Shown here piece after piece: positions 1 to 64,000 of a DNA stretch of 64,000 nt. Below the pieces are notes generated by a model. The model saw only the letters and a list, made by a program, of their open reading frames with translations, did not search any database and was not told the origin of the DNA. The stretch's first letter is position 1, and every line of letters starts with the position of its first letter. The stretch is from Pelagibacterales bacterium SAG-MED22. Lineage in GTDB: Bacteria > Pseudomonadota > Alphaproteobacteria > Pelagibacterales > Pelagibacteraceae. A program made the translations under genes and the position numbers. The stretch lies in NCBI GenBank assembly GCA_014653985.1, contig JACWDT010000001.1, positions 124,001 through 188,000 on the forward strand, read 5' to 3'.

Positions 1-342
1 AGTTCTTAATAAAAATATAAATATAAATAATGTTAAAACTAACAACCATAGCAGTAAGCTTCCCTCGTGGTTTCCCCAAGTTCCACTAATTTTATAAAAA
101 AGTGGTTTGGTCGTATGTGAATTGTTAAATACAGTTTCATTACTAAAATCTGATATAACAAAAGAAATAATTAAAGCTAAAAAACTAATTAAAACAAAAA
201 ATAATTGTAAAAAAGAAAACGATAAAATTTTAGCGTCTAATTGATTTGAATTTTTAAAATTTTGAATTGAAAAAAAAATTAAAATTAAGCCGACACACAA
301 ACCTAGAATAAGCGAGTAATGGCCAACAACACTGTAAATCAA
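1..342 (-). CDS. ccmF: Cytochrome c haem lyase subunit CcmF, N-terminal part (cut by window edge)
   Basis: Inner-membrane component of the system I cytochrome c maturation machinery that attaches haem to apocytochrome c. The 114 visible residues start at a TTG one base after the ccmE stop. A GGAGGAG ribosome-binding site inside the end of ccmE (rc of 350-356) supports that start. Two hydrophobic segments are followed by GTWGNHEGSLLLW at about residues 89-101, the family hallmark tryptophan-rich periplasmic motif. The rest of the gene lies outside the window. It is the last visible member of the ccmC-D-E-F series. Identification is firm; the TTG start is an inference. Confidence 0.93.
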   Translation of the reverse strand, partial: MIYSVVGHYSLILGLCVGLILIFFSIQNFKNSNQLDAKILSFSFLQLFFVLISFLALIISFVISDFSNETVFNNSHTTKPLFYKISGTWGNHEGSLLLWLLVLTLFIFIFLLRT

Positions 343-343
343 T

Positions 344-763
344 TTATTTCTCCTCCAAAGCTTCTTTTACTTCTGGTGGCATATAATTTTCATCATGCTT
401 AGCTAAAATTTTAGTGGCAGAAAAAAAATTTCTGTCTTTTAAAAATCCTTCTGCGACTACCCCTTTTTCCTCTGCAAAAAGATTAGGGACAGCGCCAGAA
501 TAACTTACATTTATTTCATTTTTAAAATCTGTAATAATAAAATTTACTTCATCCGAGTTTACATTAATTGAATTTTTTTTAACCATTCCTCCAACTCTAA
601 TTTTATTTGTATCTAGTTCTGATAATGTTTTAATTTCAGTTGGTGATTGAAAGTAAACAACATTTTCCTCTAAAGATTTTAGAATTAAAAAAACTGTTAA
701 AATTAATGTAACTAAAATTAATGTTACAAACAAAAATCTTAATTTAACTTTACGACCATACAT
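344..763 (-). CDS. ccmE: Cytochrome c maturation protein CcmE (periplasmic haem chaperone)
   Basis: CcmE receives haem from CcmABCD and passes it to CcmF/H. The 139-residue protein has one N-terminal membrane anchor (about residues 8-28) followed by an OB-fold domain with the pattern [12 protein letters not shown] and VVAEGFL. The haem-binding His lies in the segment [14 protein letters not shown], which carries the family's H-x-x-x-Y motif. The gene sits between ccmD and ccmF on the same strand, and its last codons hold the ccmF ribosome-binding site, so translation of the two is probably coupled. Confidence 0.96.
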
Positions 764-773
764 GGTTCAAAAG

Positions 774-1001
774 TTAGTTGTTTGTGGCGTTAGCTAAAAT
801 TTCTTTATTGATTCTTTGTGTTTTTGCAGAATTAGCTTTTTCAGGATTTAAAGACCCAAATTTAGCAACAAATTTACTTTGCTCTTTTACAAATTGTAGC
901 TTCGTAATCATATACAAGCCTAAAAAACTTAAAAGAGTAAAGCCAAAAGCAGACATTACATACACTGCATATCCATTCATAAAAAGTAATTCATTAATCA
1001 T
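774..1001 (-). CDS. ccmD: Haem exporter protein CcmD
   Basis: A 75-residue protein with a single transmembrane helix (about residues 12-33) and a charged lysine/asparagine-rich tail, as usual for CcmD. CcmD releases holo-CcmE from the CcmABC complex. The first four bases overlap the end of ccmC (ATGA-type overlap), and ccmE follows after about 10 bases. Sequence conservation in CcmD is low, so the call rests on size, topology and position between ccmC and ccmE. Confidence 0.88.
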   Translation of the reverse strand: MINELLFMNGYAVYVMSAFGFTLLSFLGLYMITKLQFVKEQSKFVAKFGSLNPEKANSAKTQRINKEILANATNN

Positions 1002-1705
1002 AATCTATCTAAGCCTTTATTTTTAATTTTTATCAGTTCTGTATTATATTTCATTAAGAAAATTAACAACGAAAATAGAGCAAATGCCGCAGTCATTAAT
1101 AATAAAGGGAAAAGCATTGAAGAATGTATTGAACTTTTTGTTAAAATATTAATTGATGCTGGCTGGTGAAGTGTATTCCACCAATCAACCGAGTATTTAG
1201 TAATTGGAACATTAATAATACCGACAATAGTTATAAAGGTAGTAATCTTAAAAACTTTTTCTTCTTTCTCATAAATTCTCCAGGCTATTAAATACATAGC
1301 AAAAAATAATGCTAAAATTAACATTGATGTAATCCGAGCGTCCCATGCCCACCAAGTTCCCCATGTAGGTTTGCCCCAAATTGCACCTGTAACTAAAGCA
1401 ATTATATTAAAAACAAACCCAGATGGCGCTAAGCTTTTTGCTATTAAAAAAAAATTTTTATTCTTAAAAATAAAACCACTTATCGATAACAAAGTAATTG
1501 ATGAAAAGATTCCAAGTGAGATCCATGCTGATGGAACATGAACATACATAATTCTTACCGCATCGCTTTGTTTGTAATCCTCTGGAGATAAAATTAATGC
1601 CTCAGTCAAACCGACTGTCAAGACAACAATAAATAAAAATAAGATATACTTTGGAGCTTTTGAAGTTATCTGAAAAATTTTATTTGGTTCTAAGATTTTA
1701 AACAT
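998..1705 (-). CDS. ccmC: Haem exporter protein CcmC
   Basis: Six-helix inner-membrane protein that binds haem and loads it onto CcmE. The 235-residue sequence carries the tryptophan-rich haem-binding motif WGTWWAWDAR (about residues 115-124). A periplasmic His lies in YVHVPSAW and another in NTLHQPASI, the two conserved axial-ligand positions of the family. Length is typical. It is the first ccm gene in this direction here; ccmA and ccmB are not in the visible upstream DNA, which is occupied by hspQ, so they must lie elsewhere if present. Confidence 0.95.
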   Translation of the reverse strand: MFKILEPNKIFQITSKAPKYILFLFIVVLTVGLTEALILSPEDYKQSDAVRIMYVHVPSAWISLGIFSSITLLSISGFIFKNKNFFLIAKSLAPSGFVFNIIALVTGAIWGKPTWGTWWAWDARITSMLILALFFAMYLIAWRIYEKEEKVFKITTFITIVGIINVPITKYSVDWWNTLHQPASINILTKSSIHSSMLFPLLLMTAAFALFSLLIFLMKYNTELIKIKNKGLDRL

Positions 1706-1754
1706 GTCTATTATTTAGTAATTAATTTTGGAATTTCTATTATGAAAAAGTTAT

Positions 1755-1817
1755 CTGATCAAGAATGCAGAGGGGGAGACAATAAGACTAAATATAACGT
1801 TTAACATCCTTGATCAG
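1755..1817 (-). promoter_or_regulatory. Long-loop inverted repeat in the ccmC leader / hspQ-ccmC gap
   Basis: Arms CTGATCAAGAATG (1755-1767) and CATCCTTGATCAG (1805-1817) pair over 13 positions around a 37-base loop. One position is a G-U wobble in a minus-strand transcript but an A-C mismatch in a plus-strand one, so the structure fits RNA of the ccmC/hspQ strand better. The minus-strand loop carries a pyrimidine run (CCCCCTC). It lies 50-110 bases upstream of ccmC and 70 bases downstream of hspQ, so it could be a leader element or an end structure. No T-run follows. Function unknown. Confidence 0.45.
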
Positions 1818-1886
1818 AATATAAGTTAAATATAATGAATATTTATGGCCTAGATTTGAGCTAAATGTGTTGGAATATTGATATGC

Positions 1887-2207
1887 TTAATTTGAAAGCT
1901 TAAAGTAACTTGAGCCCTTTTTTCCAGAAAAAATTTCTTCAATTAGAGGGTGTTTTATTGGCTCATTAGAGTCGTCCATAAGCAAGTTTTGCTCTGAAAC
2001 ATATGCCTCATAAGTAATTTCATCATTTTCAGCAAGTAAGTGATAAAATGGCTGATCTTTTCTTGGCCTGACATTCTTTGGAATTGATTGATACCATTCC
2101 TCAGAATTATTAAATTCAAAATCAACGTCATAAATGACACCTCTAAATTCAAAGTGTTTATGTTTAACAATATCGCCGATTGAAAATTTAGCTTTTTGGA
2201 TTGGCAT
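1887..2207 (-). CDS. hspQ: Heat-shock protein HspQ / YccV-like hemimethylated-DNA-binding family
   Basis: A 106-residue single-domain protein of the YccV-like family. HspQ is known in enterobacteria as a small heat-shock-induced Lon specificity factor, originally described as binding hemimethylated oriC DNA. Visible family features are FSIGDIVKHKHFEFRGVIYDVD near the N terminus (read in two halves), RPRKDQPFYHLL at about residues 47-58, and TYEAYVSEQNLL. The family is common in Alphaproteobacteria. It is followed at about 180 bases by ccmC on the same strand. The exact role in this organism is inferred. Confidence 0.9.
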   Translation of the reverse strand: MPIQKAKFSIGDIVKHKHFEFRGVIYDVDFEFNNSEEWYQSIPKNVRPRKDQPFYHLLAENDEITYEAYVSEQNLLMDDSNEPIKHPLIEEIFSGKKGSSYFKLSN

Positions 2208-2294
2208 TATGATTAGTATGGGTATTTAAATGTAAAAATCAACGCAAAAAAGATTAATGTTTTGTGATGTGGCAAATATGTTAATATCTTTTTA

Positions 2295-2849
2295 GTGAAT
2301 AAATCTTTTTTAAAATTTATTACCGATTTTGGGCCTTTAGCAATATTTTTTTTCTTTTATTATAATAATGATAAAAATTTATCAGTTGCAATTCCTCCAC
2401 TCATAGTTGCAACTTTAATTGCTTTAGCAGTTGTATGGTTCTTTGAAAAAAAAATACCTCCAATGCCTTTGGTAAGTGGAATATTAATAACTTTCTTTGG
2501 AGGATTAACGATTTATTTTAATGATCCAATATTTATTTATGTAAAACCAACTATAATAAATATTTTGTTTGCCTTAGCTTTATTTTTTGGAAAATACTTT
2601 ACAAGGGAACCTATTTTAAAAAAAATTATGGGTAAATCCATACCATTGTCAGATATGGGATGGGAGATACTAAATAAAAGATGGATGTTTTTTTTTCTTG
2701 GGCTCGCTGTGCTTAATGAGTTTGTTTGGAGGACGCAAACTGAGGAGTTCTGGGTTAACTTTAAAGTATGGGGAATGTTGCCAATAACAATAATTTTTAC
2801 AGCATTTCAAATACCACTCATTAATAAACATAAAATTGATGCGCAGTAA
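2295..2849 (+). CDS. yciB: Inner-membrane-spanning protein YciB (septation protein A family)
   Basis: A 184-residue integral membrane protein with five to six hydrophobic segments. The family signatures are KFITDFGPLAIFFFFY at the N terminus, the phenylalanine-rich central region, and ILNKRWMFFFLGLAVLNEFVW. YciB is linked to envelope integrity and cell elongation/division in Gram-negatives. The start is GTG at 2295; no upstream ATG extends it sensibly. Its last bases overlap the next gene by 11 bases, suggesting coupled translation. Confidence 0.92.
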   Translation: MNKSFLKFITDFGPLAIFFFFYYNNDKNLSVAIPPLIVATLIALAVVWFFEKKIPPMPLVSGILITFFGGLTIYFNDPIFIYVKPTIINILFALALFFGKYFTREPILKKIMGKSIPLSDMGWEILNKRWMFFFLGLAVLNEFVWRTQTEEFWVNFKVWGMLPITIIFTAFQIPLINKHKIDAQ

Positions 2850-3177
2850 TCTAAAATTAATAATCAATAACCCTCAAAATAAAATAGAGCAAAAGCAGTT
2901 CTTTGAAAAAGATGAACTTAAAATAATTTTAGATCTATATGCAAAAATGGTGTCTGAAGGATCTTGGAAAGACTATGGGTTAAATATTTCTAGCAAACAG
3001 GTAAGCTTTAGTGTTTTTAGAAATGCAGCTGAAAATGCTATTTATAAAATTTGTAAAAATTTTAAGCCAAAAAATAAAAATCTTAAATATTTGATTACAG
3101 ATACAAATGGTAAAATATTGAAAAACTCTTTTGAACTTACATTATTATTAAAAAATACTAATTGGAAAAAGCTCTAA
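2839..3177 (+). CDS. DUF2794 family protein
   Basis: About 112 residues matching the alphaproteobacterial DUF2794 family as I know it: a F-x-x-x-EL-x-x-IL-x-LY-x-x-MV-x-x-G-x-WxDY core followed by SFSVFRNAAENAIYKI. Function of the family is unknown. I chose ATG 2839, inside the end of yciB; the adjacent TTG at 2836 is an alternative start adding one residue. The protein is basic, soluble and without a signal peptide. It ends four bases before the convergent BI-1-type gene. Confidence 0.8.
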   Translation: MRSNLKLIINNPQNKIEQKQFFEKDELKIILDLYAKMVSEGSWKDYGLNISSKQVSFSVFRNAAENAIYKICKNFKPKNKNLKYLITDTNGKILKNSFELTLLLKNTNWKKL

Positions 3178-3181
3178 AAAA

Positions 3182-3943
3182 TTAACGTCTTTGTCCAAAA
3201 AGTCTTAGCAACATTATAAATAGATTTATAAAGTCTAAGTAAAGAGTTAATGCACCCATAACAGCTTTTTTGCCCATGATTTCACCTGTATCACTAGCTG
3301 CGTACATATTTTTAATCTTCTGAGTATCGTAAGCTGTTAGACCAACAAAAATTAAAACTCCCAATATTGAAATCACAAAATACATCATCGATGATTTCAT
3401 AAATATGTTGACTATTGAAGCTATAATTATTCCAATTAATCCCATCATTAAGAAAGAACCTAATTTAGTCAGATCTCTTTTTGTGGTGTAACCATAAATA
3501 CTCATTGCACCAAAAGTTGCCGAACAAATAAAGAATACCCTTGTTACACTCATTCCTGTGTAAACTAATAAAATTGAGGATAAAGACAAACCCATCAAAC
3601 CAGCAAAAACCCAGAAAGTTGTTTGAGCTTTTGATGCACTCATTTTATTAATTCCAAAACTCATATAAAAAACAATTCCTAAAGGCGCAAGCATTACAAG
3701 CCATTTTAGACCTGACATATAAATTGCATTACCCATTTGAGTTAGACCCACAATAGATCCAGCATCATTAGTAACGACTGACATTTTAAATGTTAATAGT
3801 GCAACTATTCCAGTTAATAAAATTCCTGTTGCCATGTAGTTGTAAACTTTTAGCATGTAGGCTCTTAAACCTTCATCCATTACAACAGTTGATTGCTGAG
3901 CTGCTTTTGCTCTGTTTAGTATTCCGTTTTTATCAAATTCCAT
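3182..3943 (-). CDS. Bax inhibitor-1 / YccA-family membrane protein
   Basis: A 253-residue protein with seven hydrophobic segments, of the BI-1/TMBIM (YbhL/YccA) family. Members act as pH-gated calcium leak channels or modulators of FtsH proteolysis. The family C terminus is clear: ILVFVGLTAYDTQKI-like (here VLIFVGLTAYDTQKIKNM, about residues 200-217), then ALTLYLDFINLFIMLLRLFG and a short basic tail. The conserved Asp residues of the AYDTQ and YLDF motifs are present. It is convergent with the DUF2794 gene and divergent from the aldo/keto reductase. Confidence 0.92.
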   Translation of the reverse strand: MEFDKNGILNRAKAAQQSTVVMDEGLRAYMLKVYNYMATGILLTGIVALLTFKMSVVTNDAGSIVGLTQMGNAIYMSGLKWLVMLAPLGIVFYMSFGINKMSASKAQTTFWVFAGLMGLSLSSILLVYTGMSVTRVFFICSATFGAMSIYGYTTKRDLTKLGSFLMMGLIGIIIASIVNIFMKSSMMYFVISILGVLIFVGLTAYDTQKIKNMYAASDTGEIMGKKAVMGALTLYLDFINLFIMLLRLFGQRR

Positions 3944-4021
3944 ATGAGTGTTATATAATAGCCTTTTACTAATTATTCAAGATACCTTAAAAGGTTAATA
4001 AAACGTTAACATAATTTTCAA

Positions 4022-5056
4022 ATGAATTACAAAAATCTAGGAAACACGGACTTAAAAGTAAGCACAATTTGTCTCGGAACTATGACTTGGGGAGAACAAA
4101 ATACGCAAAATGAAGCATTTGAGCAAATGGACTTTGCTTTGGAACAGGGAGTAAATTTTTGGGACACAGCAGAATTATATTCGGTACCTCCCAGAAAAGA
4201 AACTTACGGGAATACTGAGGACATTATTGGAAATTGGTTTGAGAAAACTAAAAGAAGAGATGAGGTGATTCTTGCAACTAAAGTTGCTGGACCCGCTCGG
4301 GATTATTTAAGAAATGGGGAAAATAGTTTTGTAGGTCCTAATTTAGAGAGCGCTTTAAATAATAGTCTAAAAAGATTAAAAACTGACTATGTTGATTTAT
4401 ATCAACTTCATTGGCCAGAAAGAAAAGTAAATAATTTTGGTAGATTAGGTTACGTTCATCAAGAAAACGACTGGAACCAATTTGAAGATGTATTAGGAGA
4501 ATTAAATAAGTATATAGATCAAGGTAAAGTGAGATATGTCGGTTTATCCAACGAAACTCCTTGGGGAACAATGAGTTTTCTTAAACTCTCTAAGGACAAA
4601 AATTTACCACGAATGATGTCAATCCAAAATCCATATAGTTTATTGAATAGATCTTACGAAGTTGGATTAGCAGAAGTATCAATAAGAGAAGAAATCGGAT
4701 GTTTATCATATTCTCCTCTTGCTAGTGGTTATTTAAGTGGAAAATATAGAAATAAAAAATTTCCAAAAGGATCAAGAATGGAAAGAGATTTTGATTTTTG
4801 GACGCGATATAGAAAGCCAAATACTGAGGAAGCGGTAGAGCTTTATTACAATATAAGCAAAAAACATAATCTTGATATGAGTCAAATGTCTATAAAATTT
4901 TGTGAAATACAAGACTTTATGACTAGTGTAATTATTGGAGCAACAACAATGGAGCAGTTGAAAACAAATATAGAAAGTGTAAATGTTAATCTATCAGATG
5001 ATATCATTAAAGAAATTAACCATATTCAAAAAATTTACCCAAATCCATGTCCATAA
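4022..5056 (+). CDS. Aldo/keto reductase, Tas/YghZ-like
   Basis: NADP(H)-dependent oxidoreductase with a TIM-barrel fold, 344 residues. The catalytic tetrad is visible: Asp and Tyr in NFWDTAELYSVPP (about residues 45-57), Lys in VILATKVAG, and His in DLYQLHWPER. The C-terminal SVIIGATTMEQLKTNI segment is the usual NADP-binding end. It resembles E. coli Tas in the N-terminal GNTDLKVSTICLGTMTWGEQN. The physiological substrate cannot be read from the sequence. The 3' end overlaps the IalB-like gene by 10 bases, so the two are probably cotranscribed. Confidence 0.9.
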   Translation: MNYKNLGNTDLKVSTICLGTMTWGEQNTQNEAFEQMDFALEQGVNFWDTAELYSVPPRKETYGNTEDIIGNWFEKTKRRDEVILATKVAGPARDYLRNGENSFVGPNLESALNNSLKRLKTDYVDLYQLHWPERKVNNFGRLGYVHQENDWNQFEDVLGELNKYIDQGKVRYVGLSNETPWGTMSFLKLSKDKNLPRMMSIQNPYSLLNRSYEVGLAEVSIREEIGCLSYSPLASGYLSGKYRNKKFPKGSRMERDFDFWTRYRKPNTEEAVELYYNISKKHNLDMSQMSIKFCEIQDFMTSVIIGATTMEQLKTNIESVNVNLSDDIIKEINHIQKIYPNPCP

Positions 5057-5559
5057 ATAAAAAAATTACAGTATTTTTTATTATTTTATTTTTAACTAAC
5101 TTTAACAAGCTTCAAGCTCAAGAAGTTAAAAAAATTGGCAAATATAAAGATTGGGAAGCAATGGTAGTTTCAGAAGCAAGTGGAAAAGTTTGTTTCGCAC
5201 AATCCTCACCTATCTTGCAAGCTCCAAAAACAAACAAGAGAGATGCAAAATTATTTGTAGCCTTTAGACCAAATGAAAGCATTACTAATGAAGTGAGTGT
5301 CACCCCAGGCTATGAATTTAACAAAAGCAACTCTGTTACTGCTGCCTCAGGAAAAAATAAGTTTAAATTTGACATTAAAGAACAAGGCTTTGCTTGGATT
5401 GCTGACAATAAGATTGAACTAAAAATGATTAAACAAATGAGAAAAGGTTCTCGAATAATGATTACGGGTTACAATCAAAAGGGTTCTCAAACAATTGATC
5501 ACTATTCATTGCTAGGATTTACTAAAGCTTATAACGCATCTCGAAAAGCTTGCAGTTAG
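5047..5559 (+). CDS. Invasion-associated locus B (IalB) family secreted protein
   Basis: A 170-residue exported protein with a signal peptide (about residues 1-24, cut after LQAQ). The IalB-family pattern follows: KVCFAQSSP, then RDAKLFVAFRPNES, NEVSVTPGYEF, a MIKQMRKGSRIMITG segment, and DHYSLLGFTKAYNASRKAC at the C terminus. The two conserved cysteines (KVCF and KACS) probably form a disulfide. The family is named after Bartonella IalB but is widespread in free-living Alphaproteobacteria, where its role is unknown. No virulence role is implied. Confidence 0.85.
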   Translation: MSINKKITVFFIILFLTNFNKLQAQEVKKIGKYKDWEAMVVSEASGKVCFAQSSPILQAPKTNKRDAKLFVAFRPNESITNEVSVTPGYEFNKSNSVTAASGKNKFKFDIKEQGFAWIADNKIELKMIKQMRKGSRIMITGYNQKGSQTIDHYSLLGFTKAYNASRKACS

Positions 5560-5563
5560 TTTA

Positions 5564-6751
5564 ATGAAATCAAAAAAAAAAATTGTTCTAGCATACTCTG
5601 GAGGGCTTGATACCTCTATAATTTTAAAATGGCTTCAAGAAAATTATGACGCAGAAGTAATTTGTTACACTGCAGATGTAGGGCAAGAGATTGATAGAAA
5701 AAAAATTATCTCTAATGCAAAAAAATTTGGTGTTACCAAAATAATTTTTAAAGATTTAAAAGATATCTTTGTAAAAGATTATGTTTATCCAATGATCAGA
5801 GGTCATGCTATTTATGAAGGTGTCTACTTGTTAGGTACGTCAATTGCAAGACCACTCATAGCTAAAGATCAGATTAGAGTTGCTAAAAAATTTAAGGCAT
5901 TTGCAGTTTCTCACGGTGCGACTGGTAAAGGAAACGATCAAGTAAGATTTGAATTAGGCTATCATTACTTTGGCCCCAAAATAAAAATCATTGCTCCTTG
6001 GAGAATTTGGAAATTAAAATCAAGAACTGATCTAATTAATTATGCAAAAAAACACGGTATTGCTATTCCAAAGGATAAAAAAGGCGCATCTCCTTTTTCA
6101 GTTGACGATAATTTGTTTCACACTTCTACTGAAGGGAAACTTTTAGAAAATCCCAAAAATTTTGCGCCAGAATTTATTTTTCAAAGATCTGTTTCGCCAG
6201 AAAAGGCGCCAAATAAAGTGTCTTTTGTTACTATCAATTTCAAAAATGGAGATGCATTTGGCATCAATGGAAAAAAACTTTCTCCAGCAAAATTATTAGA
6301 AAAATTAAATCAACTTGCAGGTAAAAATGGAATTGGGAGAGTTGATTTAGTTGAGAATAGATTTATTGGAATAAAGTCTAGAGGTATATACGAAACACCC
6401 GGGGGTACTTTGTTAATGCATGCACATCGTGCAATGGAGTCTGTAACTCTTGATAAAGATACAATGCATAAAAAAGATCAAATTATGCCAAGATATGCAG
6501 AGCTTATTTACAATGGCTACTGGTATTCAAAAGAAAGATTTAAACTTCAAGAAATTGTGGATCTAAACAAAAATAAAGTTAATGGTTCAGTTAAACTCAA
6601 ACTTTACAAAGGAAATGTTACAATAATTTCCAGACAAACTAAGAGTGCAGCCTACTCTATGAAAAAAGTTTCCTTTGAAGAAAATAAAACCTTTAATAAA
6701 ACAAATGTTGAAAGATTTATTAATTTTCATAAGAAAAAACTACGTTCTTAA
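5564..6751 (+). CDS. argG: Argininosuccinate synthase ArgG
   Basis: Joins citrulline and aspartate using ATP to give argininosuccinate in arginine synthesis. The 395-residue protein has the N-type pyrophosphatase loop KIVLAYSGGLDTSII near the N terminus, GTSIARPLIAKDQI at about residues 90-103, SHGATGKGNDQVRFE at about 125-139, and the DDNLFHTSTEGK-type substrate segment. Length is typical of the family. It follows the IalB-like gene after four bases. No other arginine gene is visible in this window. Confidence 0.98.
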   Translation: MKSKKKIVLAYSGGLDTSIILKWLQENYDAEVICYTADVGQEIDRKKIISNAKKFGVTKIIFKDLKDIFVKDYVYPMIRGHAIYEGVYLLGTSIARPLIAKDQIRVAKKFKAFAVSHGATGKGNDQVRFELGYHYFGPKIKIIAPWRIWKLKSRTDLINYAKKHGIAIPKDKKGASPFSVDDNLFHTSTEGKLLENPKNFAPEFIFQRSVSPEKAPNKVSFVTINFKNGDAFGINGKKLSPAKLLEKLNQLAGKNGIGRVDLVENRFIGIKSRGIYETPGGTLLMHAHRAMESVTLDKDTMHKKDQIMPRYAELIYNGYWYSKERFKLQEIVDLNKNKVNGSVKLKLYKGNVTIISRQTKSAAYSMKKVSFEENKTFNKTNVERFINFHKKKLRS

Positions 6752-6808
6752 TAAATCTTAGGTCAATTTATCGTTTGTCAAATTTGTTTAAAACTATATC
6801 TTAGTTTT

Positions 6809-7267
6809 ATGGAATCGTTAAAAAATTGGATGATAGAAGCAGCAAATATTTTATTTGATGATAGTAAAAATGATTTGAGGGCTCTTCCTAAAACAGTGAG
6901 GTTACAAATTCTTTTAGTCTTAAGTTTTATTTGGACCACTGTTTTTAGTTTATATGTTTTTTCATATACAACTTTTGCATTTGGTTGGGCAGGACTATTT
7001 ATAGCTCATATTGGTTTGATTTTTGCAGTGTATATGACATTCAAGCATTTTCACAGAGCTGAAGAAAGTTCTGCTAGTGTGTTTAAAACGAAAAATTTTG
7101 ACCCTTTTAAAATAATGGTAATTGTTTTTGTCATAGTTTTTATATTTGTCTTTTCAAAAGGAATTGAAGTTCTAACTAGTCCAAACCCATATTCTTACTC
7201 TATTCCTTATGATGGTTCTTCAAAATCAGTATTTGAAAAATGGCTACCATTTAGTAAAGATAAGTAA
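6809..7267 (+). CDS. Conserved hypothetical membrane protein
   Basis: I do not recognise a family. The 152-residue protein has a soluble N-terminal 30 residues, then three hydrophobic segments (about residues 33-52, 56-77 and 102-120), and a C-terminal tail ending VFEKWLPFSKDK. A cluster of His residues (HFHRAEE) follows the second helix. Its last base is the first base of the PsiE-family gene, so the two are translationally coupled and may form one membrane unit. A 7-bp AT-rich inverted repeat (6790-6796 with 6802-6808) ends immediately before the ATG. Confidence 0.6.
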   Translation: MESLKNWMIEAANILFDDSKNDLRALPKTVRLQILLVLSFIWTTVFSLYVFSYTTFAFGWAGLFIAHIGLIFAVYMTFKHFHRAEESSASVFKTKNFDPFKIMVIVFVIVFIFVFSKGIEVLTSPNPYSYSIPYDGSSKSVFEKWLPFSKDK

Positions 7268-7647
7268 TGGATAAGATAGCGAAAAATTTACAGTTAGGAT
7301 TAATGTGCATTATTTTAATCAGCACAGTTATTGCTGTTGGTATTGAGATTTCAAATATGTTTTTGAACCAATCAGTTACATTAGCTGATTTGCTTTTAAT
7401 GTTTCTATATTTAGAAGTACTTGCAATGGTCAGAGTTTTTTGGAATCAACAATCTATAAGTATTACCTTACCACTTCTTATTGCAATAACAGCTCTTGCT
7501 CGATTTATTATTCTTCAGGGAAAAGAAATGGATCCTACGGCTCTTGTTTATGAGGCAGTTGCTATTCTGTTAATCGCTGGAGCAATTGTTGTTCTAAGAT
7601 TAAGACATAGTGACAAACTAGGTCTAAAGAAAAAAAAATCTAGGTAA
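7267..7647 (+). CDS. PsiE-family (phosphate-starvation-inducible-like) membrane protein
   Basis: A 126-residue protein with four hydrophobic helices and a polybasic tail (LKKKKSR), matching the PsiE family. Its pattern LADLLLMFLYLEVLAMVRVFW and ALARFIILQ is typical. In E. coli psiE belongs to the Pho regulon, but function is undefined and no Pho box was recognised here. Starts on the last base of the preceding gene's stop codon (TAATG). The family call is good; any role in phosphate stress is only inferred from the name. Confidence 0.8.
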   Translation: MDKIAKNLQLGLMCIILISTVIAVGIEISNMFLNQSVTLADLLLMFLYLEVLAMVRVFWNQQSISITLPLLIAITALARFIILQGKEMDPTALVYEAVAILLIAGAIVVLRLRHSDKLGLKKKKSR

Positions 7648-7654
7648 TTTAAAT

Positions 7655-8794
7655 ATGTTATTTGAGGCTTCGAGGGCGAAAGCCATTGAAAAACTAAATC
7701 ATTTTATTGAAAATAATTTAACAGATTACTCTAAGTTAAGAAATTTTGATCTTGGTCCAGAGGGTAGATCTAATATCTCATGCTTATCACCTTACATTAC
7801 ACACGGGATAGTAAGTGAAAAAGAAATAATAAAAAAATCTCTTGATAAATTTTCTTTCGCTAAAAATGAAAAGTTTATCCAAGAAGTTCTTTGGCGTACT
7901 TATTGGAAAGGCTGGCTAGAACTAAGACCAAATGTATGGGATGATTATTTAATAGAGCTAAAAAAAATAAGAGAAGATTTCAAAAATAACAAAGAATATT
8001 TAAATGCAATCGAAGGAAAAACAAATATTGAATGCTTCAATTACTGGGTAAATGAACTCAAAGAAAACAACTATCTTCACAACCATACAAGAATGTGGTT
8101 TGCGAGTATTTGGATTTTCACTCTAGAATTACCTTGGCAACTTGGTGCTGAATTTTTCATGCAACATCTGTATGACGGAGATGCTGCATCTAACACCCTT
8201 GGTTGGAGATGGGTAGCTGGAATTCAAACACAAGGTAAGCATTACCTGGCAAGTGAGTGGAATATAAAAAAATTTACCAATAACAGGTTTCAAAACATCA
8301 AATTAAATGAGAACGCTCCTCCAAAAATTTCAGAAAAATCTTACTCTATAATTAAACAAGATTTCAATAACACAGAGGATTTAGCAGATAAAAATCTTGT
8401 AATTTTTGATAACAATCTCTCATTTGAATTCACTGATTTTAAGGAAAATAATTTTAAAAAAATTTATATAATTTCTAGGAAAAATGAAGATAGATCTATC
8501 AAGCTCAGTGAAAAGTCAGTGAATTTTAAGTCTCTTTTAATAAATGACCAAAAACAAAGATTAAAAGATAATTCTATTGATTGTGAGATTATTGATATTA
8601 GTGAAATTAAAAATATTGAAAATTGTTGTGGACTATATCCAACTGTTGGTGAAAATTTAGATTATTTAAATTTAAATAATATTAAATTAAATTTTTTATA
8701 CAGAAATCTTGATCAATTTTCTTGGCAATATTGCAACAAAGGTTTTTTTAATTTTAAAAATTATATTCCAAAAATAATATCAAGCTTTAATTAA
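7655..8794 (+). CDS. Photolyase/cryptochrome-type FAD-binding protein with the flavin domain first
   Basis: Residues about 1-215 match the FAD-binding domain of DNA photolyases: NISCLSPYITHGIVS near residue 41, EVLWRTYWKGWLE at about 81-93, NYLHNHTRMWFASIWIF, and the flavin-binding segment DGDAASNTLGWRWVAGIQT near residue 175. The usual N-terminal Rossmann-like antenna domain is absent. Instead about 150 residues follow with alternating strands and helices (for example LADKNLVIFDNN and FKKIYIISRK). The order is thus reversed relative to ordinary photolyases. It may repair UV lesions, sense light or do neither; a single-domain loss with an unrelated tail is the alternative to a true permutation. 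Confidence 0.82.
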   Translation: MLFEASRAKAIEKLNHFIENNLTDYSKLRNFDLGPEGRSNISCLSPYITHGIVSEKEIIKKSLDKFSFAKNEKFIQEVLWRTYWKGWLELRPNVWDDYLIELKKIREDFKNNKEYLNAIEGKTNIECFNYWVNELKENNYLHNHTRMWFASIWIFTLELPWQLGAEFFMQHLYDGDAASNTLGWRWVAGIQTQGKHYLASEWNIKKFTNNRFQNIKLNENAPPKISEKSYSIIKQDFNNTEDLADKNLVIFDNNLSFEFTDFKENNFKKIYIISRKNEDRSIKLSEKSVNFKSLLINDQKQRLKDNSIDCEIIDISEIKNIENCCGLYPTVGENLDYLNLNNIKLNFLYRNLDQFSWQYCNKGFFNFKNYIPKIISSFN

Positions 8795-9012
8795 AACCAA
8801 CGTACCATCCCAATAATACCAGCTGTTGCATAAAAAAATTGTAGAAGCAAAATTCCCTTGTGACCACCTCTATAAGCCCAAATTCCGATTAAGATTGCTG
8901 AAAAAAGTAATAAACAAAAACCAAAAAATTCAATTCCTACATTTAAAGCTACAAACAAAGAATATAATATTGCAGTTATAACTCCAGCCCATTCAAATAT
9001 TTTATTGTTCAT
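8791..9012 (-). CDS. Small membrane protein of unknown function
   Basis: A 73-residue, almost entirely hydrophobic protein with two to three helices (about residues 8-25, 28-46 and 53-70). I do not assign a family; the pattern EWAGVITAILYSLFVALNVG recalls small conserved alphaproteobacterial membrane proteins. It is the last gene of a minus-strand run beginning with the photolyase-related gene at 10810. Its end overlaps the convergent flavin gene by four bases. Its ATG overlaps a TGA of a short reading frame upstream. Confidence 0.6.
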   Translation of the reverse strand: MNNKIFEWAGVITAILYSLFVALNVGIEFFGFCLLLFSAILIGIWAYRGGHKGILLLQFFYATAGIIGMVRWF

Positions 9013-9051
9013 AAAAGTTTTTTAAAATTATCATAAAGGATTGTAGAATAG

Positions 9052-9186
9052 TTATTCATATCTTTTATGGAATTCCTTGATCTTGCTTTGATATATTTTT
9101 TTTACTTTTTGATATAATGGGTCTTTAAAATTCGGTGTAATTACAAGCAAAATTCTACTTTTCCATTTATATTTTTCCAAATTCAT
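9052..9186 (-). CDS. Short DUF4174-like gene, possibly a truncated remnant
   Basis: A 44-codon reading frame starting two bases after the DUF2256 gene. Its first half, LEKYKWKSRILLVITPNF, resembles the N terminus of DUF4174 proteins (W-K-x-R-x-LLV-x-xP-x-x-x-DP), which normally run past 100 residues. Here it stops after KEFHKRYE, and the remaining family signature is not found before the next gene. A 16-codon frame overlaps the gap to the 73-residue membrane protein. I read it as a degraded or shortened family member, with modest confidence. Confidence 0.4.
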   Translation of the reverse strand: MNLEKYKWKSRILLVITPNFKDPLYQKVKKIYQSKIKEFHKRYE

Positions 9187-9188
9187 AT

Positions 9189-9320
9189 TTAAATTTTTTT
9201 ATTAGAACACCTTTTTGAACAGTATTTGACTTTTTCCCAGTTTAACTTCCATTTTTTTCTCCATTTAAAGGGTCTTTGGCAAACTAAACAAATTTTAGAC
9301 GGCAGATTTTCTTTTCTCAC
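9189..9320 (-). CDS. DUF2256 family small zinc-ribbon-like protein
   Basis: A 43-residue protein, easily missed by size cut-offs. It has ENLPSKICLVCQRPFKWRKK followed by a tryptophan-bearing stretch and VKYCSKRC, giving two Cys pairs (CxxC and CSKRC) as in DUF2256. The GTG start overlaps the TAG stop of the photolyase-related gene by one base (TAGTG), so translation is almost certainly coupled. From general knowledge, DUF2256 genes are often found beside cryptochrome/photolyase genes; the sequence shows that pairing here. Probable metal-binding accessory factor, function unproven. Confidence 0.85.
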   Translation of the reverse strand: MRKENLPSKICLVCQRPFKWRKKWKLNWEKVKYCSKRCSNKKI

Positions 9321-10810
9321 TATGCAGTATTTTGTTTAATGAATTTTTCAGCTTCAGATAAAATTAATTTTTTTCTATCTGTTTTCATTTTATCAAATAT
9401 CCTAACCATCATAGATAATCGCGGATTTTTAAGAAAGAATTTTCTGTTTCTATCTATAAATCTCCAATAAAGACCATCCATTGTATTACACCACTCACCT
9501 TTTTTAAAATCCATCATTTTCATAAAATATGCCGATCCACATATATAAGGTTTGGTTGCAAAAATTCCTCCATCACTAAACAGCCCCATCCCATAAACAT
9601 TTGGAACCATTACCCAATCAGATGAGTCTACAAACATTTCCATAAACCATTTATAAACAATTGTAGGTTTGATTTCACACAGGTTCATAATATTTGATAA
9701 AATCATTAATCTCTCAATATGATGCGACCAACCATGATCAACAGCATTTTTAATTGCATAATCTAATGGTGGAAGACCTGTATTTCCTTCGTACCAAGAG
9801 TTTTTCATTTTTCTATTTTGTTTAAAAAAATTTCCAGTTTCCATTTCTTTTGAATAACCTTGGTAAACTCCTCGCATGAATTCTCTCCAACCAATTACCT
9901 GACGTATATAACCCTCAAGAGAATTCATTCTGATTTTATTTTTTTTGTGAAACTCTAAAACTTTTTGAACTATAAATTCTGGCGTTATTAATCCAAGATT
10001 GATATAGGGACTTAGAGCACTGTGAAAAAGAATATGATCTTTTTGATCTACAGCATCTTCATAGTCACCAAATAAATTTGATTTCTCTTTAATAAAAAAA
10101 TTCAAAAGTTTAACAACATCTTCATATTCTGTTGCAAACCAAAAATTATCTGTGCTACCTGGATGGTCTTTGAACAATTTTTCAATAATAGGTTTTAATT
10201 TTTTTGTATGATTTGTTTCATTAATTTTAGGAAATTTAGGTATTGAAATATCTTTGGGTAATTTATTTCTATTGTCTTCGTCAAAACTCCACTTACCACC
10301 TAAAGGGTTGCCGTCAGATCCCATTAATATTCCAGATTTTTTTCTTACCTCTTTATAGAAGGTTGACATAAACGGTTTTTTTGAGTTTCCCAAATATTTT
10401 TTAAATTCTTCACGAGAATTTAAAAACATTGGCGTTTGTATGATGTTCCAATCAATCTTTTCCTTTTTAAAAAAAATGGAAATCTTTTGTTCAAAGGGTT
10501 TATCTTCTATCTCAAAGCTAGAAACTTCTTTGATTTTTTTTTGGGTAATAATTTTTTTTAATTTTTTTAAATAATCTTCACTAAATTCTTTGTCTTCAAT
10601 TTTTGAATAATCTAATTTAAATTTATTTTTTTTAAGACTATCTGCATAGGACCGCATAGAGGACAGGAACAATAGAATTTTTTGTTTATGATGTTTTTCA
10701 TAGGTGCATAAACCTTTGTCTTCTGCCATAAAAAACGTATGGTCTTTTTTGAAGCGGTCAATGTATTTTGTTGGAAATAATTGATTACCGAGTATAAAAA
10801 ATAACTTCAT
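9320..10810 (-). CDS. Cryptochrome/deoxyribodipyrimidine photolyase-related protein (PF04244-type)
   Basis: A 496-residue flavoprotein of the prokaryotic photolyase-related (FeS-BCP-like) family. The N terminus KLFFILGNQLFP and FMAEDKGLCTYEKHH is the antenna domain; the C-terminal half has GYIRQVIGWREFMRGVY (about residues 305-321), HGWSHHIERLMILSNIMN and DWVMVPNVYGMGLFSDGG. These match enzymes that repair (6-4) photoproducts. The cluster Cys pair expected after the KPY segment is not seen; D-F-K-K occupies that place (434-437) and only isolated Cys378, Cys424 and Cys441 are present. An iron-sulfur cluster may therefore be absent. Divergent from the SDR gene. Confidence 0.9.
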   Translation of the reverse strand: MKLFFILGNQLFPTKYIDRFKKDHTFFMAEDKGLCTYEKHHKQKILLFLSSMRSYADSLKKNKFKLDYSKIEDKEFSEDYLKKLKKIITQKKIKEVSSFEIEDKPFEQKISIFFKKEKIDWNIIQTPMFLNSREEFKKYLGNSKKPFMSTFYKEVRKKSGILMGSDGNPLGGKWSFDEDNRNKLPKDISIPKFPKINETNHTKKLKPIIEKLFKDHPGSTDNFWFATEYEDVVKLLNFFIKEKSNLFGDYEDAVDQKDHILFHSALSPYINLGLITPEFIVQKVLEFHKKNKIRMNSLEGYIRQVIGWREFMRGVYQGYSKEMETGNFFKQNRKMKNSWYEGNTGLPPLDYAIKNAVDHGWSHHIERLMILSNIMNLCEIKPTIVYKWFMEMFVDSSDWVMVPNVYGMGLFSDGGIFATKPYICGSAYFMKMMDFKKGEWCNTMDGLYWRFIDRNRKFFLKNPRLSMMVRIFDKMKTDRKKLILSEAEKFIKQNTA

Positions 10811-10837
10811 GGTTAAATATAACTAATAAAAATTTTT

Positions 10838-11548
10838 ATGTCAGAAAAATATCTTATTTTTGGTGCGACAGGATCTATTGGTTCTAACCTATCAGAACAA
10901 TTAAAGAATTCTGGTAATGACATTCATTTAGTCGCAAGGAACCAAAGTGAAGTAAGCGCCATAGCAGACAAACTAGGATGTTCATTTACAGTTGTGGACG
11001 TTTTAGAGGAAGGCTTTATAGAAAAAGTCAAAGCTGATGTACCAGAAATAAAAGGAATTGCTTACTGCGTTGGTTCAATTGATTTAAAACCTTTGCGAAT
11101 GGTAAAGGAAGAAGATTTTAGTAAATGTATGAAGTTAAATTTATATTCAGCAGTTGAGGTGATCAAAGGATATCAAGAAAGCCTGAAAAAAAACAAAGGT
11201 TCAATTGTTTTATTTTCAACTGTTGCTGCACAAAGAGGTTTTACTAACCATGCTATTATCGCATCTACAAAAGCAGCTGTTGAAGGTTTAACAGTTTCTC
11301 TTGCTGCAGAATTTGCTCCACACATTAGAGTAAACTGTATTGCTCCAAGTCTAACTAAATCCAAAATTGCAGAACCAATGTTAAAAAATACAGCAATTGC
11401 AGAAGGTATCGCAAAGGCTCACCCTTTAAAAAGGTTGGGTGAAGGTAAAGACTCAGCTTCATTAGCTAAATTTTTAATAACTGAAGATAGTTCTTGGGTT
11501 ACAGGTCAGATAATTGCTGTTGATGGTGGTAGATCTAAACTTTCATAA
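10838..11548 (+). CDS. SDR-family oxidoreductase lacking the catalytic Tyr
   Basis: A 236-residue short-chain dehydrogenase fold. The nucleotide-binding motif is FGATGSIGSNL (residues 8-18), catalytic Ser127 lies in VLFSTVA, and Lys145 is in IASTKAAVEG. The Tyr expected four residues before Lys is Ile141. C-terminal WVTGQIIAVDGG is standard. From memory, close relatives with the same substitution occur in photolyase-associated gene clusters. The protein could bind NAD(P) without classical catalysis or use another residue. It is divergent from the photolyase-related gene, 27 bases away, so they share a promoter region. Confidence 0.85.
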   Translation: MSEKYLIFGATGSIGSNLSEQLKNSGNDIHLVARNQSEVSAIADKLGCSFTVVDVLEEGFIEKVKADVPEIKGIAYCVGSIDLKPLRMVKEEDFSKCMKLNLYSAVEVIKGYQESLKKNKGSIVLFSTVAAQRGFTNHAIIASTKAAVEGLTVSLAAEFAPHIRVNCIAPSLTKSKIAEPMLKNTAIAEGIAKAHPLKRLGEGKDSASLAKFLITEDSSWVTGQIIAVDGGRSKLS

Positions 11549-11549
11549 A

Positions 11550-12614
11550 GTGATTAGATTTTTCTTATCTATAATTTTTTTTGCTTTTCTATGCTCAAAT
11601 GGTTTTTCTGCAAATTTAAACTTTGAAAAAATTGCCAATCTTAAAGATCCATGGGGCTCATCTTTTATCAGTGAAAATGAAATTATAGTTACAGAAAAAA
11701 GTGGAAAAATAAAAATTATAAATATTTCTACAAAAGAAATATTAGAGGTAAAACATAATTTGAATTTTTTAGAGTACGGCCAAGGAGGATTACTAGATAT
11801 TATTTATCAAAACAATACTGTTTGGATTTCTTATACTGAGAATAGAGTAAATTGGAAAACTAGCACCTCAATTGCAAAAGCAAAATTAAATAAACAAGAA
11901 TTAAATTTTAAAAATATCTTTCAAGCTAATCCACCAATAGACTCGGGTTATCATTTTGGATCAAGACTTGCTATTAAAGATAATTATTTATTTGCATCTG
12001 CTGGTGAAAGAGGACAAGGTATGATTGCACAAGATCCATCTCAACATCCTGGAAGTATTATAAGAATACACTTAGATGGGAGTATACCTAAAGATAATCC
12101 GAAGTTTGAGGGGAAATCAGATTGGCTGCCAGAAATATATCAAATAGGTATTAGAAACCCACAAGGTTTAACATTATCTCCATATGATGGAAAAATTTAT
12201 ATGAGTAATCACGGCGCTAAAGGAGGTGACTGGTTTGGTGAGGCAAAAAAAGGTGAAAACTATGGATGGAAAATTTTAGGCTGGGGTGGAACAAATTATT
12301 CAGGAAGCAAAATTGGACCAAAATGGAAGCCTGGCTTTACAAAAGCTATCAAATATTGGGTTCCTTCAATTGCAACTAGCGCCATCACAATTTACAAAGG
12401 TTCAGAATTTAATGAATGGAATGGTCTTGCTTTAGTAACTTCTTTAAAAGATAAATCACTAAGAGCAATTGATTTTTCTGATCTATCTAATGTCAAAGAA
12501 AATGTGGTCTTTAAGAACGAGATTGGAAGACTAAGAGACATTCAAGTACATCCTAAAAACGGTAAAATTTATTTTTTGGCGGGTAACAACTTGTGGTTAA
12601 TGGAAAAAAATTAA
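11550..12614 (+). CDS. PQQ-dependent sugar dehydrogenase-like (soluble GDH/YliI family)
   Basis: Exported six-bladed beta-propeller of the aldose sugar dehydrogenase family, 354 residues from the GTG at 11550. That start sits one base after the SDR stop and begins directly with a signal peptide (IRFFLSIIFFAFLCSNGFSA); an ATG at 11523 inside the SDR gene is less likely. Family motifs are GYHFGSRLAI, GIRNPQGLTLSPYDGKIY and GENYGWKILGWGG. Oxidises a sugar or aldehyde in the periplasm if PQQ is available. No PQQ-synthesis gene is seen in this window, so PQQ may be scavenged. Confidence 0.87.
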   Translation: MIRFFLSIIFFAFLCSNGFSANLNFEKIANLKDPWGSSFISENEIIVTEKSGKIKIINISTKEILEVKHNLNFLEYGQGGLLDIIYQNNTVWISYTENRVNWKTSTSIAKAKLNKQELNFKNIFQANPPIDSGYHFGSRLAIKDNYLFASAGERGQGMIAQDPSQHPGSIIRIHLDGSIPKDNPKFEGKSDWLPEIYQIGIRNPQGLTLSPYDGKIYMSNHGAKGGDWFGEAKKGENYGWKILGWGGTNYSGSKIGPKWKPGFTKAIKYWVPSIATSAITIYKGSEFNEWNGLALVTSLKDKSLRAIDFSDLSNVKENVVFKNEIGRLRDIQVHPKNGKIYFLAGNNLWLMEKN

Positions 12615-13402
12615 AGAATTGTTATTCTGTGCATAATTCTATTACCTTTAAAAGGTGTTGCTTGATGCAACATGGATCTGTTATCCCAAATAGCTAATTG
12701 ATTTTTTTCCCATTCCAATGAGTGTTGAAATTTTTTTTTTATTTGGTGTTTGAATAGTTTTTTTTTTAAATCAATTGAATTTTTGATTTTTGGCTGAAAT
12801 CCAACGAGATGACCTGGACTAGAGTAAATTGCATAGTTTGAGCTGATTTTTCTTATAATTTTATGAGTGGATTTTAATTCTTTTATTTTCTTCCCTTTTT
12901 CTTTTACTCTTTCTTTTGTCGTAACTGAAATAGGTCCTTCTGAGGAATAGACACCTTTTAAACTTAATAACTTTCGTTTCATAGATTTAGTTAAATCCTT
13001 AAAAGCATAATATTGTGAACAAAATTCAGTATTCGCTTTTCCTTTTTTGGGAACTAGTTTTGATAACAGCATAGTAAATCTTGGTGGTTTTTTTGTATAA
13101 ATAGAATCTGTGTGGAACTGTTCCCCAAAACTTGGTCCTTTATCACTTTCTTTCCTTTGAACAACAGTTATCTGGGGATATTTTTTATTTAATCCTTTTA
13201 ATCTTGGATAATTTGCAAGTTTTCCAAAGTTTTTAGCAAATTGTATATAGAGCTTGGAAGAAAGATTTTGTCTTCTAAAAAAAATCATCCCATATTTATT
13301 TAAAGCTTTGGTAATGATTTTAAAATTTTCCTTTGAAAGTTTTTGAAGGTCAGTATCAATCTCAGCCCCAATATTATTTTTATTGGGAATAATTCTTAAC
13401 AT
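12611..13402 (-). CDS. TauD/TfdA-family Fe(II)/2-oxoglutarate dioxygenase
   Basis: A 263-residue dioxygenase. The iron ligands are visible as HTD in GEQFHTDSIY (about residues 95-104) and a distal His in NRSMLHQATPF; the 2-oxoglutarate-binding Arg is in RIMHRITIL near the end. Members hydroxylate taurine and other small sulfonates or acids; the substrate is not readable here. The start lies one base after the stop of the SHOCT gene. The 3' end overlaps the sugar dehydrogenase by four bases, convergently. Confidence 0.88.
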   Translation of the reverse strand: MLRIIPNKNNIGAEIDTDLQKLSKENFKIITKALNKYGMIFFRRQNLSSKLYIQFAKNFGKLANYPRLKGLNKKYPQITVVQRKESDKGPSFGEQFHTDSIYTKKPPRFTMLLSKLVPKKGKANTEFCSQYYAFKDLTKSMKRKLLSLKGVYSSEGPISVTTKERVKEKGKKIKELKSTHKIIRKISSNYAIYSSPGHLVGFQPKIKNSIDLKKKLFKHQIKKKFQHSLEWEKNQLAIWDNRSMLHQATPFKGNRIMHRITIL

Positions 13403-13403
13403 C

Positions 13404-13670
13404 TTAAGTATTTAGTAGTTTACTTTTTGCTTTCTCAAACTCCTCTTGAGTAAGCACTCCACTTTCTCTCAAACTATTTAGTTTTGCTAATTCATCACTT
13501 AGTGAACCATTGTCACTTGATATGGTTGTTTTGGTTTCGTCTTCTACTTCATCTTTTTCTGCTCTGTTGGCTTCTTTAGCATTAAATCCATTCATAATTG
13601 CCATGCCACCTAAATATAAAACATAACCCATAATAGGGATTACTAATCCAAAAAAAATTATTTTTTCCAT
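13404..13670 (-). CDS. Small membrane protein with C-terminal SHOCT domain
   Basis: An 88-residue protein with an N-terminal membrane helix (about residues 4-26), an acidic linker, and a SHOCT-type helical hairpin at the C terminus: LAKLNSLRESGVLTQEEFE followed by KAKSKLL. SHOCT domains are short oligomerisation modules of unknown role. It lies between a 67-residue membrane protein and the dioxygenase in a close minus-strand run. Confidence 0.78.
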   Translation of the reverse strand: MEKIIFFGLVIPIMGYVLYLGGMAIMNGFNAKEANRAEKDEVEDETKTTISSDNGSLSDELAKLNSLRESGVLTQEEFEKAKSKLLNT

Positions 13671-13673
13671 AAA

Positions 13674-13877
13674 CTAATCTTCATCCTCCTCTCTCCATTT
13701 TTTTTCATACAATAAGTAAGCTGCATAGATTACTGAAAAAGTACCTACTATCATTCCATAATCAAACCCTGTTTGCTGATCGTAAAGGTACCAACCAAGT
13801 TGAGTAGCTCCAATTGTCGGAAAAGTTAGTAAAAGAAAAATTATGGCAATCCTATAGGGATACTTTGGTTTTTTCAT
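13674..13877 (-). CDS. Hypothetical small membrane protein
   Basis: Unrecognised 67-residue protein with two predicted helices (about residues 10-29 and 39-56) and an acidic tail ending REEDED. It is followed after three bases by the SHOCT gene, so both are probably in one transcript and may act together. No function is offered. Confidence 0.6.
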   Translation of the reverse strand: MKKPKYPYRIAIIFLLLTFPTIGATQLGWYLYDQQTGFDYGMIVGTFSVIYAAYLLYEKKWREEDED

Positions 13878-13914
13878 ATCTTAGAGTAACAGAATAAATT
13901 GTGAGATTTAATCG

Positions 13915-14760
13915 CTAAATTTGCGATCTTTTGAAACACTCTATTGTATTTTTCAATAAACAAGCGATTGTCATTGGGCCTACACCACCAGGAACCGGTG
14001 TTAATGCTTTTGCATTTTTAGAAACTTCATCAAAATCCACATCCCCTACAATACCCTTATCAGTTTTATTAATACCAACATCAATAACAATAGTATCTTT
14101 TTTAACCCAGTCACCTTTGACAAGTTCTGGGATTCCAACTGCAGCTACTATTATATCTGCCTCTAAACATTCTGCTTTCAAGTCTTTAGTTTTCGAATGA
14201 GTTATTGTCACTGTGCAATTTTCTTTTAAAAGAAGTTGCGTCATTGGCTTTCCATTTAAATTTGATCTTCCAACTATTACTGCTTTTTTTCCATTTAAAT
14301 TAGGTTCAACTTTTTTGATTAATAAATAGCAACCTAAAGGAGTACATGGCACTGAACTTTCATATCCAGAGGAAAGATTTCCTACATTCATTGGATGAAA
14401 ACCATCAACATCTTTTGAAGGTAAAATTGTTTCAATAACTTTTTGTTTATCAATATGTTTCGGGAGTGGTAGTTGAACTAATATTCCTGAAACTGTTTCA
14501 TCTTTATTTAATTCTTCAATTTTTTCTAATACCGTTTTTTCCTCAACTGAGTCCGGATACTTTATAACTTCAGATTTTAAGCCAACCTCATTGGCTGATT
14601 TTTCTTTATTACGTACATAAATTTGGCTTGGAGTTAAATCTCCTATCAGAATAACTGTTAAACCTGGCACTTTATTATATCTAGCTTTTAATCCTATAAC
14701 TTCATGCTTAAGCTCTTCTCTTAACTCTGCAGCAGCTTTCTTTCCGTCTATTAAAATCAT
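13915..14760 (-). CDS. folD: Bifunctional methylenetetrahydrofolate dehydrogenase/cyclohydrolase FolD
   Basis: Interconverts methylene-, methenyl- and formyl-tetrahydrofolate. The 281-residue protein carries the catalytic YVRNKEKSANEVG (about residues 48-60), the motif GILVQLPLPKHI, KDVDGFHPMNVG, the NADP-binding VIVGRSNLNGKPM, and the C-terminal TPVPGGVGPMTIACLL signature. Length is standard. It provides one-carbon units for purH, also in this window. Follows the YggT gene after 10 bases in a minus-strand operon with mscS and hemCD. Confidence 0.97.
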   Translation of the reverse strand: MILIDGKKAAAELREELKHEVIGLKARYNKVPGLTVILIGDLTPSQIYVRNKEKSANEVGLKSEVIKYPDSVEEKTVLEKIEELNKDETVSGILVQLPLPKHIDKQKVIETILPSKDVDGFHPMNVGNLSSGYESSVPCTPLGCYLLIKKVEPNLNGKKAVIVGRSNLNGKPMTQLLLKENCTVTITHSKTKDLKAECLEADIIVAAVGIPELVKGDWVKKDTIVIDVGINKTDKGIVGDVDFDEVSKNAKALTPVPGGVGPMTIACLLKNTIECFKRSQI

Positions 14761-14770
14761 TTTTATCTTT

Positions 14771-15061
14771 CTAAAAAATCATTGGCGCGATGTAGAGCTT
14801 CATACACATTTCAATAAACCAAATCAATAGTAGAAGAATTATAGGCGAGATGTCTAAAGAACCTAGATTAGGTATAAAACGTCTGATTTTGTTTAATATT
14901 GGATCTGTAAGCCTATAGCTTAATTCTAAAATAGAATAAACAAATCTGTTTTGGGTATTTAAAACGTTAAAGGCAATTAACCAACTTACAACTACATTTG
15001 CTATTACAACATATGAGTAAAGTTTTAGAATTTGTAAGACTAAATAAAAAATTGCTATCAT
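14771..15061 (-). CDS. YggT-family integral membrane protein
   Basis: A 96-residue protein with two helices and the YggT core: VVSWLIAFNVLN, then LSYRLTDPILNKIRRFIPNLGSLDISPIILLL (read in two halves), giving the family's P-x-L-x-x-IR-x-x-x-P pattern. YggT proteins are implicated in osmotic tolerance and division-site organisation. Its ATG overlaps the mscS stop by four bases, so the two osmotic-stress-associated genes are coupled. Confidence 0.9.
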   Translation of the reverse strand: MIAIFYLVLQILKLYSYVVIANVVVSWLIAFNVLNTQNRFVYSILELSYRLTDPILNKIRRFIPNLGSLDISPIILLLLIWFIEMCMKLYIAPMIF

Positions 15062-16143
15062 TTTTTTTCAACATAAATCGACTGACTTGGAAAAGCAAAA
15101 GAAGCACCATTTTTCTCAACTATCTGTTTAATTTCAATTGCTAATCTCTCCTTCACTTCTAGAGAATTACTCCAACTATTAGAGTTTGTAAAACACCTCA
15201 CCAGTAAATCAATAGAACTATCTGAAAATTTTTCTATTCTTACAGCAACTCCTGTTGCTTGGTTAAAATCTTCACTTTTATTTATGTATTCTTCTATTTC
15301 GTCTCTTACTTTTTTTAATTGATCAATTGTAGAGTCATACTGAAGAGTTATAATCCACCTAACTCTCCAATTTGAAGTTTCACTAACATTTATCACTGCA
15401 TTTTCTGCAAACTGAAAGTTAGGAATAATCGCTAGAGACTTATCAAACTTTCTAATAGTTGTGGACCTAAAACCAATTTTTTCAACTATCCCTTCTATAA
15501 TTCCTTCAACTGCAATCCAATCTCCAATTTTAAATCTTTTTTCAACCAATACTAAAATTCCTGAAATTAGATTTTTAAATAAATCTTGTGCACCTAAAGC
15601 TACAGCTACGCCAAACAAACCAAGTCCTGCAATAATTGGACCAATTTTAATTCCCCATAACTCGAGAACAGCAGCTAATCCAAGTATAAAAATTAATACT
15701 TTTAATGATTTAATTATCCATCCAATAAGTTCTCTTGTTAGAAGTTTGTCTAGTCCACTTAATATATAAGATACTGGTTCAATTATTTGATGTATAACCC
15801 AAAATATTAAAATTGTTATTAAAGTTCTGTTAATAGTATCTACCACATCTCTACCTTCAGCAGAAAAAGTCATGTAATAACTTGCAATAAAAAAACCTAA
15901 AACAATTGGCAAAAATCTTGCAGGTCCTTCTAAAGAGCGAACAAAAGTGTCGTCTAGCTTATTTGTAGTTCTCTTTGATATAATTTCTAATTTTTTAATA
16001 ACTAATTTACTGATCAGGCCTCTAAAAACTAGAAAAACTAAAAATATACCAATACCAATTAAAATTTGAAAAATATCAACTCCAAGAATTCCCTTATTCC
16101 AAACTGATAAAAATATATCTGAAAAATTATTTATTATATCCAT
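15058..16143 (-). CDS. MscS-family mechanosensitive ion channel
   Basis: A 361-residue channel with four to five N-terminal helices. The pore-lining helix is seen as GPIIAGLGLFGVAVALGAQD (about residues 165-184), followed by the beta domain (RFKIGDWIAVEGIIEG-VEKIGFRSTTIR) and a cytoplasmic alpha/beta C-terminal domain. It would release solutes on hypo-osmotic shock. Located between hemD and the YggT gene; three bases separate it from hemD. Confidence 0.93.
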   Translation of the reverse strand: MDIINNFSDIFLSVWNKGILGVDIFQILIGIGIFLVFLVFRGLISKLVIKKLEIISKRTTNKLDDTFVRSLEGPARFLPIVLGFFIASYYMTFSAEGRDVVDTINRTLITILIFWVIHQIIEPVSYILSGLDKLLTRELIGWIIKSLKVLIFILGLAAVLELWGIKIGPIIAGLGLFGVAVALGAQDLFKNLISGILVLVEKRFKIGDWIAVEGIIEGIVEKIGFRSTTIRKFDKSLAIIPNFQFAENAVINVSETSNWRVRWIITLQYDSTIDQLKKVRDEIEEYINKSEDFNQATGVAVRIEKFSDSSIDLLVRCFTNSNSWSNSLEVKERLAIEIKQIVEKNGASFAFPSQSIYVEKK

Positions 16144-16145
16144 GG

Positions 16146-16844
16146 CTAAATTTTATATAACAAAAACTCCTCTTCTCCAGGATTAAAAAGAAATATCTTT
16201 TTCCATTTAATTTCGTTCAATATTGATGAGGTTTTTTCACCTATACACATTAAATTCGTATCCATCCATAAACTTTCTAATTGATGAATTTTGATAAAGT
16301 TCAAAAAGCTTGATCCACTGTTTTGGGAGTAAACATAGACCATGTCAGGCATATTTTGTATTAATTCTTTAACGAACTCATTATCAAAATTCGTATTGTG
16401 ATTAACTCTATAATTCACAACCCTCTTAATACTATAACCTTCATTTATTAACTGTTGATCAAGATCTACTGATATAGTTTCTCCACTTACATAAAGTAAC
16501 TGACCACTTGATGTATTATAGTTTTGCAAAATTAGTTCTTTTAAATTTGAAACATTACCTTCTGCTGCAATTGTATTTTGAAAACCAAAACTTCTTGCTT
16601 TTTTTTCAGTTGCTTCTCCTACACAGAAACATTTGATTGTCTTATTAATTTCATCATGATTTAAAAATTTTACAGCATTAGCACTAGTGAAGATAACTCC
16701 ATTGAAGTCTACAAAATTTATTTCGTCATGAACTACTTCCTCAACACTTAATAGAGGAAGGTGAGAAACTTGATGGCCTAAGGATTTAAATTTGACGATC
16801 ATTTCAGAGCAGTCTTCTAAAGGCCTTGTTAGTAAAATATGCAT
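16146..16844 (-). CDS. hemD: Uroporphyrinogen-III synthase HemD
   Basis: Cyclises hydroxymethylbilane to uroporphyrinogen III. The family is poorly conserved, but this 232-residue protein has ILLTRPLEDC at the N terminus, GVIFTSANAVKFL at about residues 50-62, FCVGEATEKKARSFGF at about 72-87, and an LLYVSGE motif. It begins one base after the hemC stop, the classic hemC-hemD arrangement. Two-domain length is normal. Confidence 0.92.
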   Translation of the reverse strand: MHILLTRPLEDCSEMIVKFKSLGHQVSHLPLLSVEEVVHDEINFVDFNGVIFTSANAVKFLNHDEINKTIKCFCVGEATEKKARSFGFQNTIAAEGNVSNLKELILQNYNTSSGQLLYVSGETISVDLDQQLINEGYSIKRVVNYRVNHNTNFDNEFVKELIQNMPDMVYVYSQNSGSSFLNFIKIHQLESLWMDTNLMCIGEKTSSILNEIKWKKIFLFNPGEEEFLLYKI

Positions 16845-16845
16845 A

Positions 16846-17763
16846 TTATCTTTTATAAGAATTATTAGATTTTGTTTTTAAAATTTGACCTACTTCTCTA
16901 CCAATTTGACTAAAGTCTTCAAGTTTACCAGTTTTTTTTTCATAATATCTTTTTGAGCCATCTAAGGAAAATAATTCGGCCTCAACTGTAATTTTATTAC
17001 CTGCTATTACAGAGTGAGCCCCAACTGCAGTTTCACAATCACCTTCTAAAACTTTTAAAATATTTCTTTCAATATGCGCTCTTTTAAATGTTTCATCGTG
17101 ATTTATTTTTTTCAAAACTGAGATTATTTCCTCATCATACTCTCTACATTGAAGTGCAATTATACCTTGTCCAGCACTTGGAATTATTTTTTCAGGAGAA
17201 AATATTTCTGAAATTTCACTTTCAAAATTCAAAAATTTAATTCCTGCATAGGATAAGATTATTGCATCATAGGTTCCATCTTTAAGTTTTTTAATTCGCG
17301 TATCAACATTCCCTCTAATAAGTTTATATTCAAGATCTGATCTAATTTTTTTAATTTGATATTCTCTTCTAAAAGATGAGGTTCCAATTATAGAATTTTT
17401 TTTTAATTCATTTAATTTTTGTTTGTTCATTGTGACGAGAATTTCTCTTGGATCATTTCTTTCTAAAAATGAGTCTGTTTTAAGACCTTTTGTTTCAAAG
17501 GCTGGCATGTCTTTGAGTGCGTGAACTGCAACATCAATGTTTTTATCTTGAAGCTCTTTTTCAATATTGCTTGAAAATAATCCTTTACCTCCAACTTCTG
17601 ACAATCTTACATCCTGAAACTGATCCCCTTTTGTAGTAATTTTTTTTATAACTACATCTTCATCACTAAAATCAGTGGATTTGACAATTTTATCTTTAGC
17701 CTTTTCAGCATAAAGCATGGCCAACTTGCTTCCTCTAGATCCAATGATAATTTTTCTATTCAT
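16846..17763 (-). CDS. hemC: Hydroxymethylbilane synthase (porphobilinogen deaminase) HemC
   Basis: Polymerises four porphobilinogens. The 305-residue protein has KIIIGSRGSKLAMLYA at the N terminus, the VHALKDMPAF active-site segment (about residues 80-89), GTSSFRREYQIKK, and the dipyrromethane-cofactor cysteine in the C-terminal LEGDCETAVGAHS motif. It heads a minus-strand run hemC-hemD-mscS-yggT-folD and is divergent from tsaD, an arrangement common in Alphaproteobacteria. It feeds hemE, hemH and hemJ at 47-50 kb. Confidence 0.97.
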   Translation of the reverse strand: MNRKIIIGSRGSKLAMLYAEKAKDKIVKSTDFSDEDVVIKKITTKGDQFQDVRLSEVGGKGLFSSNIEKELQDKNIDVAVHALKDMPAFETKGLKTDSFLERNDPREILVTMNKQKLNELKKNSIIGTSSFRREYQIKKIRSDLEYKLIRGNVDTRIKKLKDGTYDAIILSYAGIKFLNFESEISEIFSPEKIIPSAGQGIIALQCREYDEEIISVLKKINHDETFKRAHIERNILKVLEGDCETAVGAHSVIAGNKITVEAELFSLDGSKRYYEKKTGKLEDFSQIGREVGQILKTKSNNSYKR

Positions 17764-17819
17764 AAATATATTTATTTCTTACTTGTATTGAGATTGTACA
17801 ATTATTAAAAACTATTTGA

Positions 17820-18893
17820 ATGAGCAAAAAACCCTTGATTCTTGGAATAGAAACGAGCTGTGATGAAACGGCTGCATCAATTATAACTCAAAATGAGCTA
17901 GGAAGTCCGTTAGTTTTATCAAGCGTTGTTTCAAGCCAAGTTGAAGTTCATAAAGAATTCGGAGGAGTAGTTCCAGAATTAGCTGCACGAGCACATATTG
18001 AAAAAATTGATTGGATTGTTCAAAAAGCTATTGATGATAGTGGAAAAAAAATTGATGAAATTGATGCTGTAGCATCCACTGCAGGGCCTGGTTTGATTGT
18101 TTGTCTGTCTGTTGGTTTAAGTTTTGGAAAAGGTTTTGCAGCTTCAATAAATAAACCTTTTATAGCAGTTAACCACCTAGAGGGTCATGCACTAAGTCCT
18201 AAGTTGAATTCAAATTTAAACTATCCCTATTTACTTTTGTTGATCTCAGGTGGACATTCACAATTTTTAAATGTTCAAGGATTAGGAAAATATAAAAGAT
18301 TGGGAACAACCATTGACGATGCTTTAGGAGAAGCATTTGATAAAACTGCAAAACTTTTAGGCATTGAATTTCCAGGTGGTCCACAAATTGAAATTTTAGC
18401 AAAAAAAGGCGATCCTAATAAATATGATTTACCAAAACCTATTTTTAGTAAAGGTGGTTGTAATTTATCTTTTGCTGGTCTTAAAACAGCAGTATTAAGA
18501 ATAACCAAAAATATTAAAACAGATCAGGAAAAATTTGATCTAGCTGCATCTTTTCAAAGAACTATAGAGGAAATTTTATATAAAAAAACTAAAGTTGCTT
18601 TTAAAGAATTTGAAAAACAAAATGGTCTAACTGAAAAAAATTTTGTAGTTGCTGGAGGAGTGGCTGCTAATAAAAATATTAGAAATATGCTAATCAATTT
18701 ATGTGGGGAAGAAAATTATCAAAGTATTTTTCCACCAATAGAACTTTGTGGAGATAATGCTGCTATGATAGCAATGGTTGGTTTAGAGAAATTTAAATTA
18801 AAAGAGTTTAGTCAATTAGATCACCCAGCAAAACCTAGATGGCCCCTTGATGAAAGTGCTGTTTTTTTGAAAGGTGCTGGAGTTAAATTATAA
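17820..18893 (+). CDS. tsaD: tRNA N6-threonylcarbamoyladenosine transferase TsaD
   Basis: Transfers the threonylcarbamoyl group to A37 of tRNAs that read ANN codons. The 357-residue ASKHA-fold protein has LGIETSCDETAASI at the N terminus, the metal-binding NHLEGHALSP (His-x-x-x-His), LLLISGGHSQFL, GEAFDKTAKLLG, and AGGVAANKNIR near residue 280. Length is typical. The gene shares its upstream region with hemC and its stop overlaps the EVE gene start by one base. Confidence 0.98.
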   Translation: MSKKPLILGIETSCDETAASIITQNELGSPLVLSSVVSSQVEVHKEFGGVVPELAARAHIEKIDWIVQKAIDDSGKKIDEIDAVASTAGPGLIVCLSVGLSFGKGFAASINKPFIAVNHLEGHALSPKLNSNLNYPYLLLLISGGHSQFLNVQGLGKYKRLGTTIDDALGEAFDKTAKLLGIEFPGGPQIEILAKKGDPNKYDLPKPIFSKGGCNLSFAGLKTAVLRITKNIKTDQEKFDLAASFQRTIEEILYKKTKVAFKEFEKQNGLTEKNFVVAGGVAANKNIRNMLINLCGEENYQSIFPPIELCGDNAAMIAMVGLEKFKLKEFSQLDHPAKPRWPLDESAVFLKGAGVKL

Positions 18894-19306
18894 TGCAATA
18901 TTGGTTAATGAAATCTGAACCAGATGTATGGTCTATTAATCAACAGATAAAGTCAGGTGCCAAAGGGGCACCATGGGATGGGGTAAGAAATTATCAGGCT
19001 GCAAAAAATTTAAAGACAATGAAAAAAGGTGACCTTTGTTTTTTTTATCATTCAAATATTGGTAAAGAAATTGTAGGTATTGTTGAGGTCATTAAAGAGC
19101 ACTATTTAGACAAAACTGATAAAAGTGGGCGCTTTGTTGCTGTTACGGTTAAGTTTAAAAAGAAATTAGCAAAACCGGTTACCTTAGAAGACATAAAAAA
19201 ACATAAGGAATTAGGCAATTTAGCGTTGATTAAACAGAGCAGACTATCTGTAATGCCAATCGATTATAAAAGCTGGAAAATCATAAATAACATGAGTAGA
19301 ATTTAA
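18893..19306 (+). CDS. EVE domain-containing protein (THYN1-like)
   Basis: A 137-residue protein consisting of one EVE domain, a PUA-like fold thought to bind modified bases in RNA or DNA. Characteristic segments are YWLMKSEPDVWSI at the N terminus, WDGVRNYQAAKNLKTMKKGD (about residues 28-47), FYHSNIGKEIVGIVEV, and LIKQSRLSVMPI near the C terminus. Coupled by a one-base overlap to tsaD, which fits a tRNA-related role, though that is inference. Confidence 0.92.
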   Translation: MQYWLMKSEPDVWSINQQIKSGAKGAPWDGVRNYQAAKNLKTMKKGDLCFFYHSNIGKEIVGIVEVIKEHYLDKTDKSGRFVAVTVKFKKKLAKPVTLEDIKKHKELGNLALIKQSRLSVMPIDYKSWKIINNMSRI

Positions 19307-19321
19307 AAAAAAAATTTTCAC

Positions 19322-21394
19322 ATGCCTAAAAAAAAGAAAAAAAAATCTAAAGTAAAAAAAAAATCTTCTAAAAAAGTTAAGAAAAAAACTAGAGTAAAAA
19401 AGGTTTCAAAAAAGATTAAGAAAAAAGCAAAAAGCAAAAAAGAAAATGGCTCTTCTCCCCCTGAAATAGTTATAAAAACTAAACCAGAATGGGTAAAAGC
19501 AAGTTTAGCAAATAAAAGTAAGTACCAACAAAAATATTCACAATCTATCAAAAGTAACGATGATTTTTGGAGAAAAGAAGGAAAAAGAATTACTTGGATA
19601 AAACCTTATAAAAAAATCAAAGACGTTAAGTACAGTACTAAAGAAGTAAAAATTAAATGGTATGAAGATGGAACTTTAAATGCTTCAGCTAACTGTATTG
19701 ATAGACATTTAAAAGATAAAAAAGATAAAACTGCAATTATTTGGGTTGGTGATGATCCAAAAGATAGTCAAAAAATTACTTATAAGCAATTACACCAAAA
19801 AGTTTCAAAGGCTGCAAATGGTTTAAAAAAACTTGGAATTAAAAAAGGAGATCGAGTTACAATTTATTTAACCATGATCCCAGAGCTTGCAATTTTAATG
19901 TTAGCATGTGTTAGAATTGGAGCAGTTCATTCAATTATATTTGGTGGTTTTTCTGCAGAATCAATTTCAGGTAGGGTAAATGATTGCGAATCTGAATATA
20001 TAATCACCGCTGATGAAGGAGTTAGAGGAGGAAAAACTATTCCATTAAAATATACAACTGATGAGGCTTTAACAAGTTGTCCAAATGTAAAAAAATGTAT
20101 TGTGGTTAAACGAACAGGAAATTACATCAATTGGAATGAAGAAAGAGATGTTTGGTATCATGATTTAATTAAAGATGTTTCAAATCATTGTGAGCCTGAA
20201 GAAATGAATGCTGAGGATCCTTTATTTATTTTATATACCTCAGGATCAACTGGTAAACCAAAAGGAGTTCTTCATACTACAGGTGGGTATATGGTTTATG
20301 CATCAATGACCCATCAATATATTTTTAACTATAAGCCAAAAGATATATATTGGTGTACTGCTGATATTGGATGGGTAACGGGTCATAGTTATATTATTTA
20401 TGGACCCCTTGCTAATGGTGCTACAACAATAATGTTTGAGGGAATTCCTAATTATCCTGACACTTCAAGGTGGTGGCAAATCGTTGATAAATATAAAGTA
20501 AATATCTTCTATACCGCACCTACAGCAATTAGAGCTTTAATGCGTGAAGGTGATAAACCAGTTAAAAAAACCTCAAGAAAATCTCTAAAATTACTTGGTA
20601 CTGTTGGAGAACCAATTAATCCAGAGGCTTGGATGTGGTATTACAAAACAGTTGGAAACTCAAAGTCACCCATTGTAGATACTTGGTGGCAAACAGAAAC
20701 GGGTGGAATTCTAATAGCACCTCAAACTGGAGCTATTCCATTAAAACCTGGTTCAGCTACAAAACCGTTCTATGGAATTAAGCCTGTTATCGTTGATAAA
20801 AACGGCAAAGAGATAAAAGGTGCTGGCGAGGGAAGGCTTTGTATTGCTCAATCATGGCCAGGTCAAATGAGAACTGTTTATGGAGACCATCAGAGATTTA
20901 TTGACACGTATTTTTCTCAATTCAATGGGAAATATTTTACTGGTGATGGATGTAGAAGAGATAAAGATGGATATTACTGGATCACTGGAAGAGTTGATGA
21001 TGTAATTATTGTATCTGGACATAATCTAGGTACTGCTGAGATCGAAAGTGCATTTGTTGCTCATCCAAAAGTTGCTGAAGCAGCAGTAGTTGGTTACCCA
21101 CATGATATTAAAGGAAACGGTCTATATTGTTATGTAACTTTAAATGTAGGTGAAACTGAAACTGGAGATCTTGAAAGAGATTTAAAGCTTTGGGTCAGAA
21201 AACAGATTGGACCTCTTGCAACTCCTGACTTGATACATTTTACTCCAGGGCTTCCAAAAACTAGATCAGGTAAAATAATGAGAAGAATTTTAAGAAAGAT
21301 CGCTGCAAACGAACATGGGCAGTTAGGTGATACTACTACTTTAGCTGATCCAAGCGTCGTTGATAGTTTGGTTGATAATAGAAAAAATATTTAA
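19322..21394 (+). CDS. acs: Acetyl-CoA synthetase with a polylysine N-terminal leader
   Basis: AMP-forming acetate-CoA ligase, 690 residues. Family motifs are [31 protein letters not shown] (ATP loop), [28 protein letters not shown], and the C-terminal [14 protein letters not shown] holding the regulatory lysine. The first 40 residues contain 25 lysines ([16 protein letters not shown] and onward) before normal Acs begins near residue 60. No ATG, GTG or TTG lies in frame between this leader and the enzyme, so the leader is probably translated. Together with the symporter at 22.1-24.2 kb it suggests acetate uptake and activation. Confidence 0.95.
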
Positions 21395-22035
21395 AACTGA
21401 ATTAAGTTTTGAAATTCTTGTTTGATAACATCCCACTTTAATATCATAGAGTTTAACACAATTTTACGATCTAAGGTTTTTAATTCTTCAGCAATTGGTG
21501 CCCATTTATATAATGAGAGAGCACTTGGATTAAATGGAAGGTCCGAATAATAAGTATCCCAATTTGTATTTAAAAGTCTTTCATCAAAATCCTTACGAGC
21601 TTGATCAATAATATCTAATGGCATTTTATTAGAAATTTCATCATCTAAAATTTTATTAAAAATCTCTTTTGCCTTATCGGTATCTTGAAAATTGAAATTA
21701 ACTTTCAAATAAGAAAAAGTAAAAAGTGATAAATCTTGAAGTGCAACAGAATAAATATTCCATTTGGCAAGATTAACTGAACCCATGAATTTATCATTTT
21801 CAAAATGAAGCACATATCGGGTTCCCATTCGAGTTTTTAAATAATTGTATAAAGTTACTTGCGTAACCCATGCAGATTTTGTTTGAATAAAGGTTTCAAG
21901 TTCATCTAAATTCTTAATTTTTTTTTTAGGAATGAATGCTTTAAACATTGCAAACAAATATGTCTTAAAATCCGTTGTTGTTAGATCTTTCCAAGTTAAC
22001 TTGTATTTTGACATAATTTGCCCCGTATGTGGCAT
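21391..22035 (-). CDS. Conserved hypothetical protein
   Basis: Unrecognised soluble protein of 214 residues (207 if the internal ATG at 22014 is used; both starts have plausible purine-rich upstream sequence). It has no signal peptide or membrane segment. Conspicuous are several aromatic-rich stretches, such as [16 protein letters not shown], and a C-terminal [17 protein letters not shown]. It converges on acs with a four-base overlap and is divergent from the symporter genes. Function unknown. Confidence 0.6.
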
Positions 22036-22148
22036 TTATACCTTAAAAAAGTCAGTAAATAAGTACCTATTATGGTTAAATTTAGGTCTTTTCAAAAGCC
22101 TTATAATGGTTATGGTTTTGCCAGTTATAACTAAATAGAGAGGTAAAT

Positions 22149-22409
22149 ATGTCAAATCAAGAAAAACATTGGGAGAAATCCAGAGGTTTGCTGATGATTA
22201 CTTTAGCAATCTGGTTTGTATTCTCAATTGGCATCTTCCTTTTTGGAGCTGAAATGAACGAGGTCTCAGGACCTTTCGGTTATCCGTGGACATATTGGTT
22301 TACATGTCAGGGATCTCTTGGAGCATTCGTAATCCTTATTTTCTGGTTTGCGAATAGACAAGAAAAGATCGACGAAGAGTTCGGCTTTAGCGAAAGAGAG
22401 GATGAATAA
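22149..22409 (+). CDS. DUF4212 small subunit of sodium/solute symporter
   Basis: An 86-residue protein with two helices (about residues 14-32 and 46-66) and an acidic tail. The DUF4212 pattern is present: KHWEKSRGLLMITLAIWF and a GFPWTYWFTCQGS-like segment (here GYPWTYWFTCQGS). These proteins accompany VC_2705-type symporters as a small partner subunit, comparable with YhdT/PanF-type pairs. The last base of its stop is the first base of the symporter ATG (TAATG), so expression is stoichiometrically coupled. Confidence 0.9.
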   Translation: MSNQEKHWEKSRGLLMITLAIWFVFSIGIFLFGAEMNEVSGPFGYPWTYWFTCQGSLGAFVILIFWFANRQEKIDEEFGFSEREDE

Positions 22410-24220
22410 TGAAAAGTACTAATTTCATTGATAACTTGCCTAAAGTTTATGGGATCTATACCGGAGGGTTTATAGGTTTCATAATTTTAATGGCAATTGC
22501 AGAACAGATGGGTATGACTGCGAAGGCGATCGGTATCGCTTTTGTGGCATTTACTGTATTCATCTATGCATTAATCGGTTGGCTATCACGAACAGCCCAA
22601 GCGGATGCATATTACGTAGCTGGAAGACAAGTACCAACAGTATTCAACGGAATGGCCACAGCAGCAGACTGGATGTCTGGTGCTTCATTCGTTGCAATGG
22701 CTGGAGGTATTTACTTTAAAGGTTACGGTTATATGGCTCTACTTGTAGGTTGGACTGGTGGTTACGTGTTAGTTGCATCTTTATTAGCACCTTACTTAAG
22801 AAAATTTGGCTGTTACACAGTTCCAGATTTTATAGGTACAAGATACGGTGGTAATTTAGCTAGGTTTAGTGCAGTAGTGGTTTTAACCGTTGCTTCATTT
22901 ACTTATGTAACAGCACAAATTAACGCTACAGGTACAATTGCATCTGTTGCACTTGATATCCCATTCCAATACGCAGTTTATATTGGACTAATAAGTATTT
23001 TATTATGTTCAATGTTAGGTGGTATGAGAGGGGTAACTTGGACACAGGTTGCGCAGTATATCGTACTAATTATAGCTTACTTACTTCCAGTATTCTGGAT
23101 CAGTAACAAAATAGGTGCGGGTTTCTTCCCTCACTTTATGTTAGCTGATGAAGTAGCTAGAATTGGTGAGTTAGAAGCACAGTTTGGTTTTGTTAAAAAC
23201 TCAGCTGCTGATCTAGCAACGGTACCTAAAGGGTTAGCAGGAATAACTAAAGCTCACTCTGCAGTTAACGCAACACCTTGGGCATTTATTTCATTAGCAT
23301 TGGCGATGATGATGGGAACAGCATCATTACCACACGTGATGATGAGATACTTTACTACTCCAAGTGTAAAAGCAGCTAGAAAATCAGTAGGTTGGTCACT
23401 ATTCTTTATCTTCCTACTTTATTCTTCTGCTCCTATGTTAGCTACCCTATCTAAATTATCTTTGTTAGATCCGAATTTATCTACGGGTATTATCGGTAGA
23501 TCAGTAGCAGAGGTTCAAGCGATAGATTGGTATCAAAACTGGAATGCAGCAAACCTAATGTTTGTCAGCGACTTTAACGGAAATGGAACTGTTGAATTAA
23601 ACGAGTTCTTCATGGGTGGTAAAGCCGTTGTATTAGCAACACCAGAGATAGCTGGATTACCTTACGTAATCTCAGGTCTGGTTGCCGCTGGAGGTATGGC
23701 AGCTGCCATGTCAACAGCCGATGGTTTGATCCTAGCAATTGCAAACGCTATATCACATGATGTTTACTATAAGATCATTGATCCAAAAGCGGAAACTGCA
23801 AAACGACTTGTTGTTGCAAGGGTATTACTTGTAGTAATTGGTTTTGCTGGAGCAACGATTGCGGCAATGGAGATCCAAGGTATCTTAGGTTCGGTTATCT
23901 GGGCATTTGACTTTGCGATGTCAGGATTGTTCTTCCCACTTGTACTTGGTGTATGGTGGAAGAGAGCTAACAGACAGGGTGCTATTGCTGGTATGTTAGG
24001 AGGTCTAGCTGCTGGTACTTGGTACTTAGTTTGGGTACGAACTGGTGGAAGTGGATTCCTAGGAATTACTCAATTAACATTTGGTATCTTCGGATCAGCT
24101 GTTAGTTTGGTTGCAATGGTGGTTGTGAGTTTAATGACTCAAGAGCCAGACAAAGCAACTCAAAAAATGGTTGATGAAGTACGTGTACCAAGTGGTAAAA
24201 CAATTCTTGGAAAACAGTAA
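22409..24220 (+). CDS. Sodium:solute symporter (acetate permease-like, VC_2705 type) with EF-hand-like loop
   Basis: A 603-residue SSS-family transporter with about 13 helices. SSS features include ADAYYVAGRQVPTVFNGMA (about residues 68-86), DWMSGASFVAMAG, the GGMRGVTWTQVAQYI signature near 205, and MSTADGLILAIANAISHD at about 435-452. A loop at residues 388-399 reads DFNGNGTVELNE, a full EF-hand calcium-loop pattern. Likely a monocarboxylate such as acetate is carried, inferred from the nearby acs and the family. A strong terminator follows. Confidence 0.9.
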   Translation: MKSTNFIDNLPKVYGIYTGGFIGFIILMAIAEQMGMTAKAIGIAFVAFTVFIYALIGWLSRTAQADAYYVAGRQVPTVFNGMATAADWMSGASFVAMAGGIYFKGYGYMALLVGWTGGYVLVASLLAPYLRKFGCYTVPDFIGTRYGGNLARFSAVVVLTVASFTYVTAQINATGTIASVALDIPFQYAVYIGLISILLCSMLGGMRGVTWTQVAQYIVLIIAYLLPVFWISNKIGAGFFPHFMLADEVARIGELEAQFGFVKNSAADLATVPKGLAGITKAHSAVNATPWAFISLALAMMMGTASLPHVMMRYFTTPSVKAARKSVGWSLFFIFLLYSSAPMLATLSKLSLLDPNLSTGIIGRSVAEVQAIDWYQNWNAANLMFVSDFNGNGTVELNEFFMGGKAVVLATPEIAGLPYVISGLVAAGGMAAAMSTADGLILAIANAISHDVYYKIIDPKAETAKRLVVARVLLVVIGFAGATIAAMEIQGILGSVIWAFDFAMSGLFFPLVLGVWWKRANRQGAIAGMLGGLAAGTWYLVWVRTGGSGFLGITQLTFGIFGSAVSLVAMVVVSLMTQEPDKATQKMVDEVRVPSGKTILGKQ

Positions 24221-24231
24221 ATAAACTTTAT

Positions 24232-24266
24232 AAGGGGCGATTAATTTCGCCCCTTTTCTTTCTTTT
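24232..24266 (+). terminator. Rho-independent terminator after the symporter
   Basis: Nine-base perfect stem AAGGGGCGA (24232-24240) / TCGCCCCTT (24247-24255) with a six-base loop, followed by a T-rich tail (TTCTTTCTTTTT). It lies 11 bases past the symporter stop and is one of only two convincing intrinsic terminators in the window. Confidence 0.93.
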
Positions 24267-24288
24267 TATTTTCAAATATAAATCTTAA

Positions 24289-24645
24289 ATGTCAGCAAAC
24301 TTTCATCCATTTATATATTTTATTGATTATTTCTTTGGGATAATCATGTGGACATTAATTGGTCGAGTTGCAATGAACATCTTTCAAAGAGAAGACTCTC
24401 AATTTTTTTTTATGAGGGTCTTTGTTAAATATACAAATCCTTTAATCAGACTATTTAAGCCAATTACGCCGTCATTTATCATAGGTCCTCTTGTGCCTTT
24501 ATATGTGGCTTGGTTTTTTTATATGATTAGATTTTATTTAATGCCTTGGATCTTGGGCTATTCTGTTATGGGGATGCTATCATTTCCTCTCGAAAGTGAA
24601 ATATCGAGACAAATTTATCAATTTTTTGATTCAATTAAATTTTAA
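24289..24645 (+). CDS. Small integral membrane protein, possibly YggT-like
   Basis: A 118-residue protein with three hydrophobic segments. The segment NPLIRLFKPITPSFIIGPLV resembles the P-x-L-x-x-x-x-P core of YggT proteins, and the second half reads PLYVAWFFYMIRFYL. The family match is weak, so it may be an unrelated conserved membrane protein. It precedes rpe by 28 bases and follows the terminator, so it probably starts a new transcript with rpe, the heparinase-like gene and purH. Confidence 0.65.
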   Translation: MSANFHPFIYFIDYFFGIIMWTLIGRVAMNIFQREDSQFFFMRVFVKYTNPLIRLFKPITPSFIIGPLVPLYVAWFFYMIRFYLMPWILGYSVMGMLSFPLESEISRQIYQFFDSIKF

Positions 24646-24673
24646 AAATTGATACTAGTAAATCTAGCTATCA

Positions 24674-25333
24674 ATGAAAAATATACAAATTTCACCATCA
24701 ATTTTATCTGCTGATTTTAGTCAATTAGGTATTGAAATTAAAAGATTAGAAGAAGGTGGTGCTGATATGATCCACGTGGATGTCATGGATGGCCATTTTG
24801 TTCCAAATCTAACTATTGGTCCCCCAGTTATTAAAGCCCTTCGAAAGCACTGCTCTTTGAAGTTTGATGTACACTTGATGATTTCACCAGTGCATAAATA
24901 CATAGAAGCATATGCAGACGCAGGAGCAGATATCATTACGATTCACCCAGAAGCTACTCAAAACTTGGGAGAATCAATTAAAACGATTAAAGATTTAAAA
25001 AAAAAAGTTGGAGTTTCTCTTAATCCAGAGTCGAAAATTGAATTAATTTCAGAATTTTTAGATCAAATAGATTTGGTTTTAATCATGAGTGTTAATCCGG
25101 GTTTTGGAGGTCAAAAATTTATGCCGGAAGTTCTGGATAAAATTAAACAACTTAAAAAAATTCAACAAGAAAAAAAATTGAACTTTGACATTGAAATAGA
25201 TGGCGGAATAAATTTTGAAAATTGTAAAATTGCTATTGATGCTGGAGCAAATATTCTTGTTTCAGGCACAACTGTATTCAAAAGTAATGATGGAGATATA
25301 AAAAAGAATATTAATTTATTAAAACTAAAATAA
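24674..25333 (+). CDS. rpe: Ribulose-phosphate 3-epimerase Rpe
   Basis: Interconverts ribulose-5-phosphate and xylulose-5-phosphate. The 219-residue TIM barrel has ISPSILSADFSQLG at the N terminus, MIHVDVMDGHFVPNLTIGPP (metal-binding His and Asp), KFDVHLMI, VLIMSVNPGFGGQKF, IEIDGGIN and AGANILVSGTTVF. It is followed after four bases by the heparinase-like gene, an order also seen in other Alphaproteobacteria. Confidence 0.98.
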   Translation: MKNIQISPSILSADFSQLGIEIKRLEEGGADMIHVDVMDGHFVPNLTIGPPVIKALRKHCSLKFDVHLMISPVHKYIEAYADAGADIITIHPEATQNLGESIKTIKDLKKKVGVSLNPESKIELISEFLDQIDLVLIMSVNPGFGGQKFMPEVLDKIKQLKKIQQEKKLNFDIEIDGGINFENCKIAIDAGANILVSGTTVFKSNDGDIKKNINLLKLK

Positions 25334-25337
25334 GTTA

Positions 25338-26963
25338 ATGATTAGTGCAAATTCCTTAGGTTTTTTCGGCCAATTTTATTTTGGTTTAAAGAGTAATTTT
25401 AAAAAAATTTATCAAAATTCTAATTTTTACGAAAAAAAAATTTCAAAAACTTTTGGTAATAATTTTCAATACAAACCAAGCCCTCACCTTCTTTCTTCAA
25501 TTATAAAATATCAAAATAAAAAATACCGAATTGAAGATTTTGCTATTGAGTCTATTTGGCAAAACAAAATGGGTACTAAAGATTATGAAAAATTAAATAA
25601 TTTTTTTTGGTTTTTCAGTCTTGATTTAAAATCCTCAAAAGAAACTACACAGTCAGTCATTAAAAATTGGGTAAAAGAGAATAGCAAATATAACAAAGAT
25701 AGTTGGGAATTTGATTTAACTGCAAAAAGAATAATTGCGTGGCTATCCAATCACCAGCTTACCTATCAAGACAGCGACAAAGAATATCGTTTAATGTTTG
25801 ATCACATGATTCAAAAACAAACTAATCATTTATTAAGTGAAATTGGATCCTCAAATACATTGGAAAATAAATTAATTGGTTGTTCTGCAATAATTTTAAC
25901 TGGGTTAGCTTATAAAAGTGAAAAAAACTATCTTGAAAGCGGATTGGGTATTTTAAAAAATATAATTAAATCCTCTATTGATAACCAGGGCTTTACAAAA
26001 TCAAGAAGTATTAAACAATTAATTTTTTATCTAAAATATTTTATCATCATAAGAGAGTGGTTCAAAGAATCTCAAAATATCATTCCAGAATATATAGATG
26101 AAACAATATTTTATTTAGGTTCAAGCTATGCATTTATCTGGAAAAATGTTGGTACCGACGTTTTCTTTAATGGTAATTATCATTCAGAAAATAAGGATTT
26201 TGATCAATACTTAAAAAGATTTAGTTATACTTTTAAAAATGAAGTGAATGAACTTGGAGGATATGCCATTCTGAAAAATAAAAAAATTATTTTAGCAATG
26301 GATGTGGGCTCAAGCCCAAGCAAAAACTTTTCTATAGATTATCAATACGGAGCCCTATCTTTTGAAATATTTTCAAATCAAAAAAGATTAATAACCAATG
26401 GAGGATATTTCTCGAACAAAAATAATAAACTAAATAAACTGTCTAAAAGCACCTCACTTCATAGTACCTTAATCATCGAAGATTTTTCTTCATGCTCTTC
26501 CAAAAAAATGAATGATAATATTTTGGTTGAAAAAGGACTTAAGGTTTCCAAAAAAAATATTGTAAACGAAAAAAATTATTGGAAAATTTCTGGCTCACAT
26601 GATGGATATTTACAAAGATTTGGTACAATTCATGAGAGAGAAATTGAATTTTATCCAGAACAAAATAAATTTATTGGATCTGATAAAATATTAAGGAAAA
26701 ATCCTAATAAAGAGATAAAATTTGATATTAGATTTCATCTTGATCCAAATTCTAAAGTGATGAAAACCCAAGACAATAAATCTATACTCATTGAATTAGA
26801 GGATGAAGGTTGGAGATTCAGTTGTGATAAATTTGATATAAGTATTGATAATAGCCTATATTTCGGTAATAAAAATTCATACAAAGATAATCAAAATATT
26901 TTTATTTCTGGAATAAATAAGGAAAGTGGGCAAATTATAAAATGGGAAATGATTAAATTATAA
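25338..26963 (+). CDS. Heparinase II/III-like family protein
   Basis: A 541-residue protein. The N-terminal two-thirds are alpha-helical (DFDLTAKRIIAWLSNHQL-like; here EFDLTAKRIIAWLSNHQL near residue 128). The C-terminal third is a beta-sandwich typical of heparinase II/III-like proteins: ILAMDVGSSPSK, GALSFEIFS, and SLHSTLIIEDFSS. These proteins are often encoded between rpe and purH in Alphaproteobacteria. A polysaccharide-lyase activity is a family-level guess; no signal peptide is evident. Overlaps purH by one base. Confidence 0.85.
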   Translation: MISANSLGFFGQFYFGLKSNFKKIYQNSNFYEKKISKTFGNNFQYKPSPHLLSSIIKYQNKKYRIEDFAIESIWQNKMGTKDYEKLNNFFWFFSLDLKSSKETTQSVIKNWVKENSKYNKDSWEFDLTAKRIIAWLSNHQLTYQDSDKEYRLMFDHMIQKQTNHLLSEIGSSNTLENKLIGCSAIILTGLAYKSEKNYLESGLGILKNIIKSSIDNQGFTKSRSIKQLIFYLKYFIIIREWFKESQNIIPEYIDETIFYLGSSYAFIWKNVGTDVFFNGNYHSENKDFDQYLKRFSYTFKNEVNELGGYAILKNKKIILAMDVGSSPSKNFSIDYQYGALSFEIFSNQKRLITNGGYFSNKNNKLNKLSKSTSLHSTLIIEDFSSCSSKKMNDNILVEKGLKVSKKNIVNEKNYWKISGSHDGYLQRFGTIHEREIEFYPEQNKFIGSDKILRKNPNKEIKFDIRFHLDPNSKVMKTQDNKSILIELEDEGWRFSCDKFDISIDNSLYFGNKNSYKDNQNIFISGINKESGQIIKWEMIKL

Positions 26964-28495
26964 TGAAAATAAAAACAGCTGTAATTTCTGTGTCAGATAA
27001 AAGAAAGCTAAAACCTCTTTTAAATGTACTAAAAAAAAATAAAGTAAAAATTATAAGTTCTGGTGGTACCTATAAAGAAATTAAAAAATTAAAATTTAGT
27101 TGTATTGAAGTCTCAAAATTTACCAATTCACCAGAAATTTTAGAAGGAAGAATTAAAACTCTTCACCCTAAAATTCATGCAGGAATTTTAAACAAAAGAG
27201 GTAATAAAATTCACTTAAATGACTTAAGAGTTAATAATTTTGAAAATATAGATTTGGTTATCGTAAATTTTTATCCGTTCGAGAACGCATTAAAAAATAC
27301 TAAAAATCATAGTAAAATAATTGAAAACATTGATGTTGGTGGGCCCACCATGGTCAGATCTGCTGCGAAAAATTATAAGGATGTAGCAGTAATTACTTCA
27401 TCAGAACAGTATTCCGAATTAATAGATGAACTAAATAAATTTAAAGGATCTACCTCTTTAGACTTTAGGGAAAGACTATCAAGAATTGCTTTTACTGAAA
27501 CAGCTTATTACGATTCTGTAATTTCTGATTATTTTAATAAAATAACAAAAACAAGCTTTCCAAAAAAAAGAGTATTATATGGAAATTTAATTGAAACACT
27601 TAGGTATGGTGAAAATCCCCACCAAGAAAGTGGAATTTATTCAAGAAAATCAGGAATGGATATCAGACAAATCCATGGAAAACAGCTTAGTTATAATAAT
27701 TATAATGATATTTTTGCAGCATTAACAATTTCAAAATCACTTCCAAAAAATACTGGAACAGTAATTGTTAAACATGCAAATCCTTGTGGAGTTTCAATTA
27801 AAAAGAACCATCTTGAAAGCTATAAATCTGCTTTTATGTGTGATCCTGTCAGTGCTTATGGGGGAATAGTTTCTTGTAATTTTAAAATAACAAAACTTTT
27901 AGCTCTTGAACTAAGAAAGCTATTTTTTGAGGTAATTATAGCTAATAATTTTGACACCAACGCCTTAAAATTATTAAAGAAAAAGAAAAATTTAAGATTA
28001 ATAGACGCTTCAAATTACAAAATTAATGATGGTTTAAAACATGTATCAGTTAATAACGAAATATTAATACAATCCGAAGATCTAAGAAGATTCAGTACAA
28101 AAGATTTTAAAATTGTATCAAGACGAAAACCAACATCAAAAGAAATGAAAAATCTAATTTTTGCATTTAATGTGTGCCGTTATGTTAAATCTAATGCAAT
28201 TGTTCTTGCTGCAAATGAAACAACTGCTGGTATTGGCTCTGGACAAACAAGCAGATTAGATAGCTGCAAAATAGCGATTGATAAAATGAAAAAATTTACA
28301 AACATAAAAGAAAATTTGGTCGCAGCCTCAGATGCTTTTTTTCCATTTGTTGATGGTATAGAAAAGTTAGTACAGTCGGGTGTTCAAGCAGTGATCCAAC
28401 CATCAGGATCAATAAGAGACAAAGAAATAATTAAATTTGCCAACGAAACTGATACGGTTTTAGTTTTTTCAAAAACTAGACACTTTAGGCATTAG
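26963..28495 (+). CDS. purH: Bifunctional AICAR formyltransferase/IMP cyclohydrolase PurH
   Basis: Catalyses the last two steps of IMP synthesis. The 510-residue protein has an N-terminal MGS-like cyclohydrolase domain (ISSGGTYKEIKKL; GRIKTLHPKIHAGIL near residue 62) and a C-terminal formyltransferase domain with VIVKHANPCGVSI, DPVSAYGGIVS and ASDAFFPFVDG. Length is near the family norm. It uses formyl-tetrahydrofolate made via FolD. Ends 10 bases inside the convergent phhB. Confidence 0.97.
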   Translation: MKIKTAVISVSDKRKLKPLLNVLKKNKVKIISSGGTYKEIKKLKFSCIEVSKFTNSPEILEGRIKTLHPKIHAGILNKRGNKIHLNDLRVNNFENIDLVIVNFYPFENALKNTKNHSKIIENIDVGGPTMVRSAAKNYKDVAVITSSEQYSELIDELNKFKGSTSLDFRERLSRIAFTETAYYDSVISDYFNKITKTSFPKKRVLYGNLIETLRYGENPHQESGIYSRKSGMDIRQIHGKQLSYNNYNDIFAALTISKSLPKNTGTVIVKHANPCGVSIKKNHLESYKSAFMCDPVSAYGGIVSCNFKITKLLALELRKLFFEVIIANNFDTNALKLLKKKKNLRLIDASNYKINDGLKHVSVNNEILIQSEDLRRFSTKDFKIVSRRKPTSKEMKNLIFAFNVCRYVKSNAIVLAANETTAGIGSGQTSRLDSCKIAIDKMKKFTNIKENLVAASDAFFPFVDGIEKLVQSGVQAVIQPSGSIRDKEIIKFANETDTVLVFSKTRHFRH

Positions 28496-28829
28496 TTATT
28501 TTATCTATTTTTGCAGCTAAGATAAAATCATTTTCAGAAAGACCCTTTATAGCATGAGTAGTAACTTTAATCTCAGCGTAACCCCAACCAAAAGAGATAT
28601 CTGGATGATGCCCTTCATTTTCAGATATTTTACCAACTTCATTTACGAAATCTTGGCTTTTTAAAAAATTTTCAAATTTAAATTTTTTTGATAAAAAAAA
28701 TATTTCATCTTCACCTTTTGTAATATCCCATCCATCCACTTTTTTTTGGTATTTATGAATTTCGGACACATCAAAAGGCAAAACTCCACCTTCACACGGC
28801 ATACATTTTTTATCTAATAAATCACTCAT
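28485..28829 (-). CDS. phhB: 4a-hydroxytetrahydrobiopterin dehydratase (PCD/PhhB)
   Basis: A 114-residue pterin-4a-carbinolamine dehydratase. The family's active-site signature EGHHPDISFGWGYAEIKV (about residues 72-89) and the TTHAIKGLSENDF segment are present, plus an N-terminal CMPCEGG motif common to bacterial members. It regenerates pterin cofactor for aromatic amino acid hydroxylases, or serves folate-related dehydration; no hydroxylase gene is in the window. It lies just downstream of tRNA-Gly on the same strand. Confidence 0.93.
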   Translation of the reverse strand: MSDLLDKKCMPCEGGVLPFDVSEIHKYQKKVDGWDITKGEDEIFFLSKKFKFENFLKSQDFVNEVGKISENEGHHPDISFGWGYAEIKVTTHAIKGLSENDFILAAKIDKITNA

Positions 28830-28839
28830 AATTTAAATT

Positions 28840-28914
28840 TGGAGCGGGCAAAGGGGGTCGAACCCTCGACCTTCTCGTTGGCAACGAGACGCTCTACCAC
28901 TGAGCTATGCCCGC
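28840..28914 (-). tRNA. tRNA-Gly(GCC)
   Basis: Complete 75-base tRNA with encoded CCA (28840-28842 on the plus strand reads TGG). The acceptor GCGGGCA pairs with TGCCCGC, the D arm is AGCTCAGTGGTAGAGC, the anticodon loop TTGCCAA gives GCC, and the T arm contains GGTTCGACCC. The 5' half, from the anticodon stem to two bases past the 5' end, is repeated exactly at 30521-30563, marking it as an integration target. Confidence 0.97.
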
Positions 28915-28927
28915 TTGTTAAAAAATC

Positions 28928-28956
28928 ATTATAGATAGCGGTTTTTAGAAATGCAA
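28928..28956 (-). promoter_or_regulatory. Sigma-70-type promoter for tRNA-Gly
   Basis: On the minus strand, TTGCAT (28951-28956) is followed by a 17-base spacer and a perfect TATAAT (28928-28933). Transcription would start near 28921, about seven bases before the mature tRNA 5' end. The promoter lies on the island side of the 43-bp repeat, so it came with the inserted DNA or was captured by it. Confidence 0.75.
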
Positions 28957-28990
28957 GTATTAGTTAAATTAGTAAAATTTATCACCAACT

Positions 28991-29010
28991 GTGTCGTGAG
29001 TGTGTCGAGA
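28991..29010. repeat. Left-end phased GTGTC repeats of the island
   Basis: Two copies of GTGTCG at 28991 and 29002, 11 bases apart and in the same orientation (GTGTCGTGAGTGTGTCGAGA). The same unit recurs near the other end of the island. Spacing of one helical turn places both on the same DNA face, as for integrase arm-type or accessory-protein sites. Function inferred. Confidence 0.6.
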
Positions 29011-29041
29011 TTTTTTTAAAACTTTACATGAAAGTTTATGT

Positions 29042-29059
29042 TGGGGGCTAACGCCCCCA
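29042..29059 (-). terminator. GC-rich hairpin after the island gene
   Basis: Perfect seven-base stem TGGGGGC (29042-29048) / GCCCCCA (29053-29059) with a four-base loop, 18 bases past the stop of the island gene. No T-run follows on the minus strand, so it may stabilise the 3' end or end transcription with Rho. Such a GC-rich stem is unusual in this DNA. Confidence 0.5.
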
Positions 29060-29076
29060 CAGGCTTAATTTAGTTA

Positions 29077-30327
29077 TTAATCTAAGCTATAAATTGTAAC
29101 TGATTTTTCTTTGTCAACTTCATTAGCACTTATAAATAAGTTCCGTTGTGGAATAGCAACCAAACCTTCTGGTCCAATACCCGTTGGTAAAATAGCAACT
29201 AATTCTGGGTTTTTCAAATCGTTTGCTTTATAAACGCCGATAGCATTTGCTCTTTCAGCACCAACAAAGATATAACGTGTATCACCATATATTGCTACTT
29301 CAACTGACTCTGGTTCTACACCTTTTTTCTCTGCACGTTTTTCTGGCCAGTAACCTGCTGAAGCGAGTGCTCTTTCATATGACGAACCTGACTCGTATAC
29401 CACCGAACCATTTTTATTGAAGATTGTCCATCCACGACTACCACCACGTTTCGCTTGACCTGGTGCTTCATGTTTATAGTCACCTTCATTTGCAGTTGCA
29501 AAATGATCATCGTCAATCCACTTAACTGCGTCTGGTTCTCTACGAACATTCTCAATGGTATCAACCATCTTTAGTTCACCATCTTTTTTGTTATCAATAC
29601 CTACTAATGTTACTAGTCCTGCATCAAACTCTGAAATTACTTTTCCACTTCGATCAATAACCGCCATCCAGTTATTCTCTTGCATAGTAACAACTATTTC
29701 ACCTAAATTATTGATATCAACAAACTCAGGCTCTGGATCGTTAGGAGCAATAGTTGAAAAACCAACTAAGTCCGCTTTAGTAACACTGTTATCTGCTAAA
29801 TTAATAATTGCCACAAAACCCCCTGGAAGTTGTGGAATTTTTTCATCGTTGATATCTTCGTTACGTTCATTTTCAATAGCTACTGCCACAAAAGTTCCAT
29901 CTGGACTAACTGCAACCGAGTCTGGCTGTCCACCTAGTTCTACTTTTGTAACTTCTTTTCCTGAGGCAAGATCAACAACTAATAAGTGACCACTTGGCTC
30001 TACATAGTTTGGAGAAGTATTAATACCTACAAATGCTTGTCCATTTTTGATTGCAACACTAGTTGGTTCACCACCTAAATTCATGTGGCCTAATGGTTTC
30101 GGATTTGCTGGATCAGTAATATCAATCATGCCTAATGCGTTTGCAGGGCTATCGCTATATACCAGTTTCATGCCATCTGCTGTTGCCGCAATTATTTCTG
30201 CTGATGTTTCTTCTGCACTAGGGTTATTTGCTGGTGTTCCAAATTTCCCAATTTCTTTAAAGTCTGCATTTACTGTGCTAACAAATGCGGTTGAGGCCAG
30301 AAGGCCTGCTAAGATAAATTTTATCAT
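29077..30327 (-). CDS. Secreted beta-propeller protein (choice-of-anchor-I / phytase-esterase-like), island cargo
   Basis: About 416 residues from the ATG at 30327, which has AAGGA upstream and starts a clean signal peptide (IKFILAGLLASTAFVSTVNA). An in-frame ATG 36 bases upstream is unlikely. Repeated blade motifs are seen: GMIDITDPANPKPLGH, GGEPTSVAIKNG, GGQPDSVAVSPDGTFVAVA, GIGPEGLVAIPQRNLFISANE. The C-terminal half (EPESVEVAIYGDTRYIFVGA) resembles choice-of-anchor-I proteins that are often annotated with phosphatases or phytase-like esterases. Enzymatic function is uncertain; periplasmic or surface location is likely. It is the only gene in the island. Confidence 0.72.
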   Translation of the reverse strand: MIKFILAGLLASTAFVSTVNADFKEIGKFGTPANNPSAEETSAEIIAATADGMKLVYSDSPANALGMIDITDPANPKPLGHMNLGGEPTSVAIKNGQAFVGINTSPNYVEPSGHLLVVDLASGKEVTKVELGGQPDSVAVSPDGTFVAVAIENERNEDINDEKIPQLPGGFVAIINLADNSVTKADLVGFSTIAPNDPEPEFVDINNLGEIVVTMQENNWMAVIDRSGKVISEFDAGLVTLVGIDNKKDGELKMVDTIENVRREPDAVKWIDDDHFATANEGDYKHEAPGQAKRGGSRGWTIFNKNGSVVYESGSSYERALASAGYWPEKRAEKKGVEPESVEVAIYGDTRYIFVGAERANAIGVYKANDLKNPELVAILPTGIGPEGLVAIPQRNLFISANEVDKEKSVTIYSLD

Positions 30328-30435
30328 TATATATTCCTTTTTGTTTTTATGGAAAGATATCAAAACAAGATGAAAAATTTGTAACAGTTTAATTACAATT
30401 ATATTTTATGCCACTCACCATAGTTTTTCTTTTCT

Positions 30436-30466
30436 GTGTCGAAGTGTGTCATGAGTGTGTCGAGAT
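30436..30466. repeat. Right-end phased GTGTC repeats of the island
   Basis: Three GTGTC copies begin at 30436, 30446 and 30457 (10- and 11-base steps), all in the same orientation. The last is followed by GAGATT exactly as in the left-end copy. The set lies 55-85 bases inside the right 43-bp repeat. Confidence 0.6.
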
Positions 30467-30520
30467 TAACTAGACGTTGAGAAAGACTAAGATTAGCAAG
30501 GATAAAAAACCAAGGACTAC

Positions 30521-30563
30521 CTCGTTGGCAACGAGACGCTCTACCACTGAGCTATGCCCGCTT
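30521..30563 (-). pseudogene. 5'-half tRNA-Gly copy (att-like remnant)
   Basis: Forty-three bases identical to 28874-28916: acceptor 5' strand, D arm and anticodon arm of tRNA-Gly(GCC). The T arm and acceptor 3' strand are absent, so it cannot form a tRNA. It marks the distal boundary of the island and is the expected product of site-specific integration within the tRNA. The 315-bp gap 30328-30642 otherwise holds only the GTGTC repeats and AT-rich DNA. Confidence 0.88.
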
Positions 30564-30642
30564 AAATTTTTATTGAAATTAGACTTTTTTTTTCATTCAA
30601 TCAATACAAAATCATAATAAATGTGTTAAGATGTAATAGTAA

Positions 30643-31287
30643 ATGAAAAAAGAAGATCTTCCTTCACAGATACCTGTCTTTCCACTAAGCAACTTTATAA
30701 TCTTTCCAAAAGCGACGGTACCATTAAACATTTTTGAACCACGTTACATTGATATGATTAATGACAGTATGAAATCAAATAAAACTGTCGGTTTGATACA
30801 ACCAAAAACCTCAGCAAGTGGAAATAATGTTCCCGAATTACACGAGGTCGGATGTTTAGGAAAAATAACAAGTTTTAAAGAGACTGAAGATGGACGTTAT
30901 TTAATTGAATTAAAGGGCTTAATAAGATTTGAAAATATTAAGGAATTAAAAACTGAAAAAAAGTACAGAATTTTAAATGTCAATTATAAAAACTTTATTC
31001 AAGATTTAAAAAATGAAAAAGAAGATCTTAAATTTTCTGACCTAGAATTAATTTTTAAAGATTTGAAATCATTGTTTGAAAAAAGAGGATTTATAATTAA
31101 TTGGAAAGCATTAGAAAAGCAAAGCCTTGATGAAACAATAAATGCACTAGCCATGGCATCTCCTTTCTCACTAGAAGAAAAACAAGTATTATTAGAGGCT
31201 AAAAATCTAGATATGAGAAAAAATAAAATTGCTGAAATTTTAAGTACATATACTTATGATATATATGACAATACAACTATCCAATAG
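30643..31287 (+). CDS. LON substrate-binding domain protein
   Basis: A 214-residue protein made of the N-terminal (PUA-like plus helical bundle) domain of Lon, without ATPase or protease parts. The pattern is QIPVFPLSNFIIFPKATVPLNIFEPRY-like; the sequence shows VPLNIFEPRYIDMIND near residue 27. Then come VGCLGKITSFKETEDGRYLIEL and a helical C terminus. Such standalone LON-domain proteins are common in Alphaproteobacteria, with unknown function. It is preceded by the tRNA remnant. Confidence 0.9.
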   Translation: MKKEDLPSQIPVFPLSNFIIFPKATVPLNIFEPRYIDMINDSMKSNKTVGLIQPKTSASGNNVPELHEVGCLGKITSFKETEDGRYLIELKGLIRFENIKELKTEKKYRILNVNYKNFIQDLKNEKEDLKFSDLELIFKDLKSLFEKRGFIINWKALEKQSLDETINALAMASPFSLEEKQVLLEAKNLDMRKNKIAEILSTYTYDIYDNTTIQ

Positions 31288-31288
31288 A

Positions 31289-32356
31289 CTAGACTAAGGT
31301 TCCCCTATCAGCAATTTTTGTAAAGAATTTATTAATTTTATGGTTTTTATTTAATAGTTGAACAGATTTACTCAAGAAACTGCTATTCGTTTTTCTCTCA
31401 AAATTAAAAAATTCATGTACCAAATCAATACCGTTGGAAAATATAAAATTTTTATGTTTTAATTTGTTTTCGAAATCATAATTTACAGAACTATCTATGT
31501 TTAAACCTAAGTTCTGTTTGCTTACAATAATTTCTAAAAGAATTTTAATGTCACGGATAGTCATATTAAAACCTTGGCCAGCAAGAGGGTGAATTCTATG
31601 TAATAGATCACCAAAGGCCAATATATGGTCGTAGTAGTATGATCTTAAGCTCAAAGATTTTAGTTCAAAAGAATTAATTTTTTCAATTTTTAGAATTTTG
31701 TATTTTTGATTATACTTTTCAATCAAGTTATTAATATTTTCATTTTTTTTATTATAAAAAGAATAAACTATAGATGTTTCATTTTCAGAAATAGGTAAAA
31801 AAGCCAAGGGTCCTAATTTAGTGAAAATTTGAACTGCAGTTTCATTATCAATTTTTTTATGTTTTAAAATTGTTGTGTAAGCGAAACTATTATATTTTTT
31901 TAAAATTTTTTTACTGAAATATTTTTTTGTAATTGGGCTAGTAAAATCTGTGTTAATAACAAGATTATAATTATCTAAAAAATTATAATTTTTTAAAGAG
32001 TTTATTCTTTTAAAATATTTATCCTTAGATAGGCTTTTTCCTAAAAGATCAAAAAGATTTTCATTTTTAATTATGGAAAAAAGCTCATTTTTGTTATTTT
32101 CAAAATTAATTAATTTTTCTTTTCTTAAGTTATCTGAAAAAATTTCTATTTTTTTTAATTTCCAAGCAATTTTATCTACATTAATTATTGCGTTATTGAA
32201 AAATTCAATGTTGCTCCTAGAAATACCGATGGTTCTTGACTTATTTAATGAATTTATTTTTTTTTGTGCATAAAGATCCACATATATATTTTGGTTAACT
32301 AAAGCTTTTGCTAAAGTTAAACTTGATAAGCCAGCGCCTAGGATACAAACTCTCAT
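31289..32356 (-). CDS. UbiH-family FAD-dependent hydroxylase
   Basis: Flavoprotein monooxygenase of the ubiquinone-biosynthesis UbiH/UbiF/Visc group, about 355 residues. I start it at the ATG at 32356, which begins directly with the Rossmann motif RVCILGAGLSSLTLAKAL; an upstream ATG at 32395 would add 13 unlikely residues. The second FAD motif is AFGDLLHRIHPLAGQGFNM (about residues 255-273). Which ring position is hydroxylated cannot be told. The N terminus is divergent from ftsK. The protein is more divergent and lysine/asparagine-rich than typical UbiH. Confidence 0.82.
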   Translation of the reverse strand: MRVCILGAGLSSLTLAKALVNQNIYVDLYAQKKINSLNKSRTIGISRSNIEFFNNAIINVDKIAWKLKKIEIFSDNLRKEKLINFENNKNELFSIIKNENLFDLLGKSLSKDKYFKRINSLKNYNFLDNYNLVINTDFTSPITKKYFSKKILKKYNSFAYTTILKHKKIDNETAVQIFTKLGPLAFLPISENETSIVYSFYNKKNENINNLIEKYNQKYKILKIEKINSFELKSLSLRSYYYDHILAFGDLLHRIHPLAGQGFNMTIRDIKILLEIIVSKQNLGLNIDSSVNYDFENKLKHKNFIFSNGIDLVHEFFNFERKTNSSFLSKSVQLLNKNHKINKFFTKIADRGTLV

Positions 32357-32416
32357 ATTATTTTTAATTTTAACAACAAAAATTAGATGATACAAAGTGA
32401 TTAAATTGATTCATAT

Positions 32417-34501
32417 ATGGATATTAAAAAAACAGCTAATTTATTGCTTAATTTTGCTATAAAACGTCTAACAGAAATTTTTGGTCTATTTATTTTTTTG
32501 TCAGGCACTTTGCTGCTAATAGCATTAATTACATATTCGCCTGAAGACCCCAACTTTGTATTTCCTGATAACACAGAAATTAAAAATTTATTAGGCTTTC
32601 AAGGAAGCTTTATTTCAGATCTATTCTTTCAGTCGGTAGGCTTAATCTCTTATTTAATTTCTTTCTCTTTAATTTTAACTGGTATTAATATTGTTAGACT
32701 TAAAAAGTTTTTTCTAATTATTGAAAATATTTTTTTTACAACAATTTATTGCGTATCTGGGACACTTTTTTTTAGCTATTTTTATGCAGATGCTTTCTCA
32801 CTTTATATAAATGGAAATGGTGGTTTTGTTGGGAATTATTTTAATCAAACATTTTTAAATTCTTTGTTGCAAATCCATGAAACGACCTCATTTTATATTT
32901 TAATTTTTTTTACTTTATTATTATTTTTAATTAGTATCAATTTTAATCCGTTTAAATTTTATAAATCAATTTTAAAAATTTATTATTTCTTTTTTAGAAA
33001 AGAAGAAAAAAACTATACCGATAAAAGTGAAGTTATAAGTGAATATATTCCCCAAGATGAAATAAAGAATCTTATCCAAGAAGATCTTCCTTTTATAAAA
33101 GCAGAAAATAAAAATAATGAAAAAATAAAATTTAAACTTCCAAGTTTTGATTTATTAAAAGTTCCAACAAAAAAAGAAAGAGAAAATTCAAATCAAAATG
33201 AAACTCATAATTCAGAATTTTTAGAGAGAATTCTTTTAGATTTTGGAGTTAGCGGCAATATAAAAAAAGTAAGTCATGGACCAGTAGTGACTCTCAATGA
33301 ATTTGAACCAGCTGCAGGTGTTAAAGTCTCTAAAATTATAAATTTATCAGATGATATAGCAAGGAATACAAGCTCAGAGTCTGCAAGAATTGCAACTATA
33401 CCAGGAAGTAACACGATTGGAATAGAACTACCAAACAATGCAAGAGAGAATGTTTATCTAAGCGAAATATTGAACACAACAGACTTTAAGAAAAGAGAAA
33501 TAAAATTACCAATTGCTCTTGGAAAAAGTATATCAGGTAAGCCTATTGTTGGAGATTTATTTTCTATGCCTCACCTACTGATTGCTGGAACTACTGGATC
33601 TGGAAAATCAGTTTGTATTAATACAATTATTTTATCCCTTCTTTATCGACATACGCCAGATAAATGTAAATTTATTTTAATTGACCCAAAAATGCTTGAA
33701 CTTTCTACTTACGAGGGGATACCTCATTTATTATGTCCTGTAATAACAGAAGCCAAAAAAGCTGCATCTGTACTTGGTTGGGTGGTTAAAGAAATGGAAA
33801 GCAGATACAGGCTTATGACTAAAGAAGGTGTAAGAAATATAGATGGTTATAATGCTAAACATAAACTTCCAATGCCTTATATAGTTGTAGTGGTAGACGA
33901 AATGTCTGACTTAATGCTGGTAGCTGGTAAAGAAATTGAAAATTATATTCAAAAACTCTCTCAGATGGCAAGAGCAGCTGGTATTCATATTATTATGGCA
34001 ACGCAAAGACCAAGTGTTGATGTAATTACAGGAACTATAAAAGCAAATTTTCCAACAAGAATATCTTTTCAAGTTACATCAAAAATTGATAGTAGAACAA
34101 TCCTTGGAGAACAAGGAGCAGAACAGTTGCTGGGTAAAGGAGACATGCTTTATATGTCTTCAGCTAATCGAATAGTCAGAATTCATGCACCTTATGTTTC
34201 AGATAATGAAATAGAAAAAATTAACAATTTTTTAAGATCTCAAGCAGAACCAGATTATGTGGATGAAATATTAAATTTTGCAGATGAAAAAGAAATTGGG
34301 GACAGTGGTAATCAAAGTGATAAAGATGAACTTTACCAGCAAGCTTTAGAAATAATTAGATCGGAAGGTAAAGCCTCCACCTCTTTTTTACAGAGAAAAC
34401 TACAAATAGGATACAATAGAGCTGCAAGAATTATTGATATGATGGAAGCAGATGGAATAGTTAGTAAGGCAAATCATGTTGGTAAAAGAGATGTTCTTTA
34501 A
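32417..34501 (+). CDS. ftsK: DNA translocase FtsK
   Basis: Septum-located motor that clears chromosome termini and activates XerCD. The 694-residue protein has four N-terminal membrane helices (to about residue 185), a short linker, and the RecA-like motor with Walker A GTTGSGKSVCIN and Walker B VVVVDEMSDLML. The C-terminal gamma winged-helix domain reads FLQRKLQIGYNRAARIID. The linker is much shorter than in E. coli, as in other streamlined genomes. Ends with ATG-overlap to lolA. Confidence 0.97.
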   Translation: MDIKKTANLLLNFAIKRLTEIFGLFIFLSGTLLLIALITYSPEDPNFVFPDNTEIKNLLGFQGSFISDLFFQSVGLISYLISFSLILTGINIVRLKKFFLIIENIFFTTIYCVSGTLFFSYFYADAFSLYINGNGGFVGNYFNQTFLNSLLQIHETTSFYILIFFTLLLFLISINFNPFKFYKSILKIYYFFFRKEEKNYTDKSEVISEYIPQDEIKNLIQEDLPFIKAENKNNEKIKFKLPSFDLLKVPTKKERENSNQNETHNSEFLERILLDFGVSGNIKKVSHGPVVTLNEFEPAAGVKVSKIINLSDDIARNTSSESARIATIPGSNTIGIELPNNARENVYLSEILNTTDFKKREIKLPIALGKSISGKPIVGDLFSMPHLLIAGTTGSGKSVCINTIILSLLYRHTPDKCKFILIDPKMLELSTYEGIPHLLCPVITEAKKAASVLGWVVKEMESRYRLMTKEGVRNIDGYNAKHKLPMPYIVVVVDEMSDLMLVAGKEIENYIQKLSQMARAAGIHIIMATQRPSVDVITGTIKANFPTRISFQVTSKIDSRTILGEQGAEQLLGKGDMLYMSSANRIVRIHAPYVSDNEIEKINNFLRSQAEPDYVDEILNFADEKEIGDSGNQSDKDELYQQALEIIRSEGKASTSFLQRKLQIGYNRAARIIDMMEADGIVSKANHVGKRDVL

Positions 34502-35049
34502 TGATAAAATATATTGTTACATTTTTTTTTTTAGTTTTTATTACGAGTGGTAATGCAAGTAATAAAGAAAAAATTATTGAAAATTTAAAGAATACTGAAA
34601 ATCTTGATTTTAATTTCGAGCAGAATATAAATGGAAAAATTGAAAATGGAAATTGTACTATTCAATATCCAAAGAAAATATTTTGTGAATATGCTAAAAG
34701 TAATAACAAAATTTTAGTATCAAATGGTAAATCCTTAGTTGTTAAAACCATTACGAGTTATTATCGATATCCAATCAATAAAACTCCTCTTAATTTTATT
34801 CTAGATAAAGACTTCTTAATTAATAAAATTAATGTTTTAGAAGAAAGAATTGTTGATGGATCTTTGATCAATTATACAATTAAAGAGAATGATAGTGAAA
34901 TCAATGTTTTTTTTAACAAAGAAACTTACGATTTGATTGGATGGCAAAATACAGATGTATATCAAAATTTTAATATTACTTTTTTATCCTCAATTCGAAA
35001 AAACAGAATAATCCCAAAAAATATATTTAAACTCCCAATTCAAAATTAA
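34501..35049 (+). CDS. lolA: LolA-like outer-membrane lipoprotein carrier
   Basis: Periplasmic chaperone that carries lipoproteins from LolCDE to the outer membrane. The 182-residue protein has a signal peptide (about residues 1-19), then NLDFNFEQNINGKIENGNCTI and KNIFKLP at the C terminus, fitting the LolA fold, with a beta-rich core. Sequence identity to textbook LolA is low. Starts on the last base of ftsK (TAATG), and ftsK-lolA is a common pair, which supports the call. Confidence 0.85.
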   Translation: MIKYIVTFFFLVFITSGNASNKEKIIENLKNTENLDFNFEQNINGKIENGNCTIQYPKKIFCEYAKSNNKILVSNGKSLVVKTITSYYRYPINKTPLNFILDKDFLINKINVLEERIVDGSLINYTIKENDSEINVFFNKETYDLIGWQNTDVYQNFNITFLSSIRKNRIIPKNIFKLPIQN

Positions 35050-35549
35050 ATATTAATGATTTCAGTTTTAAATACTTTCATGCCTCTCATCATATAATTA
35101 TTTAAAGCATTCTTGTGATCTAAAGTACAAGTGTGAACCCAAACTCTACCGATTTTATTTTTAAAAGATATCTTAATTGCTTCTGATAATAAATATGATC
35201 CAAGTTTTTTATTATGATACTCCTCTAAAATACCTAAATAAGCTATTTCAACTTCTTTTTTTTCATGATGATAAATTAACTCGAAGAAACCAACTAAATC
35301 ATCTTTGCATTTTAAAACATAAGTATTAACATTTTCACTTGAAACATAATTTATCCACTGTTCTTCATTCCAAATTAACCTATCAACCCACTTGTGTTTA
35401 TTACCAATGTTTTTATAGAAAAATTTATTGAGCTGAAAGTTAATTGGATCTAACAATTTTAAAGAATAGTCTTTAGAAGGCTTAGATCCCTGATTTAGAT
35501 CTTTAAGAGAAGTTATTTCTAAGTAATTTCTTTTTACTTCTTGTGTCAC
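35046..35549 (-). CDS. GNAT-family N-acetyltransferase
   Basis: A 167-residue acetyltransferase. The acetyl-CoA-binding motif A is seen as VEIAYLGILEEYHNKKLGSY (about residues 99-118), followed by VWVHTCTLDHKNALNNYMMRG (motif B, read in two parts). The substrate is unknown; small molecules and protein N termini are both possible. It overlaps the HIT gene by four bases and lolA convergently by four bases. Confidence 0.85.
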   Translation of the reverse strand: MTQEVKRNYLEITSLKDLNQGSKPSKDYSLKLLDPINFQLNKFFYKNIGNKHKWVDRLIWNEEQWINYVSSENVNTYVLKCKDDLVGFFELIYHHEKKEVEIAYLGILEEYHNKKLGSYLLSEAIKISFKNKIGRVWVHTCTLDHKNALNNYMMRGMKVFKTEIINI

Positions 35550-35911
35550 TCAACCATTTTTCCAACTGTTTCACCTCCAAAAAGATGAAAATGTAAGTGT
35601 GGAACCTCTTGACCCCCGTGTTCATTGATATTGGCTAAAGCTCTATAGCCTTTGCCTACTTCTGTTGAAATACCTAACTTTTTCGCAACAATATTTATAC
35701 CTTTAAGCATACCTACCATCTCCTCCGGCGAAGCGTTTAAACTAAAATCATCTAAATCAATATATTTTCCTTTGGGAATTACTAAAGCATGAATTTTTTT
35801 TTGTGGATTAATATCATGGAATGATAAAACAAAATCATCCTCATAAATTTTTTTACAGGATATCTCCCCTCTCAAAATTTTTGCAAATATATTATTATTG
35901 TCATAAATCAT
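35546..35911 (-). CDS. HIT-family (HinT-like) nucleotide phosphoramidase
   Basis: A 121-residue histidine-triad protein. The catalytic HxHxHxx motif is VPHLHFHLFGG (about residues 103-113), with the N-terminal IFAKILRGEISCKKIYEDD pattern and FHDINPQKKIHALVIPK. Members hydrolyse AMP-lysine and similar phosphoramidates. Coupled by a four-base overlap to the downstream GNAT gene. Confidence 0.95.
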   Translation of the reverse strand: MIYDNNNIFAKILRGEISCKKIYEDDFVLSFHDINPQKKIHALVIPKGKYIDLDDFSLNASPEEMVGMLKGINIVAKKLGISTEVGKGYRALANINEHGGQEVPHLHFHLFGGETVGKMVE

Positions 35912-35928
35912 AGATGTATTTTTTTATT

Positions 35929-36717
35929 CTAACTTTGCTTTGATACTGTAAATTTAACTTTTTTATCATTATGATCTCTACCTAAACCTGTAACACCACC
36001 ATTTTTTGTCCACTTGAGAGTGCCTGCTGCTCCCATATTATTAGTACAGGCAATTTGCCAAGTTCCCTTTCCACCTTCTTGTAATGAATAAGTACCTTCA
36101 CAGTTTCCATCATTGTTAGGTAAATTTAATTTTATGTTTCCTTTATAATCTGCTTCATGAAAATTAACAGTACCAGCAATTAAAGACTCGTAACCATCCC
36201 AGCTTAAAGCAATAGAACGTTCTCCTTTAAGTTCATATTTCTTTGTTGTCTTTGGTATATTTTTCTTAATTTCAGTTTTTTTTGTCTCAATGATGCCAAC
36301 AAAACCAAGTTCTTTTAACTGTAGTTTAATTTCCTCAAAACTCTGCCTAGAATTTATTTTTGATATTTTACCTTTACCTGGATTAATATCGTTTTTCCAT
36401 TTTATATATCGACCTCTTGCAAATACTTTGCATTCTTTGTTATTACCAGCTCTTATCTCACACTGTTTAATATAGTTAACTTCGTCACCTGGATGGCAAC
36501 GAGATCCACCTGGACAATACCAATATATGGCAAAACTAGCATCTGTTGTTATGAGAAAAGCTGCCGGTTTATTCCCGGCTTTACCTTTTAAATATTCATG
36601 AAAATATTTTATAATATTGTCACTTAATTTAACTTCGCCCTCACCTATAGTTTTAGAAAAAGATTGAGGTATAAAAATTAAAAAAGTTAATACTAAAATT
36701 TTGAAGATAATTTTCAT
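35929..36717 (-). CDS. Secreted protein of unknown function
   Basis: A 262-residue exported protein with a signal peptide (about residues 1-21). The N-terminal part contains IYWYCPGGSRCHPGD and KQCEIRAGNNKECKVFARGRYIKW, with four Cys likely in two disulfides. The C-terminal 85 residues look like a beta-rich domain (GTYSLQEGGKGTWQIACTN, then GLGRDHNDKKVKF). I do not recognise the family with certainty. The 150-bp gap upstream contains a TGAGAA/TTCTCA hairpin at 36720-36733 in its leader. Confidence 0.62.
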   Translation of the reverse strand: MKIIFKILVLTFLIFIPQSFSKTIGEGEVKLSDNIIKYFHEYLKGKAGNKPAAFLITTDASFAIYWYCPGGSRCHPGDEVNYIKQCEIRAGNNKECKVFARGRYIKWKNDINPGKGKISKINSRQSFEEIKLQLKELGFVGIIETKKTEIKKNIPKTTKKYELKGERSIALSWDGYESLIAGTVNFHEADYKGNIKLNLPNNDGNCEGTYSLQEGGKGTWQIACTNNMGAAGTLKWTKNGGVTGLGRDHNDKKVKFTVSKQS

Positions 36718-36870
36718 TATGAGAATTTTCTCACTCTAAAATGTTTAAGTCAAGACTATTAGAAGGTACTTTTCTAAGCTTATTCTACTAAAATCAAATC
36801 TCCTAATCAGGTGAAAAATGACAGAATAACAGTCATACTAAAATACTAATGATAGAAAAAATAAGTGTAA

Positions 36871-37143
36871 TTATTTTTTTCTTTTATTCAGTTCTTCCAT
36901 CACCTCTTCAATTTTTATTCCACTTTTTTCAAGATACATAATTAAGTGATAAAGAACATCTGCAGCTTCGTGATTTTTATTAGTGTCTTGTTCAACAGCT
37001 TCTATTAACTCATTAATTTCTTCTATAACTTTTTCTTTTGCTAATGATTTATCTTCTAATAACTTATTAGTGTATGAGTCTACAATAGGATTACTTTTTC
37101 GTTCTCTTGCAAGGGTTACGAGATCTTCTAAAATTTTTAACAT
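36871..37143 (-). CDS. hisE: Phosphoribosyl-ATP diphosphatase HisE
   Basis: Second step of histidine synthesis, removing pyrophosphate from phosphoribosyl-ATP. I start it at the ATG at 37143, one base after the hisF stop; the reading frame is open further upstream but that part lies inside hisF. The 90-residue MazG-like helical protein has KVIEEINELIEAV and HEAADVLYHLIMYLEKSG, the metal-binding acidic helices. It ends the hisB-H-A-F-E series. Confidence 0.92.
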   Translation of the reverse strand: MLKILEDLVTLARERKSNPIVDSYTNKLLEDKSLAKEKVIEEINELIEAVEQDTNKNHEAADVLYHLIMYLEKSGIKIEEVMEELNKRKK

Positions 37144-37144
37144 A

Positions 37145-37897
37145 TTAAATCCTAACAGGTATATCTTTAGAGGCCAAATAATGCTTGGCTTCATTTACTG
37201 AATAAGAACCGTAGTGAAATATAGATGCCGCTAAAACGGCACTAGCACCTGATTTTATCCCATCTACTAAATGATCTAATGTTCCAACTCCTCCAGATGC
37301 AATAACTGGAATATTAACACTAGATGATATCTTTTGCATAAGCTCAATATCATATCCAGACTGAGTTCCATCTTTATCCATAGAGGTAACTAATAGCTCT
37401 CCAGCCCCACACTTCTCCATTTTAGAGGCAAATTTCAGTACATTTATCCCTGTTGGATTTCTTCCGCCATGAGTAAAAATTTCCCATCCACCGTCATTTC
37501 TTTTTGCATCAATTGCAACCACAATGCATTGAGATCCAAACTTTCTAGAACTATCTTCAACTACTTTTGAATTTTGAACTGCAGCAGTGTTGATTGAAAC
37601 TTTATCTGCACCACAATTAAGTAGTTTGTTTATATCTTCAACACTTCTAACTCCACCACCAACCGTTAATGGAACAAAACAATTCTTAGAAGTTTTATCT
37701 ACAACACTATAAATAGTATCTCTATTCTCGTTAGAAGCAGTAATATCTAAAAAACAAATTTCATCTGCCCCACCGTCTGAATAAATTTTCGCTTGCTCAA
37801 CAGGGTCTCCAGCATCCTTTAAATCGACAAAGTTAATTCCTTTTACAACTCTTCCATTTTTAACATCTAAGCATGGTATTATTCTATTTTTAAGCAT
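37145..37897 (-). CDS. hisF: Imidazole glycerol phosphate synthase cyclase subunit HisF
   Basis: Forms imidazole glycerol phosphate and AICAR with ammonia from HisH. The 250-residue half-barrel repeat protein has [34 protein letters not shown] (phosphate site), [11 protein letters not shown] with catalytic Asp, [13 protein letters not shown] (second catalytic Asp) and [19 protein letters not shown] made here can feed PurH. Overlaps hisA by eight bases. Confidence 0.98.
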
Positions 37898-38615
37898 CTA
37901 GCTCCTTTACTAATTCATCTAAATTAATATCACCATCGTATATGGATTTACCTACTATAATACCTTCAATATTTTTATTATTTAATTCTTTAGCTTTTTT
38001 AATGTCATCAATTGAAGAAACCCCACCAGATATAATAACTGCACAGTTAGAAATATCAGCAATTTTAGAAGTTTCCTCGAAATTTGGACCCTGCTTCATT
38101 CCATCCTGATTAATATCAGTATAAATTAATCTACTAGCACCAAAATCATTTATTTCTTTTAAAAAATTTAAAGTTAATTGATTAGAATTTTCTTTCCAGC
38201 CTGATACAGATAAATATCCATTTTTTGCATCTAAACCTAGAGCAATTTGATTTGGAAATTTTTGACAAGCTTCTTTCAAAAAGTTTTTATCTTTAATGGC
38301 TGCACTTCCTAAAATTACTTTTTCAACACCAGCGTCAATATATTTTTTAATACTTTCAATGCTTCTAACTCCACCCCCCACTTCAATTTTTAAGTCAAAA
38401 TTCTTAACTATTTCTTGGATAATATCTAAATTTACCGTCTCACCAGTCAAAGCGCCGTCTAAGTCCACTAAGTGTAAATTTTTAAATCCATGATCTTTAT
38501 ATTTTCTAGCCTGTTCCACTGGAGATATCTCATATTCAGTTATGTTATCAAAGTTTCCTTTAACTAACCTTACACATTTTTTATCTTTTATGTCTATTGC
38601 AGGAAATATTTTCAT
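37890..38615 (-). CDS. hisA: ProFAR isomerase HisA
   Basis: The 241-residue TIM-barrel isomerase carries [17 protein letters not shown] at the N terminus with the catalytic Asp, [35 protein letters not shown] and [16 protein letters not shown] with the second catalytic Asp. It abuts hisH with no gap and overlaps hisF, so all are one transcript. Confidence 0.97.
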
Positions 38616-39242
38616 TTATAAATTTATAAAGTTATCAATTATTTTAAGTCCAGCTTTATCACTTTTCTCTGGGTGAAATTGAGTTCCAAAAATATTTTCT
38701 TTTTCAATAGAACAAACAATATTTGATGAGTAGTCCGTAATTGCTGACACTACGCTTTTATCATTTGGAACAAGTTCGTAGCTGTGCACAAAGTACATGT
38801 GAGAATTATTTTCTATATCTTTAAAAATTTTGCTATCCTTAACAATATTTAATTCGTTCCAGCCAATATGAGGAAGTTTGAACTTTCCATTTTGGTTATC
38901 AATTTTAGATACTTTGCCTGATATCCACCCTAGACCCTTAGTTTCTATTTCTTCATAGCCAACATCAGCAAACATCTGTAACCCAACACAAATTCCAAGC
39001 AGAGGTTTTTTATTATTTATAGCAAATTCGTTTAAGGTATCCACCAAACCAGCGATATTATTGAGTGCATCAACACAACTTTTAAACGAACCCTGTCCTG
39101 GCAAAACAACTTTATCACTAGATTTTATTTTATCTAAATCTGATGTTACCTCAATATTTACTTTGTCTTTAGCAACTTCCTTAAAAGAATTTATGACCGA
39201 ACTTATATTGCCCGAATTATAATCAACAATTGTGACATTCAT
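38616..39242 (-). CDS. hisH: Imidazole glycerol phosphate synthase glutaminase subunit HisH
   Basis: Class I glutamine amidotransferase partner of HisF, 208 residues. The oxyanion strand is VVLPGQGSFKSC, the nucleophile Cys is in LLGICVGLQMF (about residues 81-91), and the His/Glu pair is in FGTQFHPEKSDKAGLKII. Positioned between hisB and hisA as in many Alphaproteobacteria. Confidence 0.97.
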   Translation of the reverse strand: MNVTIVDYNSGNISSVINSFKEVAKDKVNIEVTSDLDKIKSSDKVVLPGQGSFKSCVDALNNIAGLVDTLNEFAINNKKPLLGICVGLQMFADVGYEEIETKGLGWISGKVSKIDNQNGKFKLPHIGWNELNIVKDSKIFKDIENNSHMYFVHSYELVPNDKSVVSAITDYSSNIVCSIEKENIFGTQFHPEKSDKAGLKIIDNFINL

Positions 39243-39247
39243 TAAAC

Positions 39248-39838
39248 TTATAATGACCCTTTAGTTGATGGAATACTTTTTTTACTTCTAGGATCCATCT
39301 CTAAGGCATCTCTTAAAGATCTCGCTAAACCCTTATAGCAAGACTCAATAATGTGGTGACTATTGTCACCATAAATATTTTCAACGTGTAATGTGACTCC
39401 AGCAGATTGAGAAAAGGCTTGAAACCATTCTTTAAATAGTTCGGTATCCATCTCCCCAAGTTTTTCTACTTTTAATTTTACTTTCCAGATTAAGTAAGGT
39501 CTGTTTGAAACATCGATTGCAACTCTAGTTAAAGTTTCATCCATTGGAATAAGTCTGTGAGCATAACGTTTAATCCCAACAAATTTTTTAGCAGCTTTTT
39601 TTAAAGCTTCACCAATTGCAATACCAGTATCTTCGGTTGTGTGGTGAAGATCTATATGTGTATCTCCTTTAGCTTTAACTTTTAAATCAATTAGGGAATG
39701 CTTTGATAATTGTTCCAACATATGATCTAAAAAACCTATGCCGGTGTCAATTTGATATTTTCCTTTACCATCAATATTCACTTCAACACTGATACTAGTT
39801 TCTTTTGTTTTTCGAGATACTTTTCCTTTTCTAGCCAT
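39248..39838 (-). CDS. hisB: Imidazoleglycerol-phosphate dehydratase HisB
   Basis: Monofunctional IGP dehydratase, 196 residues, without the phosphatase domain of enterobacterial HisB. Mn-binding motifs are [39 protein letters not shown] and [19 protein letters not shown]. It heads the his operon here and is divergent from hslV across an 88-bp gap. Confidence 0.97.
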
Positions 39839-39926
39839 ATGTTTTAGAGGTATACATACATAATTACACTATATCAACGTTAGTATGACTACTTGAAGTA
39901 TCAAAATTAGTTACCATTTATTAATC

Positions 39927-40442
39927 ATGACAACAATTGTATTAGTTAGAAAAAATAATGAAGTCGTAGTTGCTGGTGATGGTCAAGTTAGTATGGGAAA
40001 TACTGTTGTTAAAAGCACTGCTTCGAAAGTTAGAAAAATTGAAAAAAGAGATGTGGTTGCTGGATTTGCAGGTTCAACTGCCGATGCTTTGACTTTATTT
40101 GAAAGATTAGAAGCAAAAATAGAGAAACACGCAGGTAATTTATCAAGAGCTGCTGTTGAATTAGCAAAAGATTGGCGAACAGATAAATATTTGAGAAGAT
40201 TAGAGGCACTAATGGCTATTGGAGATAAAGAAAATAGTTATATAATTTCTGGAACAGGTGATGTTTTAGAGCCTGAAGGAGATGTAATTGGTATTGGCTC
40301 TGGTGGAAATTATGCTTTAGCTGCTGGTAAAGTATTAATAGATACAGATATGTCCGCAGAAGAAGTTGCAAAAAAAGCCATTAAAGTTGCATCAGAAATT
40401 TGTGTATTCACAAATGATAATATTAAAGTTCATAAAATATAA
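39927..40442 (+). CDS. hslV: HslV peptidase subunit of the HslUV protease
   Basis: A proteasome-beta-like threonine peptidase, 171 residues. After removal of Met, Thr-2 of [20 protein letters not shown] is the nucleophile. Further motifs are [19 protein letters not shown] and [16 protein letters not shown]. It forms the core of the HslUV complex and overlaps hslU by one base (TAATG). Confidence 0.98.
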
Positions 40443-41812
40443 TGGAAAATTCAAACGTAACCCCCTTGGTACCAAAAGATAAAGTAGAAAAAGAAGAAGC
40501 ATCTTTAGTAAGCTCTCTTTCCCCAAGAGAAATTGTTTCAGAATTAGATCGATTTGTAGTTGGTCAAAATAAAGCAAAAAAAGCAGTTGCAGTTGCATTG
40601 AGAAATCGATGGCGGAGACAAGCGCTTAAAGGTGAAATGAAAAATGAAGTTTTACCAAAAAATATATTAATGATTGGGCCAACAGGAGTTGGAAAAACTG
40701 AAATTTCAAGAAGACTTTCTAAATTAGCTGAAGCTCCTTTTGTCAAAGTTGAGGCAACTAGGTTTACTGAGGTTGGTTATGTTGGTAGAGATGTAGAGCA
40801 AATAGTAAGAGATTTAATTGAAATTGCTATAGCGATGGAGAAAGTTAAAAAGCGAAAAGAAGTTTTTGCTCAAGCTCAAAAAGCAGCAGAGGATAAAGTC
40901 TTAGACGCTTTAGTAGGTAAAAAAGCAAGCCTTGCAACAAGAGAAAGTTTTAGGAAAAGATTAAGAAACGGTGATTTGGACGATAATGAAATAGAAATTT
41001 CTGTTAGTGATAGTGGATCTGGAGCATCATTTGAAATTCCTGGTATGCCAGGTGCAAATGTTGGAATGATCAATATTGGTGAAATGATTGGCAAATCCAT
41101 GGGTAACAAAGAAAAGAAAAAGAAGATGAGTGTAAAAGAGTCTCACGAAATTTTAATCAATGACGAATCTGATAAATTAATCGAACAAGATAAAATTGTA
41201 AAAGCTGCAAAACTTTCAACTGAAAATAACGGAATTGTTTTTTTAGATGAAATAGATAAAATTTCTGCAAGAACTGACAGGGTTGGTGGTGATGTATCTC
41301 GTGAAGGTGTTCAAAGAGATTTATTGCCTTTGATTGAAGGAACAACAGTAAATACCAAACATGGTCCAATTAAAACAGATCATATTTTATTTATTGCATC
41401 AGGTGCTTTTCAGTTAGCTAAGCCATCAGATCTTCTACCTGAACTTCAAGGAAGACTGCCTATTAGAGTTGAGTTGGAAGCATTAACTAGTGAAGATTTT
41501 AAAAGAATTTTAAGAGAGCCTGATTTTAGTTTAATAAAGCAATACGTTGCCTTGTTAAAGACTGAGAATGTTGATCTTGAGTTTTCAGATGATGGTATCG
41601 ATACAATTGCAAATATTGCTTCAGAAGTAAATGCGACTGTAGAAAATATAGGCGCAAGAAGATTACATACAATAATTGAAAAAATTTTGGATGAGATAAG
41701 TTTTACTGCAACTGATCGTGCTGGTGAAAAAATTGTTATTAATAAAGATTATATTAATAAGAACTTGGATAATTTAGTTAAAGATACTGATCTTTCAAAA
41801 TTTATTCTATAG
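40442..41812 (+). CDS. hslU: HslU ATPase subunit of the HslUV protease
   Basis: AAA+ unfoldase, 456 residues. [20 protein letters not shown] precedes Walker [16 protein letters not shown] (about residues 77-91). The [14 protein letters not shown] pore loop, an intermediate domain with lysine-rich segment, Walker [11 protein letters not shown], the sensor region [15 protein letters not shown], and the C-terminal DLSKFIL that docks on HslV all follow. Ends in 11-base convergent overlap with the Smr gene. Confidence 0.98.
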
Positions 41813-42224
41813 ATCTATTTTTTTTTAAAAAGATATAAAAAGCGCCACTTCCACCATCTTCAATACTTGCATCTTTGATCTCATTGATAATGTTCATTAA
41901 ACTCTTGTTACTTTCAATAAATTCGGGAACTGAATATTTCAATATGCTTAAATTTTTAGACACATAAGGATCCTTTTCGTTTTGTGAATGAAGTCCTTTA
42001 CCAGTAACCACAATCAACTTATTTATTTTTTCACTAAAAGATTGATATATAAATTCTTCGATAGTTTTATTCGCTTCCTCAAGCGTATACCCATGAAGAT
42101 CAATTGATTTTACTTTAAAAAGTTTTTCCTTTGATAACTTTAAATCTTTGTTTGGGAGTTGTTCATCACTAGAAATAAAGTTTTCCCAGTCTTTTTTATT
42201 TTTTTCTGAAATATCGTTACTCAA
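41802..42224 (-). CDS. Smr-domain protein
   Basis: A 140-residue protein with a C-terminal Smr domain: [20 protein letters not shown] (the LDxHG motif, about residues 38-57) and [16 protein letters not shown]. Smr domains act as nucleic-acid endonucleases, recently linked to cleavage of RNA on stalled ribosomes. It starts directly next to the Tim44-like stop. Confidence 0.9.
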
Positions 42225-42821
42225 TTAGGTTAAAGTATTTACCAGCTGCCAGTTAGGATTTACAGAAGTTGTATCCCTTGAAAATACCCAGGTATCATAA
42301 ATTTTTTTTATTTTTTCTGGGTCTCCAGAAACAATTTTTTTTTCTTTATCTCTAATACAAGTTATTACTTCAGCAATAAAATCAACTGTAACATTTAAAA
42401 TGTTACCAATTTTTTTATGTTCTTTGATTTCTGCTGAGTTAATACCTATAAAAGTAATCTCAGCAAAATGACCTCTTGAACTTCTTTCCTTAAGGGCGTC
42501 ATTAAATTGGGAATATATCTGTCCATTTAACAAAGATCTGCTTGTTGTAATTTTATTATCGTTATCACTAAAGTCAGTAATTATTGTTTCATATGCAATT
42601 TTAGCACCTTTTAAAAATTCTTCTTGAGCAGCAGTGTCGAAAATTTCATTTGATTTTCTTGGTTGATCAACATTAATATTTTTTAGCACCTCTTTAAATT
42701 GGGCTGGAGTTTTTCCGTCAAAACCTGTTCTTTTACCAAGAATTCCTCTTAGTCTTAGAAAAATAAATCCCGCTATCATTGCTAGCAGAATGATGTCGAT
42801 GTACTCGAAACTATAATTCAT
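42225..42821 (-). CDS. Tim44/TimA-family protein
   Basis: A 198-residue protein with a single N-terminal membrane helix (about residues 8-24) and a Tim44-like C-terminal domain: QEEFLKGAKIAYETIITDF and FAEITFIGINSAEI, ending VSRDTTSVNPNWQLV-like (here VFSRDTTSVNPNWQLV). Bacterial homologues of mitochondrial Tim44 are membrane-associated and of uncertain role. It is divergent from fxsA-secB near the origin, the usual alphaproteobacterial neighbourhood. Confidence 0.9.
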   Translation of the reverse strand: MNYSFEYIDIILLAMIAGFIFLRLRGILGKRTGFDGKTPAQFKEVLKNINVDQPRKSNEIFDTAAQEEFLKGAKIAYETIITDFSDNDNKITTSRSLLNGQIYSQFNDALKERSSRGHFAEITFIGINSAEIKEHKKIGNILNVTVDFIAEVITCIRDKEKKIVSGDPEKIKKIYDTWVFSRDTTSVNPNWQLVNTLT

Positions 42822-42879
42822 CTGATGATAGTAATTACTCTATTGATTAATTTCAACCAGCAATTTAGATTAAGGACAA

Positions 42880-43305
42880 ATGAACCCAATATTATTAACA
42901 ATAATCCTAGTACCAGTCATCGAAATCTATCTTTTGATAAAAATTGGTTCACAGGTCGGAGCGATTACAACCATTTTTCTCATTTTTACTACTGCAATCA
43001 TAGGCGTGTATTACGCAAAGTATGAAGGGTTAAATACATTAAAATCTGGATTCGCTCAATTAAGTAAAAATGAAACACCTGCATACGAAGTAATTTCAGG
43101 CGCAGCTATTGCATTTGCAGCTTTGCTCTTAATAATACCTGGATTTGCAACTGACATTTTAGGTTTCCTACTAATATTTCCTTTAAGTAGAAAATTAATT
43201 TTTAATAAATTTTCTAAAAAATTTGCCTCAAAACAAAAGAAAAAAAATAATTTTATCGAGGGAGATTTTGAAGATATAGAAGATGATAATGACAGAAAAA
43301 TTTAA
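42880..43305 (+). CDS. fxsA: FxsA-family membrane protein
   Basis: A 141-residue protein with three to four helices. The FxsA core is IEIYLLIKIGSQVGAITTIF and IIGVYYAKYEG, followed by LLLIIPGFATDILGFLLIFP. E. coli FxsA overproduction suppresses phage T7 exclusion by F; its normal role is unknown. Overlaps secB by 17 bases. Confidence 0.93.
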   Translation: MNPILLTIILVPVIEIYLLIKIGSQVGAITTIFLIFTTAIIGVYYAKYEGLNTLKSGFAQLSKNETPAYEVISGAAIAFAALLLIIPGFATDILGFLLIFPLSRKLIFNKFSKKFASKQKKKNNFIEGDFEDIEDDNDRKI

Positions 43306-43711
43306 AATATTAGGAAAATTTATTAAAGACCTGTCAAGTGAAACTCCTGATGTGGAGACATATTTGTTTGTAAGAGATCGAATTGCAAAATATCAACTAG
43401 GTATTGATATTAATTCAAAACCTTTAAAAAATAAAATGATTGAGATTAATACATCGTTCAAGTTTGAAGATAAGGAACAGAGTAAAAAAAAATCTCATTT
43501 TGAAATAATGTATTCAACTGTAATCAAAGTTAATGAAGAGGTTAAAGAGAAAAAAGAATTAGAAAAAATTATACTTTGCGATGTTCAAATAAAGATTTAT
43601 CCTGCATTAGAGAAAGCGTTGTTGGATCTCTTGCATAATTCTGGATATCCAGGGATAAAATTTGAAAAAAAAGTTGATTTTGAAGCTTTATATAAACAGA
43701 GATTTAATTAA
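43289..43711 (+). CDS. secB: Divergent protein-export chaperone SecB
   Basis: About 140 residues with the SecB start TEKFKILGKFIKDLSSETPD, the beta-sheet region (EINTSFKFEDK), and the GYPGIKFEKKVDFEALYKQ end, where most SecB have P-x-x-NF-x-ALY. The sequence is divergent but fits and lies in the secB position beside dnaQ as in Caulobacter. ATG 43289 is chosen; another ATG two codons upstream is equally possible. Confidence 0.88.
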   Translation: MTEKFKILGKFIKDLSSETPDVETYLFVRDRIAKYQLGIDINSKPLKNKMIEINTSFKFEDKEQSKKKSHFEIMYSTVIKVNEEVKEKKELEKIILCDVQIKIYPALEKALLDLLHNSGYPGIKFEKKVDFEALYKQRFN

Positions 43712-44370
43712 AAATAATTCTTTTTTAAATGTTGTTTTAAATATTCTTTGTGATTTTTAATTTCTTCTGGGGAAGGTTTCACAACCTTTTTATAATACTC
43801 AACATTTAAGTTGCTATCAGGATTTTTTTCCTGGCTGGTATTTTGAAAATTTAATGTTGGCTCTTTTTGATCAATGAGATTTATGTAAACTTTTGCTAAT
43901 AAATCACAGTCTATTAGAGCTGTGTGCTGAGTTCTTTTAGAATTATCAATCCTGAAACGTTTACAAAGAGCATCCAAACTAACTGGTGCACCTGGGAACT
44001 TGTCCCTTGCCAAAATAAGTGTATCTACAATTTCGTTATCAATATTTTTCTTACCAAATAGACTTAGTTCATTGTTTAAGTGAGCAAGGTCAAATTCAGC
44101 GTTGTGTATTATAAGTTTTTTGCCTTTTATAAATTTTAAAAATTCTTCTCCAACTTCATTGAATTTTTTTTGTTTAGACAGAAATTCATCATTATATCCA
44201 TGAACTGCTAATGCTTTTTCAGAAACTTTTCTTTCAGGGTTTAAATAACAATGAAATTTATTTTTTGTTGGGATTAAATTTTCTAATTCTACACATCCAA
44301 TCTCAACAATTCTGTGTCCATCTTTGACTGATAGGCCAGTTGTTTCAGTATCGAGAACTACTTCTTTCAT
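43708..44370 (-). CDS. dnaQ: DNA polymerase III epsilon subunit (proofreading exonuclease) DnaQ
   Basis: A 220-residue DEDDh 3'-5' exonuclease. Exo I is VVLDTETTGLSVKDGHRIVE (Asp, Glu), Exo II is LIIHNAEFDLAHLN, and Exo III is RTQHTALIDCDLLAKVY. The C-terminal about 40 residues are the lysine-rich linker to the polymerase. Part of the left origin arm dnaQ-coaE-aroE-maf-ppsR; overlaps coaE by 26 bases. Confidence 0.97.
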   Translation of the reverse strand: MKEVVLDTETTGLSVKDGHRIVEIGCVELENLIPTKNKFHCYLNPERKVSEKALAVHGYNDEFLSKQKKFNEVGEEFLKFIKGKKLIIHNAEFDLAHLNNELSLFGKKNIDNEIVDTLILARDKFPGAPVSLDALCKRFRIDNSKRTQHTALIDCDLLAKVYINLIDQKEPTLNFQNTSQEKNPDSNLNVEYYKKVVKPSPEEIKNHKEYLKQHLKKNYF

Positions 44371-44938
44371 CTTTAATAATTTTTAAGATTTTATTTACAC
44401 CATTTTTAACAGATTTTTGAGTAAATTTATTTTTAATTATAAATCTAGAATTTCTTTTTTTATAATCAAGTGGAAGTTGAATTTTTTTAAATTTATTTAA
44501 TATTTTGACGTTAAAATTTTTTCTCTTCTTTAAATTTCTTAATATATCAATTTTGTCAGACTCGACATAGACTAAAATATCTTTTTTTTTGTTTATTTTA
44601 TTTTCTAAAAGCAAAGGTATATCTAAGATAACAAATCTTTTTTTTTTATTTTTAATTAAAAAAGATTGCAATTTATTCCTTATTTCTTTGTGTACTATTT
44701 TAATTATTTTTTTTAAATTTGAATTATTTGCAAGAATTGCTTTAGAAAGTTGTATTTTATCTATTGGAAATTCATATATGTATTCTGGTAATATTTTTTT
44801 AAATTTTTGGTAAACATTTTTATTTTTCTCATACAATTTTGAAACTTCATAATCAGCGTTAAAAACTGGGTACCCAAAATTTTTAGCAACAAAACTTTTG
44901 CCTGATCCGATATCACCTAAAATCCCAATTCTTATCAT
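44345..44938 (-). CDS. coaE: Dephospho-CoA kinase CoaE
   Basis: Last step of coenzyme A synthesis. The 197-residue P-loop kinase has GILGDIGSGKSFVAKNFG (Walker A), VFNADYEV, and FVILDIPLLLENKINKK. The C terminus is unusually lysine- and asparagine-rich and carries more substitutions than typical CoaE. Overlaps aroE by four bases. Confidence 0.95.
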   Translation of the reverse strand: MIRIGILGDIGSGKSFVAKNFGYPVFNADYEVSKLYEKNKNVYQKFKKILPEYIYEFPIDKIQLSKAILANNSNLKKIIKIVHKEIRNKLQSFLIKNKKKRFVILDIPLLLENKINKKKDILVYVESDKIDILRNLKKRKNFNVKILNKFKKIQLPLDYKKRNSRFIIKNKFTQKSVKNGVNKILKIIKDERSSSRY

Positions 44939-45729
44939 CGATCTAAAATGTTGATTGTCTCTTCATTTATCGAGGGCTCTATACCATGCCACAATTTAAA
45001 TGCTGAAAATGCCTGATAAATAAACATTAATTTGCCATTTTCATATTTGTTACCCAATTTTTTTCCTAAGTTCAAAAAATTTGTTTCACTTGGATTATAA
45101 ATTACATCATAAAATAATTTATTTTTACCCACCTTGGTAAAATCTAAATTTATCTTATCATCCTGATTTAATCCTAAGCTTGTCGCATTTATTACAACAT
45201 CAAAATCCGGTATTTCTCCCCATTTAACTAATTTAATGTTGTTAAAAATATTTTTAATCTCTATTGCCTTTCTTTCGGTTCTGTTACTTATCATAATTTC
45301 AGATGACCCCATTTTTACTGAAGCATAAATAATCGATGGGACAACTCCGCCTGCCCCTAAAATAAAAATTTTTTTTTTTTTAAAGTCAAAGTTTATATTT
45401 TGAATTGCAGTTTCAAAACCGGTAATATCAGTGTTGTGTCCGACTACTTTTTTGTTTTTTAAATGAATTGTGTTAACTGAGTGTGTTTTTTTAGCTTCAG
45501 TACTTAAATCATCTAAAAAGGGTATTATAGTATTTTTAAAAGGTACTGTAACATTTACACCTTTTATTTTTCCCTTTTTGATATCTAAAATTAAATTTTC
45601 TAAATCATTATTATCTAATTTTCTTTTTTCATAAATTGCATCGAGACCATTTTGTTTAATCCAATGATTGTGCAATTCAGGAGACAAAGAGTGATTTATT
45701 GGATTCCCTATTACTAAGTATTTTTTCAT
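44935..45729 (-). CDS. aroE: Shikimate dehydrogenase AroE
   Basis: NADP-dependent reduction of 3-dehydroshikimate. The 264-residue protein has IGNPINHSLSPELHN at the N terminus, the catalytic Lys in GVNVTVPFKNTIIPFLD, HNTDITGFETAI, and the nucleotide-binding ILGAGGVVPSIIYA, ending with QAFSAFKLWHGIEP. Four-base overlap with both maf and coaE. Confidence 0.97.
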   Translation of the reverse strand: MKKYLVIGNPINHSLSPELHNHWIKQNGLDAIYEKRKLDNNDLENLILDIKKGKIKGVNVTVPFKNTIIPFLDDLSTEAKKTHSVNTIHLKNKKVVGHNTDITGFETAIQNINFDFKKKKIFILGAGGVVPSIIYASVKMGSSEIMISNRTERKAIEIKNIFNNIKLVKWGEIPDFDVVINATSLGLNQDDKINLDFTKVGKNKLFYDVIYNPSETNFLNLGKKLGNKYENGKLMFIYQAFSAFKLWHGIEPSINEETINILDR

Positions 45730-46313
45730 TTAATTTGTTTTAAGTATTCTTTTATTTGCTGAATGGGGAGACCCATTATAGTATTTTCGTCTCCCGTTAT
45801 CTCCGAAAACAATTTCCTTCCTTCACCTTCTATTTGATAAACATTGTATGCAAATAATGCACTGTCAGAAATTTTTGCGAGATAGTCTTCTAGTTCTCTT
45901 TCGCTAAAATCTTTCATTCTAAGTTTTGCTTTATCTGTATAATTCCAAATCATTGATCCATTTTTAGATATACAAACAGAACTAATTAAATGATGTTCTT
46001 TACCATTAAGTTTTTTTAATATTAATAGTGCTTCTTTTCTGTGCTGTGGCTTTGAAATTAATTCTCCATCTAAATCAATAACGCTGTCTGCTCCTAATAC
46101 GACCTTTTCATGATTGATTAAACTAACTTTATTAGCTTTTAATTCAGCTAAATTCTTTGAAATTATTTCAGGTGAAGCTTTTTCATTTAATAAGCTTTCT
46201 TTAACCATTTCCTCATCTACGTATGAGGGCTTAACATCACAAGCTATATTGTTTTTTTCTAAAATATCTTTTCTAACTTTACTCTTAGATGCTAAAATTA
46301 TATTATTTGGCAT
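45726..46313 (-). CDS. Maf-family nucleotide pyrophosphatase
   Basis: A 195-residue Maf/YceF protein that removes pyrophosphate from non-canonical or canonical NTPs. Family motifs: ILASKSKVRKDIL at the N terminus, VLGADSVIDLDGELISKP (catalytic Asp; usual form D-x-x-V), and NYTDKAKLRMKDFS. It sits between ppsR and aroE, exactly as in Caulobacter and Rickettsia near the origin. Confidence 0.95.
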   Translation of the reverse strand: MPNNIILASKSKVRKDILEKNNIACDVKPSYVDEEMVKESLLNEKASPEIISKNLAELKANKVSLINHEKVVLGADSVIDLDGELISKPQHRKEALLILKKLNGKEHHLISSVCISKNGSMIWNYTDKAKLRMKDFSERELEDYLAKISDSALFAYNVYQIEGEGRKLFSEITGDENTIMGLPIQQIKEYLKQIK

Positions 46314-47130
46314 TGTTAGAATATATTTCGTGTATTTTAATGATTGATGCAGCTGTTTCCTCTACTGATTTTCTAGTAACATCAATTACAGGCCACTTAT
46401 ATTTTTGAAAAGTTTTTTTTGCCTTTAAAACCTCGTCCTTGATATTGTCTAAATTAGTATATTCTGTATTCTCTTTTTCTTTTAAAGAATTCATTCTGTT
46501 TTTTCTTAAATCAGCCAATCTTTCAGCTTCAGTGCTTAAACCAACAACACAAGTAAAATGAGGATCTTTTTTTAATTTTTCTGGTAATGAATTTTCGTTA
46601 ACTAACGGTATATTTGAAGTTCTAAAACCTTTGTTTGCAAGATAAATAGAAGTTGGAGTTTTGCTTGTTCTACTAACCCCCACTAAAATTATATCTGATT
46701 TATCAATATCGTTTAGTAAATTGCCGTCATCATGATTCATGGTAAATTGTATAGCTTCTATTCTATTATAATATTCTTCATTTAAAATGTGTTGTCCGCT
46801 TGGTTCGTGAGAAGCTTTTTGGTTTAGAATTTTCGAGAAATTTAAAATAAGATTTCCTAAAACACCAAAACAAGGAATATTTTTATCATCACTAGTATTT
46901 GCTAAGTATTTTGCAAGATTATTATCAACAATTGTATATAGAATTATTGAGTTATTGTTTGACTGAGCGTCTTCTAAGATTTTTAAAATTTGATTTTCTG
47001 TTCTAGTGAAAGAATATGAGTGAACTTTATATTCAATATTTTTAAACTGTGCCTTTAATGCTAAAAAAATTCTCTCAAGTGTTTCACCGGTAGAGTCCGA
47101 AATTAAATATATTTGATATGTATTAACCAT
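46303..47130 (-). CDS. ppsR: PPDK/PEP synthase regulatory kinase-phosphorylase (DUF299)
   Basis: Bifunctional protein that phosphorylates and dephosphorylates pyruvate phosphate dikinase or PEP synthase. The 275-residue protein has YLISDSTGETLERIFLAL at the N terminus, the P-loop GVSRTSKTPTSIYLANKG (about residues 151-168), and VVGLSTEAERLADLRKNR. Its start codon is the first base pair block of the origin gap. First gene left of oriC, as known for other Alphaproteobacteria. Confidence 0.95.
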   Translation of the reverse strand: MVNTYQIYLISDSTGETLERIFLALKAQFKNIEYKVHSYSFTRTENQILKILEDAQSNNNSIILYTIVDNNLAKYLANTSDDKNIPCFGVLGNLILNFSKILNQKASHEPSGQHILNEEYYNRIEAIQFTMNHDDGNLLNDIDKSDIILVGVSRTSKTPTSIYLANKGFRTSNIPLVNENSLPEKLKKDPHFTCVVGLSTEAERLADLRKNRMNSLKEKENTEYTNLDNIKDEVLKAKKTFQKYKWPVIDVTRKSVEETAASIIKIHEIYSNNAK

Positions 47131-47402
47131 GAATAAATTGTTAATAAATTTGTATTATTTTAATAAGATATCTCAAATTATTTTTAGTTCGTTCAACCCT
47201 GTAAAATAAGGGTTTTATTAACATTAATAATAAATTCAGTCTAACTATACATGAATGTTAACAAAGATCAAAAAATGTTGATTTTTGTTAGTTTTATTTA
47301 ATTATAGATGTGGTTAAAACGTTAATATAATGTTTAAAATAAACAATCATCATAATTCACAGGACATAATACAAATACAATAATTATATATATAATTTTA
47401 AT
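47131..47402. other. Probable chromosomal origin of replication (oriC)
   Basis: This 272-bp non-coding, very AT-rich gap lies between ppsR (leftward) and hemE (rightward), the established oriC site of Caulobacter and Rickettsia. It contains a DnaA-box-like TTAACCACA on the minus strand (47309-47317, one mismatch to TTATCCACA), an inverted repeat AACCCT/AGGGTT (47195-47200 with 47209-47214), and a 13-bp hairpin with one mismatch (47259-47271 with 47278-47290). Two CtrA-like words are seen, TTAACCAT at 47123-47130 and TTAAAACGTTAA at 47314-47325. Genes on both sides point away from it. Confidence 0.8.
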
Positions 47403-48404
47403 ATGACACCTCTACATGAAGTAATAATAAATAAAAAAACTAATATCAATCCTATATGGATAATGAGACAAGCTGGAAGATATCTGCCAGAATTTAGAGA
47501 AATAAGAAAAGAAAATCAAAATTTTATTGAACTATGTTTAAATTATAAACTATCTTCAGAAATATCTCTTCAGCCCATCAAGAGGTTTGGCCTTGATGCT
47601 GCAATAATATTTTCAGATATTTTAATGTTACCTTATGGATTAAGTCAAAAAGTTGAATTTAAAAAAAACTTTGGGCCTGTTCTTGGTGATTTAGATATAA
47701 AATCAATGTCCAAGATAGATGAAATAGATTTTGTTGAAAAAATTCATCCAATTTACAAAGCTATAAAATCTGTAAGTTTAGAAATGACTTCTTTAAACAA
47801 AAATACAATTGGTTTCGTTGGAGCACCTTGGACATTGCTTGTTTATATGATTAATCAACAATCTCCAAAAAAAAATGTTAAAAAAGATTTTTTTAAAGAT
47901 GATTTTTTAATTAATAGAATTTTATTAATAATCGAAAAATTCCTTAAAATTCATATCAAAAACCAAATTGAAAATGGTGCTGATGTCATACAAATTTTTG
48001 ATAGTTGGGCAGGATTGTTGGAGGAAAGAGACTATCCAAATTATATTTATACACCAACTTTAAACTTAGTTGATTATGTGAAATCACTAAATGTACCCGT
48101 GATATGTTTTCCAAGAGAAATTAGAAATTATAAAGAGTTTGTTGAGATAGTTAAGCCTGATGCAGTAAACATTGATTATAATGTAGATCCTTTAATGATA
48201 AGTAAAAATATAAACATTCCTGTTCAGGGAGGCTTAGATCCAAAAATTTTGTTAACGGATAAAGAAAATTTAAAAAAAGAGACTCTAAAGTATCTAGATA
48301 TATTTAAAGACCATCCGTATATTTTTAATCTTGGTCATGGGATACTGCCAGAGACTAATCCAGATATGGTTGAATTTTTAATAAAGACAGTAAAAGATTA
48401 TTAA
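47403..48404 (+). CDS. hemE: Uroporphyrinogen decarboxylase HemE
   Basis: Converts uroporphyrinogen III to coproporphyrinogen III. The 333-residue TIM barrel has the signature WIMRQAGRYLPEFREIRK near residue 19, DAAIIFSDILMLPYGL with catalytic Asp, GFVGAPWTLLVYM, and IFDSWAGLL. First gene right of the origin gap; the next gene begins directly after its stop. Confidence 0.98.
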   Translation: MTPLHEVIINKKTNINPIWIMRQAGRYLPEFREIRKENQNFIELCLNYKLSSEISLQPIKRFGLDAAIIFSDILMLPYGLSQKVEFKKNFGPVLGDLDIKSMSKIDEIDFVEKIHPIYKAIKSVSLEMTSLNKNTIGFVGAPWTLLVYMINQQSPKKNVKKDFFKDDFLINRILLIIEKFLKIHIKNQIENGADVIQIFDSWAGLLEERDYPNYIYTPTLNLVDYVKSLNVPVICFPREIRNYKEFVEIVKPDAVNIDYNVDPLMISKNINIPVQGGLDPKILLTDKENLKKETLKYLDIFKDHPYIFNLGHGILPETNPDMVEFLIKTVKDY

Positions 48405-49403
48405 ATGGAAATTGATATTAATCACCCGCCTATTAAATTTGGAAAGACAGGTGTTCTTATAGTTAATTTAGGCACTCCGGACTCAACAGATTGGCTTGAT
48501 ATTAGAAAATATTTAAAGGAGTTTTTATCTGACAAAAGAGTTATCGAAGTAAATCCCATAATTTGGCAATTTATTTTAAATGTATTTATATTAACTATTA
48601 GGCCATCAAAAACAGCAAAGGCCTATAAGGAAATTTGGATGGAGAATGAGAACATGTCCCCACTTTTATACTACACTCAAAAGCAAAGTGAAAAAATTTC
48701 CAGTTCTATGCCAACAAAAAATTTAATAATTGATTTCGCCATGAGGTATGGAAATCCAAGTATTAAGAGCAAAATTTATAAACTCCAGAAACAGGGCTGT
48801 GAAAATCTAGTTATACTTCCACTTTATCCACAATATGCAGCAGCAACAACCGCAACAGTATGTGATGAAGTTTACAGAACTTTAATGCAAATGAGATGGC
48901 AACCCTCTTTAAAAATTATTTCTCATTATGAGTCTGACTCGCTCTATATAGATGCATTGGTTAAATCTATTAATAAAAAAATAAAAGAAATAAGTTGGAA
49001 ACCAGATGTAATAATTGCTTCATACCATGGCATACCCAAAAAATATTTTGATAAAGGCGATCCCTATCATTGTTACTGTCATAAAACGACAAGACTAATT
49101 TCTGAAAAATTTAATTCTATAGAAATCAAAACAACCTTTCAATCCAGATTTGGACCACAAGAGTGGTTGCAGCCTTACACAGATAAAACTTTAGAAAGTC
49201 TACCAAAAGAAGGAAAAAAAAATATTCTTACAATCTGCCCTGGTTTTGCGTCTGACTGTGTAGAAACTTTAGAGGAAATTTTAATTCAAGGTAAAGAAAG
49301 TTTTTTAAGTTCTGGAGGTCAAAACTTTGATATGATCCCGTGTTTAAATGATAACGATGATCATATAACTTTATTGAAATCTTTAATTGAAAAAAATATT
49401 TAA
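48405..49403 (+). CDS. hemH: Ferrochelatase HemH
   Basis: Inserts iron into protoporphyrin IX. The 332-residue protein has VLIVNLGTPDSTDWLDIRKY, the central LVILPLYPQYAAATTATV, the catalytic His in ASYHGIPKKYF, and the C-terminal ICPGFASDCVETLEEI with catalytic Glu. The four haem genes hemC, hemD, hemE and hemH with hemJ are split between two loci in this window. Confidence 0.97.
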   Translation: MEIDINHPPIKFGKTGVLIVNLGTPDSTDWLDIRKYLKEFLSDKRVIEVNPIIWQFILNVFILTIRPSKTAKAYKEIWMENENMSPLLYYTQKQSEKISSSMPTKNLIIDFAMRYGNPSIKSKIYKLQKQGCENLVILPLYPQYAAATTATVCDEVYRTLMQMRWQPSLKIISHYESDSLYIDALVKSINKKIKEISWKPDVIIASYHGIPKKYFDKGDPYHCYCHKTTRLISEKFNSIEIKTTFQSRFGPQEWLQPYTDKTLESLPKEGKKNILTICPGFASDCVETLEEILIQGKESFLSSGGQNFDMIPCLNDNDDHITLLKSLIEKNI

Positions 49404-49406
49404 AAG

Positions 49407-49841
49407 ATGAATTCTTACCTACTGTTTAAATCTTTGCACTTGATTGCAGTTATCTCGTGGATGGCTGGTCTTCTGTACCTTCCAAGAATTTTTGTTTACC
49501 ACGCAGAAAATAATTCTGAGGAAAAAGTTTCAGAAATTTTTAAAGTGATGGAGAAAAAACTATATTTTTACATAATGACGCCTGCGATGACACTATCCTG
49601 GTTGTTTGGACTCTTACTTATTCACAGCATTGGGTTTCAGCAGCTTGGTCAAATTTGGATGTTATTAAAGTTGCTATTTGTAATTATTCTTACTTTATAT
49701 CACTTTTACCTAGGCAGGTTACTTGGCCAGTTTAAGACAGGCAGCAATAGTCATTCACATAAGTTTTACCGCTATATAAACGAAATACCCACAATATTAC
49801 TGATTTTGATCATTTTTGTTGTTATTTTTAAACCAATCTAG
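49407..49841 (+). CDS. hemJ: Protoporphyrinogen oxidase HemJ
   Basis: A 144-residue four-helix membrane protein of the UPF0093/HemJ family that oxidises protoporphyrinogen IX. The conserved haem-ligand His is in LFKSLHLIAVISWMAGLLYL, and the second conserved block is RIFVYHAENNSEE. It lies three bases after hemH, completing the penultimate step beside the last one. Identification by family pattern and operon position. Confidence 0.93.
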   Translation: MNSYLLFKSLHLIAVISWMAGLLYLPRIFVYHAENNSEEKVSEIFKVMEKKLYFYIMTPAMTLSWLFGLLLIHSIGFQQLGQIWMLLKLLFVIILTLYHFYLGRLLGQFKTGSNSHSHKFYRYINEIPTILLILIIFVVIFKPI

Positions 49842-49880
49842 GGTTGAAAAAAAACAAAGAGAATATATATTATTTATATC

Positions 49881-49896
49881 TGATAAGTCCTTATCA
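49881..49896. promoter_or_regulatory. Palindrome upstream of rho
   Basis: TGATAAG (49881-49887) and CTTATCA (49890-49896) form a seven-base perfect inverted repeat with a two-base centre, ending 12 bases before the rho ATG. It could be an operator or a leader hairpin near the ribosome-binding region. rho autoregulation is known in other bacteria; a link here is not shown. Confidence 0.35.
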
Positions 49897-49907
49897 AATA
49901 ATTAATC

Positions 49908-51176
49908 ATGAACATTCAAGAACTAAAACTAAAATCATCTGAACAGCTCATTACACAAGCAGAAGAACTTGGTATTGAAAATGCAAGTACTTTAAGAAAA
50001 CAAGAAATTCTCTTTGCTATTCTTAAGAAAGTAGCTGAAAAAGAGGAGATTACTGGTGTTGGAGTTTTGCAGTTATTGCAAGACGGTTTTGGCTTTCTTA
50101 GAGCAATGGAGTCAAACTATCTTCCGGGACCAGATGATATTTATGTAAGCCCAAGTCAGATAAGGAAATTTGGATTGCGAACAGGTGACACAGTAGAAGG
50201 ACCTGTTAGAGCACCTAAAGAAGGTGAAAGATATTTTGCATTACTACAAGTTAGTAAAATAAATTTTGAAGAACCAGAAAAAGCAAGACACAAAATTGCA
50301 TTTGATAACCTTACACCACTTTATCCTGATAAGCAGTTAGTGATGGAAGTTGAAACCACCAAAGTAGAGAAAAAACCAGACTTGACACCAAGACTAATTG
50401 ATTTGGTTAGTCCGATTGGTAAAGGACAAAGATCTATAATAATTTCACCTCCCAAAGCAGGTAAAACAATGATTTTACAGAGTATTGCTAATTCGATAGC
50501 GAAAAATTATCCAGAGTGTTATTTAATCGTATTGTTAATTGATGAACGTCCAGAAGAAGTAACAGACATGCAAAGAACAGTAAAAGGTGAAGTAATTAGC
50601 TCAACTTTTGACGAACCTGCCCAAAGGCACGTTGCTGTAGCTGAGATGGTTATCGAAAAAGCAAAAAGATTAACTGAACACAAAAAAGATGTAGTTATAC
50701 TTTTAGACTCAATAACAAGATTGGGAAGAGCTTACAACGCGGTAATACCAAGCTCAGGAAAAGTTCTAACAGGTGGTGTTGATGCTAATGCACTTCAAAG
50801 ACCGAAAAGATTTTTTGGTGCAGCTAGAAATATTGAAGAAGGAGGTTCTTTAACAATTATATCAACTGCTTTAATCGATACAGGTAGTAGAATGGACGAA
50901 GTAATTTTTGAGGAATTTAAGGGAACTGGTAATAGCGAAACAGTTTTAGATAGAAAAATTGCGGATAAAAGAATTTACCCAGCAATCGATATAACTAAGT
51001 CTGGCACAAGAAGAGAAGAATTATTATTTGATAAAAATGACTTGCAAAAAATGAATGTTCTAAGAAGGATTATAGCACCTATGGGAACTATGGATGCTAT
51101 AGAGTTTATCAATTCAAAATTAAAAGATACAAAAAATAATTCAGAGTTTTTCAACTCCATGAATAAACCTGCCTAA
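49908..51176 (+). CDS. rho: Transcription termination factor Rho
   Basis: Hexameric RNA helicase, 422 residues. An N-terminal helical domain precedes the RNA-binding cold-shock-like region ([20 protein letters not shown]), Walker [15 protein letters not shown], Walker [18 protein letters not shown], and the R-loop/Q-loop region. The N-terminal insertion seen in many Actinobacteria is absent. Intrinsic terminators are scarce in this window, so Rho is probably important for ending transcription. Confidence 0.98.
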
Positions 51177-51233
51177 CAAATTAAATTTAATTTAAGTTTT
51201 ACAGTGGTATAAATTTGAAGTTATAATCTTCAA

Positions 51234-52565
51234 ATGACAATTTATGCTTTATCTAGTGGACCAGGTATTTCAGGTATAGCCGTTATAAGAATTTCAGGCG
51301 AAGATACCTCCAAAGCGATAGAGCTAATGACTGGTAAGGGTGTACCAAAGCCAAGAGTAGCAACACTCAGAAAAATCAATAAAATCAACACTTCTGAGCT
51401 TATAGACGAGGGTATATTATTATGGTTTCCTGGCCCTGAGAGCTATACAGGAGAGGATATGGCCGAAATACAAGTACATGGCAGTAAAGCCGTAATAGAT
51501 GCTCTACATATTAACATCTCGAAAATTAAAAATTGTCGTTTAGCTGAACCTGGGGAATTTACTAAGCTTGCATTTCAAAATGGCAAAATAAATTTACTTA
51601 AAGCAGAGAGTATTGCTGATTTAATTTCATCTGAAACTGAAATTCAAAGACAACAAGCAATCAAAATAATGAATGGTCGATCAGCAGACCAATTTAATTT
51701 TTTAAGAGAAAAATTATTAAAAATTTTATCATATATTGAGGCTAAAATAGATTTTCCTGAAGAAGATTTACCAAAAGATATCTTAAACGAAATTAAAAAA
51801 AGTTCAGAGCAAGTTTTAAAAAATATAGAAAAAATTTTAGATGACCAAAAAGTAGGAGAGAGAATTAGAGAGGGTTTTAAAATAGCAATTCTTGGGCCAA
51901 CCAACGCTGGCAAGTCTAGTTTACTAAATCATTTATCAAATAGGGATGCTGCAATCGTTTCAGAAATTGCAGGAACTACAAGAGACGTAATAGAAACCCA
52001 TCTTAATATTGATGGCTACCCAGTGATAGTTTCCGATACAGCTGGCATAAGAGAGAGTAAAAATGAAATTGAAAAAAAAGGTATTAAATTATCTCTTAAT
52101 AAAGCAGAGGAAGCAGATCTAAAATTAGTGGTGGTAGATGCTAAAAACCTTGATTTTAGTGATGTTTTGATGAGATTATTAGATGAAAATGCAATTCTAG
52201 TAATTAATAAATTAGATCTTTTAGAAAAAGATATTGATCCAGAAATCAAAAAAATAGACCACGTTTTAATTTCAATAAAAGAAAATACAAACATTGATGA
52301 ATTAATCTTGAAAATAAAAAAAAATTTAAAAAAAAAATTTATTACAAGTGATGATATTCTAATAACCAGAGAAAGACACAGACAACATCTTCAACAATGT
52401 TTAGATCATCTAAAAAACTTTAATCAAAAAAATGAAATTGAAGATTTTGATAAAGCAGCTGAGGATTTAAGACTAGCCACACGACATCTTGGAATGATTG
52501 TTGGAAAAGTTGATGTTGAGGAGATATTAGGTAGTATTTTCAACGATTTTTGCATAGGTAAATAA
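51234..52565 (+). CDS. mnmE: tRNA modification GTPase MnmE
   Basis: With MnmG it makes the cmnm5 modification at wobble U34. The 443-residue protein has the N-terminal formyl-THF-binding region (SGPGISGIAVIRISG; LAEPGEFTKLAFQNGKINL), the GTPase domain with G1 ILGPTNAGKSSLLN (about residues 220-233), DTAGIR (G3), and the C-terminal FCIGK with the catalytic Cys. It is followed by mnmG, rsmG and parAB in the classical order. Confidence 0.98.
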   Translation: MTIYALSSGPGISGIAVIRISGEDTSKAIELMTGKGVPKPRVATLRKINKINTSELIDEGILLWFPGPESYTGEDMAEIQVHGSKAVIDALHINISKIKNCRLAEPGEFTKLAFQNGKINLLKAESIADLISSETEIQRQQAIKIMNGRSADQFNFLREKLLKILSYIEAKIDFPEEDLPKDILNEIKKSSEQVLKNIEKILDDQKVGERIREGFKIAILGPTNAGKSSLLNHLSNRDAAIVSEIAGTTRDVIETHLNIDGYPVIVSDTAGIRESKNEIEKKGIKLSLNKAEEADLKLVVVDAKNLDFSDVLMRLLDENAILVINKLDLLEKDIDPEIKKIDHVLISIKENTNIDELILKIKKNLKKKFITSDDILITRERHRQHLQQCLDHLKNFNQKNEIEDFDKAAEDLRLATRHLGMIVGKVDVEEILGSIFNDFCIGK

Positions 52566-52681
52566 TAAGTAATTTATCAAGGTTTTTATTCATTTTTTCC
52601 AGAAATCGTTGATATTCAATACTTATTCGTCAATAACAAGAGGTATCTTGTAAATAAATCAATCACCTATAAGTTTAGTTA

Positions 52682-54553
52682 ATGGAAAATGATTTAGCAT
52701 TTGATGTAGTAGTAATCGGTGGTGGACATGCAGGCTGTGAAGCTGCAACAGCTTCTGCACGTTTAGGAGTTAACACTGCTCTATTTACCCATAAGATTGA
52801 AACAATTGGTGAGATGTCTTGTAATCCAGCTATTGGTGGATTAGGCAAAGGTCATTTAGTAAAAGAGATAGATGCTCTTGATGGTGTTATGGGAGAGATT
52901 GCTGATAAGTCAGGAATTCAATTTAGATTGTTAAATAGAAGTAGAGGCCCTGCTGTTCGCGGACCAAGAACACAGTCAGATAGATCCTTGTATCGAAAAT
53001 ATATGCAAGAAAAACTTGCAAACTACTGTAATTTAACGATTTTTTCAGATCCCGTTATTAAGTTTATTTTTAATAAAAACATTATAAGTGGTTTTAAAAC
53101 TAAAAAAGGTAAAAAAGTTACATGTAGTAAGTTAATACTAACAACGGGCACTTTTTTAAATGGTTTGATACATATAGGTGATGAAAGAACACCGGCTGGC
53201 AGATATGATGAGAAACCTTCCACAGGTTTGAGTGAACAATTACAAAAATACGAATTCAAAATTGGAAGATTAAAAACTGGAACACCTCCTCGATTAGATT
53301 CAAGAACTATAAATTATAAAAATTTAGAAGAGCAGTTTGCAGATGATGATCCTTATTTTTTTTCCTTTTTAACTAAAAAAAATGTAAACAAACAAGTATC
53401 ATGTAGGATGACATACACTAACCACAAGGTACATAGAATTATAGAAAAAAATTTATCGAAGAGCGCAATGTACTCCGGTAGCATAAAAGGAGTTGGACCA
53501 AGATACTGTCCATCTATAGAGGATAAAATAGTAAAATTCTCGGATAAAGCAAGACATCAGATATTTTTGGAGCCAGAAGGGCTAAACGACCATACAATTT
53601 ATCCAAATGGTATCTCTACATCACTTCCAAGCGAAGTTCAGCAAGAAATATGTAATAATATCAATGGTTTAGAGAATGTAAAAATTATTAGACCTGGGTA
53701 TGCTATAGAATATGACTATGTAGATCCTAGAGAGCTCTTTCTTACCCTAGAGACTAAAAAAATTAATAATCTTTATCTAGCTGGTCAAATAAATGGAACC
53801 ACTGGTTATGAGGAAGCTGCATCCCAAGGACTTATTGCTGGAATAAATGCTGCATTATCTGTCAAGGGACAAGAACCATTTATATTAGATAGATCTGATG
53901 CATACATAGGAGTAATGATTGATGATTTAGTAACCAAAGGCGTTGCTGAACCCTATAGAATGTTTACTTCTAGGGCAGAATACAGATTAAGCTTGAGAGC
54001 TGATAATGCTGATCAAAGATTAACTGATAAAGGCATTGAAATTGGATTAATCGGAAATCAAAGAAAGCAGATATATTTAGATAAATCTCAAAAATTAAAG
54101 AATATTTCTAATAAAATGTTTAAATCCCACATTTCTCCAAATAAAGCCCAAAGTTATGGTATAAAGATAGCCAAAGATGGAATTCTTAGGTCTTCGAATG
54201 AAATTTTATCCCAAAAAGGTGTTGATATGCTTAAAATAAGAGAAATTTGGAGTGATATACCCTATTATAACAACGAAATTGATGAGCAGATAGAAATAAA
54301 TGCACATTATAGAGGTTATTTAAAAAAGCAAAAGGCTGACATTCTCGCATTTAAAAGAGATGAAAACCTAATTATCCCAGAAAAAATTGATTATGACAAG
54401 CTTTCAGGACTATCAAATGAGGTAAAGGCAAAATTTAGAGAAATCAAACCTAAAACTATGGGTCAGGCCTTAAGAATTGATGGTATTACTCCTGCAGCTG
54501 TATATATTTTGTTGTCACATGTAAAAAGAAAGTCTATTAAGCATATAGCTTAA
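52682..54553 (+). CDS. mnmG: tRNA uridine-5-carboxymethylaminomethyl modification enzyme MnmG (GidA)
   Basis: FAD-dependent partner of MnmE, 623 residues. The FAD-binding site is [19 protein letters not shown]; further motifs are [45 protein letters not shown], and the C-terminal [18 protein letters not shown]. The 116-bp gap before it contains a 16-bp ACAAGA-GGTA-TCTTGT inverted repeat (52636-52651). The stop overlaps the rsmG start by one base. Confidence 0.98.
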
Positions 54554-55209
54554 TGGATCAAGAAATTATAAATTCTTACTCAAAACTTTTAGGACTAAAT
54601 GTTTCACGTGAAACATTTTCAGACTTCGAAAGCTATATATCAATGATCTTAGAAAAAAATGAAAAAATCAACTTAATTAGCAATAAATTTAATGAAAAAA
54701 ACGATATAATTGAGCGTCATATTATTGATTCCGCGCAAATTATTGATATTGTTGACTTTAATAGTAATACAACTACAGATATAGGCTCAGGAAGTGGTAT
54801 GCCAGGTATAATCATAGCAATTTTACTTAAAAGTCTAAAAAAGGATATCAAGGTTAAGCTTTATGAAAAAAGCTACCATAAAAGCCATTTTCTTAGGGAT
54901 GTATCTAAAAAATTAAATCTAAAAACAGAAATAATACAAAAAAATATTTTTGAAGAAAAAAAATTAGAAACAGGAACAATAATGTCTAGAGCGTTTAAAC
55001 CGATGCCAGTAATTTTGGATTTAGTGAATGAAAATTTTTCTAATTTTTCAAACATAATTTTTTTTATGGGCAAGAGTGGAAGAGAAATTTTTCAAAATAC
55101 TTTAAAGGATTGGGATTTAGATTATTCTGAAAAAAAAAGTCTAACTAATGAAGAGTCATTTCTAGTTAATGTAAAAAAAATTAAAAAAAAAATAAAAAAA
55201 CAAAATTAA
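54553..55209 (+). CDS. rsmG: 16S rRNA (guanine-527-N7) methyltransferase RsmG (GidB)
   Basis: A 218-residue SAM-dependent methyltransferase. Motif I is TDIGSGSGMPGIIIAI (about residues 75-90), preceded by IERHIIDSAQIIDI, and followed by TIMSRAFKPMPVILDLV. The N-terminal NVSRETFSDF is encoded by a perfect parS site, so those residues are constrained by centromere function as well. The end is lysine-rich. Confidence 0.96.
   Translation: MDQEIINSYSKLLGLNVSRETFSDFESYISMILEKNEKINLISNKFNEKNDIIERHIIDSAQIIDIVDFNSNTTTDIGSGSGMPGIIIAILLKSLKKDIKVKLYEKSYHKSHFLRDVSKKLNLKTEIIQKNIFEEKKLETGTIMSRAFKPMPVILDLVNENFSNFSNIIFFMGKSGREIFQNTLKDWDLDYSEKKSLTNEESFLVNVKKIKKKIKKQN
54597..54618. promoter_or_regulatory. parS centromere site inside rsmG
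   Basis: The canonical 16-bp ParB site TGTTTCACGTGAAACA at 54600-54615 is perfect, and the symmetry extends to 22 bp (AAAT...ATTT). It lies inside the coding sequence of rsmG, 0.6 kb before parA and 7.2 kb from oriC. ParB would nucleate here and spread, with ParA driving segregation. Confidence 0.97.
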
Positions 55210-55217
55210 AAAATTAA

Positions 55218-56012
55218 ATGCAAATTATTTCAGTCATAAATCAAAAGGGTGGGGTTGGTAAAACAACTTCAGCAATTAACTTAGCAGCAGGTTTATCTCA
55301 ACAAGATAAGAAAATTCTAGTTTTAGACTTAGACCCACAGGGAAATGCAACTACTGGCCTTGGATTGCCCAATATGGAAAATTCTTCAGAGACAATTTAC
55401 GGGGTTCTTAATGGTACTAAAGAAATAAGCGATGTGATCAAAAAAACGCAGTTTGAAAATCTTGATATAATAACTTCTAACGTAGATTTATCTGGTCTTG
55501 AAGTGGAGACTGCTGATGATAGTAACAGAGCTTTCTTGTTAAAAGTAAAATTAATAGCGTATTTAAACAATTCTGGAGGTACATACGATTATATATTGAT
55601 AGATTGTCCACCATCTCTTAGTTTATTGACTGTAATGGCACTCGTAAGCTCAAACTCACTTCTAGTCCCCCTACAAACAGAATTTTTTGCTTTAGAGGGC
55701 CTAACTCAGTTAATGAAAACAATTGAAAGAATAAAAGTCAGTCTTAACCCTGAGTTGAGTATTAGAGGTATACTGTTAACAATGTATGATAAAAGAAATA
55801 AGCTTACCTCTCAAGTTGAGAAGGAGGCTAGAGATTATTTTAATGAAAAAGTTTATTCAACAGTAATTCCTAGAAACGTTAGATTGTCAGAGGCACCCTC
55901 ACATGGTATGCCTGTTTTGATATATGATAAAACCTGTCCAGGTAGTAAAGCATATTTTAGTTTTACAGATGAATTTTTAAATCAAGAGAAAACAATGGGT
56001 AGTGCTGCTTAA
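55218..56012 (+). CDS. parA: Chromosome-partitioning ATPase ParA (Soj)
   Basis: A 264-residue deviant-Walker ATPase that moves ParB-parS complexes. The motif VINQKGGVGKTTSAINLAAG (signature Lys and P-loop), LVLDLDPQGNATTGLG, and LIDCPPSLSLLTV are present. The N terminus begins straight at the Walker region, as in chromosomal Soj proteins without a DNA-binding domain. Coupled to parB by a one-base overlap. Confidence 0.98.
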   Translation: MQIISVINQKGGVGKTTSAINLAAGLSQQDKKILVLDLDPQGNATTGLGLPNMENSSETIYGVLNGTKEISDVIKKTQFENLDIITSNVDLSGLEVETADDSNRAFLLKVKLIAYLNNSGGTYDYILIDCPPSLSLLTVMALVSSNSLLVPLQTEFFALEGLTQLMKTIERIKVSLNPELSIRGILLTMYDKRNKLTSQVEKEARDYFNEKVYSTVIPRNVRLSEAPSHGMPVLIYDKTCPGSKAYFSFTDEFLNQEKTMGSAA

Positions 56013-56860
56013 TGGATTCTAATAAAATAAAAAAAGGACTTGGTAGAGGCCTATCATCACTAATAGGAGAAACTAAAGTTGAGATCCAAAAAAATAGGCT
56101 AGGTGTTAGTGATCTTATACCCAACAAATATCAACCAAGAAAAATATTTGATGAAGAAAATTTAAACGAACTTGCAAATTCAATTAGAGAAAGAGGAATT
56201 TTGCAACCAATTATTGTTCGTAAATCAAACAAAGATCAATCAAAATTTGAAATAATTGCTGGAGAAAGAAGGTGGCTTGCAGCTCAAAAAGTAGGGCTTC
56301 ATGATGTTCCGGTAATTATAACTGAAGCAGATGATTTAAAATCGTTAGAATTCGCAATTGTTGAAAATGTACAAAGGCATGATTTAAACCCTTTAGAAGA
56401 AGCACAAGGATATAAAAAATTAATAGACGAATTTTCTTATGACCAAGAAAAAGTTTCTAAATTTATAGGCAAAAGTCGCAGCTATATTGCTAACGCACTT
56501 AGACTTTTATCTCTTCCTAATGAGGTAGTTGAACTGATAGAAAACCAAAAATTGTCAGCCGGTCATGCGAAAATTTTAGTTGGGTTAGAAAATGCTAGTT
56601 TTGTAGCTAGCAAAATAATTGAAAATAAGCTCTCAGTTAGACAAGCTGAAAATTTTGTAAAATTATTTAAAAATAAAAAACAAAAGCCAAGTAATTCAAA
56701 GGATGCAAATATTATGCACTTAGAAGTGTCAATAGTAAATAAAGTTGGTTTAAATGTTGAGATTAAAAATAAAAAAAATAATAAAGGTAAGATAATATTT
56801 GAATATAAGGACTTAGATCAACTAAATAAAATTATAGATATAATTAAGCTAAATTATTAA
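56012..56860 (+). CDS. parB: Chromosome-partitioning protein ParB
   Basis: A 282-residue ParB CTPase/DNA-binding protein. The N terminus KKGLGRGLSSLIGE is the ParA-interacting segment; PNKYQPRKIFDEENLNELA and the GERRWLAAQKVGL (the CTP-binding GERR motif) follow; the helix-turn-helix lies in VSKFIGKSRSYIANALRLL; a C-terminal dimerisation region ends the protein. It binds the parS site in rsmG. Ends in a 17-base convergent overlap with holA. Confidence 0.98.
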   Translation: MDSNKIKKGLGRGLSSLIGETKVEIQKNRLGVSDLIPNKYQPRKIFDEENLNELANSIRERGILQPIIVRKSNKDQSKFEIIAGERRWLAAQKVGLHDVPVIITEADDLKSLEFAIVENVQRHDLNPLEEAQGYKKLIDEFSYDQEKVSKFIGKSRSYIANALRLLSLPNEVVELIENQKLSAGHAKILVGLENASFVASKIIENKLSVRQAENFVKLFKNKKQKPSNSKDANIMHLEVSIVNKVGLNVEIKNKKNNKGKIIFEYKDLDQLNKIIDIIKLNY

Positions 56861-57842
56861 TTCCGTCAGAAGCCTGTTCTAGTATAAAATCAGTAACTAA
56901 ATTTATTGGATTATTAATATTTTGCTTAATTAACAGTTCGAGTTCATTTACTTTATAAATTAACAATTTTGTATCACCTGGAGGCAATCTAAAAACTTGT
57001 TTTTTTGTAATTTCTTTATCTTTCCAAAAAATTGGTGGCTTGGCAGACGATATAGTTAAATCTATATTTTTGTTATTTTGGAAATTTTCTGAAAGTACTA
57101 ATATTTTTTTTAACTTAGCTAAAAATATTCGTGTTATTAATATACAGTCTTCAGAAGCAAAATTACTCTCGTTTAAAATATTAAGTGTTTTCTTTTTGTT
57201 TTTAACCAAGCAATTATCCACGAGCTCAGATATGCTTTGATTTTCAGACAAATTGGTCAATTTAGCAATGTCGTTTGAATTAATTTTTTTTCCTCTTGCA
57301 CAAAACAATTCAATTTTATGTAACTCATTTAATAAGTTTTCTCTATCCCCAGCAGATCTACCAACAATCAGATTAATATCTGTTGTGGCTAATGAAATTT
57401 TTTTTACTCTAAAGAAATTAGAAGCTAATTTTAAGAGTGTTTGATTGTTGTCTGGATAAAAAGGAATACAAACGAGTGATTTATTTTTTTCAAATTCTGA
57501 TCTTAATTTAGATTTTTTTTCTAAATTATCTGCAATAATAAAAATAGTTATGTTATCTATGATTTTAGAAACAATGTTTTCAAGGACTTTAAGCAATTTA
57601 TCAGTTGCTCTTTTTATAATAATTATTTTTTTTTCTTCAAAAAGAGTTTTAGAGTTTATTTTGCTTAAAAAAATTTCAGGATTTTCTAGAATCTCCCTTT
57701 CTTCATAGTTAAAAATATCACCTTTGTCTTTTTTTAAATTTTCAATAACTTCTTTTTTAAGACCTTCATTTTTACCGTATAATAAAATTATTCTATTTAA
57801 ATTAAAGTTTATCTTTTGAGTTTCAAAATGTTTACAAATCAT
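56844..57842 (-). CDS. holA: DNA polymerase III delta subunit HolA
   Basis: Clamp-loader wrench subunit, 332 residues. Family pattern is weak but visible: ILLYGKNEGLKKEVIENLKK (degenerate P-loop region), KIIIIKRATDKLLKVLE, LVCIPFYPDNNQTLLKLAS, and GRSAGDRENLLNELHKIELF (about residues 170-189). The gene follows lptE with 11-base overlap, the arrangement leuS-lptE-holA common in Proteobacteria. Confidence 0.92.
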   Translation of the reverse strand: MICKHFETQKINFNLNRIILLYGKNEGLKKEVIENLKKDKGDIFNYEEREILENPEIFLSKINSKTLFEEKKIIIIKRATDKLLKVLENIVSKIIDNITIFIIADNLEKKSKLRSEFEKNKSLVCIPFYPDNNQTLLKLASNFFRVKKISLATTDINLIVGRSAGDRENLLNELHKIELFCARGKKINSNDIAKLTNLSENQSISELVDNCLVKNKKKTLNILNESNFASEDCILITRIFLAKLKKILVLSENFQNNKNIDLTISSAKPPIFWKDKEITKKQVFRLPPGDTKLLIYKVNELELLIKQNINNPINLVTDFILEQASDGINNLA

Positions 57843-58293
57843 TGAGTCTATATAATTGCAACATTAGTTTTTGATAATTAATGTTTGCAACATTTCTTCT
57901 TAGTTTTTTTTCATAATTTCTTTCTTCAAAATCATCATCAAAATTTTTAATTTTATACTCTTCATTAAAAATATAATTTTTTTTACTTTCATTCCAACTA
58001 ATTATAAAATTAGTTGTTGTTATAATCTTATAATCTTCAACCTTACCAGTAAGATTTTTGGACAAAGCTTCTTTTTCATAAATTGAATTAATACTTATCT
58101 TAATTAGCCCCTCATTTTCATTTTTATGAATTTTTAATTTAGATATTAAAACTTGGTTAATTTCTCTATCCCCTTCATGACTTATGACTTCAATATTTAA
58201 TTTTTTGTTGTCCATTGTTGAAAGCATTGGAGAATATCCACAGCTGGTTACCAAAAATAAAAAAGCTATTTTTATTAAATTTTTTTTAATCAT
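57832..58293 (-). CDS. lptE: LPS-assembly lipoprotein LptE
   Basis: Outer-membrane partner of LptD in lipopolysaccharide insertion. The 153-residue protein has a lipoprotein signal with lipobox LVTSCGYSP (Cys at about residue 18). LptE sequences are very divergent; the start GYSPML is typical, and the beta-alpha region TTNFIISW follows. The position between leuS and holA gives most of the support. Confidence 0.85.
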   Translation of the reverse strand: MIKKNLIKIAFLFLVTSCGYSPMLSTMDNKKLNIEVISHEGDREINQVLISKLKIHKNENEGLIKISINSIYEKEALSKNLTGKVEDYKIITTTNFIISWNESKKNYIFNEEYKIKNFDDDFEERNYEKKLRRNVANINYQKLMLQLYRLNDL

Positions 58294-58300
58294 TTAAAAT

Positions 58301-60835
58301 TTAGACTAATATATTTATCAACTTGTTGGGAATAAATATTTTTTTTACAATCTTTTTATCCCTAAAATGTTTACTAATTTTTTCTTCCTTTAAAATTTTT
58401 TCAAATAGCTCAACTTGGTCCAGATTTCTTTTAGACTCAATTAAACCCTTTTTTTTACCATTAACCTGGATGACATATAGAATTATATCCTCAACTATTA
58501 GTTTTTCATCATACTTGGGCCATTCTACAACTTCACAGTTAATTTTCTTTAAACATTCGTTAGAGAGATGGGGAATTATAGGAACCATTGTTATTAGTAT
58601 TTTACTAAAATTTTCTATTAAGGTTTTTTTAGTATAATTTTTATCTATTTCTTTAGAGAAAAAATTTTGCATTTCATGTAAATTTGCAATTAAAATATTA
58701 TAACTAAAGTTATTAAGACTATCTGTCATTTTTTTTAAAAATTTATTTGTAAATTTAGCTATATTCATATCGGCATCATTTTGGTGGTTTTGGTAAATTT
58801 CATGAACAACTTTTTCATTTAAAGTCCATAGTTTTTGAATAAATTTATAAGATGAGGCAATTCCATCATCAGACCATTGCACATCTTTTTCTGGGGGACT
58901 ATCTGATAAAATAAACAATCTTGCAGAATCAGCTCCATACATTTCAATTATTTTTTCTGGATCAACTGTATTTTTTTTAGATTTCGACATTGACTCTGAT
59001 GGGCCAATCTTTATTTCCTCAGATAAGTTATTTTTCAAAACTTTTTTTCCATTTTTAACCTCAATATCGTCTGGACTTATCCAATTGTTATTTTTATCTT
59101 TATAGGTCTCGTGACAAACCATGCCTTGTGTGAATAGCCCATCAAATGGCTCAAGAATATTAAAATTAGAATTTTGATAAGAAATGGCTTGCATAAAAAA
59201 TCTTGAATAAAGTAGATGCAAAATTGCATGTTCAACACCCCCAATATATTGGTCAACTGGCATCCAATAATCGATTTCATCTTTATCAAATCCATAATCT
59301 TTATTATTTGGAGAGCAAAATCTTAGATAATACCAAGACGAACAAACAAAAGTATCTAACGTATCAGTTTCCCTGAAAAATCTTTCTCCATCAATCTCTA
59401 CTTCTCTCCAGTTCTTTTGGTGATCTAAGGGATTACCTCTTACATTCAAGTTAATTTTTTCCGGAAGTTTTACAGGAAGATTTTCTTTTGGGACAGGATG
59501 AGCATTCCCTTTTTCATCATATAAAACTGGTATTGGACAGCCCCAGTATCTTTGTCTTGATACACCCCAGTCTTTTAATCTAAAATTTATTTTTTTTTTA
59601 CCTATACCTTTTTTTTCCAAGATTTTTATTGTTTCTAGAACAGAATTATCAGGGGCACTAAGTCCATTTAAAAAATCAGAATTAATAACAATACCTGGAC
59701 CTGGATAAGCTTCATGGTTTACTTTAAAAGTTTCATCTTGATCATTAGGTCTAACAACAGTTTTTATTTCAAGATTATATTTTTTTGCAAAATCATAATC
59801 TCTCTGATCATGTGCTGGACATCCAAATACTGCACCAAATCCGTAGTCCATTAAAACAAAATTTGCAAAATAAACTGGAACTTTTTGTTTAGGATTTAAC
59901 GGATTTACTGCCACAAGATCAGTTTTGAAACCAATTTTTTCTCCAACTGCAATTGCTTCTTCTGTAGTTCCGGTTTTGGAACACTCTTCTTTGAATTTTA
60001 TAAAATCTTTGTCGTCTTTGTAAAAATTAGAAACTTCATGATCAATTGATAAAGCTAAGAAAGAAAAACCAAACAGAGTATCGGGTCTTGTAGTAAAACA
60101 TTTTATTTTCTCTACTGGTAAATTTCCTTCTGTTCTAAAGTCTATTTCGCATCCAAAGGACTTTCCAATCCAGTTTTTTTGCATTGTTTTAACTTTGTTC
60201 GGCCACTGATATAGACCATCTAATCCATCCAATAGGCTTTGCGAAAATTTAGAAATATTAAAAAACCATTGGCTTAACTTTTTTCTTTCAACTGTAGCCC
60301 CTGACCTCCAGCCCTTGCCATCAATTACTTGTTCATTAGCAAGTACAGTTTCATCAACTGGATCCCAGTTAACATAATTCTCTTTTCTGTAAACTAATTT
60401 TTTTTCTAGTAATTCTAAAAAAAAAAGCTGTTGGTGTTTATAATATTCCTCAGAGGCGGTAGAAATTTCTCTATCCCAATCAATGGATAACCCAAGTTTC
60501 TTGAGCTGTGCTTTCATATTTTTTATATTACTTTCAGTCCATGATTTTGGATCAAGATTATTTTGCCGAGCGGCATTTTCTGCTGGCATTCCAAAAGAGT
60601 CCCAACCCATTGGATGTAAAACGTTATATCCTTGAAGAGATTTATATCTAGCTAAGACATCTCCAATTGTATAATTACGCACATGGCCCATATGAATTTT
60701 TCCAGATGGATATGGAAACATCTCTAGACAATAAAATTTTTTTTTACTTTTATCTAATTTGGTTGAAAATATTTTTTTTTCTTCCCAATATTTTTGCCAC
60801 TTTTCTTCAACAGATTTAAAATTATATCTTTCCAC
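58301..60835 (-). CDS. leuS: Leucyl-tRNA synthetase LeuS
   Basis: Class I synthetase, 844 residues. HIGH-type motif is [20 protein letters not shown] (about residues 42-61); the CP1 editing domain includes [21 protein letters not shown] appears as [14 protein letters not shown] near residue 618; [11 protein letters not shown] is also typical. The C-terminal region is intact to [13 protein letters not shown]. Ends seven bases before lptE. Confidence 0.98.
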
Positions 60836-60861
60836 AAATCTATTTATTATTTTAAATTAAT

Positions 60862-61419
60862 TTATTGTGCCATTTTCCCAGATAGCTTGTAAGGTTTTTT
60901 ATTTTTTTCATTTATGTTTTTTTCATACACAGCTGCTTTTTTTAAGATTTCTCTTTTAAGTTCAGTCACTAAATTTTGACTTTTTTCTGAAATTACACAC
61001 TTGTTTTGAAGATCACATTCTTTTGTAAAAACTTTTATATCTAATGCATCTGATCTAATTTCATTAGTCAGAAATCGAATAGAAATTTTTATAACTTCAT
61101 TAGAACTTCTATCACTTGAATACCAATCAGTAATAATCACACCACCGCTGTAATTAACAGATGCTAGTGGAATAAAATCAATCGTATCTAAAGACGCTCT
61201 CCATAATTCATTTGAACTAGCAAATTCAAAATTACCGCCCCCTTTATTTCCACCACCTAAATCCGTAATTCTAAATCCTTTACCTTCTTCAAGATTTTTC
61301 TTCACCCGTTCTCTTGGATCAGGTGGATTTTCTCTAGCATCTCCACCAAATTTTGAAAGCTGACAAGAGGCCAACATTAATGAAAATGTTAAGATAATAA
61401 TTGTTTTTAAAAGGCTCAT
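60862..61419 (-). CDS. DUF3576-family lipoprotein
   Basis: About 185 residues from the ATG at 61419 (an upstream ATG at 61437 would put six residues before the signal). The lipobox is LMLASCQLS. DUF3576 features are LWRASLDTIDFIPLASVNYS and GGVIITDWYSS (about residues 90-100), followed by RITVRFLT-like (here KISIRFLTNEIRSDAL). The family is common next to leuS in Alphaproteobacteria and its function is unknown, though an outer-membrane role is likely. Confidence 0.88.
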   Translation of the reverse strand: MSLLKTIIILTFSLMLASCQLSKFGGDARENPPDPRERVKKNLEEGKGFRITDLGGGNKGGGNFEFASSNELWRASLDTIDFIPLASVNYSGGVIITDWYSSDRSSNEVIKISIRFLTNEIRSDALDIKVFTKECDLQNKCVISEKSQNLVTELKREILKKAAVYEKNINEKNKKPYKLSGKMAQ

Positions 61420-61591
61420 ATTTATAGATATTATCAAAATAGTGCTCCTTATATATTATTTCTCTAGAATATTGAAAAATTCTTAGTTTATTGAGTTAAT
61501 AACAGTGTGGTAAAAATACAACACCTAAATGATTATTTTGATAATTTGAGGGATAATCATCAAACCCATATCTAATTTGATAAAAGGTTCA

Positions 61592-61616
61592 TGTTTATTA
61601 TTAATAATTAACATTA
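61592..61616. promoter_or_regulatory. Operator-like near-palindrome upstream of porin 1
   Basis: TGTTTATTATTAATAATTAACATTA; the first 22 bases are a near-perfect palindrome of the form TGTTWATTATTAATAATWAACA with one mismatched pair. The exact reverse complement of these 25 bases occurs upstream of porin 2 (63365-63389). It lies 20-44 bases before the porin 1 ATG, between any promoter and the ribosome-binding site or overlapping the promoter. Confidence 0.6.
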
Positions 61617-61635
61617 AATATAAGGAGTAATTAAT

Positions 61636-62625
61636 ATGAACAAATTAACTAAAATCGGAGTTTCAGCTTTAGCTGGTTCTCTAGTTGCAGTTTCTGCACA
61701 CGCTGGTTCGTTATCAGCTTCAGGATCTGCATCTCTATCATTTGCTGACGGTGACGTTGATGAAGTGGTAGTACCTGCTACTGGATTAACTCCAGAAGGT
61801 AACCAATGGACAATGGGTGACTCAATCACTATGACTGGTTCAGGAGATATGGACAATGGAATGAGTATCAGTGTTTCATTTGAAATTGATAATGACGATG
61901 TAGGTGGTGGAAATGTTTACGATTCACACAGCATGACATTAGACACTAACGGAATGGGAACAATTACGTTCGCAGGTCACGGTGGTGATGGTGCAGTAAG
62001 TGCAATCGATGATAAATCTCCAAACGCTTACGAAGAGTCTTGGGATGGTGTAACTGACGCTGATGAGGAAACTGTTCCAAATGGTTTATCAGCTGACAAC
62101 ATGTTTACTTACAAGTCAGCAGACTTAAGTGGAACTACAGTAACAATTGGATACGTTCCATCAGGTGTTTCTGGAAAAACACCTAAAGATGGTTACATGG
62201 ACTTTTCAGTTGTAAACTCAGATGGATTAATGGATGGTTTAACTGTTGGTCTTGGTATGGGTGAGTCTGAAGAAACTGTTGGTACAACAATTGATACAAC
62301 TGTCCTGTATGCTACATACACGACTGGTGGTTTAACTGTTGGTGCTACAATGTCTGAAGCTGACGGTTCAACTTCAGCTACTACAGTTGACTTTGAAGCA
62401 ATTGGTGTGACTTATGCAATAACTGATGATTTTTCAATTGGTTACAACGTATCTACTTCTGATAAAGGAGATGCAACTATTGACCAAGAGGCATCAGGTA
62501 TCTCAGCATCTTACACTTCAGGTGGGATTACTGTTGGTGGTATGATCAATGACGTAGATAACGTTGGTTTTGATTCTGCTGATGACACTGAAGGTTACGA
62601 GTTCAATATAGCATTTGCATTCTAA
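61636..62625 (+). CDS. Outer-membrane porin (paralogue 1)
   Basis: A 329-residue beta-barrel protein with signal peptide (about residues 1-23, cut after SAHA) and a Phe-ending C terminus (YEFNIAFAF), the signal recognised by the BAM complex. Alternating beta pattern with many Gly/Thr and acidic residues; mature segment GSLSASGSASLSFADGD is shared with the downstream paralogue. Family: Gram-negative general porin. An AAGGAG site precedes the ATG. Codon use is less AT-biased than in neighbours, which suggests high expression. A strong terminator follows. Confidence 0.92.
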   Translation: MNKLTKIGVSALAGSLVAVSAHAGSLSASGSASLSFADGDVDEVVVPATGLTPEGNQWTMGDSITMTGSGDMDNGMSISVSFEIDNDDVGGGNVYDSHSMTLDTNGMGTITFAGHGGDGAVSAIDDKSPNAYEESWDGVTDADEETVPNGLSADNMFTYKSADLSGTTVTIGYVPSGVSGKTPKDGYMDFSVVNSDGLMDGLTVGLGMGESEETVGTTIDTTVLYATYTTGGLTVGATMSEADGSTSATTVDFEAIGVTYAITDDFSIGYNVSTSDKGDATIDQEASGISASYTSGGITVGGMINDVDNVGFDSADDTEGYEFNIAFAF

Positions 62626-62647
62626 TTAATTTTAGAAACAAATTATT

Positions 62648-62680
62648 AAAAAGGGCCCCTTTAAGGGGCCTTTTTTTTAT
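62648..62680 (+). terminator. Rho-independent terminator after porin 1
   Basis: AAAAAGGGCCCCTT (62648-62661) pairs with AAGGGGCCTTTTT (62663-62675) except for one bulged G, and is followed by further T residues. On the opposite strand its A/T-flanked stem could also serve the end of the convergent winged-helix gene, whose stop overlaps it at 62677. Confidence 0.92.
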
Positions 62681-63051
62681 TTTAAATTTAAATGATTTAT
62701 ATCCGAGAATACTTTGTGCTGATTTTTTGCCCAATTTTCTAAAACTTTTTTAGCATTAACAGTAACTTTATAATATTTTTCTCTTTTATCTTTTACATTC
62801 AATTGTTTTTCAAAAAAACCAATTGCAACTCCAATTTTTAAAATATTTTGAACAGTTGATCTACTGATAATTTTAGAAGAAATATTGTAACAAATATCTT
62901 CAAGTGTTGATTTCTGATCTATTTGTGATGCTATGTAAAATGAAATAAGAAGATGAGCTTTTGAATTAAATAAAAAATTTTTAAGAGGATAAGTTTTTAT
63001 TAAGGCTGTTCCGTGTAAATCTTTATAAAGCTCAGAAAAAATTTTTTCCAT
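62677..63051 (-). CDS. Winged-helix (MarR-like) transcriptional regulator candidate
   Basis: A 124-residue protein. Residues about 45-105 fit a winged helix: DQKSTLEDICYNISSKIISR, then STVQNILKIGVAIGFFEKQ (recognition helix) and a wing KDKREKYYKVTVNAKKVL. The N-terminal region is alpha-helical. I find no enzymatic or ligand domain. It sits between two porin genes on the opposite strand, so it may control them, which is inference from context. Convergent with porin 1 and divergent from porin 2. Confidence 0.7.
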   Translation of the reverse strand: MEKIFSELYKDLHGTALIKTYPLKNFLFNSKAHLLISFYIASQIDQKSTLEDICYNISSKIISRSTVQNILKIGVAIGFFEKQLNVKDKREKYYKVTVNAKKVLENWAKNQHKVFSDINHLNLK

Positions 63052-63410
63052 AATTAATATTAAATTTTAATACTTGAGTTTAATAATATAAATTAAACAT
63101 TACAGGTATGTGACAATTAAAAAAAAAAACTCATTTTAGGTTTTATTTTTTTGTGTTGAATTTGTATTTGTTGCAATTAAGCTACACTTTAAAATTATAA
63201 AGCATACATATTTTTAATATTAAAAATTACATTTAAAATTTAATTATTTTTTTTTTTGTTAAATATAAGTTTTTTTAAATTTATTTTTACAAATTTAAGT
63301 AAGTAATATTTACTAGTAAGTTTTAAACTTTTTATCATACATAATTTTAATAGAACCAGATCGTTAATGTTAATTATTAATAATAAACAATAAAGAAAGG
63401 TTAGATTAAT
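63052..63410. promoter_or_regulatory. AT-rich control region between the regulator and porin 2
   Basis: A 359-bp gap without a gene. Near the regulator start, GTTTAAT (63078-63084) and ATTAAAC (63092-63098) form a seven-base inverted repeat with a seven-base spacer. The shared 25-bp operator-like motif is at 63365-63389. Between them are long T and A runs (63245-63290) suggesting curved DNA. No other gene or terminator is seen. Confidence 0.5.
63365..63389. promoter_or_regulatory. Operator-like motif upstream of porin 2 (inverted copy)
   Basis: TAATGTTAATTATTAATAATAAACA, the exact reverse complement of 61592-61616. It ends 22 bases before the porin 2 ATG, the same distance as the motif before porin 1, but in opposite orientation, as expected for a palindromic protein-binding site. 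Confidence 0.6.
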
Positions 63411-64000
63411 ATGAACAAAATAACAAAAATTGGATTATCAGCTTTAGCTGGTTCTCTTGTTACGTTGTCAGCGCATGCTGGTTCATTATCAGCATCTGGT
63501 TCTGCATCTATTTCATTTTCAGACGGTGACGTTGATGAAGTAGTAGTTGGTGATGGATTAACTCCAGAAGGTAACCAATGGACAATGGCTGACTCAATCA
63601 AAATGACTGGTTCAGGAGATATGGACAATGGTATGTCTGTTTCTGTAACATTTGAAATTGATAACGATGAAACTGATGCTGGTGATGTATTAGATACTCA
63701 CGGTATTACATTAGACACTAATGGAATGGGAACACTTATGTTTTATGGCCACGGTGGTGATGGTGCATTAAGTGCAATCGATGATAAATCTCCAAACGCT
63801 TACGAAGAGTCTTGGGATGGTGTAACAAACGCTGATGAAGAGACTGTTCCAGATGGTATTTCAGCAGACAACATGTTCACTTACAAGTCACCAAGCTTTG
63901 ATGGAACTACAGTAACAATTGGATACGTTCCGTCAGGGGTTGCTAAGACAACACCTAAAGATGGTTACATGGACTTTTCAGTTGTAAACTCAGGTGGAAT
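63411..64000 (+). CDS. Outer-membrane porin (paralogue 2), 3' end outside window
   Basis: The first 196 residues of a second porin. It starts NKITKIGLSALAGSLVTLSAHA (signal peptide) and continues GSLSASGSASISFSDGD. It closely follows paralogue 1 (for example SPNAYEESWDGVTNADEETV), differing mainly in loop segments such as the region after DEVVV and DETDAGDVLD. It is open to the window edge. Tandem duplication is evident. AAAGG lies upstream of the ATG as a weak ribosome-binding site. Confidence 0.9.
   Translation, partial: MNKITKIGLSALAGSLVTLSAHAGSLSASGSASISFSDGDVDEVVVGDGLTPEGNQWTMADSIKMTGSGDMDNGMSVSVTFEIDNDETDAGDVLDTHGITLDTNGMGTLMFYGHGGDGALSAIDDKSPNAYEESWDGVTNADEETVPDGISADNMFTYKSPSFDGTTVTIGYVPSGVAKTTPKDGYMDFSVVNSGG

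Follow-up and report, generated by a model that had tools for sequence, protein, structure and literature searches.

A NewPHL-type photolyase gene of SAR11 and the probable relocation of its shortened antenna-type domain

Background

A 379-aa protein encoded by Pelagibacterales bacterium SAG-MED22 begins with the FAD-binding domain of a photolyase and ends with an alpha/beta domain, which raises the question whether this second domain is the antenna-type domain of canonical photolyases carried at the other end of the protein. The window, i.e. the whole stretch of DNA that was analysed, comprises 64,000 nucleotides of contig JACWDT010000001.1 (positions 124,001 to 188,000), and all coordinates of the SAG-MED22 genes below refer to it. 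The first-pass annotation had placed the FAD domain at residues 1-215 with an alpha/beta region after about residue 230, had offered either a circular permutation or loss of the antenna domain with gain of a new C-terminal one, and had regarded both as an unusual architecture.

Photolyases with the FAD domain first have been described previously. According to passages in PMC9426592, Prochlorococcus Phr7 consists of an N-terminal FAD domain and a C-terminal Z-domain, has no Fe-S cysteine set and is related to the single-stranded DNA (ssDNA) CPD photolyases of Dinoroseobacter shibae and Methylobacterium mesophilicum (citing Emmerich et al. 2020); the same passages give a reversed domain order for Phr4/Phr5 and Phr6. 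‘NewPHLs or SPLs’ are treated as one class with inverted domain topology in a passage of PMC13274461. SPL denotes short photolyase-like (Xu et al. 2021, as cited in a passage of PMC9649867), and SPLs are described there as being without an antenna domain. They are mentioned only in passing in the relevant parts of PMC9178010 and PMC9498864, and the photolyase passages of PMC3686209 concern Prochlorococcus. Since NewPHL/Phr7 as well as Phr4-5/Phr6 have been published as FAD-first, the architecture is known; it is also common in SAR11 (see below), and its novelty cannot be upheld. No paper in the literature searched, outside of which the original NewPHL paper lies, was found to describe the C-terminal domain of NewPHL as a permuted antenna domain, and the listed titles and abstract openings on SAR11 and photolyase contain nothing on this gene.

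Results and Discussion

Gene and domain order

The features of the locus are as follows.

7655..8794, plus strand: NewPHL-type photolyase gene, 379 aa
7655..8323, plus strand: FAD-binding/catalytic domain, residues 1-223 (Pfam, PDB sequence alignments, VIA-align)
8324..8389, plus strand: linker, residues 224-245, weakly conserved in the 25-member alignment A2, neither helix nor strand predicted (DSSP)
8390..8791, plus strand: C-terminal alpha/beta domain (‘Z-domain’), residues 246-379 (prediction, structure match, profiles)
8711..8770, plus strand: best-conserved C-terminal stretch, D353-P372 (alignment of 25 sequences)
9320..10810, minus strand: photolyase-related gene, 496 aa, PF04244 (DPRP) plus FAD_binding_7 (Pfam)

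The open frame around the ORF at 7655-8794 has 388 codons and extends 9 codons upstream of it, and nothing precedes the FAD domain in the 379-aa protein, of which it forms the N-terminus. Pfam FAD_binding_7 matches residues 74-198 (E 2.6e-16, 60.1 bits, cut-off 27). PF00875 gives no match, and no other Pfam family is listed up to E 10, in a listing whose filters discard most matches above 0.1. The NCBIfam photo-lyase profile PRK10674 is matched by its second half only, residues 2-197 corresponding to profile positions 200-396 of 472. Likewise, residues 204-395 of E. coli photolyase (1dnp) align with residues 7-197 in the PDB sequence alignment. The full model (pLDDT 84.4, pTM 0.86) compares best among solved photolyases with 1iqr (VIA-align Z 15.6, rmsd 2.6, 209 residues aligned), model residues 1-223 lying on 1iqr 173-411 and residues 1-220 on 1dnp 195-455; the FAD domain corresponds to the part of E. 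coli photolyase that starts at about residue 195. The domain reported at residues 1-215 is therefore borne out, with a structural match to solved photolyases that reaches residue 223. The match above the FAD_binding_7 cut-off, together with conserved FAD and CPD residues, places the protein in the photolyase/cryptochrome superfamily.

The FAD domain and the CPD-site residues are shared with class I CPD photolyases (E. coli 1dnp, Anacystis 1owl), but class I enzymes have an N-terminal PF00875 antenna domain and a distal Trp. The N-terminal PF00875 domain that marks classes I and III is absent from the 379-aa protein, and no PF00875 photolyase was found in the source genome, which is 96.6% complete.

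Distribution in SAR11 and beyond

The FAD-first layout is the rule in SAR11 and recurs across Alphaproteobacteria as one well-supported clade. A FAD-first match (E<=1e-30) occurs in 136 of 197 genomes of the order, and in 125 of the 149 that are at least 90% complete; at least two copies, in G081 and G199, are broken. With matches in so many genomes the gene is neither a chance occurrence nor an assembly fault, and homologues collected to gauge the spread of the layout find it common. A PF00875 photolyase is present in 153 of the 197 genomes, and 18 of the 20 listed among the 44 PF00875-free genomes carry the FAD-first protein. When the source genome and 60 relatives are considered, 50 of the 61 match at E<=0.001, in many cases through canonical photolyases; a full-length copy is found in 25, 23 from the same genus (the source genome included) and two from another family of the order.

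In a sample of the phylum 104 of 398 genomes match at E<=1e-15, with a gap between 21 non-SAR11 proteins at E 1e-62 to 1e-92 and the rest at E 1e-33 or weaker. The 21 proteins lie in open frames of 379-514 codons, and their match starts within about 60 codons of the frame start in 19 and after about 100 codons in two (L144 and L149). In a second sample, drawn from the class, a member at E<=1e-60 is present in 17 of 240 genomes, three of them from the same family as the source. In a scan of named genomes, the best 80 of at least 594 matching stretches are all from Pelagibacter, Pelagibacteraceae or Pelagibacterales (73-92% identity). No phage-borne NewPHL was found among 50,697 phage records, 10 of which match, none covering 80% of the query; 7 pattern matches among viral contigs included no relative and no NewPHL. 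The broken copies, with in-frame stops or a frame break, are located at G199:C40:28046-29184 and G081:C7:27154-28291, and a member with one in-frame stop is seen in the class-sample genome G763.

Family alignment and tree

Characterised NewPHL proteins include those of D. shibae, M. mesophilicum, E. litoralis and R. centenum. The NewPHL assignment made here is by layout, by the clade with proteins of Ruegeria, Peteryoungia and Asticcacaulis, and by the published description of the characterised members. With NewPHL/Phr7 the 379-aa protein shares the FAD domain in front, a short C-terminal ‘Z-domain’, the lack of an Fe-S cysteine set and a marine and alphaproteobacterial occurrence; it is known from sequence and is likened to them by their published description.

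Members of alignment A2 are 32-71% identical to the 379-aa protein, those from outside SAR11 32-39%, and relatives in an 11-row alignment 52-83%. In a first FAD-domain tree, used for the NewPHL clade only, from which L184 and L188 (same genomes as L154 and L161) and L219 and L226 (motif not found) were excluded, all 39 family rows share one side of a 99/99 branch. A second tree of 61 rows, for which 14 canonical, 6 NewPHL and one DPRP row were dropped for speed and because of long branches, has a 100/100 branch that parts 22 canonical photolyase rows from 33 NewPHL rows (100/99) and 6 SPL-labelled rows (92/64), a label given by layout and cysteines. Proteins of Ruegeria, Peteryoungia and Asticcacaulis are on the NewPHL side, and the 379-aa protein groups with the SAR11 rows.

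Residues of the FAD domain and predicted activity

Residue positions were mapped through the alignment with E. coli photolyase and counted over 25 family members. Fourteen positions (E. coli numbers Y222, R226, E274, W277, R278, N341, R344, M345, W359, D372, D374, N378, W382 and W384) are identical in 25/25, and presumably serve FAD binding, CPD binding or electron transfer. R342 of E. coli is replaced by His in 24 members and W338 by Tyr in 21, the other 4 keeping Trp; at the position of the distal triad Trp (W306), which is F109 here, no member has Trp. No cysteine is invariant or nearly so among the 25 members, which are without the Fe-S cysteine set.

Repair activity, pocket closing and the FAD cofactor are predicted, and the presumed preference for ssDNA is adopted from characterised members. 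FAD would sit in the N-terminal helical domain and be photoreduced via tryptophans, with W184 (E. coli W382), W161 (W359) and a third donor supplying electrons. Reduced FAD would then pass an electron to a cyclobutane pyrimidine dimer in the FAD pocket, where E77, W80, N143, M147 and W186 would grip it, and the dimer would be split in blue/UVA light. The C-terminal alpha/beta domain probably shields or closes this pocket, and CPDs in ssDNA are the likely substrate.

Structure and profiles of the C-terminal domain

The C-terminal domain is conserved across the family, best in D353-P372, where 24 of 25 aligned sequences share each of W357, G363 and F365, and 23 share K368. Residues 229-379, predicted alone from the 25-row alignment, reach pLDDT 92.6 with alternating strands and helices (E-E-H-E-H-E-H-E-H-H-H), in agreement with the alpha/beta region that had been read from the sequence. 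Disorder or lack of a Rossmann-like fold, which the first-pass annotation had held to exclude a permutation, is not seen: the fold is predicted to be Rossmann-like. A comparison with photolyase N-terminal domains had also been proposed, and was carried out on this model by VIA-align against the 1000 PDB chains ranked highest by Foldseek. The ten best entries are all photolyases or cryptochromes, matched via the N-terminal domain (chain residues about 1-165) with Z 7.3-8.9 over 101-129 residues; they represent five distinct proteins, all of PhrB/(6-4)/CryB type. The best unrelated entry, a universal stress protein (USP), has Z 7.0, and CRY2 and class II photolyases have Z 6.9 and lower. Photolyase N-terminal domains are thus the closest structural neighbours, at Z values below 9, which the tool itself notes as modest. 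No Foldseek E-value for a photolyase reaches significance (0.038 for the best one, with a FabG ranked first). With modest Z values and no significant Foldseek E-value, structure comparison alone would leave homology of the modelled domain undecided.

Profile comparisons add to this. By hhalign, 8 canonical N-domains give a probability of 56% against the C-domain profile, and 36 C-domains against 38 canonical N-domains give 83.2% (score 39.2, 116 collinear columns); the deep profile of 36 rows leaves out L187, which was wrongly cut, and L194, in which the motif was not found. As a positive control the C-domain family scores 207 against itself. The score reaches at most 18.1 and the probability at most 1.5% in 100 column-shuffled copies, and a reversed copy scores 12.9. 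The C-domain profile scores 21.9 against USP, 18.5 against a shikimate-DH-containing family and at best 25.6 (6.7%, aldo/keto reductase) against nine unrelated neighbourhood families, the decoy profiles being shallower (Neff 1-4 vs 6). With the roles exchanged, the canonical N-domain as query scores 31.3 (48%) against the C-domain, where USP scores 24.0 and the shikimate-DH set 16.4. The canonical N-domain profile scores 31.2 (31%) against USP, equal to its C-domain score, so that with the roles exchanged the signal does not go beyond what a broader relationship of folds would give.

Single sequences give a weak picture. Every probability is under 10% against 178 sequences (17 photolyase-like ORFs having been removed from 157 decoys); 24 of 38 canonical photolyases rank within the top 44, and several matches (L203, L207, L211, L213, L222) fall outside the N-domain. 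The SAR11-only C-domain profile has no link to canonical N-domains (0.12%). SAR11 C-domains match those of other Alphaproteobacteria at 97%, and as judged by these profiles the link to the canonical N-domain is one that runs through other Alphaproteobacteria. FeS-BCP/PhrB-type (6-4) photolyases, with a PF04244 N-domain, provide the top structural matches of the C-domain, and their domains are in canonical order. The profile built for the PhrB-type (DPRP) family of the neighbouring gene nonetheless shows no link to the C-domain (score 10.1, 0.05%). Two Persicobacter C-terminal regions showed no link to any of three profiles (under 1%).

Deinococcus and SPL-type relatives

Relatives on Deinococcus plasmids have the FAD domain followed by a photolyase-type domain. 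Strain AJ005 and D. wulumuqiensis have the two domains in a single protein (456 and 472 aa). On a plasmid of Deinococcus sp. QL22 (L170:1857-3148) they are split over two ORFs that overlap by 4 bases, the second, downstream of the FAD-domain ORF, being a photolyase-type ORF of 173 aa. The QL22 arrangement resembles Synechococcus phr4/phr5. Two of the three Deinococcus C-domains match PF00875 at E 7e-4 and 2e-4, below the cut-off, and against canonical N-domains the Deinococcus C-domains give 96.5% by hhalign. Compared directly, the NewPHL C-domain profile and the three Deinococcus C-domains give 34%, and the separate QL22 ORF, which had remained among the decoys, ranks first of the 178 single sequences against the NewPHL C-domain profile, at 9% only. 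On this sequence evidence the Deinococcus relatives, split or fused, would act as a bridge between the NewPHL C-domain and the canonical N-domain.

SPL, Phr4-Phr5 and Phr6 are likewise FAD-first, with a photolyase-type domain behind, fused or as the next ORF; the SPL-labelled Deinococcus proteins differ by the cysteines clustered behind their FAD domain, and the tree places them as a sister group. An alphaproteobacterial SPL-type ORF (L163/L227, genome G242) ends in a cluster of cysteines a short way past its FAD domain. In the control genome of Deinobacterium chartae a PF00875 match is listed and a PF03441 match is not.

Alternative explanations

Photolyase-like proteins often become sensors, and a cryptochrome-like light sensor or regulator might be supposed here as well, given that the classical electron chain lacks its distal Trp. 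Such a role is improbable: E77, W80, N143, M147 and W186, which we take to be the CPD-pocket positions, are invariant in 25/25 members, N180, presumably facing N5 of FAD, is Asn as in photolyases, and relatives of the same layout are reported as CPD photolyases in passages of PMC9426592. That the gene is a truncated or decaying photolyase which merely lost its N-terminal domain is far less credible still. The whole genome is without a PF00875 match and at least two genomes (G081, G199) carry broken copies, but the gene is intact in most relatives (52-83% identity in the 11-row alignment), forms a family-wide clade in the tree, and has a C-terminal domain that is both conserved and confidently predicted.

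A weightier, though still unlikely, explanation is the second of the two options originally offered, i.e. loss of the antenna domain together with the gain, at the C-terminus, of an alpha/beta domain with a different ancestry. Consistent with this, PF00875 does not detect the C-domain, the SAR11-only and DPRP-family profiles are without a link, Foldseek alone is not significant, and canonical N-domains as query score USP about as high as the C-domain. Against it, the photolyase N-domain scores best by both structure and profile when the search starts from the C-domain, collinear over the strands, while USP, the shikimate-DH set and the nine neighbour families score lower; the QL22 ORF that follows a FAD ORF also tops the 178 single sequences, if only at 9%. 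Of the two options, permutation or relocation is the better supported, by fold, N-domain matches and profiles. Homology between the C-terminal domain and the antenna-type domain at the N-terminus of canonical photolyases is probable, on evidence that is good but not decisive. The reading preferred here, with a probability of roughly 0.8, is that the gene encodes a NewPHL of SAR11 that probably acts as a CPD photolyase and carries a relocated, shortened antenna-type domain at its C-terminus. As all FAD-first proteins lie on one side of the 100/100 branch, a single relocation would explain both architectures; it is somewhat favoured that NewPHL and SPL proteins keep the antenna domain at the other end through one such event, possibly via a split-gene stage of the kind exemplified by Deinococcus QL22 and Phr4/Phr5. 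The tree, being unrooted, does not give the direction of the move.

Gene neighbourhood

The PhrB-like gene at 9320-10810 is convergent with the NewPHL-type gene, lies 525 bp past its end and is the only other FAD_binding_7 match in the source genome. Of the 23 genomes of the same genus that carry a full-length copy, 19 have a second match on the same contig within 7 kb, covering query residues within 11-175 in open frames of 497-504 codons (268 in G006); the identification of the second match as the PhrB-like gene is Pfam-based for the source genome alone. This suggests a conserved photorepair neighbourhood around the NewPHL-type gene. Directly upstream, at 6809-7647, are two small unrelated ORFs of 152 aa (no Pfam match over the cut-off) and 126 aa (PsiE family).

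Conclusions

SAR11 is among the most abundant bacterial groups of sunlit seawater. Because the source genome has only two FAD_binding_7 matches and no PF00875 match, much of its CPD repair may fall to the FAD-first photolyase. The FAD-first architecture itself is already known, and what is added here is evidence, short of decisive, that the moved domain is a homologue of the canonical antenna domain. Such homology bears on which photolyase architecture came first: if the relocation is true, the argument that the FAD-first form is ancestral because it is simpler would lose its basis, and both domains would have been present in the common ancestor.
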